Origin: Bacillota bacterium
GTDB lineage: Bacteria; Bacillota; UBA5301
Length of the DNA stretch: 47,408 nucleotides
Reading direction: 5' to 3'
Assembly (NCBI GenBank): GCA_012735535.1
Contig: JAAYHC010000033.1
Span: 1-47,408 of the forward strand
This document shows positions 1 through 47,408 of this stretch, piece after piece. The notes under the pieces were generated by a model. The model was not told the origin of the DNA. It did no database searches and saw nothing but the letters and a program-made list of their open reading frames with translations. Both the position numbers and the translations under genes were made by a program. Numbering within the stretch: the stretch's first letter is position 1; each line of letters begins with the position of its first letter.

Positions 1-116
1 CCTGGTGATGATGGCGGAGGGGAAACACCCGTTCCCATACCGAACACGGCAGTTAAGCCCTCCAGCGCCGATGGTACTTGGACCGCGAGGTCCTGGGAGA
101 GTAGGTCGTTGCCAGG
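1..116 (+). rRNA. rrf: 5S ribosomal RNA
   Basis: The sequence has the conserved 5S core (the CCGAACACGGCAGTTAAG-type loop around 39-58 and GCGCCGATGGTACT around 65-78). The ends pair: CCTGG at 1-5 with CCAGG at 112-116. The true 5' end could lie a base or two upstream of the window. It is the 3' end of an rRNA operon whose 16S and 23S genes would lie outside the window on the left. Confidence 0.95.
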
Positions 117-136
117 AAATTTTTTTTTGTCTTTTT
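112..136 (+). terminator. T-tract directly after 5S, likely rRNA operon terminator
   Basis: The closing helix of 5S is followed within four bases by nine T residues (120-128) and a second run of five T (132-136). A helix followed directly by a T-tract is the usual shape of an intrinsic terminator. Here the 5S terminal stem would serve as the hairpin. No separate hairpin is visible between 5S and the T-tract. Confidence 0.5.
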
Positions 137-229
137 GACTACCATTTGCAAACAAAACTGGCAGGTATTGTTAAAATATGGGAGTATTATCTTCCGTAAA
201 AAGAACAATTGGCGGAAGGAGAGCTCACT

Positions 230-949
230 ATGTTGCTCCTACGGGTGATATTAGTGATTGCCATCGGTTTGCTTGGGTTTAATGCAAACCCTTGTAAGGC
301 CGCTTCAATCGTCGGATCGTATCATGACTTGTCATACATCGATAGAGTCCATGTCGAGAGCTGGGTCAGCGTTTACGACAACTTCGAGCAAGTCTGCGTA
401 TATTGTCACACTCCCCACGGTGCCAACCAAAATGTAGCTGCCCTTTGGAACCGCAGCCTGCCTGACCCCGGTAGTTACACTCTCTATGAAAGTGATACCC
501 TCGATGCACCTGCTCGGGCACCTAGTCCGATCAGCCTCTTGTGTTTAAGTTGTCACGACGGCACCATCGTAGTTGACTCCGTGCTTAACATGCCTCGCGG
601 CGCTACCCGGGGAACTAAGCATTCGCGGATGAAAGAAGACTGGGACTCAATTTATGATTGCGCCGCTTGCCATGACGGATGGATGGGACCGGGGACCGAT
701 TTTACGGGCACATTTTTGGGGTAGGATTTCAGTAATGATCATCCGGTTTCTATCGAATACTCGACTGCTGACCCGGGGTTAAAACCCCGGCCTGCTAATG
801 GTGTTTTCGCTAATGGGGTCAAATTGGTGGACAATAAAGTTGAGTGTGTTTCTTGTCACGACCCACATGATCCTGATCCGCAGCGCAAGCCGTTTTTGCG
901 GGTCTCTAATGCGGGTAGCGCTTTATGCTATACTTGCCATGATAAATGA
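230..949 (+). pseudogene. Exported pentaheme c-type cytochrome (doubled CXXCH type) with an in-frame TAG at 722-724
   Basis: The reading frame from ATG 230 to TGA 947-949 is open except for one amber codon, codon 165. The start is set by GGAAGGAG at 214-221, 8 bases upstream. A signal peptide covers about residues 1-25 (MLLLRVILVIAIGLLGF, ending near CKAAS). Three heme motifs lie before the TAG (CVYCH, CLSCH, CAACH) and two after it (CVSCH, CYTCH). The 74 codons after the TAG continue the family pattern without a shift: DFSNDHPVS follows the stop directly and matches the G-x-D-x-SNDHP motif common in paired-CXXCH cytochromes. The product would be an electron carrier outside the cytoplasmic membrane. 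As read with the standard code, it is a 164-residue triheme protein with its last two hemes lost. Possible explanations are a recent nonsense mutation, a sequencing error, or amber readthrough. No start codon with an RBS is visible for separate translation of the 3' part. Confidence 0.75.
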
Positions 950-1063
950 AGTATGATCGGCAAACAAGACGATTAAGCCGGTGCAGGTGAATTGTTTTTA
1001 TATTGAATCTTGGTTGGACTGTGACGCTTTGACCAAGAGCGTGAAAAAAATGGGTGGCTTGTA

Positions 1064-1105
1064 TTGTCAGCGGTAAACACCTGTGATATACTAACACAGG
1101 TGTTT
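1064..1105 (+). promoter_or_regulatory. rpsB promoter overlapped by a perfect 11-bp inverted repeat (operator candidate)
   Basis: The -35 is TTGTCA (1064-1069), then a 17-base spacer, then -10 TATACT (1087-1092) preceded by TG at 1084-1085 (extended -10). The predicted start is near 1099. AAACACCTGTG (1075-1085) and CACAGGTGTTT (1095-1105) are exact inverted repeats flanking the -10, so the transcript would begin inside the right arm. That argues for a protein-binding site rather than an RNA hairpin in the rpsB leader. Each arm also contains ACANNTGT (1077-1084, 1096-1103), the core of BlaI/CopY-type sites. For transcription arriving from the cytochrome gene, the repeat followed by TTTTCTATT could also act as a weak terminator. 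Confidence 0.6.
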
Positions 1106-1207
1106 TCTATTACACACGGAAATCGACCAAAGCCTGGTGCCGGGGTGACCTGGTGGGCAATGGGATGAGGTTTCCGGAGGACTTAAACCGAAAGGAGGTG
1201 GCCTGTC

Positions 1208-1981
1208 ATGGCAGTAATCTCAATGAAACAGCTTCTCGAAGCCGGCGTCCATTTTGGACACCAAACTCGCCGGTGGAACCCCAAAATGAAACCGTATATT
1301 TTTACTGAGCGCAACGGCATCTACATCGTCGATCTGCAGAAAACTGTTCGTAAGATCGAGGAAGCATATGATTTCGTGCGCAAGCTTGCAGCTGATGGGG
1401 GCAAGATCCTGTTTGTCGGCACGAAGAAACAGGCCCAAGATGCTATCCGCGAAGAGGCGGAGCGTTGCGGGATGTATTATGTCAACGTGCGGTGGCTGGG
1501 CGGAATGCTCACCAACTTTGAAACCATCAAGAAGCGAATTGCTCGACTCAAGGAGTTGGAGCACTGGGAAGAGACCGGTGAGATGGAGCGTCGTCCTAAG
1601 AAAGAGGTTGCCGGCTTGAGAAAAGAGGCCGAAAAACTGCGCCGTTTCTTGGGCGGTATCGCCGATATGACTTCTCTTCCAGATGCAGTTTTCGTTATCG
1701 ACCCGCGCAAAGAGCGAATTGCGGTAAGCGAGGCCAGGAAACTCGGTATTCCAATTATCGGTTTGGTTGATACTAACTGTGACCCTGATGATGTGGATTA
1801 TGTAATTCCTGGTAATGACGATGCTATCCGAGCCGTTAAGTTAATCGCCAGCAAAATCGCTGATGCTGTCATCGAAGGCCTCGAAGGTGAAGACCGTTCG
1901 AGTGTCGTTGACGTAGGCGAAGCAGAAGATGTAGATATGGCTTTGGATGAAGCATTGGAAGATGTTGACGACGTGGAGTAA
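1208..1981 (+). CDS. rpsB: 30S ribosomal protein S2
   Basis: This is the small-subunit protein S2, 257 residues, in the usual range for the family. It opens with the classic [20 protein letters not shown] motif and contains the [14 protein letters not shown] and FVIDPRKE segments. It ends in a markedly acidic tail of roughly 30 residues rich in D and E. The start ATG is preceded by a strong RBS, AAAGGAGGTGG (about 1191-1201). It is the first gene of an rpsB-tsf unit that ends at the terminator after tsf. Transcription probably starts at the promoter at 1064-1092, leaving a leader of about 110 bases with a possible short stem (GGAAATC with GGTTTCC) whose role is unknown. Confidence 0.98.
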
Positions 1982-2007
1982 GGGCCTAGGTCTAAGGAGG
2001 GTTTACT

Positions 2008-2658
2008 ATGGCTATTACCGCTGCTCTTGTTAAAGAGCTTCGTGAGCGTACCGGCGCCGGAATGATGGATTGCAAAACTGCTCTGGTAGAAACCGGTGGC
2101 GACCTGGAAAAAGCCGTTGAGTACCTTCGGGAAAAAGGTTTAGCCAAGGCTGCCAAAAAGGCTGGACGAATTGCTGCGGAAGGTTTGGTGGATTCCTATA
2201 TCCACTTAGGCGGCAGGATCGGTGTTTTAGTCGAAGTTAACTGTGAAACCGACTTTGTTGCCAAGACTGATGACTTCAAAGCATTAGTTAAAGATATCGC
2301 AATGCATATTGCAGCAGCCAAGCCTGAGTACGTGTCCAGAGAAGATGTTCCGGAGTCCGTTATCGAGCGTGAGCGCCAGATTTATCGGCAACAGATGCTC
2401 AACGAAGGCAAACCTGAAAAAATTGTGGACAAAATCGTCGACGGCAAGATCGACAAGTTCTATGAGGAGGTCTGTCTATTAGAGCAGCCCTTTGTCAAAG
2501 ATCCGGACAAGACGGTTGGTCAACTCCTCACCGAAAAGATCTCCCAGATCGGCGAGAATATTGTTGTCCGGCGCTTTGTCCGCTATGAACGCGGCGAAGG
2601 AATCGAGAAGAAACAGACCGATTTTGCGGACGAGGTTATGTCCCAAATCAATAAGTAA
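2008..2658 (+). CDS. tsf: Elongation factor Ts
   Basis: This is the guanine-nucleotide exchange factor for EF-Tu. The N-terminal UBA-like region ([19 protein letters not shown]) and the core motif [11 protein letters not shown] around residue 80 are present. At 216 residues it is the short form, with a single compact core domain, unlike the roughly 280-residue enterobacterial type. RBS AAGGAGG sits 7-8 bases before ATG. It follows rpsB after 26 bases and is probably co-transcribed with it. The terminator directly downstream separates the pair from pyrH. Confidence 0.97.
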
Positions 2659-2676
2659 CAACTTGTTACGAAGTGC

Positions 2677-2703
2677 AAGGGGCCCTAGAGGGTCCCTTTT
2701 TTT
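2677..2703 (+). terminator. Intrinsic terminator after tsf
   Basis: AAGGGGCC (2677-2684) pairs with GGTCCCTT (2691-2698), with one G-T wobble, across a 6-base loop. It is followed by a T run to 2703. It closes the rpsB-tsf unit. Confidence 0.85.
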
Positions 2704-2783
2704 ACGTAGACCGAATTTATGCTTCCAGGAAGGATTACCGTGCACAATAAAGAAAAATAGTTAAGGATTTGGAACGGAGGAAA

Positions 2784-3512
2784 ATGATGTCATCAGGCAA
2801 GTATAAGCGAATCGTCTTGAAATTAAGTGGTGAGGCTCTGGCAGGAGACAAAGGCTTCGGTATTGACCTCGATGTCATAAATATGATTGCTTCGCAGATC
2901 AAGTCAACGGTGGCCTGCAACGTTCAGGTCGCGGTCGTTGTCGGCGGAGGCAACATCTGGCGCGGGGCTCCGGCCAGCGCACGTGGTATGGATCGAGCAA
3001 CAGCCGACTATATGGGGATGTTGGCCACGGTAATCAACGCTTTGGCCCTGCAAGATGCTTTAGAAAATCAAGGCGTCGAAACGCGCGTGATGACCGCCAT
3101 CGAGATGCGCGAAGTAGCTGAACCTTATATCAGACGCCGTGCAATCTCTCATTTGCAAAAAGGACGTGTTGTCATTTTTGCATCCGGTACCGGCAATCCC
3201 TATTTTTCTACCGATACGACAGCAGCATTACGCGCCGCGGAAATCGATGCCGATGTCATTTTGATGGCCAAACGCGGTGTTGACGGGGTTTATGATTCCG
3301 ATCCTAAGCATAACCCTGATGCCAAGATGTTTGACCATTTGGAGTATATCGACGTCTTGAATAAAGGCTTAACGATTATGGATAGTACGGCCATCTCGTT
3401 ATGTATGGACAACTCTATTCCGATTATCGTCTTTAATTTTAATGTGATGGATAATATTAAACGTATTGTGAATGGCGTAAAAGTCGGTACTTTAGTAGGG
3501 GGGGCTAAGTAA
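2784..3512 (+). CDS. pyrH: UMP kinase
   Basis: This enzyme phosphorylates UMP to UDP in the cytoplasm, feeding pyrimidine nucleotide synthesis. It is an amino-acid-kinase-fold protein of about 242 residues. Visible motifs are the lysine/phosphate loop [12 protein letters not shown] near the N terminus, [11 protein letters not shown], the [16 protein letters not shown] helix, and [20 protein letters not shown]. The frame is open from a TTG at 2769, but GGAGG (2776-2780) favours the tandem ATGs at 2784 or 2787; 2787 gives the better spacing of 6. The stop codon abuts the frr start. The pyrH-frr-uppS-cdsA order is standard in Firmicutes. Confidence 0.97.
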
Positions 3513-4070
3513 ATGGTAAAAGATCTTCTCAAACGAACTGAAGACTCGATGAAAGCGACCATTGAAGCAACCAAGAAAGAGTTTAACACCGTACGTACCG
3601 GTCGGGCTAATCCGGCCTTATTAGATCGTGTTTTTGTTGATTATTATGGCACACCAACCCCGGTGACCCAAGTGGCCACCGTGACTTCGCCGGAAGCTCG
3701 GTTAATCGTGATTCAACCGTGGGTGAAGCAGACGCTGGGGGATATTGAACGGGCAATTTTGAAGTCGGATTTGGGCCTGAACCCGACCAATGACGGCTCA
3801 GTGATTAGGATTAGCTTTCCTCCGCTCACTGAGGAACGCCGTAAGGACCTGGTCAAGATCGTGAAGAAAATTGCCGAGGATATGCGGATTGCGATCCGCA
3901 ATATCCGGCGGGATGCCAACGATTCACTGAAAAAGATGGAAAAAGAAGACCATGTTCCTGAAGATGAGGTCAAGCGAGCGATGGATGAGGTTCAGGAGCT
4001 CACAGACAAATATATCGGTATTATTGACGAATTGCTTGAAGAAAAAGAAAAGGAGATCATGGAGGTCTAG
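3513..4070 (+). CDS. frr: Ribosome recycling factor
   Basis: RRF splits post-termination ribosomes together with EF-G. The 185-residue length is canonical. Family motifs seen are FNTVRTGRANPALLDRV, the YYGTPTPVTQVATVT segment, and the C-terminal helix ending KEIMEV. ATG 3513 follows directly after the pyrH stop, so the two are probably translationally coupled. The gene ends in TAG at the normal family C terminus, which shows TAG working as an ordinary stop in this genome. The next in-frame stop, TGA, lies just one codon further on. Confidence 0.97.
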   Translation: MVKDLLKRTEDSMKATIEATKKEFNTVRTGRANPALLDRVFVDYYGTPTPVTQVATVTSPEARLIVIQPWVKQTLGDIERAILKSDLGLNPTNDGSVIRISFPPLTEERRKDLVKIVKKIAEDMRIAIRNIRRDANDSLKKMEKEDHVPEDEVKRAMDEVQELTDKYIGIIDELLEEKEKEIMEV

Positions 4071-4072
4071 CC

Positions 4073-4327
4073 TTGATCACCTGGCAGCAGATTTTAGGGT
4101 GTCCCTGGTCGGTGGCGCAAAAAGTGTTGGACGGCTACGGGATCCAATATCGGGTAATTGACTCCTATGCCCCCAATGCTCGGTCTAATTCGGCTCGAAT
4201 GGGGCTGGTAAGTAGAATCAAGCAAAAATCGGATCATGTTGAAATAGTATTAACATATCCGGTATTTGAACCAATTATGGCTGACCTCCCTCATGCGGGG
4301 AGGTCAGGCAGTCCAGGAGCGACATAA
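4073..4327 (+). CDS. Small uncharacterised protein between frr and uppS, PASTA-like pattern
   Basis: This is an 84-residue reading frame starting at TTG 4073, two bases after the frr stop. It ends at TAA 4325-4327, just before the uppS start. The first 60 residues (ITWQQILGCPWSVAQKVLDG, later VEIVLTYPV) recall the layout of a PASTA domain: a short strand, a helix with an Ala-Gln pair, then strands ending in a hydrophobic V-x-L-x pattern. The similarity is weak and is my reading of the pattern, not a recognised hit. No signal peptide or membrane segment is seen. The last 20 or so codons overlap a strong hairpin (4281-4307), so the conserved part may end before it. Tight spacing with both neighbours supports a real gene; its function is unknown. 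Confidence 0.6.
   Translation: MITWQQILGCPWSVAQKVLDGYGIQYRVIDSYAPNARSNSARMGLVSRIKQKSDHVEIVLTYPVFEPIMADLPHAGRSGSPGAT
4281..4307 (+). promoter_or_regulatory. Perfect 10-bp hairpin just upstream of the uppS ribosome binding site
   Basis: CTGACCTCCC (4281-4290) pairs exactly with GGGAGGTCAG (4298-4307) across a 7-base loop. There is no T-tract, so it is unlikely to be an intrinsic terminator. It ends 7 bases before the AGGAG (4314-4318) that serves uppS. It could be an RNA-processing or stability element, or affect uppS translation. Confidence 0.5.
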
Positions 4328-4328
4328 T

Positions 4329-5051
4329 GTGAAACAGCAATTCAATTCTCAACTCCCAACTCATCTCGGCATTATTATGGATGGTAACGGTCGCTGGGCA
4401 AAAGAACGCAACCTACCGCGGATTGCTGGTCACCGCGAGGGAATGAAACGGGCAAAAGAGACTGTTGAAGCAGTTGCCCGACGTGGAATCGCCTTTCTGT
4501 CGTTATACGTTTTTTCAACGGAAAATTGGAAGCGACCCAAGTCCGAAGTCAATTTCCTGATGAGTCTCCTGCGGGATTCGATTTACAGCGAATTTGACAG
4601 CCTTAAAAATAACAATGTTCGCCTCGTCTGTTCAGGCCGGTTAGCGGAGTTGCCGGATAATCTGGCAGACGAGTTAAATGCCCTGGTAGCTGCGACGAAG
4701 GATAATACGGGGCTGACTTTAAATCTGGCGATTAATTACGGCGGGCGTGCAGAGATCATTGACGCGACCAAAAAGATCTGTCAGGATGTTTTGGCAGGGA
4801 AAGTGGAGATCAGCCAGATCACTGAAGACTTATACGCCCGGTATCTTTATCAGCCGGAGTTGCCACCGGTTGACTTGATTATCAGGCCGAGCGGGGAGAT
4901 GCGCCTCAGTAATTTCTTGCTTTGGCAGGGAGCATATGCTGAGTTAGTTACCCTACCAACCTTGTGGCCGGACTTCAGTGAAGCTGACCTAGATGCGGCT
5001 TTGTTAGAGTATGGCAGCCGGGACAGAAGATTTGGGGGCATCACCGAATGA
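4329..5051 (+). CDS. uppS: Isoprenyl transferase (undecaprenyl diphosphate synthase family)
   Basis: This cis-prenyltransferase builds the C55 lipid carrier used for peptidoglycan and other wall polymers, from FPP and IPP. Key motifs are HLGIIMDGNGRWAK (catalytic Asp), LSLYVFSTENWKRP, LNLAINYGGRAEI and IIRPSGEMRLSNFLLWQ (diphosphate-binding Arg and Ser). The family usually has RTSGE or RTGGE where this protein has RPSGE, a mild change. GTG 4329 is preferred, giving 240 residues, because AGGAG at 4314-4318 fits it. The frame is open further upstream, but that part overlaps the preceding gene. The stop overlaps the cdsA start by four bases. Confidence 0.96.
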   Translation: MKQQFNSQLPTHLGIIMDGNGRWAKERNLPRIAGHREGMKRAKETVEAVARRGIAFLSLYVFSTENWKRPKSEVNFLMSLLRDSIYSEFDSLKNNNVRLVCSGRLAELPDNLADELNALVAATKDNTGLTLNLAINYGGRAEIIDATKKICQDVLAGKVEISQITEDLYARYLYQPELPPVDLIIRPSGEMRLSNFLLWQGAYAELVTLPTLWPDFSEADLDAALLEYGSRDRRFGGITE

Positions 5052-5845
5052 GCAGTTTAACCCAGAGAGTCTTAACAGCGGTACTAGGGATTCCTTTGTT
5101 GCTATTCTTGTTGTATTGGGGAGGACTCCCCTTTATTCTTTTGGTTCAAGCGGTGGGGTTGGCCGCATTATATGAGTATAAAATGCTCTGGGCGGCTCGG
5201 GGGCTCAATTTCCCTGATCGCTTGATGTACCTTTCCGGGCTCGCCATAATTTCCACCGGCTTACTGCCGGGAAGCTTATTGCCGATGGGCATTTTGTTTC
5301 TGACTGCTGTCATCTCTTTTGTTTGGCAAGGCATTTCCGGCACCTGGAATAAGTCCGATAATCTATTGTCTGTGGGCTTGGCCATCTTGGGATTAGTCTA
5401 CATCGCTTGGCCGCTGTCGCTCTTGTTGCCCTTGCGTCAAGAATCCTTAAGCCTGGTTCTGTTTCTGTTAGCCTTGGCCTTTGGCTCCGACACCGCGGCT
5501 TACTTCGTCGGGATCAACTTCGGGCGTCGCCGTTTAGCCCCGGCTATTTCACCGAAAAAAAGCTGGGAGGGTGCTATCGGGGCGCTAGTCTTTACAGGAC
5601 TGCTGGGAGCGCTCTGGGGTTTTGTGGTCAACCCGGCCTTCACTTGGCTTGAAGGATTTATCTTCGGCGTTATTGCCAGCGTTTTTGGTCAGATCGGCGA
5701 CTTAATCGAATCGATGTTGAAGAGGTATTGCGGCGTCAAAGATAGTGGCAAGATTTTACCGGGACACGGGGGCATCTTGGATCGCATCGATAGCTTGCTA
5801 TTAATTATTCCGGTGATTTATATCGCCGTAGGGCTCTGGGGTTAA
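5048..5845 (+). CDS. cdsA: Phosphatidate cytidylyltransferase
   Basis: This integral membrane enzyme makes CDP-diacylglycerol from phosphatidic acid and CTP, the branch point of phospholipid synthesis. The 265-residue protein is almost entirely hydrophobic helices. It carries the CdsA signature near the C terminus: GQIGDLIESMLKR, then KDSGKILPGHGGILDRIDS with the metal-binding Asp. ATG 5048 overlaps the uppS stop in an ATGA arrangement, indicating coupled translation. Confidence 0.96.
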   Translation: MSSLTQRVLTAVLGIPLLLFLLYWGGLPFILLVQAVGLAALYEYKMLWAARGLNFPDRLMYLSGLAIISTGLLPGSLLPMGILFLTAVISFVWQGISGTWNKSDNLLSVGLAILGLVYIAWPLSLLLPLRQESLSLVLFLLALAFGSDTAAYFVGINFGRRRLAPAISPKKSWEGAIGALVFTGLLGALWGFVVNPAFTWLEGFIFGVIASVFGQIGDLIESMLKRYCGVKDSGKILPGHGGILDRIDSLLLIIPVIYIAVGLWG

Positions 5846-5847
5846 GC

Positions 5848-6882
5848 ATGAAGACTGACGAACTCAAACGGCAACTGATAATCCTTGGTATAGTCGGCGG
5901 GGTGTTTTTCTGCTTCAAATACCTACTGCCCTATTTTACCCCTTTTGTCATCGGGGCTTTACTTGCTATGATGATTGATCCCCTCGTCGATTTGTTTGAG
6001 GAGAAATTCAAAATACCGCGGGGACTAAGTGCTTTGGTGCTATTGGCTCTGGTAGTATCGGTTCTGATTATTTTCCTGACCACCGCAATTGCCCGGTTGG
6101 TTTATGAGCTAGACTTACTATTACAAACCTTGCCGCAGTACCAGGTGGCCCTTGGGGTTTTTATGGACAATGTGGTTCAGTGGTTTTCGGAGGTCACCTC
6201 CGGTTTGCCTAAAGTCTTACTGAATGCGCTTCAGACCGGTGAACAGAGCATCTATACAGCTATTTCCAACTTGATCAAACAGATTTTAGGGGCAGTCCAG
6301 AGAATTCCCAGTTTATTTATCATCGGCTTGTTTAGCTTTTTGGCTGCGTTCTTTATTAGCCGGGACAAAAGAGTTATTTCTAAAGCAATTTTTCGTTTCA
6401 TTCCAAGATCTTGGCGGAAACAGGTTTTTGAAGTCAAGGAAGATGTCTTTGTAGCCTTTTCCGGCTTTCTTCGTGCTCAGTTGATCTTGATTTCGATGAC
6501 CGCGGTTATGGCGATTATTGGCTTGACCATCCTGCGCATTCGCTATGCTTGGCTCATTGGAATCACCGCCGGTATTTTAGATTTGATTCCGGTTACGGGG
6601 CCAAGTGGTATATTTGTACCTTTGGCCGTTTATCTGGTAGCTATAGATCAAATACCGCAGGCTATAGGGGTTTTGGTAGTTTTGGGCCTGATCCTAACGG
6701 TGCGCCAGCTGAGTGAGCCGCGAATTGTCGCCTCAAATGTCGGGCTGCACCCGTTGGCCACGCTGATCGCCATTTACTTAGGTTTCCGTTTGTTCGGCGT
6801 CAGCGGCTTCATTCTTGGGCCGTTAGCCGCGGTAACGATAAAAGCAATTTTTGCGGTATTTCTTCCGGAGGCTAGAGAATGA
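5848..6882 (+). CDS. AI-2E family transporter / PerM-YtvI-like membrane protein
   Basis: This is a 344-residue polytopic membrane protein. It has two hydrophobic N-terminal helices, a long amphipathic middle, and a C-terminal block including DLIPVTGPSGIFVPLAVYL and GLHPLATLIAIYLGFRLFG. The P-x-x-G and G-x-H-P motifs are typical of the AI-2E exporter family (PF01594). Known members include YtvI, linked to sporulation, and Na+/H+ antiporters, so the substrate is undecided. It begins two bases after the cdsA stop and its own stop overlaps dxr (ATGA), so it is firmly inside this operon. Its presence between cdsA and dxr is not the usual Firmicutes arrangement. A DUF-type permease with another role remains possible. 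Confidence 0.85.
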   Translation: MKTDELKRQLIILGIVGGVFFCFKYLLPYFTPFVIGALLAMMIDPLVDLFEEKFKIPRGLSALVLLALVVSVLIIFLTTAIARLVYELDLLLQTLPQYQVALGVFMDNVVQWFSEVTSGLPKVLLNALQTGEQSIYTAISNLIKQILGAVQRIPSLFIIGLFSFLAAFFISRDKRVISKAIFRFIPRSWRKQVFEVKEDVFVAFSGFLRAQLILISMTAVMAIIGLTILRIRYAWLIGITAGILDLIPVTGPSGIFVPLAVYLVAIDQIPQAIGVLVVLGLILTVRQLSEPRIVASNVGLHPLATLIAIYLGFRLFGVSGFILGPLAAVTIKAIFAVFLPEARE

Positions 6883-8030
6883 CACAGGTCACGATTCTTG
6901 GTTCTACCGGCTCGATCGGCCGGCAGACCCTCGAGGTTATCCGATCCCATCCGGACCGGTTTAGTGTTTATGGTTTGGCTGCCAACAGCAATAGTGAGCT
7001 CTTGATCGCACAAGCACTGGAGTTCCGTCCACAGTATGTGGTAATCGCCGAGCAAACGCGGTTAGCTGAAGTCAGAGATGCTTTGGCAGGGACCGGGATT
7101 ACGGTGCTGGCGGGGTTTGACAGCATTGTCGAACTCGCTACACACAGGGTTGACCGTCTGGTGGTGGCGCTGGTAGGAGCTGCCGGGATCAAGCCTACGA
7201 TCGCCGGTATCAATGCCGGCTCTCCTATCGCCTTAGCCAACAAGGAGACTTTGGTCGCGGCCGGCTCAATCGTGATGCAGCTAGCCCGAGAACACCATGT
7301 GCCTATCTTGCCGGTGGACAGTGAACATAGCGCGATCTTTCAGTGTTTACAGGCTTCACCTCAGCATCTGCGCAGTATCTGGCTAACTGCTTCCGGTGGG
7401 CCGTTTCGCAATTGGCCAAGCGACAAGCTCCACCGAGTCAGGCCCGAGGATGCCCTCAAACACCCGAATTGGCAGATGGGTGCGAAAATCACGATTGATT
7501 CGGCTACGTTGGTCAATAAGGGGCTGGAGGTTATCGAGGCCCATTGGTTATTCGATGTGGACTATTCGGAAATTCACGTTTTAATCCATCCGCAATCGAT
7601 CGTCCATTCCCTGGTGGAATTCGTGGACGGTTCGGTCCTGGCTCAACTGGGCTGGCCGGATATGCGGTTGCCAATTCAATATGCATTGACATACCCGGAA
7701 CGTTTGCCTAGCCAATTGCGACGCTTGAACCTGCTGGAGGTGGCCACGCTGGATTTTACAGCCCCTGATGTGGCGAGATTTCCCGGTTTGGGTCTGGCGT
7801 TTGAGGCGGGGAAAGCCGGGGGAACAATGCCGACAGTTTTTAACGCGGCCAATGAAATCGCGGTTTATAAATTTTTGCGGAATGAGCTGCCTTTTACGCG
7901 AATACCGTCCGTAATAGCGACCGTAATGTCCGCCCATAACCAGGTTTCAAATCCAACTCTAGAAGAAATATTAGAAATTGATGCCTGGGCGCGTTTAGAA
8001 GCGGAAAGGACTGTGAAAAAACTATGCTGA
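6879..8030 (+). CDS. dxr: 1-deoxy-D-xylulose 5-phosphate reductoisomerase
   Basis: Dxr catalyses the second step of the MEP isoprenoid pathway, converting DXP to MEP with NADPH. The N-terminal Rossmann motif is ILGSTGSIGRQTLEVI. The metal-binding and substrate motifs LPVDSEHSAIFQCL, LTASGGPFR and ATLVNKGLEVIEAHWLF are present. Length is 383 residues, normal for the family. It overlaps the upstream transporter by four bases and rseP by seven. With uppS, cdsA and ispG nearby, this operon supplies lipid-carrier and membrane precursors. Confidence 0.97.
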   Translation: MTQVTILGSTGSIGRQTLEVIRSHPDRFSVYGLAANSNSELLIAQALEFRPQYVVIAEQTRLAEVRDALAGTGITVLAGFDSIVELATHRVDRLVVALVGAAGIKPTIAGINAGSPIALANKETLVAAGSIVMQLAREHHVPILPVDSEHSAIFQCLQASPQHLRSIWLTASGGPFRNWPSDKLHRVRPEDALKHPNWQMGAKITIDSATLVNKGLEVIEAHWLFDVDYSEIHVLIHPQSIVHSLVEFVDGSVLAQLGWPDMRLPIQYALTYPERLPSQLRRLNLLEVATLDFTAPDVARFPGLGLAFEAGKAGGTMPTVFNAANEIAVYKFLRNELPFTRIPSVIATVMSAHNQVSNPTLEEILEIDAWARLEAERTVKKLC

Positions 8031-9097
8031 TTGGTACTATCGCAGCTTTTGTCGTGGTGCTCGGACTCTTGATTTTTGTTCATGAGCTGGGTCACTTTCT
8101 TGTCGCTAAGGCGGCCGGAGTATATGTGGAGGAGTTCGCGCTGGGCTTGGGCCCGGTGGTTTGGAAACGGCGCGGTCGAGAGACGCAGTACTCTTTGCGC
8201 CTATTTCCGCTCGGCGGGTTTTGCAAGATGTCCGGTGACAACCCGCAGGATGATTTGATTACCGGTAGAAATGAAATTGACCGGAGCAAGATACCGGCGG
8301 AGCGGCTTTTTCTCAACAAGAAGGTGTGGCAACGAGCGGCTGTTGTAGCGGGCGGACCGGTGATGAATTTTCTGACCGCGATTCTGATTTATGCGCTGAT
8401 TTTCATGGTTTTCGGCATTCCGACCGCTCTAACGGAACAAGCGATTATCGGTGATATCAGCCCGGGCGGACCGGCGGCGCAAGCCGGGCTATTGCCGGGA
8501 GATCGCATCTTGGCGGTTAACCAGGAACCGGTCCAGGCTTGGGATGAGTTGGCCCGCAAGATTCGCAGCATGCCGAATCAGCAGGTTGAGCTGTTGGTTG
8601 AGCGTGGTGAGCGCCAATTTGTCGTCACGGTAGAACCCCGACAAGAACGCCCGGATGGACCAGGCCTGATAGGTATTGTACCAATGGCTGAGGCAACCCA
8701 GAGGATCCCGTTCTTTCAGGCATTTTGGTATGCGATTCAGCAGACCTGGTACTTGATCGTGGCTCTAGTAGTAGGGTTATATCAAATGGCCACCGGGCAA
8801 TTGCTCGGACCGATCTCCGGTCCGGTCGGTATTGCCCAGATGGCTGGGCAGGCGGCTCGCTTTGGCGCGGAAAGTCTGCTTAACCTCACCGCGGTGCTCA
8901 GTGTTAACCTCGGTGTGCTAAACTTGTTGCCTTTTCCCGCTTTGGATGGGGGGAGGTTGGTCTTTTTCGGCATCGAGGCCATCCGGCGTAAACCGTTTGA
9001 CCCCGAGCGAGAGGGCTTGGTCCACTTTATCGGATTTGCGCTGCTGATGTTGTTAATCTTGGTTGTCACTTTCCGCGAAGTTGTCGGTTTGATGTAG
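8024..9097 (+). CDS. rseP: Site-2 protease, RseP/RasP-type zinc metalloprotease
   Basis: This membrane-embedded protease cuts substrates within the bilayer, such as anti-sigma factors and remnant signal peptides. The zinc site HELGH is at residues 20-24 in the first helix, and the second site motif NLLPFPALDGGRL lies near the C terminus. One PDZ domain occupies roughly residues 125-205 (GDISPGGPAAQAGLLPGDRI). Length is 357 residues. The start overlaps the end of dxr. The stop is TAG. Its position between dxr and ispG/proS matches many Firmicutes. Confidence 0.96.
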   Translation: MLIGTIAAFVVVLGLLIFVHELGHFLVAKAAGVYVEEFALGLGPVVWKRRGRETQYSLRLFPLGGFCKMSGDNPQDDLITGRNEIDRSKIPAERLFLNKKVWQRAAVVAGGPVMNFLTAILIYALIFMVFGIPTALTEQAIIGDISPGGPAAQAGLLPGDRILAVNQEPVQAWDELARKIRSMPNQQVELLVERGERQFVVTVEPRQERPDGPGLIGIVPMAEATQRIPFFQAFWYAIQQTWYLIVALVVGLYQMATGQLLGPISGPVGIAQMAGQAARFGAESLLNLTAVLSVNLGVLNLLPFPALDGGRLVFFGIEAIRRKPFDPEREGLVHFIGFALLMLLILVVTFREVVGLM

Positions 9098-9105
9098 GTG
9101 ATCTT

Positions 9106-10176
9106 GTGTACACGCGCGAACAAACAAGGGTAGTTCGGGTCGGAGATCTGTATATTGGCGGTGGTCATCCGATCGTCGTGCAGTCGATGACCAATTGTGA
9201 TCCGCATGATGCTCAGGCCCTTATTGAGCAGGTGCAAGCGCTCGCTAACGCCGGATGCGAACTGGTGCGATTGACTGTCCCGGATGCCGAGGCGGCCGAG
9301 GTCTTTGCCAAAGTGCGCAAGCACAGCCCGGTGCCGCTCGTAGCCGACATTCATTTTGATTACCGCATGGCATTGGCGGCGATTGAAGCGGGGGCGGATA
9401 AAATTCGCATTAATCCAGGCAATATCGGCTCCGAAGACCGAGTTAAGCAGATCTTACGAGCGGCTAAAGCGGCGGGGATCCCGATTAGAATTGGTGTTAA
9501 CAGCGGATCTTTACCGAAAGACTTGGTAGCCCGGTATGGGGTGAGTGCTCAGGCTCTGGTGGAAGCGGCTGCCCGTTATATTGATTTGTGTCAGCGCTGC
9601 GATTTTACCGATCTGGTGTTTTCCTTAAAAGCCTCGACGGTCCCCCTGGCGATAGAGGCGGTCAGGCTTTTTGCCGAAAAGTATGATTTTCCTCAGCATC
9701 TGGGGATTACCGAGGCCGGCCCGGGTGAACTAGGCATCATCAAGTCGGCTGCCGGGTTAGGCGGGATGTTGGCGTATGGGCTCGGAGACACCATCAGAGT
9801 TTCTTTGACCGGTGACCCGGTGCGCGAAGTGGAAGTAGCCTATCGCATTTTACAAGCTTACGGTTTGCGCGACTACGGGCCGATGATTGTTTCTTGTCCG
9901 ACCTGTGGGCGGTGTAGCGTGCCGTTGGAGGAGATCGTCGCTCAGGTTTCGGAAGCCCTCAAAGAGGTGAAGACGCCGTTAACCGTTGCGGTGATGGGTT
10001 GTGCGGTCAATGGGCCGGGAGAGGCCAGAGAAGCCGATATCGGTATTGCCTGCGGTCCAAATGGAGGGTTGCTTTTCCGGCATGGAGAAGTAATAGCCAA
10101 ATTGGCCACGGACGAATTGGTACCGCGACTATTAGCTGAGATTCGCCAGTTTTCAGGGAGGAATATTTTATGTTGA
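9106..10176 (+). CDS. ispG: 4-hydroxy-3-methylbut-2-enyl diphosphate synthase
   Basis: IspG (GcpE) converts MEcPP to HMBPP, the penultimate MEP-pathway step, using a [4Fe-4S] cluster. N-terminal TIM-barrel motifs include [11 protein letters not shown] and [14 protein letters not shown]. The three cluster cysteines appear in SCPTCGRC and [11 protein letters not shown]. At 356 residues it is the compact bacterial type. The start is GTG 9106, eight bases after the rseP stop, with a weak RBS (TAGGTG). The end overlaps proS by seven bases. Confidence 0.96.
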
Positions 10177-11885
10177 TGTCGCAAGTATTTGCTCCAACTT
10201 TGCGGGAGACGCCCAAAGAGGCGGAGATCCCGAGCCATCAGTTGATGCTCAGGGCCGGTTTTATTCGTAAAAATGCCGGCGGTATTTATACCTATTTGCC
10301 TTTAGCCGTCAGGGTGCTACAAAAGATCGAGCGGATTATTCGCGAAGAACTGGAAGCTCGGGGTTGTCAAGAATTATTGCTGCCGATAATTCAACCGGCC
10401 GAGCTGTGGCAGCAGACCGGCCGCTGGGATGTTTATGGCGAGGAGATGTTTCGCCTAACCGACCGGCATGGGCGCCAGTTTTGCTTGGGGCCGACCCACG
10501 AAGAGATCATCACTGCCCTCGTAGCTGCCGAAGTTAATTCCTATCGGCAATTACCGTTGCGCTTGTACCAAATTCAGAATAAATACCGGGATGAGATAAG
10601 GCCTCGTTTCGGTCTGATGCGCGGTCGAGAGTTCATCATGAAAGACTGCTATTCCTTTGATCGCGATCAGGCCGGATTGGATGAAAGCTATCGACTGATG
10701 TATGAGGCCTATACGGCGATCTTTAACCGCTGCGGCCTTACAACGCGTCCGGTCGAGGCTGATCCAGGAGCGATCGGGGGTAATGCCACTCATGAATTTA
10801 TGGTCATCGCCGATACCGGTGAGGCGGCCATCGTTTACTGTACCGAATGCGATTACGCGGCCAATGTCGAAAAGGCCGAGCTGCTTCCACCGGCTGGTGC
10901 AGGGGAAAGCAGTTCGGTTGATCTTCCGGTGGTCGAGGAAGTATATACCCCTGACTGCAAAACAATTAAAGAGGTTGCCGATTACTTGCAGCTGCCGGAG
11001 AGTGAGACGATCAAAACACTGCTGTACGAGGTTGAAGGCGAGTTCGTCATGGTCTTGGTTCGGGGGGACCACACTTTAAATGAGTATAAACTCGCTGCTC
11101 ACCTTGGCACCAGCACTTTCCGGTTGGCTGAGGATGACTCTTTAGTCGGCACCGGTTTCGTCACCGGGTTCCTCGGGCCGATTAACCCGCCGGCGAAGAT
11201 CAGAGTCATCGCTGATTACGCGCTGCAAGCCGGTGGTCCGTATGTTGTCGGAGCGAATAAAGCCGACTATCATTTACGCAATGTCGTGGTCGGCCGTGAC
11301 TTTACCGCCGATGCCTTTGCCGACTTGCGCCAGGCCGAGCCGGGCGATTCTTGCCCGCGGTGTCGGGGCCGGCTTGCCGGGGCCCGCGGGATTGAAGTCG
11401 GCCAGGTTTTCAAACTCGGTACCAAGTACAGCAAGGCGCTCAATGCTACTTATCTCGATGAGAACGGGGTGGCCCGGGAAATTGTGATGGGCTGTTACGG
11501 GATCGGCGTTGGTCGGACCATGGCTGCAGCCATCGAGCAAAATCACGATGAAGATGGGATTATCTGGCCGCTACCGATCGCTCCTTTTCACGTTATTATT
11601 GTCCCGGTTGCCTACACCGACCCGGCCCAAAAAGAACTCGCCGACAAACTCTATGCGGAACTGACGGAGCTTGGCTATGAGGTGCTCCTGGACGACCGGG
11701 ATGAACGTCCGGGGGTCAAGTTTAAAGACGCCGATCTCATCGGAATTCCGTACCGGATTACGATTGGGCCGAAAGGCATCCAGAACGGTTTTGTCGAGCT
11801 AGTCACCAGACGGACCAGGAGCAAAATTGAAATACCGCTGGAGGAGGCTACTAGTAAGATTCGGTCGATAATAGGGAGTGTCTGA
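10170..11885 (+). CDS. proS: Prolyl-tRNA synthetase (bacterial type with editing insertion)
   Basis: This class II synthetase charges tRNA-Pro. Motif 1 and 2 regions are visible ([40 protein letters not shown]). The catalytic core is interrupted around residues 230-390 by the YbaK-type editing domain that clears mischarged alanine. Motif 3 and the anticodon-binding domain follow ([24 protein letters not shown]). Length is 571 residues, as expected. RBS GGGAGG precedes ATG 10170. Confidence 0.97.
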
Positions 11886-11890
11886 GCTTG

Positions 11891-12529
11891 ATGGACTTCA
11901 CCGTAATTATTCCAGTTTTTAACGAAGCTCTGACCATCGGAAAAGTTCTTGAAGCCGTCCTGGCCGCTAAAGAACAAGATCAGCGAATTAAAGAGGTTAT
12001 TGTTGTAGATGATGGATCCGTCGATGAAACCTGGCAAGTGGTCAAAGCATATGGGGTTACCCTAGTGCGCCTCGAGGTAAATAAGGGTAAAGGCGCTGCC
12101 CTAACCGCTGGGGTGCGGGCCGCTCAGACCACGGGTGTGCTTTTTATTGACGGTGATTTGATCGGTTTAACACCGCGCCATCTTTCCCAACTGATTGATC
12201 CGGTTGCCGATGGTTCCGCCCGGATGACGTTGGGCATTTTTAAGTCCGGTCGGATCGCGACCGATTTAGCCCAGCAGGTTGCCCCGGATATCACCGGGCA
12301 GCGTGCGATGCGTAAAGATGATTTTCTTTTGGTCAAGGGGCTTGAACGTACCAGGTATGGGGTAGATATCGCCTTGACCAATTTCGCCCACAAAATGTGT
12401 TGGCCGATCAAAAAAGTACCGCTCAGCGGTGTAACCCAGGTCATGAAAGAAGAAAAGTACGGTCTAATTAAAGGTACGGCCGCTCGGCTCCGGATGTATC
12501 TGGATATCTTGCGCAATATTCGTGTATAA
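11891..12529 (+). CDS. Family 2 glycosyltransferase
   Basis: This is a soluble GT-A fold transferase of 212 residues. The N terminus has the sugar-nucleotide motif TVIIPVFNEALTIGKVLE, followed by VVDDGSVDET and the DxD-type metal site FIDGDLIG. No membrane segment is evident, so it may act at the inner face of the membrane on a lipid-linked or small acceptor. The acceptor is unknown. ATG 11891 is taken over the adjacent TTG 11888. The gene sits between proS and polC, where most Firmicutes have no extra gene, and its end overlaps or abuts the polC start region. Confidence 0.85.
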   Translation: MDFTVIIPVFNEALTIGKVLEAVLAAKEQDQRIKEVIVVDDGSVDETWQVVKAYGVTLVRLEVNKGKGAALTAGVRAAQTTGVLFIDGDLIGLTPRHLSQLIDPVADGSARMTLGIFKSGRIATDLAQQVAPDITGQRAMRKDDFLLVKGLERTRYGVDIALTNFAHKMCWPIKKVPLSGVTQVMKEEKYGLIKGTAARLRMYLDILRNIRV

Positions 12530-12545
12530 GGCTGGTGAAGATTCT

Positions 12546-15500
12546 GTGAGTTTGGCCGAGGAGAGGATGGCTGAGCGACCGGCGACCTGGTCGGAAACTT
12601 GGTCACGCCTCCTAGGCGAATGCCTGACCCAGCAGGAGAGGCAGCGCTGGGGAGGGCGTTTGTCACTTAATCAGGTAATAGTGTCACCCGAGTCCGGGTC
12701 ATGGCATCTGGTGGTTGAGGGGCCGGCAAGTTTTCCGCAGCAAGCCCGCAACCGGATGCTCTCATTTTTGAGTCAATATTTTTCCCAATACGCTCTGACG
12801 ACCTGTGAATACCGTGAGATGGCCCAGTCGTGCTCAGAACTGGATGACTGGGAATATCTCCAACAGTTGGAGACGATCAAACAGACTAAGGTGTCGGCGG
12901 AGAAGGGCTTGTACGGTACTTACCGCCAGGTGGAGCAGGTTTCAATTGCCGAGATCGAGCACGGTGGCGACGAAGTGACCGTCATCGGTGAGGTCTTGGC
13001 GGTGGAGCAGCGCGAGTTGCGGAATCGGAAGCAATTGTTGACCATTGACCTAACTGATTATACGGATTCGATCACTGTTAAAGTCATTGGCGGTGAGGAG
13101 ATCGCCAGGCTGGCCGAGCAAGTGCGTGTTGGCACTTGGCTCAAGGTGGTTGGGACGACCGAAACCGATCAGTATTTGCAAGAAGTCGTCCTTACGCCGT
13201 GCTTTATCGACACTGCCGCCGCTCCGGCTCAAAAACAAGATAATGCGACCCAAAAGCGCGTTGAGTTACACTTACACACGAAAATGAGCGCCATGGACGG
13301 ATTGGTTAATGTCGAGGAAGCGGTTGCTTTGGCCGCTGCCTGGGGGCATCCGGCCATCGCCATCACCGACCATGGTGTTGTCCAGGCCTATCCCGATGCT
13401 TATGCTGCCGGCCAAAAATACGGGATTAAGATTATCTACGGACTCGAAGGTTATCTCTGCGAAGGTGACCAGGATCCGGAGTTTGAACGTACCAATCACA
13501 TTCTTATCCTGGTCAAAAACGCCACCGGCTTAAAAAATCTGTATAAGCTGGTCTCGGTGTCACACTTAGAATACTTTTACCGTCATCCGCGTATTCCGCG
13601 CGCCGTTTTGGAGAAACATCGGGAAGGGCTTTTGCTCGGAACGGCTTGTGAGATCGGGGAACTGTACCGGGCCGTGGTTGCCGGTCAACCGGAGGAGAAA
13701 CTCCTGCAGATCGCGAGTTTTTATGATTTCTTAGAGATTCAGCCCCTAGGCAATAACGAGTTTATGGTCCGGGATGGTAAAGCTACGCTGGAGGATCTCA
13801 AGAATTACAACCGTACGATCTGTCGGTTGGCCGAGCAATTGGGCAAACCGGTTGTCGCAACCGGGGATGTCCATTTCCTCCGACCACAAGATGAAGTTTT
13901 CCGCCGGATTCTCATGTACGGTCAGGGTTATGCGGATGCGGAGCGGCAAGCTCCGTTGTATTTCCGGACGACCGACGAGATGCTGGCTGAATTCAGCTAT
14001 CTAGGCGAGGAACTGGCGCACAAGGTTGTGGTTGAATATCCGCGGCAGATCGCCGACAGCATCGAAGAGGTCCTCCCGGTCCCTTTGGAGTTTTGCGGGC
14101 CGCAAATACCGGGTGCAGCCGAGGACCTCAGGCGGATCTGTTTGGAGACGGCTCAGTCTCGGTATGGCAACCCGCTGCCGGAGATTGTCCGGCAGCGGTT
14201 GGAGCGCGAACTCGATTCGATTATCTCCAATGGCTTTGCCGAACTGTACATGATCGCCCATAAGCTGGTCCAGAAAAGCTTGGCCGACGGTTATCTGGTC
14301 GGTTCGCGCGGAAGCGTAGGCTCTTCACTGGCAGCTACCATGGCCAATATTACCGAGGTCAACCCCCTGCCGCCCCATTATTTGTGCCCCAAGTGCCGGT
14401 ATTCCGAATTTGTCACTGATGGGTCGGTTAACTCCGGTGTCGACTTGCCGGCGCGCGATTGCCCGCGTTGTCAACACCCCTTGGCCAAAGAGGGGCACGA
14501 TATTCCCTTCGAAACTTTCTTGGGTTTTGATGGGGATAAGGTGCCGGATATCGATCTCAACTTTTCCGGAACCTATCAGCCGGAGGTGCACAAATATACC
14601 GAGGAGTTATTTGGCGAGAGCTATGTCTACCGAGCCGGCACCATCGCCACCCTCGCCGACCGAACCGCCTATGGTTTTGTGCGGAAATACCTCGATGATA
14701 AGGGGATTGTGAAGCGTAAAGCAGAGATTAATCGGCTGGTCGCCGGTTGTTCAGGAGTTAAACGGACCACCGGTCAGCACCCGGGAGGGTTAATGATTGT
14801 ACCCCACGGCCGGGAAATCTATGATTTTTGTCCGATTCAACGCCCGGCTAATGACACCAAATCTAATATTATCACTACTCATTTTGACTATAAGGCGATT
14901 AGCAGTCGCCTGGTCAAGCTGGATATCCTCGGGCATGACGATCCGACGGTGATTAGGATGCTTCAGGATATGACCGGGGTGAAGCCGCAGCAGATTCCGC
15001 TGGATGATCCCGAAACGATGGCGATCTTTTCCGGACTTGAGCCGCTCGGACTCTCCGAGTATGATTTGGGCTCTAAGGTTGGGACCTTCGGAGTGCCGGA
15101 GTTTGGGACGCGCTTTGTGCGACAGATGCTGGAAGACACCAGACCTAAGACCTTCGGAGAACTGATCCGGATTAGCGGTCTTTCGCATGGGACCGATGTC
15201 TGGTTGAATAACGCCCAAACCCTTATTCAGAGTGGACAAGCCACTCTGGCTCAGGTTATTTCGACCCGGGATGACATTATGCTTCATTTGATCCAAAAAG
15301 GTGTCGATCCGCTGAAGTCATTCAAAGTGATGGAAAGGGTGCGCAAGGGCAAAGGTCTGGATGAGAGCGATGTTGAGCTCTTGAAGCAAGCCGGGGTGGA
15401 AGACTGGTTTATTGAGTCTTGTCGCAAGATTAAGTACCTGTTTCCGAAAGCGCACGCGGTGGCCTATGTTATGATGGCTTTCCGCATCGCTTGGTTCAAG

Positions 15501-15971
15501 GTGCACTATCCGGAAGCTTTCTACGCCGCCTATTTTTCGGTGCGGGCCGATGAATTCGACATCAGCTATGTTGAGGGCGGGCTGAGCACGGTTAACTCAC
15601 TGATCCAGGAGTATGAAGCCAAAGGAAACGCGGCCACGGCCCGGGAGAAGAATATTTTAACTATTCTCGAGGTGGCCAAAGAAGCTTTGCTCCGGGGGAT
15701 AACCTTTGGCCAAGTTGATCTATACCTCAGTGATGCGACTGTCTTTCAGGTCAGCGGGCATAAGCTGATTCCACCCTTTATCAGTATTGCCGGCTTAGGG
15801 GAGGCTGCGGCCAACGCGATCGTTAAAGCTAGGGCTGAATCACCCTTCACTTCTTTAGAAGATCTGCGGCTAAGGGCCGGCTTGTCGAAGAATGTTATCG
15901 AGATGCTCAAAGACCATGGGACCTGTGCCAAGCTTCCGGAGAGCAATCAGATGAATCTTTTTGGTTTCTAG
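12546..15971 (+). CDS. polC: DNA polymerase III alpha subunit, PolC type, lacking the exonuclease domain
   Basis: This is the replicative polymerase of low-GC Gram-positives. In order it has an N-terminal domain, an OB fold (about residues 140-225), a PHP domain beginning ELHLHTKMSAMDG, and the polymerase palm with FDGDKVPDIDLNFSGTYQ, which carries the catalytic Asp pair. A zinc-binding segment (CPKCRYSEF ... CPRC) and C-terminal helix-hairpin-helix and tail regions follow. PHP metal ligands are present (HLH; ITDHG; GDVHFL). In classical PolC the 3'-5' exonuclease is inserted in the PHP domain after the EGYL-type strand. Here EGYLCEGDQD runs within a few residues into NHILILVKNATGLKNLYKLV, and no DxE exonuclease motif occurs anywhere. 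Total length is about 1141 residues against roughly 1430 for Bacillus PolC. GTG 12546 is preferred (GGTGAAG upstream); the frame is open from GTG 12522. Confidence 0.95.
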   Translation: MSLAEERMAERPATWSETWSRLLGECLTQQERQRWGGRLSLNQVIVSPESGSWHLVVEGPASFPQQARNRMLSFLSQYFSQYALTTCEYREMAQSCSELDDWEYLQQLETIKQTKVSAEKGLYGTYRQVEQVSIAEIEHGGDEVTVIGEVLAVEQRELRNRKQLLTIDLTDYTDSITVKVIGGEEIARLAEQVRVGTWLKVVGTTETDQYLQEVVLTPCFIDTAAAPAQKQDNATQKRVELHLHTKMSAMDGLVNVEEAVALAAAWGHPAIAITDHGVVQAYPDAYAAGQKYGIKIIYGLEGYLCEGDQDPEFERTNHILILVKNATGLKNLYKLVSVSHLEYFYRHPRIPRAVLEKHREGLLLGTACEIGELYRAVVAGQPEEKLLQIASFYDFLEIQPLGNNEFMVRDGKATLEDLKNYNRTICRLAEQLGKPVVATGDVHFLRPQDEVFRRILMYGQGYADAERQAPLYFRTTDEMLAEFSYLGEELAHKVVVEYPRQIADSIEEVLPVPLEFCGPQIPGAAEDLRRICLETAQSRYGNPLPEIVRQRLERELDSIISNGFAELYMIAHKLVQKSLADGYLVGSRGSVGSSLAATMANITEVNPLPPHYLCPKCRYSEFVTDGSVNSGVDLPARDCPRCQHPLAKEGHDIPFETFLGFDGDKVPDIDLNFSGTYQPEVHKYTEELFGESYVYRAGTIATLADRTAYGFVRKYLDDKGIVKRKAEINRLVAGCSGVKRTTGQHPGGLMIVPHGREIYDFCPIQRPANDTKSNIITTHFDYKAISSRLVKLDILGHDDPTVIRMLQDMTGVKPQQIPLDDPETMAIFSGLEPLGLSEYDLGSKVGTFGVPEFGTRFVRQMLEDTRPKTFGELIRISGLSHGTDVWLNNAQTLIQSGQATLAQVISTRDDIMLHLIQKGVDPLKSFKVMERVRKGKGLDESDVELLKQAGVEDWFIESCRKIKYLFPKAHAVAYVMMAFRIAWFKVHYPEAFYAAYFSVRADEFDISYVEGGLSTVNSLIQEYEAKGNAATAREKNILTILEVAKEALLRGITFGQVDLYLSDATVFQVSGHKLIPPFISIAGLGEAAANAIVKARAESPFTSLEDLRLRAGLSKNVIEMLKDHGTCAKLPESNQMNLFGF

Positions 15972-15974
15972 CCC

Positions 15975-16003
15975 TTGCAAGTATCGCCTAATGATGGTAA
16001 AAT
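15975..16003 (+). promoter_or_regulatory. Predicted SigA promoter for the rimP-nusA-infB operon
   Basis: TTGCAA (15975-15980), a 17-base spacer, and TAAAAT (15998-16003) form a reasonable SigA promoter just after the polC stop. The start of transcription would be near 16010, upstream of the leader hairpin. Confidence 0.6.
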
Positions 16004-16023
16004 AAACAACAATAACGGCTGTC

Positions 16024-16052
16024 GAATGAGTGGGTTGCCAACCCACTCATTC
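16024..16052 (+). promoter_or_regulatory. rimP leader hairpin
   Basis: GAATGAGTGGGTT (16024-16036) pairs perfectly with AACCCACTCATTC (16040-16052) across a GCC loop. It is flanked by a further outer pairing of ACGGCT (about 16015-16020) with AGCCGT (about 16061-16066). There is no T-tract, so it is not an intrinsic terminator. I recall GAGTGGG/CCCACTC hairpins upstream of rimP (ylxS) in other Firmicutes, which suggests a conserved leader element. That recollection was not checked here. Confidence 0.6.
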
Positions 16053-16126
16053 TGCGTTAAAGCCGTCGAAGAATTGACAACAAAGCGCCAGGCAAAACTA
16101 ACCTTGGCTTAGCTAGGAGGGTTGGC

Positions 16127-16594
16127 ATGAAAAGATCAGAGGTTGAAAGGCTTGTCACGCAATTGGCCCAGCCTGAAGTGGAAGCGTTAGGCTTTGATCT
16201 GATCGGTGTTGAGTTTACCAAAGAGGGTAAGCACTTTTTTCTGCGCTTGTTCATAGATAAACCCGGGGGTATTACGATTGATGATTGCCAATTGGTGGCC
16301 CAGCGTATCAACCCTATCCTGGATGAACGTGACCCGATAGAGCAGTCCTACATTTTCGAAGTTTCGTCGCCAGGAGCTGAGCGCCCTCTCAAAACCGAGC
16401 GTGATTTTGAGCTAAGTCGAGGTAGATTTGTGCACCTGACAACATACGAGCCGTATAACGGCGCCAAAGAGTTTGAGGGAGTTTTGTTGGCGAAGGAGAA
16501 TGGTTTGATTTCTTTACAGATCGGCGACGGTAATGAGACGATCAGCATTCCGGAACAAAAGGTTGCCAATGTACGGTTGGCGATTAGATTTTAA
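16127..16594 (+). CDS. rimP: Ribosome maturation factor RimP
   Basis: RimP assists early 30S subunit assembly. The 155-residue protein has the N-terminal KH-like domain (VEALGFDLIGVEFTKEG, then LRLFIDKPGGITIDDC) and the signature SYIFEVSSPGAERPL. An SH3-like C-terminal domain follows. RBS TAGGAGGGTT lies before ATG 16127. It is the first gene of the rimP-nusA-ylxRQ-infB-rbfA operon. Confidence 0.96.
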   Translation: MKRSEVERLVTQLAQPEVEALGFDLIGVEFTKEGKHFFLRLFIDKPGGITIDDCQLVAQRINPILDERDPIEQSYIFEVSSPGAERPLKTERDFELSRGRFVHLTTYEPYNGAKEFEGVLLAKENGLISLQIGDGNETISIPEQKVANVRLAIRF

Positions 16595-16618
16595 TCAATT
16601 TGGGGAGGTCAAATCGGA

Positions 16619-18001
16619 ATGAATTATGACCTGATGCAAGCATTGCATGAACTCACTCAGGACCGGGGCATCTCCATGCAAGTGCTGCAAGAGGCTATCG
16701 AGGCTGCTATCGCTTCAGCGTATAAACGCCATTACAGCACAACCGGTAATATCCGAGTCGAGTTTGGTGATAAACACGGGGGAGATATCAAAGTTTATTC
16801 TCTGCGCCAGGTGGTCGAGGAAGTAACCAACCCACAGTTGGAGATCTCGCTTGAAGAGGCCAGGGCCGTCAAGCCTTCCATTAACGTGGGGGATTATTTT
16901 GAAGAAGAGGTTACTCCGAAAGACTTTGGACGCATCGCCGCGCAAACGGCCAAACAGGTCGTGATTCAGCGAATTCGCGAAGCCGAACGGGATTTGGTCT
17001 ATGATGAGTTTATTGAACGGGTTGACGATATTGTCACCGGGGTCGTACAGCGGATTGAAAAGCGTAACGTTTTCATCGATCTTGGCCGGGCGGAAGGGAT
17101 CTTGCCGCCTAGTGAGCAGATTCCCAACGAACGTTATGCACACGGAGATCGCCTAAAAACTTACATTGTTTCGGTGAACAAGACCACCAAAGGCCCGGTG
17201 ATTACGCTGTCGCGGACCAACCCGGGTTTACTCAAGAGGTTGTTTGAGCTCGAAGTTCCCGAGATTTTTGATGGGATCGTTGAGCTCAAGAGCGTGGCCC
17301 GTGAACCTGGCTATCGGTCGAAAATAGCTGTCTATTCGCACGACCGAAATGTCGATCCGGTAGGGGCCTGTGTTGGTCAGCGCGGCAGCCGGGTGCAAAC
17401 AATCGTTAATGAGCTGCGGGGCGAAAAAATTGATATCGTTCAGTGGGATCCCGATATCGGCAAGTTTGTGGCCAATGCGCTCAGCCCGGCTAAGGTTGAG
17501 GCGGTGTATCCTAAATATGACGAAAAAGTTGCCAGAGTTGTCGTGAATGAGGATCAGCTTTCTCTGGCGATTGGACGCGAAGGGCAAAATGCTCGGTTAG
17601 CAGCGAAGCTAACGGGCTGGAAGATCGATATTAAGACCTGGGAGCAGATGCAAGATATCTTGGCCCAGGAGGCGGAGGAAGAAAAGGCGAGGGCAGCTGA
17701 AGCAGCAGCACAAAAAGCCAAAGAAACCGAGATCGATACGTCGCTGCTCGATGAGATGGTTGCGCAGATCATCGCCGATACTGTTGAGGAATCCAAAGAG
17801 GGTAAGGCGAAGAAAACCAAGAAAAAAGAGAAAGAGACTAAGGTGCTCCGGAATCTCGAAGATTTACGGGTACTTGTCGAAGGTGAGTCCGCTGAGCCGG
17901 CTGAGCCTGCGGAGGAAAAAAGCAAACAGAAGGAAGAGACAACGCCGACAATTGACAGTGATCTCTTGGACGATGCTCTGGCCGACTTGTTGGATATTTG
18001 A
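16619..18001 (+). CDS. nusA: Transcription termination/antitermination factor NusA with a long charged tail
   Basis: NusA binds RNA polymerase and modulates pausing, termination and antitermination. In order: N-terminal RNAP-binding domain (residues 1-130), S1 domain (RNVFIDLGRAEGILPPSEQ), then KH1 and KH2 (DPVGACVGQRGSRVQ; LAIGREGQNARLAAKLTG). About 110 extra residues follow the KH domains. They are first an A/E-rich helix, then K/E-rich stretches, and the protein ends DSDLLDDALADLLDI. Typical Bacillus NusA ends soon after KH2, so the tail is an extension. A similar acidic L-D-E-M pattern occurs twice (SLLDEMVAQI and DLLDDALADL), hinting at two short helical motifs. Confidence 0.96.
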   Translation: MNYDLMQALHELTQDRGISMQVLQEAIEAAIASAYKRHYSTTGNIRVEFGDKHGGDIKVYSLRQVVEEVTNPQLEISLEEARAVKPSINVGDYFEEEVTPKDFGRIAAQTAKQVVIQRIREAERDLVYDEFIERVDDIVTGVVQRIEKRNVFIDLGRAEGILPPSEQIPNERYAHGDRLKTYIVSVNKTTKGPVITLSRTNPGLLKRLFELEVPEIFDGIVELKSVAREPGYRSKIAVYSHDRNVDPVGACVGQRGSRVQTIVNELRGEKIDIVQWDPDIGKFVANALSPAKVEAVYPKYDEKVARVVVNEDQLSLAIGREGQNARLAAKLTGWKIDIKTWEQMQDILAQEAEEEKARAAEAAAQKAKETEIDTSLLDEMVAQIIADTVEESKEGKAKKTKKKEKETKVLRNLEDLRVLVEGESAEPAEPAEEKSKQKEETTPTIDSDLLDDALADLLDI

Positions 18002-18291
18002 TGGTCACTGGGGTGAGGGTGTTGAAAAGAGTACCAATCCGGACTTGCATTGCTTGTCGCCAAGCAGGAGACAAGCGGGCGCTGGTCCGCTTTGTGCGGA
18101 TGGCGGAAGGAACTGTCGTACTGGATCCCACCGGCAAGAAAGCCGGGCGCGGAGCATATGTTTGTCCTGATCCCGGGTGCTTATCCAAGGCCTTGGCCGG
18201 ACCACTGGAGAAAGCTTTAAAGATCTCCGTGGATCCGGAGACAAAAGAGAGGTTGAGGGCTGAGTTTGCAGAGCAAATTACATCCAATTGA
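18001..18291 (+). CDS. ylxR: YlxR family RNA-binding protein
   Basis: This small protein is encoded between nusA and infB in most Firmicutes. The family core is clear: PIRTCIACRQAGDKRALVRF and the GRGAYVCPDPGCLSKAL motif with its cysteines. The family's biochemical role is not settled; nucleoid-associated and RNA-binding (RNase P) roles have been reported. ATG 18001 overlaps the nusA TGA. TTG 18022, just before KRVPIRTC, is an alternative start closer to the family's usual N terminus. The end overlaps ylxQ. Confidence 0.93.
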   Translation: MVTGVRVLKRVPIRTCIACRQAGDKRALVRFVRMAEGTVVLDPTGKKAGRGAYVCPDPGCLSKALAGPLEKALKISVDPETKERLRAEFAEQITSN

Positions 18292-18619
18292 ACAAAAAGT
18301 ATTAGGTTATGTTGGTCTGGCTGCGAAGGCTGGAGCCTTGCTGAAAGGGGCCGATGCCGTCCTTGATGGGATCGCGCGCGGACGAGTAGAGTTGGTATTG
18401 GTGGCGCGAGATGCCGGCGGCATTGCCGATGCAGTAGCCAGAAGCTGCCGAGAAAATGACGTACCGCTGCTGTCAGTGGTGAATAAAGCCATTTTAGGCC
18501 GGCAGTTGGGGCGTGAGTCGTATGCGGTTGTGGGGCTGACCTCGCGAAGTATGGCGCAAGCGATTATCAGGGTGGTTGACCAAAGCCAGACAGCCGAGAA
18601 AAGTGGGGGTGTTTCTTGA
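18266..18619 (+). CDS. ylxQ: L7Ae/L30e-type RNA-binding protein YlxQ
   Basis: This 117-residue protein has the L7Ae fold: LGYVGLAAKAGALLKGADAV, then VELVLVARDAGG, and IIRVVDQS at the end. Members of this fold bind kink-turn RNA. The start codon is TTG 18266, inside the end of ylxR. It lies immediately upstream of infB, where the ylxR-ylxQ pair is conserved. Confidence 0.92.
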   Translation: MQSKLHPIEQKVLGYVGLAAKAGALLKGADAVLDGIARGRVELVLVARDAGGIADAVARSCRENDVPLLSVVNKAILGRQLGRESYAVVGLTSRSMAQAIIRVVDQSQTAEKSGGVS

Positions 18620-20890
18620 GTGGAGAAAGTAAGAGTATATGAATTAGCCAAAGAACTTGATGTCAACTCAGCAGATATGGTGAAAATGCTGCAAAAGCTG
18701 GGGTTGGATGTTAAAAATCATATGAGCGCGATTGATGGCGCCATAGCCAACCAGATTCGCGAGCGGACGAGAATCCTGCGGGAACGGAAGGAGTCTCGCG
18801 CTGCTGCGGAAGCCAGCGAAGAAACAACTCCCAAAGATGTCACCCCACAGGCGACAGCGCCGGCTAAGTCGACTGCTCCGGAAACGGAGGAGCCTGAGGT
18901 CGCGGAGGTCAGGGTAAAACCGGAAAGCCCGAAAAAGAAAAAGAGCGTTGACCTCGATGAGGAGATTGTTAAACCCAAAAAGCCTCTGAAAAAAGTCGCG
19001 CCGAAAGGCAAGCGAATTGAACTCTATGATCATGATGATGACGAGATCGAGTATCGGCTGCCCAAACGGCGTTCCCGTCGTTCGGATACGCGTAAAAACA
19101 AGCAACAGAGCCAGCCGACGGTAGCTACTCCGGTGCACAAAAAGGTGATCATTCCGCTTGAAGCTACCGTTAAAGAGTTGGCTGCCGTCTTGGGCATTCA
19201 GGCTACCGTGTTGATCAAAAAACTGATGGGCTTGGGCATCATGGCTTCGCTCAACCAAGTCGTCGATCCTGAGGCGGCGATATTGGTAGCGGAAGAGCTT
19301 GGTTTTGAAGCCGAATTTGAAAAGTCCAAAGATCCGGAAGAGCTTTATCTGCAAGATCCGGAAGATGCGCCGGAATCTTTAAAACCGAGACCGCCGGTGG
19401 TCACGATTATGGGCCATGTTGACCATGGTAAGACCACTTTGTTGGATGCGATCAGGGAGTCCAAAGTTGCTGCCACCGAGGCCGGTGGTATCACGCAACA
19501 TATCGGTGCCTATCAGGTTAAAGTCCGAGATCAGTTAATTACTTTCCTTGATACGCCCGGTCACGAAGCCTTCACAGCGATGCGTGCGCGGGGAGCTCAG
19601 GTCACCGACATCGTAGTGTTGGTGGTTGCTGCCGATGACGGCGTTATGCCTCAGACCGTCGAAGCGCTTAATCACGCCAAGGCGGCTAACGTACCGATTA
19701 TCGTAGCTATCAACAAAATGGATAAGCCGACGGCCAACCCAGACCGGATCAAACAGGAGTTGACCGAATATAATCTCATCCCGGAAGAGTGGGGTGGCGA
19801 TACGATCTATGTTCCGATTTCGGCGCTGCGTAAAGAGGGTATCGATGACATTTTAGAGATGATCCTGCTTGTTGCCGAGATGCAGGAGTATAAGGCTAAT
19901 CCGGACCGGCAGGCACGCGGCGTGGTCATCGAATCCAGGTTGGATCGCGGTATGGGCCCGTTGGCCACGGTTTTGATCCAGAAAGGAACTTTGCGGGTCG
20001 GCGACGTAGTTGTTTGTGGCCAGACCTTCGGGCGAATTCGAGCGATGACGAACTATCTTGGCGAACGGATTAAAGAGGCTGGACCCTCCACGCCGGTGCA
20101 GGTTCTGGGCTTGAATGATGCACCGTCTGCCGGCGATAGTTTTGCCGTCGTGGACGATGAGAAGATTGCGCGGACAATAGCTGAATCCCGTATTGAAAAA
20201 TCCCGTCAGGAGCAGTTACATCGTAGCTCCGCCTTGACGCTGGAAGACCTGTATAGCCGGATCAAAGAAGGGCAAGTCAAGAACCTGAATATTGTCCTGA
20301 AAGCTGATGTCGACGGCTCGGTGGAAGCCTTGAGAACCTCGTTGGAGCGGCTTTCCAATGACGAGGTCAAGGTTCAGGTGATTCACAGCGGTGTTGGCGG
20401 GATTTCCGAAAGCGACGTCATGTTAGCAAGTGCCTCCAACGCGATTATTATTGGCTTTAATGTCCGGCCGGAGCCAACTGCCAAACGTACCGCCGAGCGT
20501 GAAAAAATCGACATCAGGCTCTACCGCATCATTTACAACGCAATTGATGATGTGAAAGCCGCTATCGTCGGTATGCTTGAGCCTACTTATGAAGAACAGG
20601 TTATCGGACGGGCGGAAGTCCGTCAGGTGATTAGGGTTCCAAAGGTTGGAAACATCTGCGGTTCGTATGTTACCGACGGCAAAATTGCGCGTAATGCCCA
20701 GGTGAGGGTAATCCGGGATAATATCGTGATTCAGGAAGATAAGATCGCCTCGCTCAGACGGTTCAAAGACGATGTGCGGGAAGTCGATGCCGGATACGAA
20801 TGTGGCATTGGCCTGGAGAAGTTCCAAGACATTAAAGAAGGAGACATTATCGAAGCCTTTGTCATGAAAGAGGTTGCCCGGAGTTTATAG
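18620..20890 (+). CDS. infB: Translation initiation factor IF-2
   Basis: IF2 is the GTPase that positions initiator tRNA and joins the ribosomal subunits. There is an IF2_N domain at residues 1-50, then a charged low-complexity linker of about 120 residues, and a second IF2_N around 175-235. The G domain follows with G1 GHVDHGKT (about residues 264-271), DTPGHE and NKMD. The domain II-IV tail closes with the C-terminal fMet-tRNA-binding module. The total of 756 residues is typical. GTG 18620 directly follows the ylxQ stop. The gene ends in TAG. Confidence 0.97.
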
Positions 20891-20902
20891 GGAGTGTGAA
20901 CT

Positions 20903-21268
20903 ATGTCGAATACCCGTAAAGTCAGGATTGAGGACCAAATCCGTACGGAAATTGGGGATATGCTGTTAAAAGACTTAAAGGATCCGCGGATCGGGTTTGC
21001 CAGCGTGACTAGGGTGCAATTGTCCGGAGACAAACGCGAAGTGAAAGTATATATCAGCGTTTTTGGAACCGATGAGGAAAAACAGCAGACGATGCAGGCT
21101 TTGAACCATGCCAGGGGGTTTATCCGCACCGAAATCGGTAAGCGCATTAAGCTCCGCCATACGCCGCAGATCCACTTTATCCTCGACGAATCCATAGAAC
21201 AGGGCTCTAAAGTAATGGCGATCTTATCCGAGTTGGCCAAGAATAGTGAGGAGCCGAAAGGAGAGTAG
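20903..21268 (+). CDS. rbfA: Ribosome-binding factor A
   Basis: RbfA is a KH-fold factor for late 30S maturation and 16S 5'-end processing. Family motifs are RKVRIEDQIRTEIGDML, LKDPRIGFASVTRVQLSGD and KRIKLRHTPQIHFILDES. Length is 121 residues. It sits 12 bases after infB with GGGAGTG as RBS. The stop TAG is followed two bases later by the nrnA start. Confidence 0.96.
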   Translation: MSNTRKVRIEDQIRTEIGDMLLKDLKDPRIGFASVTRVQLSGDKREVKVYISVFGTDEEKQQTMQALNHARGFIRTEIGKRIKLRHTPQIHFILDESIEQGSKVMAILSELAKNSEEPKGE

Positions 21269-21270
21269 TC

Positions 21271-22242
21271 GTGCATTCGATCGGCTCAGCACAAGAGATA
21301 CTTACGCAGCTCAAAGCAGGAGATAACTATCTCCTGCTCTCACATGTTCATCCCGACGGGGATAGTGTCGGGTCATTGCTCGGGCTTGCCGACCTCTTAC
21401 AGCAGATGGGCAAGCAGGTGACGATTGCTTCTACGGAAGAGGTCGCTGCGACCTTTCACTTTATCCCCGGAATTGAACAGGTTCGGGTCGGCGAAACCGA
21501 GTTGGCCGCCGATTACGAATATGTTGTGGCGGTAGATGTTTCCGACTACCGGCGGGTCGGTTCTTTGCGTTCTTACCTTGAGCGGGCTCAACTGGTCATC
21601 AACATCGACCATCATTTGGGTAACGAGTTTGGCCGGCCGAAATATGTGCGAACCAGCGCCTGCGCTACCGGTGAACTAATCTATGAGTTGTTTGAATTGG
21701 CCGGTCTTGAGCCTAGTTACGGCGCGGCCATCGCCTTATACACTGCGATTGTAACCGATACCGGCCGATTTAGCCATGCAAATACTACTGCCGAGGCTTT
21801 TCGTATTGCGGCCAATCTTGTTAAGCTCGGGGTAGAGCCGTATCAGATCTTTCACCAGATCTATCAGCGTAAAGACCTCGGTTTTATCAGATTGCTCGGC
21901 AAAGTGCTGGCCAGCTTGCAGACTGCTTGTGGCGGCCGGGTTGTCTACATTATCATGGATCAGGCAATGCTTACCGAGTATTCACCCGATCTGGGCGATA
22001 GTGAAAATTACATCGCCTATGCCCAAATGGTCGAAGGGGTCAAAATTGCGTTGCTATTTCGCCAGTTAGCCGATGGACGCACCAAAGTTAGTTGGCGATC
22101 GGTTCCCGGTGTTGACGTGAGTGTTTTTGCGCGGGAGTTCGGCGGAGGAGGCCATGCCAATGCCGCCGGCTGTGAAATCGATCTCGAACCGCAGCAGGCA
22201 GCGGAAAAAGTCCTCACTTTCTTGGACAAGCATTTTTGCTAG
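21271..22242 (+). CDS. nrnA: DHH-family nanoRNase / pAp phosphatase
   Basis: NrnA degrades 2-5 nt RNAs to mononucleotides and dephosphorylates pAp. The DHH domain shows LLLSHVHPDGDSVGSLLG, VAVDVSDYRR and INIDHHLGN. The DHHA1 substrate-binding domain ends with EFGGGGHANAAGCEI. Length is 323 residues. The start is GTG 21271. The gene lies between rbfA and truB, a common order in Firmicutes and relatives. Confidence 0.95.
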   Translation: MHSIGSAQEILTQLKAGDNYLLLSHVHPDGDSVGSLLGLADLLQQMGKQVTIASTEEVAATFHFIPGIEQVRVGETELAADYEYVVAVDVSDYRRVGSLRSYLERAQLVINIDHHLGNEFGRPKYVRTSACATGELIYELFELAGLEPSYGAAIALYTAIVTDTGRFSHANTTAEAFRIAANLVKLGVEPYQIFHQIYQRKDLGFIRLLGKVLASLQTACGGRVVYIIMDQAMLTEYSPDLGDSENYIAYAQMVEGVKIALLFRQLADGRTKVSWRSVPGVDVSVFAREFGGGGHANAAGCEIDLEPQQAAEKVLTFLDKHFC

Positions 22243-22253
22243 AGGCTAGGGGT

Positions 22254-23171
22254 ATGTATTCCGGATTTTTAAATGTGCTCAAACCGCCCGGGATGACTTC
22301 CCATGACCTGGTGGCCTGGTTGCGCAGGACTCTACGTCAGAAAAGAATAGGTCATTCGGGTACGCTTGATCCTAACGCCGCCGGGGTCATGGTTATCGCC
22401 CTTGGGGCAGCTACTCGACTGCTGGAATACTTAGATGACCAAGCCAAAGAATATATCGGTCTGGTTAGACTGGGTATTGATACCGACACGTATGACTCTG
22501 AGGGCCAGATTGTCCGGCAATATCCGGAGATGGCGTGTACTTTGGCTGAAGTGCAGACCGCCGCGGCCGGATTCCTGGGTCAGCAGCGGCAAAAACCGCC
22601 GTTAGTCTCGGCCATTCGCATTGGCGGCAAGCGCCTATATGAATATGCGCGTCGGGGCCTCGAAGTTGACAGGCCTGAGCGCGTAGTCGTCATCCACGAG
22701 TTGGAGATCTCACCTTTACAAGTCAAGCCAGTTTACGGGATCGGTGATTTGCTACGGCTGAGAGTCAGATGCAGCAAAGGCACGTATATTCGCAGTCTCG
22801 CCTATGATTTGGGGCGGCGGCTGGGGGGAGGCGCCCATTTGGCCAGCCTCTTACGGACGGAAAGCGATGGCTTTGGCATTGACGGTGCCTTGACGATCGA
22901 AGAAGTCACTCAGTTGGCAGCAGAGAACCGGCTTTCATCGGTCATTACCAGTATGGAGCGGCCGCTCAGGTTCAGAAAAGTTGACTTAACCGAATCTGAG
23001 TTAAAGCCCATTTTGAACGGAAATGCCCTGTCAGTCTCGTGGAATGCTAAGCCTGGTGAGTTTTTTTGTTTAATGCATCATGGTCGTCTGACGGCGATAG
23101 CAGAATACGGGCTGAAATCGGGCCGTGGTTACTTGCAGCCGGTGAAGGTGTTAGCGCATGAACAAGGTTAG
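22254..23171 (+). CDS. truB: tRNA pseudouridine(55) synthase
   Basis: TruB makes pseudouridine 55 in the T-loop of tRNAs. Motifs are NVLKPPGMTSHDLVAWLR, then IGHSGTLDPNAAGVMVIALG with the catalytic Asp, and KGTYIRSLAYDLG. A C-terminal PUA-like domain ends the protein. ATG 22254 is chosen because AGGCTAGGGG lies just upstream; an in-frame TTG at 22236 is within the end of nrnA. Length is 305 residues. The end overlaps ribF by 14 bases. Confidence 0.95.
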   Translation: MYSGFLNVLKPPGMTSHDLVAWLRRTLRQKRIGHSGTLDPNAAGVMVIALGAATRLLEYLDDQAKEYIGLVRLGIDTDTYDSEGQIVRQYPEMACTLAEVQTAAAGFLGQQRQKPPLVSAIRIGGKRLYEYARRGLEVDRPERVVVIHELEISPLQVKPVYGIGDLLRLRVRCSKGTYIRSLAYDLGRRLGGGAHLASLLRTESDGFGIDGALTIEEVTQLAAENRLSSVITSMERPLRFRKVDLTESELKPILNGNALSVSWNAKPGEFFCLMHHGRLTAIAEYGLKSGRGYLQPVKVLAHEQG

Positions 23172-24108
23172 TAAGGCAGAACAGTTTTTGATCCAGAACA
23201 ACCCACCGCCGCAAAACGCGATTTTAGCCCTTGGTATTTTCGATGGGGTGCACCTCGGCCACCAAAAGCTGATGCGGATGGCGATTGCGGCGGCCAAAGA
23301 TTGTTTGCCGCACCCGTGCAGTACAGGTGCGCTCTCTTTTTGGCCACATCCGCAGAACGTCTTCACCCCTGATGATCCGGCAGTGCAGCTGACCTTCCCG
23401 GATGAGCAGGCCGAGTTGATTAAAGCACTCGGCATAGACTATTTTGGTTGCTTTCATTTCACGAAGGAGTTTGCTGCTTTAACACCGCGTGAATTTGCCG
23501 CGCAGGTTCTTGTCGAACAATTAGCGGTCGCCGGCGTGGTCATCGGTTTTAACTTCCGCTACGGCCGTAATAATACCGGTAATTGTCAGACCCTGCTAGA
23601 AGCCGGACGTGAATTCGGCTTTCGCGTGTTGGTCTGTGACCCGGTAAAGTATCAGGGCCAAGTGATCAGTAGTACCCGCATCCGTACTGAGCTAAGTGCC
23701 GGTAATGTCGAGCTTGCCGGCGCGCTCTTGGGCCGCCCCTATTTTCTCAAGGGTCGGGTTGCCCGCGGTTTTGGGCGGGGTAAGCAACTGGGATTTCCTA
23801 CGGCTAATTTGCTCGTTCCGCAAGCCAGACTGATCCCGGCTTCGGGGGTCTATGCCGGGCGAGTTAGGATTGCCGAGGCGGAGTATTTGGCAGCAATCTT
23901 TGTGGGTGCCCCCATGACTTTCGGCCAGTTTTCTTCGTCAGTTGAGGTCTTTATAATAGATTACAACGGTGCTGATTTATACGGTTCTGAGTTGCAAGTC
24001 TCCTTTATCCGGCGCTTGCGTTCAGTCGCCAAATTCGCTTCGGTAGAAGAGTTGGTTGCGCAAATTCAGCGGGATGTTGAGCAAATTAAAGAATTAGCTG
24101 CTGAATAG
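23158..24108 (+). CDS. ribF: Bifunctional riboflavin kinase / FAD synthetase
   Basis: RibF converts riboflavin to FMN and then FAD. The N-terminal nucleotidyltransferase domain has ALGIFDGVHLGHQKLM, and later ISSTRIRTEL. The C-terminal flavokinase domain has GFGRGKQLGFPTANL with the PTAN motif. Length is 316 residues. It overlaps the end of truB and is the last gene of the rimP operon before a new promoter for rpsO. Confidence 0.95.
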   Translation: MNKVSKAEQFLIQNNPPPQNAILALGIFDGVHLGHQKLMRMAIAAAKDCLPHPCSTGALSFWPHPQNVFTPDDPAVQLTFPDEQAELIKALGIDYFGCFHFTKEFAALTPREFAAQVLVEQLAVAGVVIGFNFRYGRNNTGNCQTLLEAGREFGFRVLVCDPVKYQGQVISSTRIRTELSAGNVELAGALLGRPYFLKGRVARGFGRGKQLGFPTANLLVPQARLIPASGVYAGRVRIAEAEYLAAIFVGAPMTFGQFSSSVEVFIIDYNGADLYGSELQVSFIRRLRSVAKFASVEELVAQIQRDVEQIKELAAE

Positions 24109-24137
24109 TTGGCAATCTTTTATAGGTGTGATAAGAT
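24109..24137 (+). promoter_or_regulatory. Predicted SigA promoter for rpsO
   Basis: TTGGCA (24109-24114), a 17-base spacer, and TAAGAT (24132-24137) preceded by TG at 24129-24130 (extended -10). The -35 partly overlaps the bases just after the ribF stop. Transcription would start near 24144. Confidence 0.65.
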
Positions 24138-24143
24138 AAAAAA

Positions 24144-24204
24144 TGGCTGACAGCCGAACGTTCCACTCGGATTGATGAGACTCCGACGCAATTCTGGGTG
24201 GACC
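24144..24204 (+). promoter_or_regulatory. Structured rpsO leader, candidate S15 autoregulatory site
   Basis: The leader can fold into GGCT/AGCC (near 24145-24155) and then a longer element. TCCAC (24162-24166) pairs with GTGGA (24198-24202), and TCGGA (24167-24171) pairs with TCCGA (24182-24186). This leaves an 11-base bulge on the 3' side. S15 is known to repress its own mRNA through structured leaders in several bacteria, including Firmicutes. Whether this fold matches a known S15 leader class was not tested. Confidence 0.45.
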
Positions 24205-24233
24205 GCGATTCTGAGATTATGGAGGTGAAGAGG

Positions 24234-24503
24234 ATGGCTTTGTCCAGCGAGAAAAAGCGGGAGCTAATCGAAGAGTTTAAGCTTCACGACGGGGATACCG
24301 GGTCGCCGGAGGTTCAGATCGCAATTTTGACTCAGCGTATTAACGATCTAACTGAGCATCTTAAAGTGCACAAGCATGATCACCACTCCCGGCGCGGCTT
24401 GTATAAGATGATCGGTCAGCGACGCGGTTTGTTGAATTACCTGATGAAAAAAGACATCAATCGCTACCGAGAGATCATTAGTCGCTTAGGCATTAGAAAG
24501 TAA
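24234..24503 (+). CDS. rpsO: 30S ribosomal protein S15
   Basis: S15 is a primary binder of the 16S central domain. The 89-residue length is exactly the family norm, starting [15 protein letters not shown]. The signature [20 protein letters not shown] is present. ATG 24234 is set by GGAGGTGAAG upstream; an earlier in-frame GTG at 24198 lies in the leader helix. It has its own promoter and terminator, with pnp next, as in most bacteria. Confidence 0.97.
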
Positions 24504-24520
24504 AGTTTATCTGTGGAGGA

Positions 24521-24552
24521 TGAGCGGGTGAGCAAAAACCCGCTTATTTTTT
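24521..24552 (+). terminator. Intrinsic terminator after rpsO
   Basis: TGAGCGGGT (24521-24529) pairs with ACCCGCTTA (24538-24546), with one G-T wobble, across an 8-base loop. Six T residues follow (24547-24552). Some readthrough into pnp is possible, as known for rpsO-pnp in other bacteria. Confidence 0.85.
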
Positions 24553-24690
24553 ATGCGGTATAACGGTAAAGATAATCATTGCCTCTTATTTTGGTGGGGT
24601 TAGAGGGAATTCTAAATACAGTATGGAAATGTTTTCATTTGAAAAGCTAAGGACTGAGAATGAGAACGAGATAGGAGGATAATTTCAAGC

Positions 24691-26781
24691 ATGAGTTCGT
24701 ACGAAATGGATTTCGGTGGACGGAAACTGGCCATCGAGTCCGGTGAATTAGCCGGCCAAGCTAATGGCGCAGTTTTAGTTCGTTATGGGGAAACAGCGGT
24801 TTTGGTTACCGCGACCGCCTCGAAAGAACCGAGAGAAGGTATCGATTTTTTCCCATTGCTAGTTGATTTTGAAGAGAGGCTGTACGCCGTTGGCAAAATC
24901 CCCGGCGGTTTTATTAAACGCGAAGGCCGGCCAAGTGAGCAGGCCATTCTTTCGGCCCGGATGATTGATCGCCCCCTACGGCCGCTTTTCCCGAAAGGGT
25001 TCCGCAATGATGTTCAGGTTGTGGCCCACGTCTTCTCGGTTGACCAAGATAATGCTCCGGATATCCCGGCGCTAATCGGCGCATCCTGCGCCCTGTGCAT
25101 CTCGGATATTCCTTTTCTTGGCCCGGTCGGTGGGGTGCGTGTAGGCCGTATTAACGGTGAATTTTTGATTAATCCCACTTTAGAGCAACGTGAACAAAGT
25201 GACTTTGACTTAGTGGTCGCCGGAACCAAGGATGCGATTATGATGGTGGAAGCCGGAGCCAAAGAGGTCCCGGAGGAGATCATCTTAGATGCGATCATGT
25301 TTGGTCATGAGGAGATCAAACGGCTCGTAGCCTTCCAGGAACAGATCGTGAGCGAGATTGGTAAACCCAAACGGGAGTTTGCTTTGTTCCAAATCGAGCC
25401 CGAGGTTGAGCAGTTGGTCCGCGAACTGGGCACAGACCTGCTCAGAGCTGCCATTACAAATCCCGATAAAACGGCGCGGCAAGAAGCTACCGATCAGGCC
25501 AAGGAAGATATTCGCGCGATGTACCAGGAGCGGGTCGGGGAAGAACGCTATCTGCTGACCTCAAAAATGGTCAATGAAGTCTTGGATAACCTGGAGAAAG
25601 AAATTGTCCGCGGGATGATTGTCAATGAACGGCTGCGTCCCGATGGCCGCCGGCCGGATGAAATCCGCCCGATCTCTTGTAAGGTGGGTTTGCTGCCGCG
25701 CGCTCATGGTTCCGGATTGTTTAACCGTGGCCAAACGCAAGTTATGACCGTGACCACGTTGGGGATCCAATCCGATGTTCAGATCCTGGACGGTTTGGGA
25801 GCTGAGGAGTTTAAACGCTATATGCATCATTATAACTTCCCGGCCTATAGCGTCGGCGAAGTCCGGCCGATGCGCGGACCCGGGCGGCGCGAGATCGGTC
25901 ACGGTGCCCTGGCGGAGAGAGCTTTGTTGCCGGTACTGCCGTCGCCTGATGAGTTTCCCTATACGATCAGGGTGGTCAGTGAAGTCTTGAGTTCTAACGG
26001 CTCCACCTCGCAGGCCAGCGTTTGCGGGAGCACCTTATCCTTGATGGATGCAGGTGTGCCGATTAAACGGCCGGTTGCCGGTATCGCCATGGGCTTGATT
26101 AAAGAAGGTGACGAATACGTCATTCTCTCGGATATCCAGGGGCTCGAAGACCATTTGGGAGATATGGACTTCAAAGTGGCCGGTACCGAGGTAGGGGTCA
26201 CCGCGATGCAAATGGATATCAAGATCCCCGGCATTGGGCGAGAGGTCTTGGCCAGGGCTTTGCAGCAGGCACACGAAGGGCGAATGTTCATTCTGAGTAA
26301 GATGCTCGAAGTGATGCCGGCTCCGCGCCCGAATATCTCGCGTTACGCGCCGCGAATCATTCAGATCAATATCGACCCTGAAAAGATTCGCGATGTCATC
26401 GGGCCAGGCGGCAAGACTATCCGCAAGATTATCGCTGAAACCGGCGCCGACATTGATATTGAGGATGACGGACGCGTCTTCATCGCCTCGGTTAACGAGG
26501 AGTCCGGTCTCTTGGCCAAATCGGTCATTGAGAGCTTAACCAAAGAGGTGGAGGTTGGCGAGGTTTACGAAGGTGTCGTGAAACGGATCGTCAATTTTGG
26601 CGCTTTTGTCGAGATTGGTCCGAACAAAGAGGGCTTGGTGCACATCTCGAAGCTCGCCAAGCGCAGGGTAGATAAAGTCGAAGATGTGGTCAATATCGGC
26701 GATACGATTCGGGTCAAGGTTATCGAGATCGACAGCCAAGGCCGGATCAACCTATCGCACAAAGAATTTGCCGACGAATAA
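24691..26781 (+). CDS. pnp: Polyribonucleotide nucleotidyltransferase (PNPase)
   Basis: PNPase degrades RNA 3' to 5' by phosphorolysis. It has two RNase PH-like domains separated by an all-helical linker (around residues 240-310). Core motifs include [40 protein letters not shown] and [14 protein letters not shown]. The C terminus has a KH domain ([20 protein letters not shown]) and an S1 domain ([20 protein letters not shown]). Length is 696 residues. RBS TAGGAGG lies about 9 bases before ATG. The 138 bases between the rpsO terminator and pnp hold no promoter that I could call with confidence. Confidence 0.97.
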
Positions 26782-26795
26782 AGGCTATCACAAGC

Positions 26796-26822
26796 AAAAC
26801 CCCCTGTTTCCAGGGGGTTTTT
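26796..26822. terminator. Bidirectional terminator between pnp and the split-Soret cytochrome gene
   Basis: AAAACCCCCTG (26796-26806) pairs perfectly with CAGGGGGTTTT (26811-26821) across TTTC. There are T residues on the right and A residues on the left, so it can end both the rightward pnp transcript and the leftward cytochrome transcript. Confidence 0.9.
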
Positions 26823-26836
26823 GTTATAACTCCAAC

Positions 26837-27622
26837 TTATTTCTTGTGAGCATTTGGATGGCATGGGGCACATTCCATTTTGGTAAGAGTATCGCTCATT
26901 CTGGTTACGTGGCAGGCACGACAGCTTTCGGTTTCGGCTGAGATTTTGTAGACTGGAGCAAAAGTCTTGTCGAAGTAGGCATTGAGGAGTTCGACGGCTC
27001 TTGCGGCGGAGTCTCCGGTAATCTTGGCGCAGCGGTCTTTGCGTTCATCGGAGTCTTCCCGTAAGCCGCTGGCATCGCACCATTTGCTAACCGAGGTGTG
27101 GCAAAGCGGATTACCGGCCACGCTTTGCACGGTTGTTGGGTACTTGGCATAGGCATCATGCTTGTAAGTCGGGAGCGCTGTTTCGGAGTACCAGCCCAGC
27201 AGTTCGCTGACCAGTGTGGAGATATCGGCGTTGGGCAGAACAAGGCCCATGGCGTACGCAGCACCGTTAGCAGCGCCACAAATTGTGCCCCAACCGCCGA
27301 TGCCGGCGCTTCCGTAACGAAATACTTCGAGCGGCAGCATGGTGTAGGGGAAACCTACTTTCTCTTGCAACTCGGTAATGATTGCGCCGGCGGCACCTTT
27401 CATACATCCACCTTGCCAGTACATCTCCCAACCTTTTTTGCGCACAACTTCGGGGTCAAGTTTGACGTACTTCCACGGTGCCGGTGGCGCGACGGTTTCG
27501 GCGGCTTGTACGTCAAGCAGACCGAAAACGCCTCCGCCTAACACCGCACCGACCGCAGCTCCAGCAGCGAAGCTACCGGTGCCAACCAGAAATTCGCGAC
27601 GAGTCAAGTTTTTTTCCATCAT
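26837..27622 (-). CDS. Split-Soret-type diheme cytochrome c, Tat-exported
   Basis: This is a 261-residue protein with a twin-arginine signal at the N terminus (LTRREFLVG, then a hydrophobic A/G-rich stretch). The middle has the C-GCAxxG-like pattern seen in split-Soret cytochromes: WQGGCMKGAAGAIITEL, PLEVFRYGSAGIGGWGTICG and NPLCHTSVSKWC. These cysteines could hold an Fe-S cluster. Two heme motifs, CRACH and CAPCH, lie near the C terminus. In Desulfovibrio the family is a periplasmic diheme iron-sulfur protein of unknown physiological role. ATG 27622 is chosen by GGAGG at 27631-27635; a further ATG follows at 27619. The gene runs opposite to its neighbours and is divergent from the korDABC cluster. 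Confidence 0.82.
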   Translation of the reverse strand: MMEKNLTRREFLVGTGSFAAGAAVGAVLGGGVFGLLDVQAAETVAPPAPWKYVKLDPEVVRKKGWEMYWQGGCMKGAAGAIITELQEKVGFPYTMLPLEVFRYGSAGIGGWGTICGAANGAAYAMGLVLPNADISTLVSELLGWYSETALPTYKHDAYAKYPTTVQSVAGNPLCHTSVSKWCDASGLREDSDERKDRCAKITGDSAARAVELLNAYFDKTFAPVYKISAETESCRACHVTRMSDTLTKMECAPCHPNAHKK

Positions 27623-27836
27623 TTCACACACCTCCAATAATTCTAACGGTACTATAATGTACGATATCATTCTTCTTGGTTATGAACTAGATTCCTCCAT
27701 GTTATTGATAAAACATTGGAATAATTGTCATTTTTTGATTTACGGCTCTGATTGGTATTCGGGCAGGGAAATGAGCTTATAGTGTGAAAAACATAAATTT
27801 TAACCTATGTGGTTGGCTGCAGATGGAGGGTAGAGG

Positions 27837-28040
27837 ATGGCGAGGATCGTAATTGATGCCGAACGATGCAAAGGCTGTCTATTGTGCTGTGCAGCCTGTC
27901 CGAAAGAAGTAATTGGTCCCGGCAAGGATATCAACAGCAAAGGCTACAATCCGGTGATCGTCGTGCTTCCGGAGGCGTGTACCGGTTGCGCCCTTTGTGC
28001 GAAGATGTGTCCTGATGTCGCGATTCGAGTCTGGAGATAG
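27837..28040 (+). CDS. korD: 2[4Fe-4S] ferredoxin-like delta subunit of a 2-oxoacid:ferredoxin oxidoreductase
   Basis: This is a 67-residue protein with two clusters of cysteines, [12 protein letters not shown] and [12 protein letters not shown]. Each supplies a [4Fe-4S] site. Immediate linkage to the alpha, beta and gamma subunits downstream identifies it as the electron-transfer delta subunit. RBS GGAGGG is upstream of ATG 27837. The gene ends in TAG 13 bases before the next start. Confidence 0.92.
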
Positions 28041-28053
28041 GGGAGGGATGGGC

Positions 28054-29133
28054 GTGGAACGCCGCTTGATGAAAGGCAACGAAGCAATTGGGGAAGCCGC
28101 GATTGCTGCCGGTTGTCGTTATTTTTTCGGTTATCCGATTACTCCGCAGAATGAATTGCCGGAATACATGGCCCGGCGTTTACCGGAAGTAGGCGGGGTG
28201 TACCTGCAGGCGGAGAGCGAAGTGAGCGCGATCAACATGGTTTATGGAGCCGCGGGGGCCGGGGCGCGGGTGATGACCTCATCCTCGAGCCCAGGTATCA
28301 GCCTCAAACAGGAAGGCTTATCGTATATTGCCGGTGCCGAACTACCATGTGTCGTAGTCAACATGGTGCGTGGCGGCCCGGGGTTAGGAGGTATTCAGCC
28401 GGCCCAATCAGATTATTTCCAGGCGACCAAAGGCGGAGGCCATGGAGACTACCATTTGCTCGTCTTAGCACCGGCATCGGTACAAGAGTTGGTCAACCTG
28501 GTCAGGGAAGCCTTTGACCTTGCTGATAAATATCGTAATCCGGTAATGATTCTCGGCGATGGGGTGCTTGGGCAGATGATGGAGCCGGTGACGATCGCGG
28601 ATCCGGTTCCTGTAGCATCCCTGCCGGCCAAGCCCTGGGCCACCACCGGAGCGCAAGATCGGCCGGCTAACTTAATTAATTCGCTGTACATTGACCCGCT
28701 TGAGCTTTCAGCCCATAATGCAAAACTCATTGCCAAATATGAGCGGATGGCCCGAGAGGAGTTACGCTTTGAGCGGTATTGTGCGGATGATGCGGAAATC
28801 CTCCTGGTTGCCTATGGGATTACCGCGCGCATCTGTCGAACCGTGGTCGATCTCGGACGCCAGGCAGGGTTGAAACTGGGGCTGTTCCGCCCAATCAGTT
28901 TATTTCCATTTCCTTATGCTCCGCTGGCCGATTTGATCGCAGAAGTTGGGGTAAACAAAGTTATCTGTGTCGAAATGAGTGCCGGACAATTAGTTGAAGA
29001 TGTGCGTTTGGCAGTGGAGGGGCGGGTGCCGACCGTATTGTATGGCTACCCTGGGGGAGTGGTCCCATTGCCCGCCGAAATCTTATCCCGGATCAAAGGG
29101 GAGGGGGGTGCTAACGGTGTCCGCAGGTCGTGA
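28054..29133 (+). CDS. korA: 2-oxoacid:ferredoxin oxidoreductase, alpha subunit (KorA/VorB type)
   Basis: The alpha subunit carries the pyrimidine-binding half of the TPP site and the 2-oxoacid-binding region. Motifs are [32 protein letters not shown], then [16 protein letters not shown] and [14 protein letters not shown]. The last resembles enzymes annotated as 3-methyl-2-oxobutanoate (VorB) or 2-oxoglutarate (KorA) specific; sequence alone does not separate these. GTG 28054 is preferred because GGGGAGGG at 28040-28047 is 6 bases upstream, while ATG 28048 touches it. The end overlaps korB by 17 bases. Confidence 0.92.
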
Positions 29134-29884
29134 AAGATTAGTCGCCGGTTATCCGGAGAGCTTGACCGAGCAAGCCTTTCACTATTGTCCCGGCTGCACG
29201 CACGGGATCGCTCACCGGTTGGTCGCCGAGGCCCTTGATGCGCTTGGATTACGGGAGCGAACGATCGGTGTAGCCTCGGTCGGTTGTTCGGTTTTTGCCT
29301 ATAACTACTTTAACTGTGATATGCAGCAGGCCGCGCACGGCCGCGCTCCGGCAGTAGCTACCGGTATCAAACGTGTGTTGCCCGACGCGGTTGTTTTCAC
29401 ATATCAAGGCGACGGAGATCTGGCCAGCATTGGCACTGCCGAGATCGTACATGCGGCTGCCCGCGGCGAGAATATCACGGTCATTTTTATCAATAATACC
29501 AACTATGGGATGACCGGCGGTCAAATGGCGCCGACCACCTTAATCGGTCAGAAAACGACGACGACCCCGCTCGGCAGAGTAGCCGAAAACAACGGATATC
29601 CGATCAGAATGGCCGAGATGTTAGCGACGCTTGACGGCCCGGCCTATATTGCCAGAGTAAGCTTGCACAATGCTCAGGCGGTCGTTCAGGCCGGACGCTC
29701 CATCAAAAAAGCATTTCAAGCCCAACTTGAGCGGGCCGGCTTCAGTATGGTTGAAGTCTTATCAACCTGTCCGACGAACTGGGGGATGACGCCGGTCAAA
29801 GCATTGGAGCATTTAGAGAAGGTAGTGGCCGAATACTATCGGGTCGGGGTACTGGTAGACCGCACCAAGGAGGTGGCCGGTTAA
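29117..29884 (+). CDS. korB: 2-oxoacid:ferredoxin oxidoreductase, beta subunit
   Basis: The beta subunit binds thiamine diphosphate. The N-terminal [14 protein letters not shown] motif and the TPP motif [13 protein letters not shown] ending in [12 protein letters not shown] are intact. Length from GTG 29117 is 255 residues; GGAGGGGGG upstream supports this start over longer open frames. The stop TAA is joined to the korC ATG with no gap. Confidence 0.92.
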
Positions 29885-30427
29885 ATGTTGCATGAAATAA
29901 TCTCCGCCGGGTTTGGCGGCCAGGGAGTGTTGCTTGTGGGGCAAACTTTGGCCTATGCCGGTATGCTTGAAGGTAAGGAGGTTTCGTGGTATCCATCTTA
30001 TGGGCCGGAGATGCGTGGCGGAACGGCCAACTGCACCACAGTAATCTCCACAGGGCCGATCGGGTCTCCGGTAGTTTCGAATCCCACTGCCTTAGTCGCG
30101 ATGAACCAGCCTAGTTTAGAGAAGTTTCTCCCGACGGTGAAGCCCGGGGGTGTAGTTGTTTATGACCAATCGCTGGTGAGCAGTAATCCCGCGTTGCTGA
30201 GATCGGATGTAAAAATGATCGGGGTCGAGGCGCAACAAATAGCCGCTCGGTTGGGTAACAGCAAGGTCGCCAACATTATCTTGTTAGGGGCTTTGGTAAA
30301 GGCTGCGGAACCGGTTTCGTTGACAGCCGTGCAAGAGGCTTTAAAGATGGTTTTACCGGTGCGGCGTCATAATTTGTTACCGTTGAATTATGCTGCGTTA
30401 GCGAGAGGGGCTGAGATTGTTGCTTGA
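29885..30427 (+). CDS. korC: 2-oxoacid:ferredoxin oxidoreductase, gamma subunit
   Basis: This is a 180-residue gamma subunit with the family motifs ISAGFGGQGVLLVGQTLAYA and WYPSYGPEMRGGTANCTTV. It completes a D-A-B-C set. The complex would oxidise a 2-oxoacid with CoA and reduce ferredoxin in the cytoplasm, or run in reverse for carboxylation. The end overlaps the next gene by 11 bases, so the peptidase is probably in the same operon. Confidence 0.92.
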   Translation: MLHEIISAGFGGQGVLLVGQTLAYAGMLEGKEVSWYPSYGPEMRGGTANCTTVISTGPIGSPVVSNPTALVAMNQPSLEKFLPTVKPGGVVVYDQSLVSSNPALLRSDVKMIGVEAQQIAARLGNSKVANIILLGALVKAAEPVSLTAVQEALKMVLPVRRHNLLPLNYAALARGAEIVA

Positions 30428-31523
30428 ACCGGTAGTGCAAGAGTTTATTCGCTTGGCCGAGATTGACAGCCCTCCCCGACAGGAAAGAGCTCTGGCCGAC
30501 TACTTGCTTGCGCGCTGTGCCGAATTGGGCGTGCAGCTATCCGAAGATGACGCTGGGAAAGAAATTGGCGGTAATGCCGGTAATCTCTACGGTTTCTTAC
30601 CCGGTGATGAGCGGGAACCGCTTCTCTTGTGTGCGCATATGGATACGGTCCGCTCCAATCACGGCTTAAAGGTGGTTATTGAAGACGGCAAACTCTGCAG
30701 CCAAGGGCGGCGGCATATTCTCGGCGCCGATGATAAAGTAGGCATCGCGGCTATTTTAGAGGTGTTGCGCCGGTGTCAGGAAAGCCGGCACGCTCATCCG
30801 CCGATTGAGGTTCTTTTCACTATCGCCGAAGAAACCGGTTTATTGGGAGCCAAATCAGTGGACATAACTCGACTACACAGTAAGCACGGCCTTGTTTTAG
30901 ATGCCGGCGGCCGGGTCGGTACTGTAGTCAAGCGTTCGCCGGTGCATTATGAGTTCCTTATCAAGGTTCATGGCCGGGCTGCCCATGCTGGTAATAGTCC
31001 GGAGGCCGGCATCAATGCCATCCAAATCGCCGCGCAGATTGTCGGTGCGATTAAACTCGGGCGCATTGATGAGTACACCACGGCCAATATCGGTAAAATA
31101 ACCGGGGGGGCTGCGATCAATATCGTGCCTGATTATGCTGAGCTGACCGGGGAGGTGCGCAGCCACCGGCCGGAACGCGCCACAGAGTATTTGGAGTCGC
31201 TTTCGGCTGTCGCCAAGCGGATCGCGGCTGAATACGGCGGCCGGGGTGAGGTGGAGGCTACCCAGTCTTTCCCGGCGATGCAGTTGGACGAGGGATCGCG
31301 AATAGCTGTGGCCACGCGTGATGCAGCGGCCAAGATCGGGTTGCGCTACGAGCTGGTTACCAAGGGCGGCGGCAGTGATGCGAATATCTTGAATAGCCGG
31401 GGATTAACCTGTGCCAATCTTGGGATAGGTTGTTATTTGGAACATTCCAATGAAGAGTACGTCGCGGTCGCAGACTTAGAGAAACTTGTTGAGTATCTGA
31501 TGGCTATTTGCGAGGTGTGGTAG
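30417..31523 (+). CDS. M20 family metallopeptidase, PepT-like
   Basis: This is a 368-residue zinc peptidase or amidohydrolase of the M20 clan. The first metal motif is LLLCAHMDTVRSN, followed by the bridging Asp region LGADDKVGIAAILEV and FTIAEETGLLGAKS. A dimerisation domain holds GRAAHAGNSPEAGINAI. The C-terminal His region is NLGIGCYLEHSNEEYV. It resembles the tripeptidase PepT and YqjE group. TTG 30417 starts within the end of korC. The substrate is not deducible. Confidence 0.88.
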   Translation: MLLEPVVQEFIRLAEIDSPPRQERALADYLLARCAELGVQLSEDDAGKEIGGNAGNLYGFLPGDEREPLLLCAHMDTVRSNHGLKVVIEDGKLCSQGRRHILGADDKVGIAAILEVLRRCQESRHAHPPIEVLFTIAEETGLLGAKSVDITRLHSKHGLVLDAGGRVGTVVKRSPVHYEFLIKVHGRAAHAGNSPEAGINAIQIAAQIVGAIKLGRIDEYTTANIGKITGGAAINIVPDYAELTGEVRSHRPERATEYLESLSAVAKRIAAEYGGRGEVEATQSFPAMQLDEGSRIAVATRDAAAKIGLRYELVTKGGGSDANILNSRGLTCANLGIGCYLEHSNEEYVAVADLEKLVEYLMAICEVW

Positions 31524-32654
31524 GTGCTCGAGCGCCAAATGGGCGTGGTCGCCGCTATTACCGCTCAAACGAGCCAAATCCAGGAGCTAGTTGTTCGTTT
31601 GGTGGATGGCAATGAAGTTGGGGCCGTCTGTTTTGGAGATTTGGTCGGCTGGTGTACGGTAGGTGATCGGGTGGTGCTTAATTGCACCGCCCGTTCTTTA
31701 GAGCTTGGATCAGGCGGCTGGGATTTTGTTATGGCCGTGCTTGACTCCACCGGGCAGGTCAAGCGGTCCGCCGGTCAATTCGGGCCGGGCCATCTGATGA
31801 AGTTGCGGTATACACCGGCACAGTTGGCGGTTCTGGCCTGGGATGAAGAGGCGAGCCCTGTGCGCCCGGCGGACCCAACCTCGTACGGAGACCTTGACGG
31901 TACACCGGTGGTGATTGCCGGTGTGCACAGTTTGGTAGAACCTATTGTCCGTGGTCTGGCCGTGTTGGCTCCTGGATGCAGAATTGCCTACATCCATACT
32001 GATGCAGGTTGCTTGCCGGCAGTCTGGTCCAAGGCGATTAGACGCTTGAAGGCGGAAGGCCTGGTTACCGCGGTGATTGCCAGCGGTCACTCTTTCGGTG
32101 GAGATTATGAGGCGTTGAACAATTACTCGGCTTTGGCCTGTGCCAAAGAGGTCGTCCAAGCCGACTTCATCGTGGTCTGCATGGGCCCGGGGATTCCGGG
32201 GACCGGCACCATATTTGGCAGTACCGCGATTGAAGTAGGAGAGTTGGTTAATGCGGCAGCAGCCCTGGGCGGCCGCCCGCTGGCGGTGCCCAGACTAAGT
32301 TTTGCCGAGCGTCGCCCCCGACACTATGGGATCAGCCATCACTTTATAACTGCGCTGCAAGTGGCGGCTTTTGCGCCGGCACGGATCCCGTTTCCTTTTT
32401 ATACCGAAGCCGAGCGCGCCAAATTACAGGAGTTGGCTGAGCTAGCCGGTTTTACCCGGCCTAACCGCAATGGCGTCCAACACGAGCCGGTTTTTTACGA
32501 TGTCACCGAGCTTACCGAGTGTCTGAAGCCGCACTTGGATCGCTTTAGTTCTATGGGCCGGAGCTTTGATCAGGATCCGCTGCATTTCGCGGCCGGCTTG
32601 GCGGCGGCTCAGGCTGCCTTGTCTGTAGGGCCAAAAGCGCCCGCAATTCTTTAA
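31524..32654 (+). CDS. DUF3866 family protein
   Basis: This is a 376-residue soluble protein. I recognise it as the DUF3866 family from motifs such as GPGHLMKLRYTPAQLAVLAW and IVVCMGPGIPGTGTIFGST, which look like a nucleotide- or phosphate-binding loop. No function is established for the family. GTG 31524 follows the peptidase stop directly. It probably belongs to the same transcript as korDABC. In other Firmicutes this family lies near the Nudix/spoIIM region, as here; that is a recollection. Confidence 0.8.
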   Translation: MLERQMGVVAAITAQTSQIQELVVRLVDGNEVGAVCFGDLVGWCTVGDRVVLNCTARSLELGSGGWDFVMAVLDSTGQVKRSAGQFGPGHLMKLRYTPAQLAVLAWDEEASPVRPADPTSYGDLDGTPVVIAGVHSLVEPIVRGLAVLAPGCRIAYIHTDAGCLPAVWSKAIRRLKAEGLVTAVIASGHSFGGDYEALNNYSALACAKEVVQADFIVVCMGPGIPGTGTIFGSTAIEVGELVNAAAALGGRPLAVPRLSFAERRPRHYGISHHFITALQVAAFAPARIPFPFYTEAERAKLQELAELAGFTRPNRNGVQHEPVFYDVTELTECLKPHLDRFSSMGRSFDQDPLHFAAGLAAAQAALSVGPKAPAIL

Positions 32655-32782
32655 CCGTGCCGATGAGATAAAGCCTTTGGGGATATACAAGGATCTTCAG
32701 GCGATCCACCTCCGGTCTAGAGAAGCTAGCCTTAAGATATACGTTTGAGTGGATAATTATTCCAATAAAGGGGTTGGCAATA

Positions 32783-33325
32783 GTGGATTTGACAGAACAA
32801 ACGATTCACTCCGAGGTTGTCTTTACCGGCAATCTATTGACAGTCCAGAAAAGGACGGTTATTTTACCCGACGGTCGCCGGAGCGGGAGAGAGGTTGTTC
32901 TTCATCCGGGAGCAGCGGCCGTTGTCGCTGTTGATGCGGACGGGTATTTTATTTTAGTCAGACAATACCGGACTCCGGTAGGAGCCGAGCTGTGGGAAAT
33001 TCCGGCCGGTAAGCTTGATCCGGGAGAAGACCCGTTGGCCTGTGCTAAACGGGAGTTGCGCGAGGAAACAGGTTACCACGGTGGGAACTGGGTCAAACTG
33101 ACCGCTATTTGGACAACCCCCGGTTTTACGAACGAGATCATCCATCTTTATGCTGCAACAGGGCTGACCCGCGATGATGCGGCAGCAGGCGGCGATCCCG
33201 AAGAATTCGTGACGGTTGAGCGCTTTAGCCCCGAACAAGTCAAACAAATGATTCGGAGCGGCGAGATAAATGATGCCAAATCGCTCGCCGGTTTTCTAAC
33301 CTATTGGCTAGGAGCGGAGCGATGA
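32783..33325 (+). CDS. Nudix hydrolase, ADP-ribose pyrophosphatase type
   Basis: This is a 180-residue protein with a perfect Nudix box at residues 76-98 (GKLDPGEDPLACAKRELREE, then TGY): G-x5-E-x7-R-E-L-x-E-E-x-G-Y. Upstream, VRQYRTPVGAELWEIPAG is typical of the ADP-ribose pyrophosphatase group (NudF/YqkG). GTG 32783 is chosen since AAAGGGG lies about 10 bases upstream; TTG 32774 is too close to it. The end overlaps the EndoQ gene (ATGA). The 128 bases upstream (32655-32782) hold no clear promoter or terminator. Confidence 0.9.
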   Translation: MDLTEQTIHSEVVFTGNLLTVQKRTVILPDGRRSGREVVLHPGAAAVVAVDADGYFILVRQYRTPVGAELWEIPAGKLDPGEDPLACAKRELREETGYHGGNWVKLTAIWTTPGFTNEIIHLYAATGLTRDDAAAGGDPEEFVTVERFSPEQVKQMIRSGEINDAKSLAGFLTYWLGAER

Positions 33326-34494
33326 GCGGGGTTACGTGTTATGCAGATCTACACATTCACATCGGCAGAGCGGGAGGCCGGACAGTCAAAGTCACTGCCT
33401 CCGATGATCTTACATTGCCTCGGATTATCGAGTATGTCCCGCGCCGGAAAGGATTGGCGATTCTTGGGATTGTTGATGCAGCTTCCCCCTTGGTGCAGCA
33501 GGAATTCGTGGCTTTGATCGAGGAGGGGATGCTAACCCCGGTGAAGGGCGGCGGACTGGCTGCTGCCGACTTGCTGCTCGTTCCGGCGGCCGAGATTGAG
33601 CTTCCACATAACGCCTGTGGTAGTGCTCACTATTTGGCTTATTTCCCCGGTCTGGAGGAGGTCAAAGCCTTTGCCGCCGAACTCAAGCCGTTCATGACCA
33701 ACCCCAACTTGAGCACACAACTAGTGCGGCTGACACCAGGAGAGGCTTACGACTTGGCAGCGGCTTGCGGAGGGTTTTTAATCCCCGCCCACGCCTTCAC
33801 ACCGCATAAAGGCGTTTTGGGGGCTTGTGCTGCAAATTTGGTCGAGGTTTTTGGTGAGCGCGCGCTTATCGGACTGGAATTGGGATTGAGTGCGGACACC
33901 CAGATGGCAGATACGGTTTCCGGCCTCTGCGAGTTAACCTTCCTGACCAGTTCTGATGCGCACTCGTTGGCGAAGATTGGGCGAGAATATATGCAGTTTT
34001 CGTTGCAGGAGCTGAATTTCAGCTCACTTGAAGCGGCCCTCCGCCGGCAAGGCCCAAATCGCGTGATCGCCAATTACGGTCTTGCCCCGAAGCTGGGAAA
34101 ATATCATCGGACATACTGTCCGGTTTGTAACACCATCTTTACGGATCCCCACCCGGTACTGTTCTGTCCCGGTTGTCCGCAGGATAAATTAGTTTTGGGG
34201 GTCTGGGACCGGCTCCAACAGATAGCCGACCAACCGAGCGCCTCGCCGAGCCATCGCCCGCCTTACGTTTATCAAGTTCCGCTCGAAATGTTGCCAGGGC
34301 TCGGCCCCAAGTCAATTCAGCGACTGATCGACTTGGTGGGTCCGGAAAAGTATGTTCTCAATACGGCGCCTTATGCTGAGCTTGCCCAAGCCATCGGCCG
34401 ACGTGGGGCAGAAGTGATTATCGCGGCCCGATCCGGAGCGCTGACCCTGGTGCCCGGCGGTGGCGGTAGGTATGGACGGGTCAGGCTGCATTAG
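33322..34494 (+). CDS. Endonuclease Q family protein (PHP domain, damaged-DNA nuclease)
   Basis: This is a 390-residue protein. The N-terminal PHP domain has YADLHIHIG, the metal-binding AAEIEL region, IPAHAFTPHKG and FLTSSDAHSLAKIG. A zinc ribbon follows (CPVC ... CPGC, around residues 270-295). A helix-hairpin-helix, MLPGLGPKSIQRLID, and a C-terminal tail end the protein. This is the arrangement of EndoQ, which nicks DNA 5' to deaminated bases such as uracil and hypoxanthine. It is known in some archaea and a few bacteria. Overlap with the Nudix gene suggests co-translation and a shared housekeeping role against damaged nucleotides; that is an inference. The gene ends in TAG. Confidence 0.85.
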   Translation: MSGVTCYADLHIHIGRAGGRTVKVTASDDLTLPRIIEYVPRRKGLAILGIVDAASPLVQQEFVALIEEGMLTPVKGGGLAAADLLLVPAAEIELPHNACGSAHYLAYFPGLEEVKAFAAELKPFMTNPNLSTQLVRLTPGEAYDLAAACGGFLIPAHAFTPHKGVLGACAANLVEVFGERALIGLELGLSADTQMADTVSGLCELTFLTSSDAHSLAKIGREYMQFSLQELNFSSLEAALRRQGPNRVIANYGLAPKLGKYHRTYCPVCNTIFTDPHPVLFCPGCPQDKLVLGVWDRLQQIADQPSASPSHRPPYVYQVPLEMLPGLGPKSIQRLIDLVGPEKYVLNTAPYAELAQAIGRRGAEVIIAARSGALTLVPGGGGRYGRVRLH

Positions 34495-34584
34495 CTTCTT
34501 TTTCCGTGCTACTCCGGTCTAAAGGTTTGTTTGCTGTCATAGAAATGATACGGAACAGGCCTTGATGGCTTTGGAGTGGTGCTA

Positions 34585-35226
34585 ATGCAGCGGAATCGTC
34601 TCGGTTCAGCGCTCGAGAAGTATTTTCAGAGGCGCGCAAAAATATATCTTTTAGTTACCATCATTTTCGTGATGGGCTCTCTCTTTGGCGCGTTAGCGGT
34701 GAATATTATCAGCCCTGAGCAGCAGGCCGCCTTAACCCTCCAACTGGACAGCTTTTTTGACGGCGTTAGACCGGTTTCTACCGGAGGACTGTCCATTTCG
34801 GCCGTAAAAACAATTACCTTCTCCAATATTTTGCGGGTGGTCGGGGTTATTTGGGTGCTGGGTTTATCGCTCATCGGCTCCCCTTTGATCTTGGTGGTCG
34901 TCTTTACCAGAGGATTCATTCTTGGCTTTACCATCGGGTTTATTGTCAAAAAGCTTGGGTTAAAAGGGGTTGTTATGTCGCTGGCGGCCCTCGTGCCCCA
35001 AAATCTCTTTTATATTCCGGCCATTATCATCATGGGCGTGGCGGGGGTCGCTTTTACTTTAAATTTCCTTAAGTCCTGGCGTTACCGCGATGATGGGATC
35101 TTCCCGCAGTTTCTCGGTTATACCTTGGTTGCGCTCTTTTGTACTCTGCTCATGGCGGGAGGGGTTCTTGTCGAGGGATATCTGACCCCTCACGTAATTA
35201 CCTGGTTGCAAAGGATTTGGGGCTGA
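34585..35226 (+). CDS. spoIIM: Stage II sporulation protein M
   Basis: SpoIIM is a membrane protein of the DMP complex (SpoIID-SpoIIM-SpoIIP) that drives engulfment of the forespore. The 213-residue protein has about five hydrophobic helices. The conserved PLILVVVFTRGFILGFTIGF and ALVPQNLFYIPAIII segments are present. ATG 34585 is preferred to GTG 34576, with TTGGAG just upstream. The 90 bases after the EndoQ gene show no clear promoter. It opens the sporulation block of the window. Confidence 0.92.
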   Translation: MQRNRLGSALEKYFQRRAKIYLLVTIIFVMGSLFGALAVNIISPEQQAALTLQLDSFFDGVRPVSTGGLSISAVKTITFSNILRVVGVIWVLGLSLIGSPLILVVVFTRGFILGFTIGFIVKKLGLKGVVMSLAALVPQNLFYIPAIIIMGVAGVAFTLNFLKSWRYRDDGIFPQFLGYTLVALFCTLLMAGGVLVEGYLTPHVITWLQRIWG

Positions 35227-35243
35227 GAAAGGGTGTGGAGAAG

Positions 35244-35345
35244 ATGATTGTGTTCAAGAGCATCAAAATTAACGGGAAAGCCTTTATCTGGTGGCTCGTT
35301 GCGATCATCGCCATAGTGCTTGGGTTATATTTCGGCTTGCGCTAG
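35244..35345 (+). CDS. Small single-pass membrane peptide between spoIIM and deoB
   Basis: This is a 33-residue frame, MIVFKSIKINGKAFIWWLV then IIAIVLGLYFGLR. It has a short basic N terminus, one hydrophobic helix and a basic final residue. GGAG lies only 3 bases before the ATG, so the exact start is uncertain; a GTG at 35235 is also in frame. In many Firmicutes xerD occupies the place between spoIIM and deoB; here only this peptide does. I do not recognise the family. Confidence 0.5.
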   Translation: MIVFKSIKINGKAFIWWLVAIIAIVLGLYFGLR

Positions 35346-35439
35346 GAACAATTGCCATAGTTCAGCACAAATGCTAATTTATTAATAAGTAATGGCGCAC
35401 AATGTACTAGAGTCGGCGACGAGGGCAGGAGGCTGAGAT

Positions 35440-36627
35440 ATGGCTAACAAACGGGCGATTCTGATCGTATTAGATGGGGTGGGCATCGGCGCAGCACCGG
35501 ATGCACATCTTTATGGGGACAGTGGAGCGGCAACGCTACAACACGTCTTGGCGAGCGTAGCTGATCTGACCCTGCCGAATCTGAGTCGTTTAGGATTGTT
35601 CAGGCTGCTCAACGGGTCAGAGCAAACGAACGGAATTCTGCACGCGGCAGCTTTCGGCAAGATGATCGAACGATCGGCCGGTAAAGATACCACAACCGGC
35701 CACTGGGAGCTCGCCGGATTAATCTTGGACAAACCCTTTCCCACTTATCCGCAGGGTTTCCCCCCCGAAATTATCAACGAGTTTACCAAACGAATCGGTC
35801 GCGGTATCTTAGGTAATTATCCGGCTTCCGGGACCGTGATTATCGAAGAGCTCGGCGAGGAGCATCTCCGGACAGGCTTTCCGATTGTATATACCTCAGC
35901 CGACAGCGTCTTTCAAATTGCAGCCCATGAAGAGATTATTCCACCTGAATTATTATATGAGTATTGTCAGATCGCCCGCGAGATTCTCCAGGGTCCGCAT
36001 GCGGTGGGGAGAGTAATTGCTCGCCCATTCATTGGACAACCCGGCGAATTTCAACGCACGCCGCGCAGGCGCGACTTTAGCTTGGCGCCGACCGGTCCTA
36101 CCGTGTTGGATCTGATTGCCGGCAGCGGCCAACAGGTGCACGGTGTCGGCAAGATAAATGATATTTTCGCCGGTCGAGGGCTGACCAGCTCGGTGCAGAC
36201 CAAGGATAATGCTGCCGGCATCCGTGAAACTCTCACCTGGTTGCGCCAAGAGAAGGCGGGCGGGTTGCTCTTTGCCAATTTAGTTGATTTCGACACCAAG
36301 TATGGGCACCGCAACGATCCCTTCGGCTTTGCTCAAGCCCTAAGTGAGTTTGATGCTTGTCTTCCGGAGCTCCTGGCGGAGCTCTCGGGAGATGATCTCT
36401 TGATTATTACTGCCGATCACGGGTGTGATCCCGGCTTCCCCGGTACCGATCATACGCGGGAACTGGTGCCTCTATTGGTGTACAACCCATTGATTGCAGG
36501 CCCGATCGACCTCGGGGTGCGCCAAACCTTTGCTGATGTCGCGGCTAGTGTAGCTGAGTGGCTTAATGTGGCCAAACCTGCCAATGGCATGAGCTTTCTG
36601 GACCGGCTGAAAGGGGTAAAAGCATGA
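35440..36627 (+). CDS. deoB: Phosphopentomutase
   Basis: DeoB interconverts ribose (deoxyribose) 1- and 5-phosphates in nucleoside salvage. It is an alkaline-phosphatase superfamily enzyme. Metal sites are seen at [29 protein letters not shown] with the catalytic Thr, and [19 protein letters not shown]. Length is 395 residues. It overlaps pdp by four bases (ATGA). The 94-base gap upstream contains TTGCCA (35352-35357) and, 17 bases on, TAATTT (35375-35380), only a weak promoter match. Confidence 0.96.
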
Positions 36628-37931
36628 ATCCGGTGGCTATTATTAAGAAAAAGCGCGATGGTCATGAACTGACCGCGGAAGAGATTCGCTTCTTTGTTGC
36701 GGGCTTGGTTTCCGGTGAGTTTGCCGATTATCAGGCGGCGGCTCTGTGCATGGCCGTCTTTTTTCAGGGGATGACTCCGGCTGAGACCGCCGAACTGACC
36801 TTGGCGATGGCAGAGTCAGGGCAGATGGTGGATTTGTCGACTATCGACGGGATTAAGGTGGATAAACACAGTACCGGCGGGGTTGCCGATACCACAACTT
36901 TGGTTTTGGCTCCGTTGGTTGCTGCTGCCGGGGCGCGTGTAGCCAAGATGTCCGGGCGCGGACTCGGCCATACCGGTGGGACCATTGATAAACTCGAGGC
37001 AATCCCCGGATTTCGCACCGAGTTAGCGCAAGAGGAGTTCCTCGCCTGTGTTAATTCGGTGGGCTTATCGGTGATTGGGCAATCGCAAGACCTGGCCCCG
37101 GCCGATAAGATTTTGTATGCCTTGAGAGATGTTACCGGAACCGTGGAAAGCATCCCCTTGATTGCCAGCAGCATTATGTCGAAAAAGATTGCCGCCGGCG
37201 CCGAGGGTATTGTCCTCGATGTCAAAGTGGGCAAAGGGGCATTCATGAAAGACCTGGCCCTCGCTAAAGAATTAGCCGAAACGATGGTGGAGATAGGCAA
37301 ATCGGTGGGCCGACAGACCGTTGCCTGTCTCACCGATATGAATCAACCCTTAGGAAAGGCTATCGGAAACTCACTCGAAGTTTATGAGGCTATTCGGGTC
37401 CTCAAGGGGCAGGGGCCGGAGAGACTGTGCCAGGTCTGCTTAACGTTAGGAGCCCAGATGCTCTATTTGGCTTCGGGGCGGACGACTGATCCGGACACGG
37501 CTTATCACGTGTTGGAGGCCAAATTGAACTCGGGCGAAGCCTTGGAGACCTTCGCGCGTTGGATTCACGCCCAAGGTGGTCCGGCAGATTTGGTCGAGCG
37601 TCCGGAAGCTTATCTGCCTTTAGCGCCGGAGGTGGTTGTTACCGCAACCAGTGGAGGGTACATAACAGATATCGATCCCCTCAGCCTCGGCCTGGTTGCC
37701 CTGGAACTGGGTGCCGGGAGGAAACGCAAAGGTGAGCCGATTGATCATGGTGTCGGCGTGGCTCTGGAGGTCGGCGTGGGTCAGCTGGTTGCACCGGGCG
37801 ATCTACTGGCCAGAATCTATGCGCGTACGGCCGCCCAAGCCAAACAGGCTGTGGCCCAGGTGCGCCAGGCAATCACGATCGAACCTGTCCCACCGACAGC
37901 CAGCTCCTTGATTTACCAGATACTCGCTTAG
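36624..37931 (+). CDS. pdp: Pyrimidine-nucleoside phosphorylase
   Basis: This enzyme phosphorolyses uridine and thymidine to the base plus (deoxy)ribose 1-phosphate, the substrate of the preceding mutase. The signature [20 protein letters not shown] followed by [19 protein letters not shown] is present, as are [20 protein letters not shown] and the C-terminal domain. Length is 435 residues. It is coupled to deoB. The deoB-pdp-dacF-spoIIA order is familiar in Bacilli and Clostridia. Confidence 0.96.
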
Positions 37932-38019
37932 GTCAGCCGGTTGGTTAACCGTATAATTCAAGACACCTGGCATACACTTATCATGAAGATTCCCGCCATC
38001 TTTTAAAGGGGGTTTCAAC

Positions 38020-39186
38020 ATGCTTACGCGGTGTAGACCAGGTGTTTTATTACTGCTCTTGGCGGTTGTACTTTTTTCACTACCGGTCGAGGCGGTCACC
38101 TTACCAATCAAAGCCAAATCGGCAATTCTGATGGAAGCCCAAACCGGTGAGGTGCTTTATGAGCACAATGCGGATGAAAAACTCCCGATTGCCAGTGTGA
38201 CCAAGATCATGACCATGGCCCTGGCCTTAGAGGCTTTACGCAACCAGAAGGTGACCATGGACGATGTGATCGTCGGCAGCTACCTGGCCAAATCAATGGG
38301 TGGAACCCAGATCTGGCTAGAGGAAGGCGAGCAAATGTCCTTACGGGATATGCTCTATGCGGTAGCCGTGGGCTCAGCCAACGATTGTGCGGTAGCTATC
38401 GCCGAGTATCTCGCCGGCTCGGTGGAGTCTTTTGTGGCGATCATGAACGAAAGAGCCGCAGAGCTCGGCATGACCAACACCCATTTCGTTAATCCGACCG
38501 GGTTAGATGCCCCGGACCATTATTCGACCGCCCGGGATGTCGCCATCTTATCCCGTTACGCCTTGACCTTACCTCACTTAACCACCCTGACTTCCACCTG
38601 GGAGTACTGGGTGCGCAAGGGGACGCCGCAAGAGGTCTGGTTGACTACCTTTAACAAATTGATCAAGCAATACCCGGGTTGTGATGGACTGAAAACAGGA
38701 TATACCAGTAAGGCCGGATACTGCCTCTCCGCCACTGCTAGTCGTGACGGTTTACGTTTGATTGCTGTGGTTTTAGGTGCTAGCACCGCACAAAACCGGA
38801 CTGACTCCATTAAGGCCTTATTGGACTATGGCTTTCAAATGTACAAATCCGAGAAGCTCGTCACCAAAGGCGAGCCTTTGGGCGAAGTTAAGGTGCTGCA
38901 TGGCCTGGCGGATAAGGTCGAAATTGTTTCCGGAGACGATTTGGTCTATCCGGTCAAGCGGGGAGAGAGCCTCGATTTGACCAAGGAAATCCGGGTTCCC
39001 GAGTACGTAGAGGCGCCGATTAATACGGGAGAAGAGCTCGGAGAAATCGTTTTTAAGGATGCGGCCGGCAATGTGGTAGCTAAAACGCCAATTATCGCTC
39101 AGTCTGGGGTGGAACGGGCCGGTTTTGGAAAAATCGTCGGTCAGACGATGCGACAAATGCTCAAAGCGCTCTTTTTCAGAAACTGA
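38020..39186 (+). CDS. dacF: D-alanyl-D-alanine carboxypeptidase DacF
   Basis: This is a low-molecular-weight penicillin-binding protein that trims peptidoglycan stem peptides, often spore cortex related. It has a signal peptide (about residues 1-26) and three active-site motifs: S-V-T-K in PIASVTKIMTM, SAN in GSANDCAVAIAEYL, and KTG in CDGLKTGYTSKAGYCLS. A PBP5-type C-terminal domain and a final amphipathic helix that may anchor it follow. Length is 388 residues. RBS AAAGGGGG is upstream of ATG. In the 88-base upstream gap there is a GTATA at about 37950, but no convincing SigF or SigG -10. Confidence 0.94.
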   Translation: MLTRCRPGVLLLLLAVVLFSLPVEAVTLPIKAKSAILMEAQTGEVLYEHNADEKLPIASVTKIMTMALALEALRNQKVTMDDVIVGSYLAKSMGGTQIWLEEGEQMSLRDMLYAVAVGSANDCAVAIAEYLAGSVESFVAIMNERAAELGMTNTHFVNPTGLDAPDHYSTARDVAILSRYALTLPHLTTLTSTWEYWVRKGTPQEVWLTTFNKLIKQYPGCDGLKTGYTSKAGYCLSATASRDGLRLIAVVLGASTAQNRTDSIKALLDYGFQMYKSEKLVTKGEPLGEVKVLHGLADKVEIVSGDDLVYPVKRGESLDLTKEIRVPEYVEAPINTGEELGEIVFKDAAGNVVAKTPIIAQSGVERAGFGKIVGQTMRQMLKALFFRN

Positions 39187-39205
39187 AATCAGCGCTGCAA
39201 ATTTG

Positions 39206-39234
39206 GAAGGAATCCCCTTTGCTATGTGGAATGT
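39206..39234 (+). promoter_or_regulatory. Predicted SigH promoter for spoIIAA-spoIIAB-sigF
   Basis: GAAGGAATC (39206-39214), 11 bases, then GTGGAATGT (39226-39234) agrees well with the Bacillus SigH consensus RnAGGAwww N11-12 RnnGAATww. It lies 30 bases before the spoIIAA ATG, between dacF and spoIIAA. This is where the SigH-dependent spoIIA promoter is expected. Confidence 0.65.
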
Positions 39235-39263
39235 GAGCAGTAAACTAGCGAGGGGGGAACTCA

Positions 39264-39602
39264 ATGAAGTTGCAGCTAGAAAAGATTGGGCGGACTCTGG
39301 TTGCTCGCATCAGCGGTGAACTTGATTTAGAGTCCGCTCCGCTTTTTAGAGAAAAGATCGATGAGGCACTGTTGGAATACGAGATGATTAACAGATTGGT
39401 ACTTAATCTGGCCGAGGTGGATTTTGTGGACAGCTCCGGTCTGGGCGTGATTCTCGGTAGGTATAAAAAGATTCGCTCCCGCATGGGTTCAATGTTTCTG
39501 GTGAACGTCAACCCCAGTGTTGCCAAGGTATTTGAGCTCAGCGGGCTTTTTAAAATCATTCCGGCGAAAGATTCCGAGCAGGAAGCTATCCAGTCGAGCT
39601 AG
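39264..39602 (+). CDS. spoIIAA: Anti-sigma F factor antagonist
   Basis: SpoIIAA is a STAS-domain protein. When dephosphorylated it releases SigF from SpoIIAB in the forespore. The phosphorylatable serine lies in NLAEVDFVDSSGLGVILGRY. Length is 112 residues. The strong RBS AGGGGGGAA precedes ATG 39264. It is the first gene of a three-gene operon and ends in TAG just before spoIIAB. Confidence 0.95.
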   Translation: MKLQLEKIGRTLVARISGELDLESAPLFREKIDEALLEYEMINRLVLNLAEVDFVDSSGLGVILGRYKKIRSRMGSMFLVNVNPSVAKVFELSGLFKIIPAKDSEQEAIQSS

Positions 39603-39613
39603 GAGGACCAACT

Positions 39614-40096
39614 ATGCCTGAACAATCCGCAACCCGCTCCGACAATTTTGTCCAGCTCACTTTCTTGTCCAAACCTGAGAATGTAGCTTTCGCTCGCGTA
39701 GCTATTGCCGCCTTCGCCGCTCAGCTGCCATTTACCTTGGAGGAGATTGACGAAATCAAGGTGGCAACGAGCGAGGCGGTTTCCAACTGTGTTATTCATG
39801 GATATCCCGATTCTCTCGGCATTGTGACCCTGCGAGCCGATCTCGTCGACGGTTCCCTGCGCTTAGAAGTTAAAGATGAGGGGGTTGGTATTGCCGATTT
39901 AGCGGCGGCCAAGGAGGCGACCTTTTCCACCGATCCTGAACGGATGGGCCTTGGCCTGGTCTTTATGGAGTCGTTTATGGATGAGATGCATATCGAATCA
40001 GCACCGGGTCGGGGGACTACGGTGGTAATGACCAAGCGCCCGACAAGTTCCGCCCAGGAGAACGTCAATGACCGGCAGTCAGACCATGAATTATGA
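39614..40096 (+). CDS. spoIIAB: Anti-sigma F factor / serine kinase
   Basis: SpoIIAB holds SigF inactive and phosphorylates SpoIIAA. The GHKL ATPase boxes are visible: IKVATSEAVSNCVIHGYPD (N box), VKDEGVGIAD (G1) and RMGLGLVFMESFMDE (G2). The final GTTVVMTK follows. Length is 160 residues, slightly longer than the Bacillus protein at both ends. The 3' end overlaps sigF by 29 bases. Confidence 0.95.
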   Translation: MPEQSATRSDNFVQLTFLSKPENVAFARVAIAAFAAQLPFTLEEIDEIKVATSEAVSNCVIHGYPDSLGIVTLRADLVDGSLRLEVKDEGVGIADLAAAKEATFSTDPERMGLGLVFMESFMDEMHIESAPGRGTTVVMTKRPTSSAQENVNDRQSDHEL

Positions 40097-40850
40097 GACT
40101 CGCGGCATTTTGGAAACCGAACCGCTCAGCGCCGAGGAACTAAATGCTCTGCTAGCCAAGGCCAAGCAAGGTGATCTCGCAGCCCGAGATCGAGTGGTCC
40201 AAGCAAACTTGCGTCTGGTAGCCTCGGTTACCAAGCGTTTTCTTAGCTTTGGCTACGAATTCGATGACCTTTTCCAGATCGGCTGTTTTGGTTTACTCAA
40301 AGCGATTGAGCGCTTTGAGCTTGAACGGGGCTTAATGTTTTCAACCTATGCCGTACCGCTAATAATCGGAGAGATTCGCAGCTTTATTCGTGACGATGGT
40401 CCGGTGAAAATCAGCCGCAGTATCAGGGAACGGTATTTGAAAGTGGAGGCGATCAGGCGCAAATATGTTAACGAATACGGGGAAGAACCGTCCCTGGCCG
40501 AATTGGCCGAGCTCACCGGTATTAGCGCCGAAGAATTGGTGGTCATCCTCGATGCGTCTGCCGCACCGGTCTCTTTAGACGAGACCATATACGAGGGTGA
40601 AGGTCGCTCAATTACCCGCCAGGAGGTCATCCCGTCTCCGGAAAGTAACTTGGACCAACTGACCGATAAATTAACTCTAGAAAAAGCGATCACAGCCCTG
40701 CCTGAACGCGAACGCCAAATCTTGCTGCTGCGGTATATCCAAAAATGGTCGCAGGCGCAGATCGCCGAGCGATTTGGAATTTCTCAAGTACACGTCTCCC
40801 GCCTGTTACGTAAAGCCTTAAAACAAGCCCAAGAAGCCTTAGAGTCCTAA
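40068..40850 (+). CDS. sigF: RNA polymerase sporulation sigma factor SigF
   Basis: This is the first forespore-specific sigma factor. Region 2 reads FQIGCFGLLKAIERFELERG and FSTYAVPLIIGEIRSFIRDD, region 3 VKISRSIRERYLKVEAIRRK, and region 4 ends WSQAQIAERFGISQVHVSRL. Length is 260 residues. ATG 40068 is set by AGGAG at 40056-40060. Co-transcription with spoIIAA and spoIIAB keeps the inhibitor and sigma in balance. Confidence 0.95.
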   Translation: MTGSQTMNYETRGILETEPLSAEELNALLAKAKQGDLAARDRVVQANLRLVASVTKRFLSFGYEFDDLFQIGCFGLLKAIERFELERGLMFSTYAVPLIIGEIRSFIRDDGPVKISRSIRERYLKVEAIRRKYVNEYGEEPSLAELAELTGISAEELVVILDASAAPVSLDETIYEGEGRSITRQEVIPSPESNLDQLTDKLTLEKAITALPERERQILLLRYIQKWSQAQIAERFGISQVHVSRLLRKALKQAQEALES

Positions 40851-40851
40851 G

Positions 40852-40889
40852 AACCTCCCTAGAGATCATAAACATGACCGGGAGGTTTT
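40852..40889 (+). terminator. Hairpin after sigF, overlapping the spmA ribosome binding site
   Basis: AACCTCCC (40852-40859) pairs with GGGAGGTT (40880-40887), followed by TTT and then ATTATT. It is a plausible terminator of the spoIIA operon. The 3' arm contains GGGAGG (40880-40885), the only RBS of spmA (ATG 40893). In any readthrough RNA that RBS would be paired with the 5' arm. Confidence 0.6.
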
Positions 40890-40892
40890 ATT

Positions 40893-41477
40893 ATGGTCAA
40901 TACTTTGTGGCTGGCGATGATCTTGGGCGGGATTGCTTATGCTGTTTACGCGGGAACTCTGGCCGAACTGACCCCGGCGATCTTTGCGGCTGCCGAGACC
41001 GCAGTGCAGCTAATCATTGGGATGCTCGGGGTAATGGCTTTTTGGCTGGGCATGGCGAAAGTGATGGAGCGGAGCGGTTTAATGCAGCTGTTCGTCCGGA
41101 TATTGCAGCCAATCATTAGGCCGATTTTTCCGTCGATCCCGCGTGGCCATCCGGCTCTGGGTTCTATCCTATTAAATCTCACCGCTAATCTGCTTGGTTT
41201 AGGGAACGCCGCCACTCCACTCGGTTTAGCGGCCATGAAACAATTGCAGACCCTTAATCCCAGACCGCGGGAGGCCTCTGATGCGATGTGCACTTTCCTC
41301 GCCCTCAACACATCCTGTATTACCCTGATTCCGAGCACCGTAATAGCGGTACGAGCCGCCAGTGGGGCAGCTAGACCAACAGATATCATCGGAACGACGA
41401 TCATCTCCACGCTTGTCGCGACTTCTGTGGCGTTGCTCATGGATCGGCTTTTGAGGCAGGTGAGGAGAGGCAGATGA
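40893..41477 (+). CDS. spmA: Spore maturation protein A
   Basis: SpmA is a membrane protein needed for spore core dehydration in Bacillus. It belongs to the nucleoside-recognition (Gate) domain group. The 194-residue protein has several hydrophobic helices and the conserved LNLTANLLGLGNAATPLGLA segment. It overlaps spmB by four bases. The RBS lies inside the hairpin of the preceding terminator. Confidence 0.92.
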   Translation: MVNTLWLAMILGGIAYAVYAGTLAELTPAIFAAAETAVQLIIGMLGVMAFWLGMAKVMERSGLMQLFVRILQPIIRPIFPSIPRGHPALGSILLNLTANLLGLGNAATPLGLAAMKQLQTLNPRPREASDAMCTFLALNTSCITLIPSTVIAVRAASGAARPTDIIGTTIISTLVATSVALLMDRLLRQVRRGR

Positions 41478-42004
41478 GTCTGGTGATCTCGGGAATTGCT
41501 CAATGGTTTGTCCCGGTGCTGATCTTGCTGGTGCTCGGCTTTGCGCAGTGGCGCAGGGTAAAGGTATTTGAAGCCTTTACCGAAGGGGCCAAAGAATCGC
41601 TCAGCGTGGCTTCGGCAATCTTTCCTTTCTTGTTGGCGATGTTGGTGGCGATTGCGGTACTTCGAGCGTCCGGACTGCTAGCTCTGGTGGCAGGACTCTG
41701 CGGCACCATCCTCACACCGCTGGGTATTCCCGCGGAGGTTCTGCCGATGGCATTAATGCGGCCAATCTCCGGTAGCGGTTCGTTGGGGGTCTTGACGGAT
41801 CTTTTCAAACAGTATGGCCCCGATAGTTTGATCGGACGCATCGCGTCTACTATGCAAGGGAGCACGGAAACAACTATTTATGTTTTGGCAGTTTATTTTG
41901 GCTCGGTCGGCATCAGTAATTATCGCCATGCTTTAGTGGTCGGTTTAGTAGCTGACTTAGCGGCATTTTTGGCTGCCGTCTGGGTGTGTAAGCTGATCTT
42001 CTGA
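41474..42004 (+). CDS. spmB: Spore maturation protein B
   Basis: SpmB is the partner of SpmA, with the same Gate-type fold. Typical segments are MRPISGSGSLGVLTDLF and STMQGSTETTIYVLAVYFGS. It is 176 residues with about five hydrophobic helices. Coupled to spmA by an ATGA overlap. Confidence 0.92.
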   Translation: MSLVISGIAQWFVPVLILLVLGFAQWRRVKVFEAFTEGAKESLSVASAIFPFLLAMLVAIAVLRASGLLALVAGLCGTILTPLGIPAEVLPMALMRPISGSGSLGVLTDLFKQYGPDSLIGRIASTMQGSTETTIYVLAVYFGSVGISNYRHALVVGLVADLAAFLAAVWVCKLIF

Positions 42005-42014
42005 GAAAGGAGTT

Positions 42015-43478
42015 TTGCGGGAAAAAACGAAAAAGCCTACTGTTAAGGGGGTGAAAAGGGTGAGGTCAGCGCTATCGCTTTATTGGCCCTTTCCCGTGGT
42101 CGTGATCGGCCTAGTCGGAATCTTTTTCTTCGGTGGTTTGGTGCCGGTGGAGCCGTCAGTCCTCAGCAACCTTTATTTCATCCCCATTGCGGCAAGTGCG
42201 GTCACTGCATCGGCTGCCTTTGTCAGTTTTACGGTAGCGGTTGCCGGGCTGTTGGCGAATATTTCCCTGGGTCGTGTTGATTTGATCTTATGGACAAGTT
42301 TTGCCCTCGTCGGGTGGTTAGCTCTGTATGCCGTTTACCGTCAGCGTGACCAGGCTAGGCGGAGCCAGCAGGAATATCAACTATTGGCTGAGCAGCATGT
42401 GGCTTGTCAGGAGCATTTCGACAATTACTCCAACACGTTAATCCGCAAGAATCATGAGTTGGAAAAGAAAGTCGCTGAATTATCAACGTTATATGGGTTA
42501 AGCACCTCGGTGACCACGACGACCGATCTAAAAAAGATCTACTTAAAAGTTTGTGATGCCGTATCGAAACTGTGCGCCTATGACTCTTTTGTCTTTTTCG
42601 AGACCGGACCGACGCCGCAGGCGTTGGTGGCCAAAGAAACTTCCGGTTTGTTTTCGCCCTGGAGAATAGGTGATATCATCTCTTATGAACACGGGTTAAT
42701 CGGGCATTATGCGGCGTTAGGGCAGATGGCATTAATCGAGGATGTCAAACAGCAAGCACTAACTCGTCCAACCGCTGAAGAGGAATGGTTCAGGTCTTTA
42801 ATGATAGTGCCGGTAGCGGTCCATAATCAGCTACTGGCGGTGCTCGTTTTGGCTAGAGCCGAGCAGCCCGCATTTTCACGCAATGAGTTTTATATTATTC
42901 AAAGCTTGGCTAGCCAGATCGGAGCGGCCATCCACCGCAGCCTGCTGTATCGGCGTCTGGAGGAGATGGCCAATACTGATGAGCTGACCGGACTCTGTAA
43001 CCGGCGCCAATTTGAGGAGACGCTGCGCCACGAATTTGCCCGAGCAGCCAGGTATCAGCAGGTGCTAACGGTAGCCTTACTGGACGTTGATCACTTTAAA
43101 CACTACAATGATACTCATGGTCATCTAGCTGGTGACCGGTTACTGCAAGAGGTTGGAGCGATCATTAAAGAGTCGATCCGGGAGGTGGACCTAGCGGCGC
43201 GTTACGGCGGCGAAGAGTTTGTTTTAGTTTTACCCAATACTACTGCGGAAGAGGCGCATCATGTCGTCGAACGTATTCGGACGCGAATCCGGCAGTTGGC
43301 GATGCCTGGTGCTGAGGAACAGCCCTTGGGCCATTTTTCGGTCAGTATCGGTCTGGCGGCTTATCCGCAAGATGCTGCCGATGCCGAGTCTCTGCTCAAC
43401 TGTGCTGATATCGCTCTGTATAAAGCCAAAGAACTTGGTCGGGACAGAACGGTCTATTATGCTGTCGGTAGTCCATAG
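42015..43478 (+). CDS. Membrane-bound diguanylate cyclase with a GAF domain
   Basis: This is a 487-residue protein. About four hydrophobic segments lie within residues 20-120. A coiled region and a GAF domain (about 155-310) follow, then a GGDEF domain. The active site reads ARYGGEEFVLVLPN, a functional GGEEF form, and VALLDVDHFKHYNDTHGHLAGD holds the metal-binding Asp. An inhibitory I-site (REVD) lies five residues before GGEEF, so product inhibition by c-di-GMP is likely. The start is TTG 42015 with AAAGGAG upstream. It follows spmB by 10 bases but no link to sporulation is proven. Confidence 0.9.
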   Translation: MREKTKKPTVKGVKRVRSALSLYWPFPVVVIGLVGIFFFGGLVPVEPSVLSNLYFIPIAASAVTASAAFVSFTVAVAGLLANISLGRVDLILWTSFALVGWLALYAVYRQRDQARRSQQEYQLLAEQHVACQEHFDNYSNTLIRKNHELEKKVAELSTLYGLSTSVTTTTDLKKIYLKVCDAVSKLCAYDSFVFFETGPTPQALVAKETSGLFSPWRIGDIISYEHGLIGHYAALGQMALIEDVKQQALTRPTAEEEWFRSLMIVPVAVHNQLLAVLVLARAEQPAFSRNEFYIIQSLASQIGAAIHRSLLYRRLEEMANTDELTGLCNRRQFEETLRHEFARAARYQQVLTVALLDVDHFKHYNDTHGHLAGDRLLQEVGAIIKESIREVDLAARYGGEEFVLVLPNTTAEEAHHVVERIRTRIRQLAMPGAEEQPLGHFSVSIGLAAYPQDAADAESLLNCADIALYKAKELGRDRTVYYAVGSP

Positions 43479-43634
43479 ATTACCACCCATTCTTGGATAC
43501 ATTTCCTTGCAGGCGGATGAGGCCTAAATCTCGAATCAACTAGTACAATCGCATAGTTCCTGGGCACCCGAAACGTCGCAGTCAACGATGTAACAGTCAT
43601 TACAGCATTAGTCGCAGGAAAGGTGGTAACAATC

Positions 43635-44201
43635 ATGATTGAAGGAGAACGGGTCTATTTGCGTCCTTTAACAGAGGATGACTTGCCGAAGGTATTGGCG
43701 TGGAATCTGGATCAAGAGTTAAGTGAGTATTTGGATAGCGAACTCCCGGTCACGCCAGCAGAATGTCAACAATGGTTTGCTCAGCTGAAAAGCGATCGCT
43801 ATGCCCAGGTTTTTGGCATTGTACTCTATCATAATCATCTTTTAATCGGCGATGTAGAGCTGATCAATATCACGTGGCGCAACGGCCATGCCGAGCTACG
43901 TATCAGAATCGGGGAGAAGGATTACTGGGATCAAGGTCTGGGCACGGAAACTCTCCGCTTACTTCTCGGATACGCTTTTCACCAATTGAAACTGGAACGA
44001 ATTTATCTCAGAGTGTATGCGACCAATCGGCGGGCGATCCAATGTTACCGTAAGGCCGGTTTTTCTTTTGAGGGCAAGCTCAAACGAAGTCGACACTTGC
44101 CGGATGGCCATGATACGATTATCTTAATGCACATCCTGCGCGAGGAGTTTCTGGAGCTGGAGAAAGCCTGGCGGAAAGAACTGTCACGCCAGGTAGGGTA
44201 G
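43635..44201 (+). CDS. GNAT family N-acetyltransferase (RimJ/RimL-like)
   Basis: This is a 188-residue acetyltransferase of the type that modifies protein N termini or small molecules. It begins MIEGERVYLRPLTEDDLPKV. The acetyl-CoA region is RIGEKDYWDQGLGTETLRLL, followed by RIYLRVYATNRRAIQCYRKA and GFSFEGKLKR. ATG 43635 is preferred, with AAAGGTGG upstream. The 156 bases before it show no promoter I can defend. The substrate is unknown. Confidence 0.88.
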   Translation: MIEGERVYLRPLTEDDLPKVLAWNLDQELSEYLDSELPVTPAECQQWFAQLKSDRYAQVFGIVLYHNHLLIGDVELINITWRNGHAELRIRIGEKDYWDQGLGTETLRLLLGYAFHQLKLERIYLRVYATNRRAIQCYRKAGFSFEGKLKRSRHLPDGHDTIILMHILREEFLELEKAWRKELSRQVG

Positions 44202-44276
44202 TGTGCTTTGAATAGGTACTGGCCGACTCGCATAACCTATGGTCAGAAAGGGTTGTATGCTAGGAGGCCACATTTT

Positions 44277-44450
44277 ATGGATTACGATTCTCATTATCGT
44301 GCCTTTCGCCAGTACGCCCGGTTGAGAAGCCAGCTTAAGGCCGCTCATACCGATGTGTTGGAAAAAATCATGCTGCGCCGCCGGATGAAAAACCTCGCTG
44401 ATTTCTGTATTATTCGCTCAGCTGAGGATAGAAGGAGAAAAATTGAATAA
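44277..44450 (+). CDS. Small basic protein of unknown function
   Basis: This is a 57-residue frame starting at ATG 44277 with AGGAGG (44262-44267) 9 bases upstream. The sequence is mostly charged and helical, rich in Arg and Lys, for example LRSQLKAAHTDVLEKIMLRR. It has no membrane segment, signal or cysteine pair. I do not recognise the family. The good RBS and position between two genes support a real gene. Confidence 0.55.
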   Translation: MDYDSHYRAFRQYARLRSQLKAAHTDVLEKIMLRRRMKNLADFCIIRSAEDRRRKIE

Positions 44451-44463
44451 CAGAGAACATAAT

Positions 44464-44546
44464 ACCCATCTCCAAGGCATTTTGAGGTGATGGGTCATGG
44501 GTTACCGCAAGATAATATACTACCTCCTGCTTGGAGGTATTTTTTT
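44464..44546 (+). promoter_or_regulatory. Two hairpins, the second terminator-like, spanning the start of the SLH-protein gene
   Basis: ACCCATC (44464-44470) pairs with GATGGGT (44489-44495), partly covering the RBS GAGGTGA. Downstream, TACCTCC (44521-44527) pairs exactly with GGAGGTA (44533-44539) across TGCTT and is followed by seven T residues (44540-44546). The second hairpin has all features of an intrinsic terminator, yet lies in codons 9-17 of the gene starting at 44497. Confidence 0.55.
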
Positions 44547-45096
44547 ATGCTTGTCGGTAGAAACGCAAGCTACGAACGGGTTTACGGACATTACCCCGGG
44601 CAGTTGGGCTTGGCCGTATGTTGAGCGCTTAGAGTCCTTGGGATTGTTGGAGCCGTTCCCCGGGCCGGAATTTGCCGGTGAACAAAGTGTAACCCGTTAT
44701 GAACTTGCCCAAAGTCTCTATAAGATGTTAGAATATATGGAAAATAATTCCGGTCGGGTCACGGCTAGGGTCGAACTACAAAACTATGTTCTGCACTTCT
44801 CGGAGCAGGTTGCCGATTTGCAGTATCGCCTCTCCTTACTAGAAGCCAAATCAGAGCTGCAGCAATTGGAGATCGATCAATTGCGCTCCCAAATTGCCCA
44901 GTCGGAGCAGACTCGCCTCAGCGAGATAATTGTTAGTGATGCCTCGCTCAGGGAATTGCCCAGATATGACCAGAGAATTAGTGAGCTCGAGTCTGCTGTT
45001 TCAAGGTTACAGCAGGAAGTAGAAGCCAAAAGTGACCAGATCAACAAGTTATATATTGTGATTGCTCTTCTCGGAGCTACCAGTATTCTCAAGTAG
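44497..45096 (+). CDS. Exported SLH-domain protein with a long coiled coil
   Basis: This is a 199-residue protein. A signal peptide covers about residues 1-25 (IIYYLLLGGIFLCLSVETQA). One S-layer-homology domain follows (FTDITPGSWAWPYVERLESL and VTRYELAQSLYKMLEYM). A heptad-rich coiled coil runs from about 90 to 180, and a short hydrophobic C terminus ends LYIVIALLGATSILK. SLH domains bind cell-wall polymers. In diderm Firmicutes an SLH plus coiled-coil arrangement is known from OmpM porins, which tether the outer membrane to peptidoglycan. This protein lacks the beta-barrel. It stands just upstream of exbB. A role as a wall-to-membrane tether is an inference. Confidence 0.75.
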   Translation: MGYRKIIYYLLLGGIFLCLSVETQATNGFTDITPGSWAWPYVERLESLGLLEPFPGPEFAGEQSVTRYELAQSLYKMLEYMENNSGRVTARVELQNYVLHFSEQVADLQYRLSLLEAKSELQQLEIDQLRSQIAQSEQTRLSEIIVSDASLRELPRYDQRISELESAVSRLQQEVEAKSDQINKLYIVIALLGATSILK

Positions 45097-45168
45097 TCCC
45101 AGGGGAGGAAGTATTTTTCCGCTTGTCGAAACTTATGATATTAATCTCAGAGGTGGAGGTAGCAACAG

Positions 45169-45783
45169 ATGATCGAACTCTTTAATAAAGGCGGCATTTT
45201 GATGTATCCGCTTTTATTGTGCTCGGTATTGGCTCTAGCAGTCATTATTGAACGCATTTATTACTTCATTATTATACGTGACGACCTCGATGAAGTCATG
45301 GATCGGGTGGAGAGTTCGCTCAAGCAAGGGCGGGTACTCGAAGCCATGCAGGTTGCGCGACGTGCCCGGGGACCGGTGGCGACAGTCTTGGCTGCCGCGA
45401 TTGCCCACAAAGGCGAGCCGCGTCAGGTCATTGAGGATTATGTTAAGCGGGCCGGCAATGTCGAATTGTATAAATTGGAACGCGGGCTACCTCTCTTGGA
45501 AACGGTGATTATGGTTTCTCCGCTGTTAGGTTTGCTCGGTACGGTCTTGGGGATCATGCAGAGCTTTAACGTTATGGGGGCTTTACGAGGCGTCAATGAT
45601 CCGGCTGTGCTGGCTCCGGGGATTGCCGAGGCTTTAATTACGACTGCTGCGGGCCTGTCGATTGCTATTCCCGCCTCGATGATGCACGCATTTTTCGTCC
45701 GCAAAGTGGACAAGTATGTCCTGGAGATGAACAATAGAGCCGTTGATATCGTCAACCTCCTCTCCGAGCGGGGTGAGGACTAA
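45169..45783 (+). CDS. exbB: ExbB/TolQ family proton channel protein
   Basis: This is the stator-like channel subunit that uses proton motive force to power TonB or Tol. The 204-residue protein has three transmembrane helices: GGILMYPLLLCSVLALAVII, VIMVSPLLGLLGTVLGIMQS and GIAEALITTAAGLSIAIPAS. The last two carry the MotA/TolQ/ExbB signature. RBS AGGTGGAGG precedes ATG 45169. It overlaps exbD by one base. Together with tonB downstream, ExbB rather than TolQ is favoured. Confidence 0.92.
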   Translation: MIELFNKGGILMYPLLLCSVLALAVIIERIYYFIIIRDDLDEVMDRVESSLKQGRVLEAMQVARRARGPVATVLAAAIAHKGEPRQVIEDYVKRAGNVELYKLERGLPLLETVIMVSPLLGLLGTVLGIMQSFNVMGALRGVNDPAVLAPGIAEALITTAAGLSIAIPASMMHAFFVRKVDKYVLEMNNRAVDIVNLLSERGED

Positions 45784-46190
45784 TGTACTTCGCCCGTAGG
45801 GTTGGACGTAAACGGGAGATCAATATCGTTTCTTTGATCGATGTTATCTTTTTTTTGGTCATCTTTTTTATGGTCTTTACGACCTTTCGCACGGATAACC
45901 AGGCCTTTAACTTGAACTTGCCTAAAGCGGCGACCGGGGAGGCCCAGAACCAAGCAGTTCTGACCATCACGGTGACCCAAGATGGTGCTCTCTTCGTCAA
46001 AGATCAGCGGGCGGATTCTGCCTTGATTCAGCGTGAGGTGGAGCGGTATTTGGCTGTACACCCGCAAGGAGTTGTGATCTTGCAAGCTGATGAAGCTGTG
46101 CGGTATCGCCATGTGGTGCAGGCAATGGATGCGGTCCGCGCAGCCGGAGGTTACCGGATTGCTCTGGCCGTTGAGAAGAACCCATTATAA
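45783..46190 (+). CDS. exbD: ExbD/TolR family protein
   Basis: This is the single-pass partner of ExbB. The 135-residue protein has one N-terminal helix, SLIDVIFFLVIFFMVFTTF, with the essential Asp at residue 20. A periplasmic domain ends VQAMDAVRAAGGYRIALAVE. ATG 45783 shares a base with the exbB stop region, so translation is coupled. Confidence 0.92.
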   Translation: MYFARRVGRKREINIVSLIDVIFFLVIFFMVFTTFRTDNQAFNLNLPKAATGEAQNQAVLTITVTQDGALFVKDQRADSALIQREVERYLAVHPQGVVILQADEAVRYRHVVQAMDAVRAAGGYRIALAVEKNPL

Positions 46191-46205
46191 ACGTCAGGTG
46201 AAACC

Positions 46206-47342
46206 ATGAAATCACTGCGAGAGCAAAACACCAATATGTACTGGTCTTTGGCCGTCTCCGTGGTAGTGCACCTACTTTTATTCTTATTTGCACCAATGGT
46301 TGCTCCCGGTTTGTTCTCGGGTGATCCTTCGCTGGCCACCGGAGGATATCTCGAAGTTCAGTATATCAGGGAAATTCCGGGACCTGGCACAGGGCCGGCC
46401 CAAGCTGAAGTGGCCCGCGAACCGGTTAGAGTTGAGCCGCGCACTGAAATTGACAAGCCGGCGATCGAGGTAGTAAAGCCCGAACCTACCCCTGAGCCGA
46501 AGCCGGAGCCGAAACCGGAACCCAAGCCGGAACCGAAGCCAGAGCCCAAACCTGAGCCGAAACCGGAACCCAAGCCTGAGCCAAAACCCGAACCCGAACC
46601 CGAACCAAAACCTGCGCCACCGCCTGAACCCAAACCGGAGCCGGTGTCGAAGTCCGAACCGAAACCTGATCCGGAGCCTGAACCGGTACGGGAACCAATT
46701 CCGGAACCGGTGAGTGAAGAAGTGGTGGTCGAACCGGAGGACGCCCCCGTGGCGGAAACGGTCAATCCGGAGGGTCTGTTAGCTAGCGAGCACGGGGTAG
46801 AGGAGTTGGCGATCGAGGAGAAAAGTGTTCCTCCGGCGGTGGCTGAGGAATCCGCAAGTGAACAGGTACCAGCAGAGCCCGAACCCGAACCTGAACCTGA
46901 ACCTGAACCTGAAACCGCGGAGGAAGTATCTGAAGGTTTGGCAGCTGCTGAGCCCGATGTAGCGATGGAGAGCGACGAGGCTGCTGCGTCCGATAATGGC
47001 GGCGGCATCCAAGGCAGCCCCGGGTTGCCGGCTCCGCGTGGCAGTGATTTTGTGCCTAGAACGCCACTGCCTTATGGCAAAAACCTCAGCAACCAGGATA
47101 TCACCGGTGAAGTTGAAATTGCGATTTTAGTTGCTCCAAATGCAACCAAACCTAGTCAAATTATATTCGATCAAAGATCCGGGATTAAAGAGCTTGATGA
47201 TTATGTTGAAATGTTGGTTGCCAATACGTGTGACTTTTGGAGTGAAAGCACCGCCTACATCGTCCGTTTTAAGATTCGATTTGAGAAAGACAAGCTTGAT
47301 GCCGATGTGACCTATCGTGGTATTGAATATCTCGCACAATAA
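46206..47342 (+). CDS. tonB: TonB-like energy transducer with a long Pro-Glu-Lys linker
   Basis: This is a 378-residue protein. The N-terminal membrane helix, [18 protein letters not shown], carries the TonB SxxxH motif (S18, H22). A linker of over 150 residues is rich in PEPKP repeats. A C-terminal domain follows ([19 protein letters not shown] ... [13 protein letters not shown]). That domain is diverged from the classic TonB C terminus and lacks a clear YP motif. Order exbB-exbD-tonB and the SxxxH helix make TonB the best call; TolA is the alternative. If TonB, an outer membrane with TonB-dependent receptors is implied. Confidence 0.8.
46486..46695 (+). repeat. PEPKP-coding tandem repeats in the TonB linker
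   Basis: Degenerate 6- and 12-base units of the CCGAAGCCGGAG type repeat from about 46486 to 46695. A short separate run of CCTGAA units lies at 46880-46912. Coding for Pro-Glu-Pro-Lys, they form the extended periplasmic linker. The repeats are imperfect, but the array could still vary in length by slippage. Confidence 0.75.
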
Positions 47343-47359
47343 AATAGGAGGAAAGGATA

Positions 47360-47408
47360 ATGCGGAGAAACCTCCTGGCATTGTTAATAGGTCTGTCGTT
47401 ACTGATCC
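47360..47408 (+). CDS. Start of an exported protein, truncated by the window end
   Basis: ATG 47360 follows AGGAGGAAAGG with good spacing. The 16 visible codons read MRRNLLALLIGLSLLI, a signal-peptide start. It lies 17 bases after tonB, so it is likely in the same operon. An outer-membrane receptor or periplasmic protein is plausible, but nothing more can be seen. Confidence 0.7.
   Translation, partial: MRRNLLALLIGLSLLI

Follow-up and report, generated by a model that had tools for sequence, protein, structure and literature searches.

In OmcE filaments, a histidine of one subunit coordinates a haem of the next subunit (PMC9473688), and entry 7TFS is given, in an excerpt of PMC12954529, as the tetrahaem OmcE filament of Geobacter. 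In Geobacter, dN/dS is elevated in multihaem cytochromes, above all in those of the outer surface, among them omcE, and these genes are frequently gained and lost (PMC12977616). In-frame stops are reportedly widespread among bacterial genes that are otherwise intact; on average they evolve under purifying selection, and they are mostly short-lived and partly artefactual (PMC7918605). Here, we compare these systems with a cytochrome gene that is interrupted by a single TAG and lies in a 47,408-nucleotide stretch of DNA, referred to as the window, which is the whole of contig C81 in a 94-contig draft genome.

All features of the locus are on the plus strand. The contig starts with a 5S rRNA (1–117; Rfam RF00001, 110 bits), a ribosome-binding-site-like GGAAGGAG is read at 214–221, and the interrupted gene occupies 230–949, with 239 codons when the TAG is counted as a sense codon. 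As the preliminary description stated, the frame from ATG 230 to TGA 947–949 is open except for one interior stop, the TAG at 722–724, which is codon 165. Three CxxCH motifs lie before the stop: CVYCH at residues 56–60 (395–409), CLSCH at residues 105–109 (542–556) and CAACH at residues 144–148 (659–673), the last of which is missing in four-haem members of the family. The 74 codons 3′ of the TAG encode a conserved C-terminus, and the motifs reported there earlier are indeed found in the same frame: SNDHPVS with the invariant His171 at residues 168–174 (731–751), CVSCH at residues 206–210 (845–859) and CYTCH at residues 233–237 (926–940). The next gene is rpsB (1208–1981; Pfam Ribosomal_S2), which is also downstream of the orthologue in genome G001. 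Both flanks of the TAG align with the same homologous proteins, showing 64–67% identity to the nearest orthologue; thus, this is one interrupted gene and not a chance open frame. Regarding translational restart after the stop, this route was rejected: there is no in-frame ATG, the only candidates are TTG 824, GTG 827 and TTG 896, and a restart product would carry no export signal.

The five CxxCH motifs agree with the five-haem cytochrome of the preliminary description, and the family assignment can be narrowed: by its motifs and matches, the predicted protein is a five-haem member of the OmcE-like cytochromes. In a phmmer search, the window protein matches 7tfs_A with E = 5.5e-25 over residues 18–126 and 158–239, on both sides of the stop, and it matches 9yuq_N, again on both sides, with E = 7.6e-22. 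If the TAG is read through, the four core CxxCH motifs start at residues 56, 105, 206 and 233. Outside these motifs, His63, His171 and His213 are invariant and His32 is nearly invariant in the aligned family, and these four residues are the putative distal haem ligands. The N-terminus is hydrophobic in the translation, with a helix at residues 2–16 in an otherwise poor model (mean pLDDT of 40.6). The extra CxxCH at residues 144–148 defines a five-haem subset that comprises the window protein and those of L009, L017, L002, L010, L024, L018, L088 and L089. This variant is present in the window genome, in relatives of the same phylum and in two records labelled Nitrospirae/Nitrospiria, and an H..M motif is usually located upstream of the extra CxxCH (residues 129–132 in the window protein). 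The window genome itself holds a paralogue at 49% identity, as well as other relatives. A scan of a wider collection of genome contigs returned distant relatives only, the best at 41% identity.

To place the stop in context, we compared the gene with its closest relative in G001, a genome of another genus in the same family, in which the orthologue shows 67% identity. The gene order is 5S rRNA, cytochrome, rpsB and tsf in the window, and 5S rRNA, orthologous cytochrome, 5S fragment, second multihaem cytochrome, rpsB and tsf in G001, where further genes beyond tsf are also in common with the window; some of these gene names were checked with Pfam, and the remainder were assigned from translated starts. 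At this G001 locus (L097, contig C180, 1–1300), the orthologue lies between the 5S rRNA and a second, 5′-truncated 5S-like fragment. The orthologue is uninterrupted, with ACA (Thr) at codon 165. Comparison of this codon in related genomes, which the preliminary description had proposed, shows no stop in any of the 22 aligned homologues, each of which has a sense codon there. Threonine is the commonest residue in the column, and Gln, Asn, Lys, Arg, Ser, Val, Ile and Tyr also occur; thus, the site tolerates change.

The sequence after the stop is well preserved. Identity to the G001 orthologue is 75% after the stop, compared with 65% before it, and the post-stop differences fall at 24, 6 and 53% by first, second and third codon position. 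Synonymous sites are saturated, so these differences do not yield a computable dN/dS value. Against most outgroups, the post-stop region of the window is at least as similar as that of the orthologue itself, and at the post-stop columns where at least 85% of the homologues agree, the window keeps 14 of 15 residues. The preliminary description had seen no further decay in the remaining 74 codons, and the identity and the conserved columns bear this out. It follows that the stop is young, tolerated or not real, although the decay data alone do not separate these three possibilities.

Taken together, the intact syntenic orthologue, the undecayed post-stop region and the lack of a stop in any of the aligned homologues favour one of the options raised at the outset, a recent nonsense change. 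The TAG is probably a recent, lineage-specific nonsense allele, and it would represent either a polymorphism among strains or a pseudogene of very recent origin. Two observations sit uneasily with a recent nonsense change. First, the undecayed flank fits an artefact or a tolerated read-through equally well. Second, TAG matches the orthologue codon at none of its three positions, so at least one unseen intermediate is needed. The preliminary description had proposed a single-base change from AAG, CAG or GAG. Such a last step is possible, but it requires an intermediate codon that is not seen in the nearest relatives, since the orthologue has ACA and the own-genome paralogue has ACG, which is two bases from TAG.

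The codon distance also bears on a second explanation, in which the TAG is a consensus base error or a minority-strain base in the 94-contig draft and the real gene is intact. We regard this as unlikely, though as a reading that deserves serious weight. Such an error would look like what is seen here, a lone stop in a frame that is intact elsewhere, with undecayed sequence behind it; artefacts are noted to account for a considerable part of apparent in-frame stops (PMC7918605), and in this draft the contig breaks off at a repeated 5S rRNA some 600 bases from the TAG. However, a single wrong base would have to hit a codon that had already changed, because the orthologue codon is three bases off, and the cytochrome gene contains no other stop or frameshift. 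The site is also within unique sequence. The first 126 bases are common to contigs C81 and C23, both of which start at 5S rRNA, and this shared start suggests that the assembly broke at a repeat. The TAG lies about 600 bases inside the unique sequence, and the collapse of an rRNA repeat is an unlikely source of the TAG base, as the sequence common to the two contigs extends no further than base 126. On contig C23 of the same draft (L119, 1–1400), a multihaem cytochrome gene and an opposite-strand rhodanese-like gene come after the 5S rRNA at the contig end. Elsewhere in the window, 12522–15971 encodes a PolC-like DNA polymerase III alpha that is short, at 1149 amino acids, and has PHP and polymerase domains; no exonuclease domain match was found in it at E 1e-8.

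A third explanation is a dedicated decoding of TAG by pyrrolysine, by a tRNA-Sec with a CUA anticodon or by a suppressor tRNA. The decoding machinery of the genome makes this highly improbable, and the read-through by pyrrolysine or another suppressor that was put forward initially is not borne out. For PylS, TIGR02367 scores 22.1 bits at best in the window genome, where the cut-off is 178, sub-threshold matches of the same kind occur in 13 of 14 control genomes, and none of seven relatives has a PylS above the cut-off. The biosynthesis search covered PylD, whose best TIGR03911 score of 21.7 bits is below the cut-off of 150, and the search for methylamine methyltransferases covered MttB (PF06253), which gave no match. 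Pyrrolysine decoding was rejected on these grounds. Among 38 tRNAs, all of which read sense codons, and a tRNA-Sec, there is no CUA anticodon, and relaxing the tRNA search to E = 10 added only the tRNA-Sec and a 20-base fragment. The anticodon of the tRNA-Sec is UCA, which rules it out as an amber reader. The draft tRNA set is incomplete, with no tRNA-Trp and none called as tRNA-Ile (one CAU tRNA may be that of isoleucine); given this, the negative result for a CUA tRNA is strong but not final. The one observation in favour of a dedicated decoding is the in-frame position, and a suppressor tRNA could have stayed unassembled, since tRNA-Trp is missing too. As a separate observation, within 192–500 of contig C69 (L078) a selD-like frame with an in-frame TGA lies shortly after the tRNA-Sec, so that UGA is probably decoded as selenocysteine in this genome.

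Stop usage argues in the same direction. RF1 is intact (prfA, 558 bits), and in a 423 kb sample, about 22% of the genome, 216 coding-like open reading frames end in TAA (100), TAG (66, about 30%) or TGA (50). Of 27 pairs of coding-like frames in the same reading frame, 8 have TAG as the stop between them, which matches the proportion that ordinary usage predicts. TAG is thus a common terminator and is not in excess between same-frame coding-like frames, and its genome-wide reassignment was rejected because RF1 is present and TAG ends 66 of the 216 frames. TAG also closes 15 of the 43 larger frames taken as genes on the plus strand of the window. The preliminary description had counted more than ten such genes, of which frr, polC, infB, rbfA, truB and ribF were checked with Pfam, and the TAG-ended gene at 21271 that it called nrnA is a DHH/DHHA1 gene. 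The presence of RF1, the lack of any amber decoding found and the sense codon in the relatives together point to an ordinary loss of function or a sequence error, not to a new code.

A real TAG could also be read through usefully by near-cognate decoding or by an unusual sense tRNA, yielding a little full-length cytochrome. We consider this very unlikely. The conserved post-stop residues are kept, position 165 accepts many residues, and frequent read-through has been proposed for bacterial in-frame stops (PMC7918605); however, a recent change predicts the same conservation, RF1 is present, and there is no conserved stop in the relatives. Some 50 bases past the TAG, the coding sequence contains a GC-rich hairpin (CCCGGGG...CCCCGG) at about 772–790. 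As a conserved recoding element it was rejected, because the region (z = −1.99) is barely stronger than shuffled sequence and the orthologue, whose sequence differs there, does not share it. The wider proposal that the amber is tolerated or used, whether by inefficient read-through or by a suppressor tRNA missing from the draft, so that a nanowire-type cytochrome is made full-length at a low level, is likewise very unlikely. If it were true, the TAG would serve to limit the dose of an extracellular protein that is costly to make.

Under the preferred reading, a recent nonsense allele, the predicted secreted cytochrome would have acquired a premature amber at a variable position, 165 of 239. 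RF1 would terminate translation at the TAG, leaving a 164-residue fragment that keeps three haem motifs and loses motifs 4 and 5 together with His171 and His213. Such a fragment should be unable to build a haem chain or a filament, since haem ligation in OmcE runs from subunit to subunit (PMC9473688), and it would effectively represent a loss-of-function allele. The loss may be tolerable because the genome holds several paralogues, which are presumably redundant.

The locus provides a check on over-interpretation, as a stop in an intact, conserved frame can resemble recoding. Here, the syntenic orthologue and the decoding machinery of the genome turn an apparent recoding into an ordinary allele or a sequence error. 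If the stop is real, it is another instance of the turnover of nanowire-type cytochromes, in this case in a PolC-carrying genome.

Comparison with known systems shows both shared features and differences. With OmcE of Geobacter sulfurreducens (7TFS), the window protein shares, on both sides of the stop, the order of the motifs CxxCHTPH, CxSCHDG, LGxDxSNDHPV, CxSCHxxHD, PFLR and C-terminal GSxLCxxCHxK. In contrast to OmcE, it has a fifth CxxCH at residues 144–148, its gene carries a TAG, and its assembly into filaments is putative. The motif order is also that of 9YUQ, a 'putative multiheme cytochrome c' with 16 chains; 9YUQ is uninterrupted, and the fifth CxxCH at residues 144–148 of the window protein is outside the stretches aligned to it. 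The pyrrolysine genes mtmB, mtbB and mttB likewise have an in-frame UAG flanked on either side by homologous sequence, whereas the window gene does not encode a methylamine methyltransferase, its homologues have a sense codon at the site, and no PylS, PylD, CUA tRNA or MttB was found in its genome. Finally, Belinky et al. (2021; PMC7918605) focus on stops common to at least two species, whereas the window TAG is seen in one genome; their cases share with the window gene a single stop, a frame kept on both sides and a sequence free of decay.
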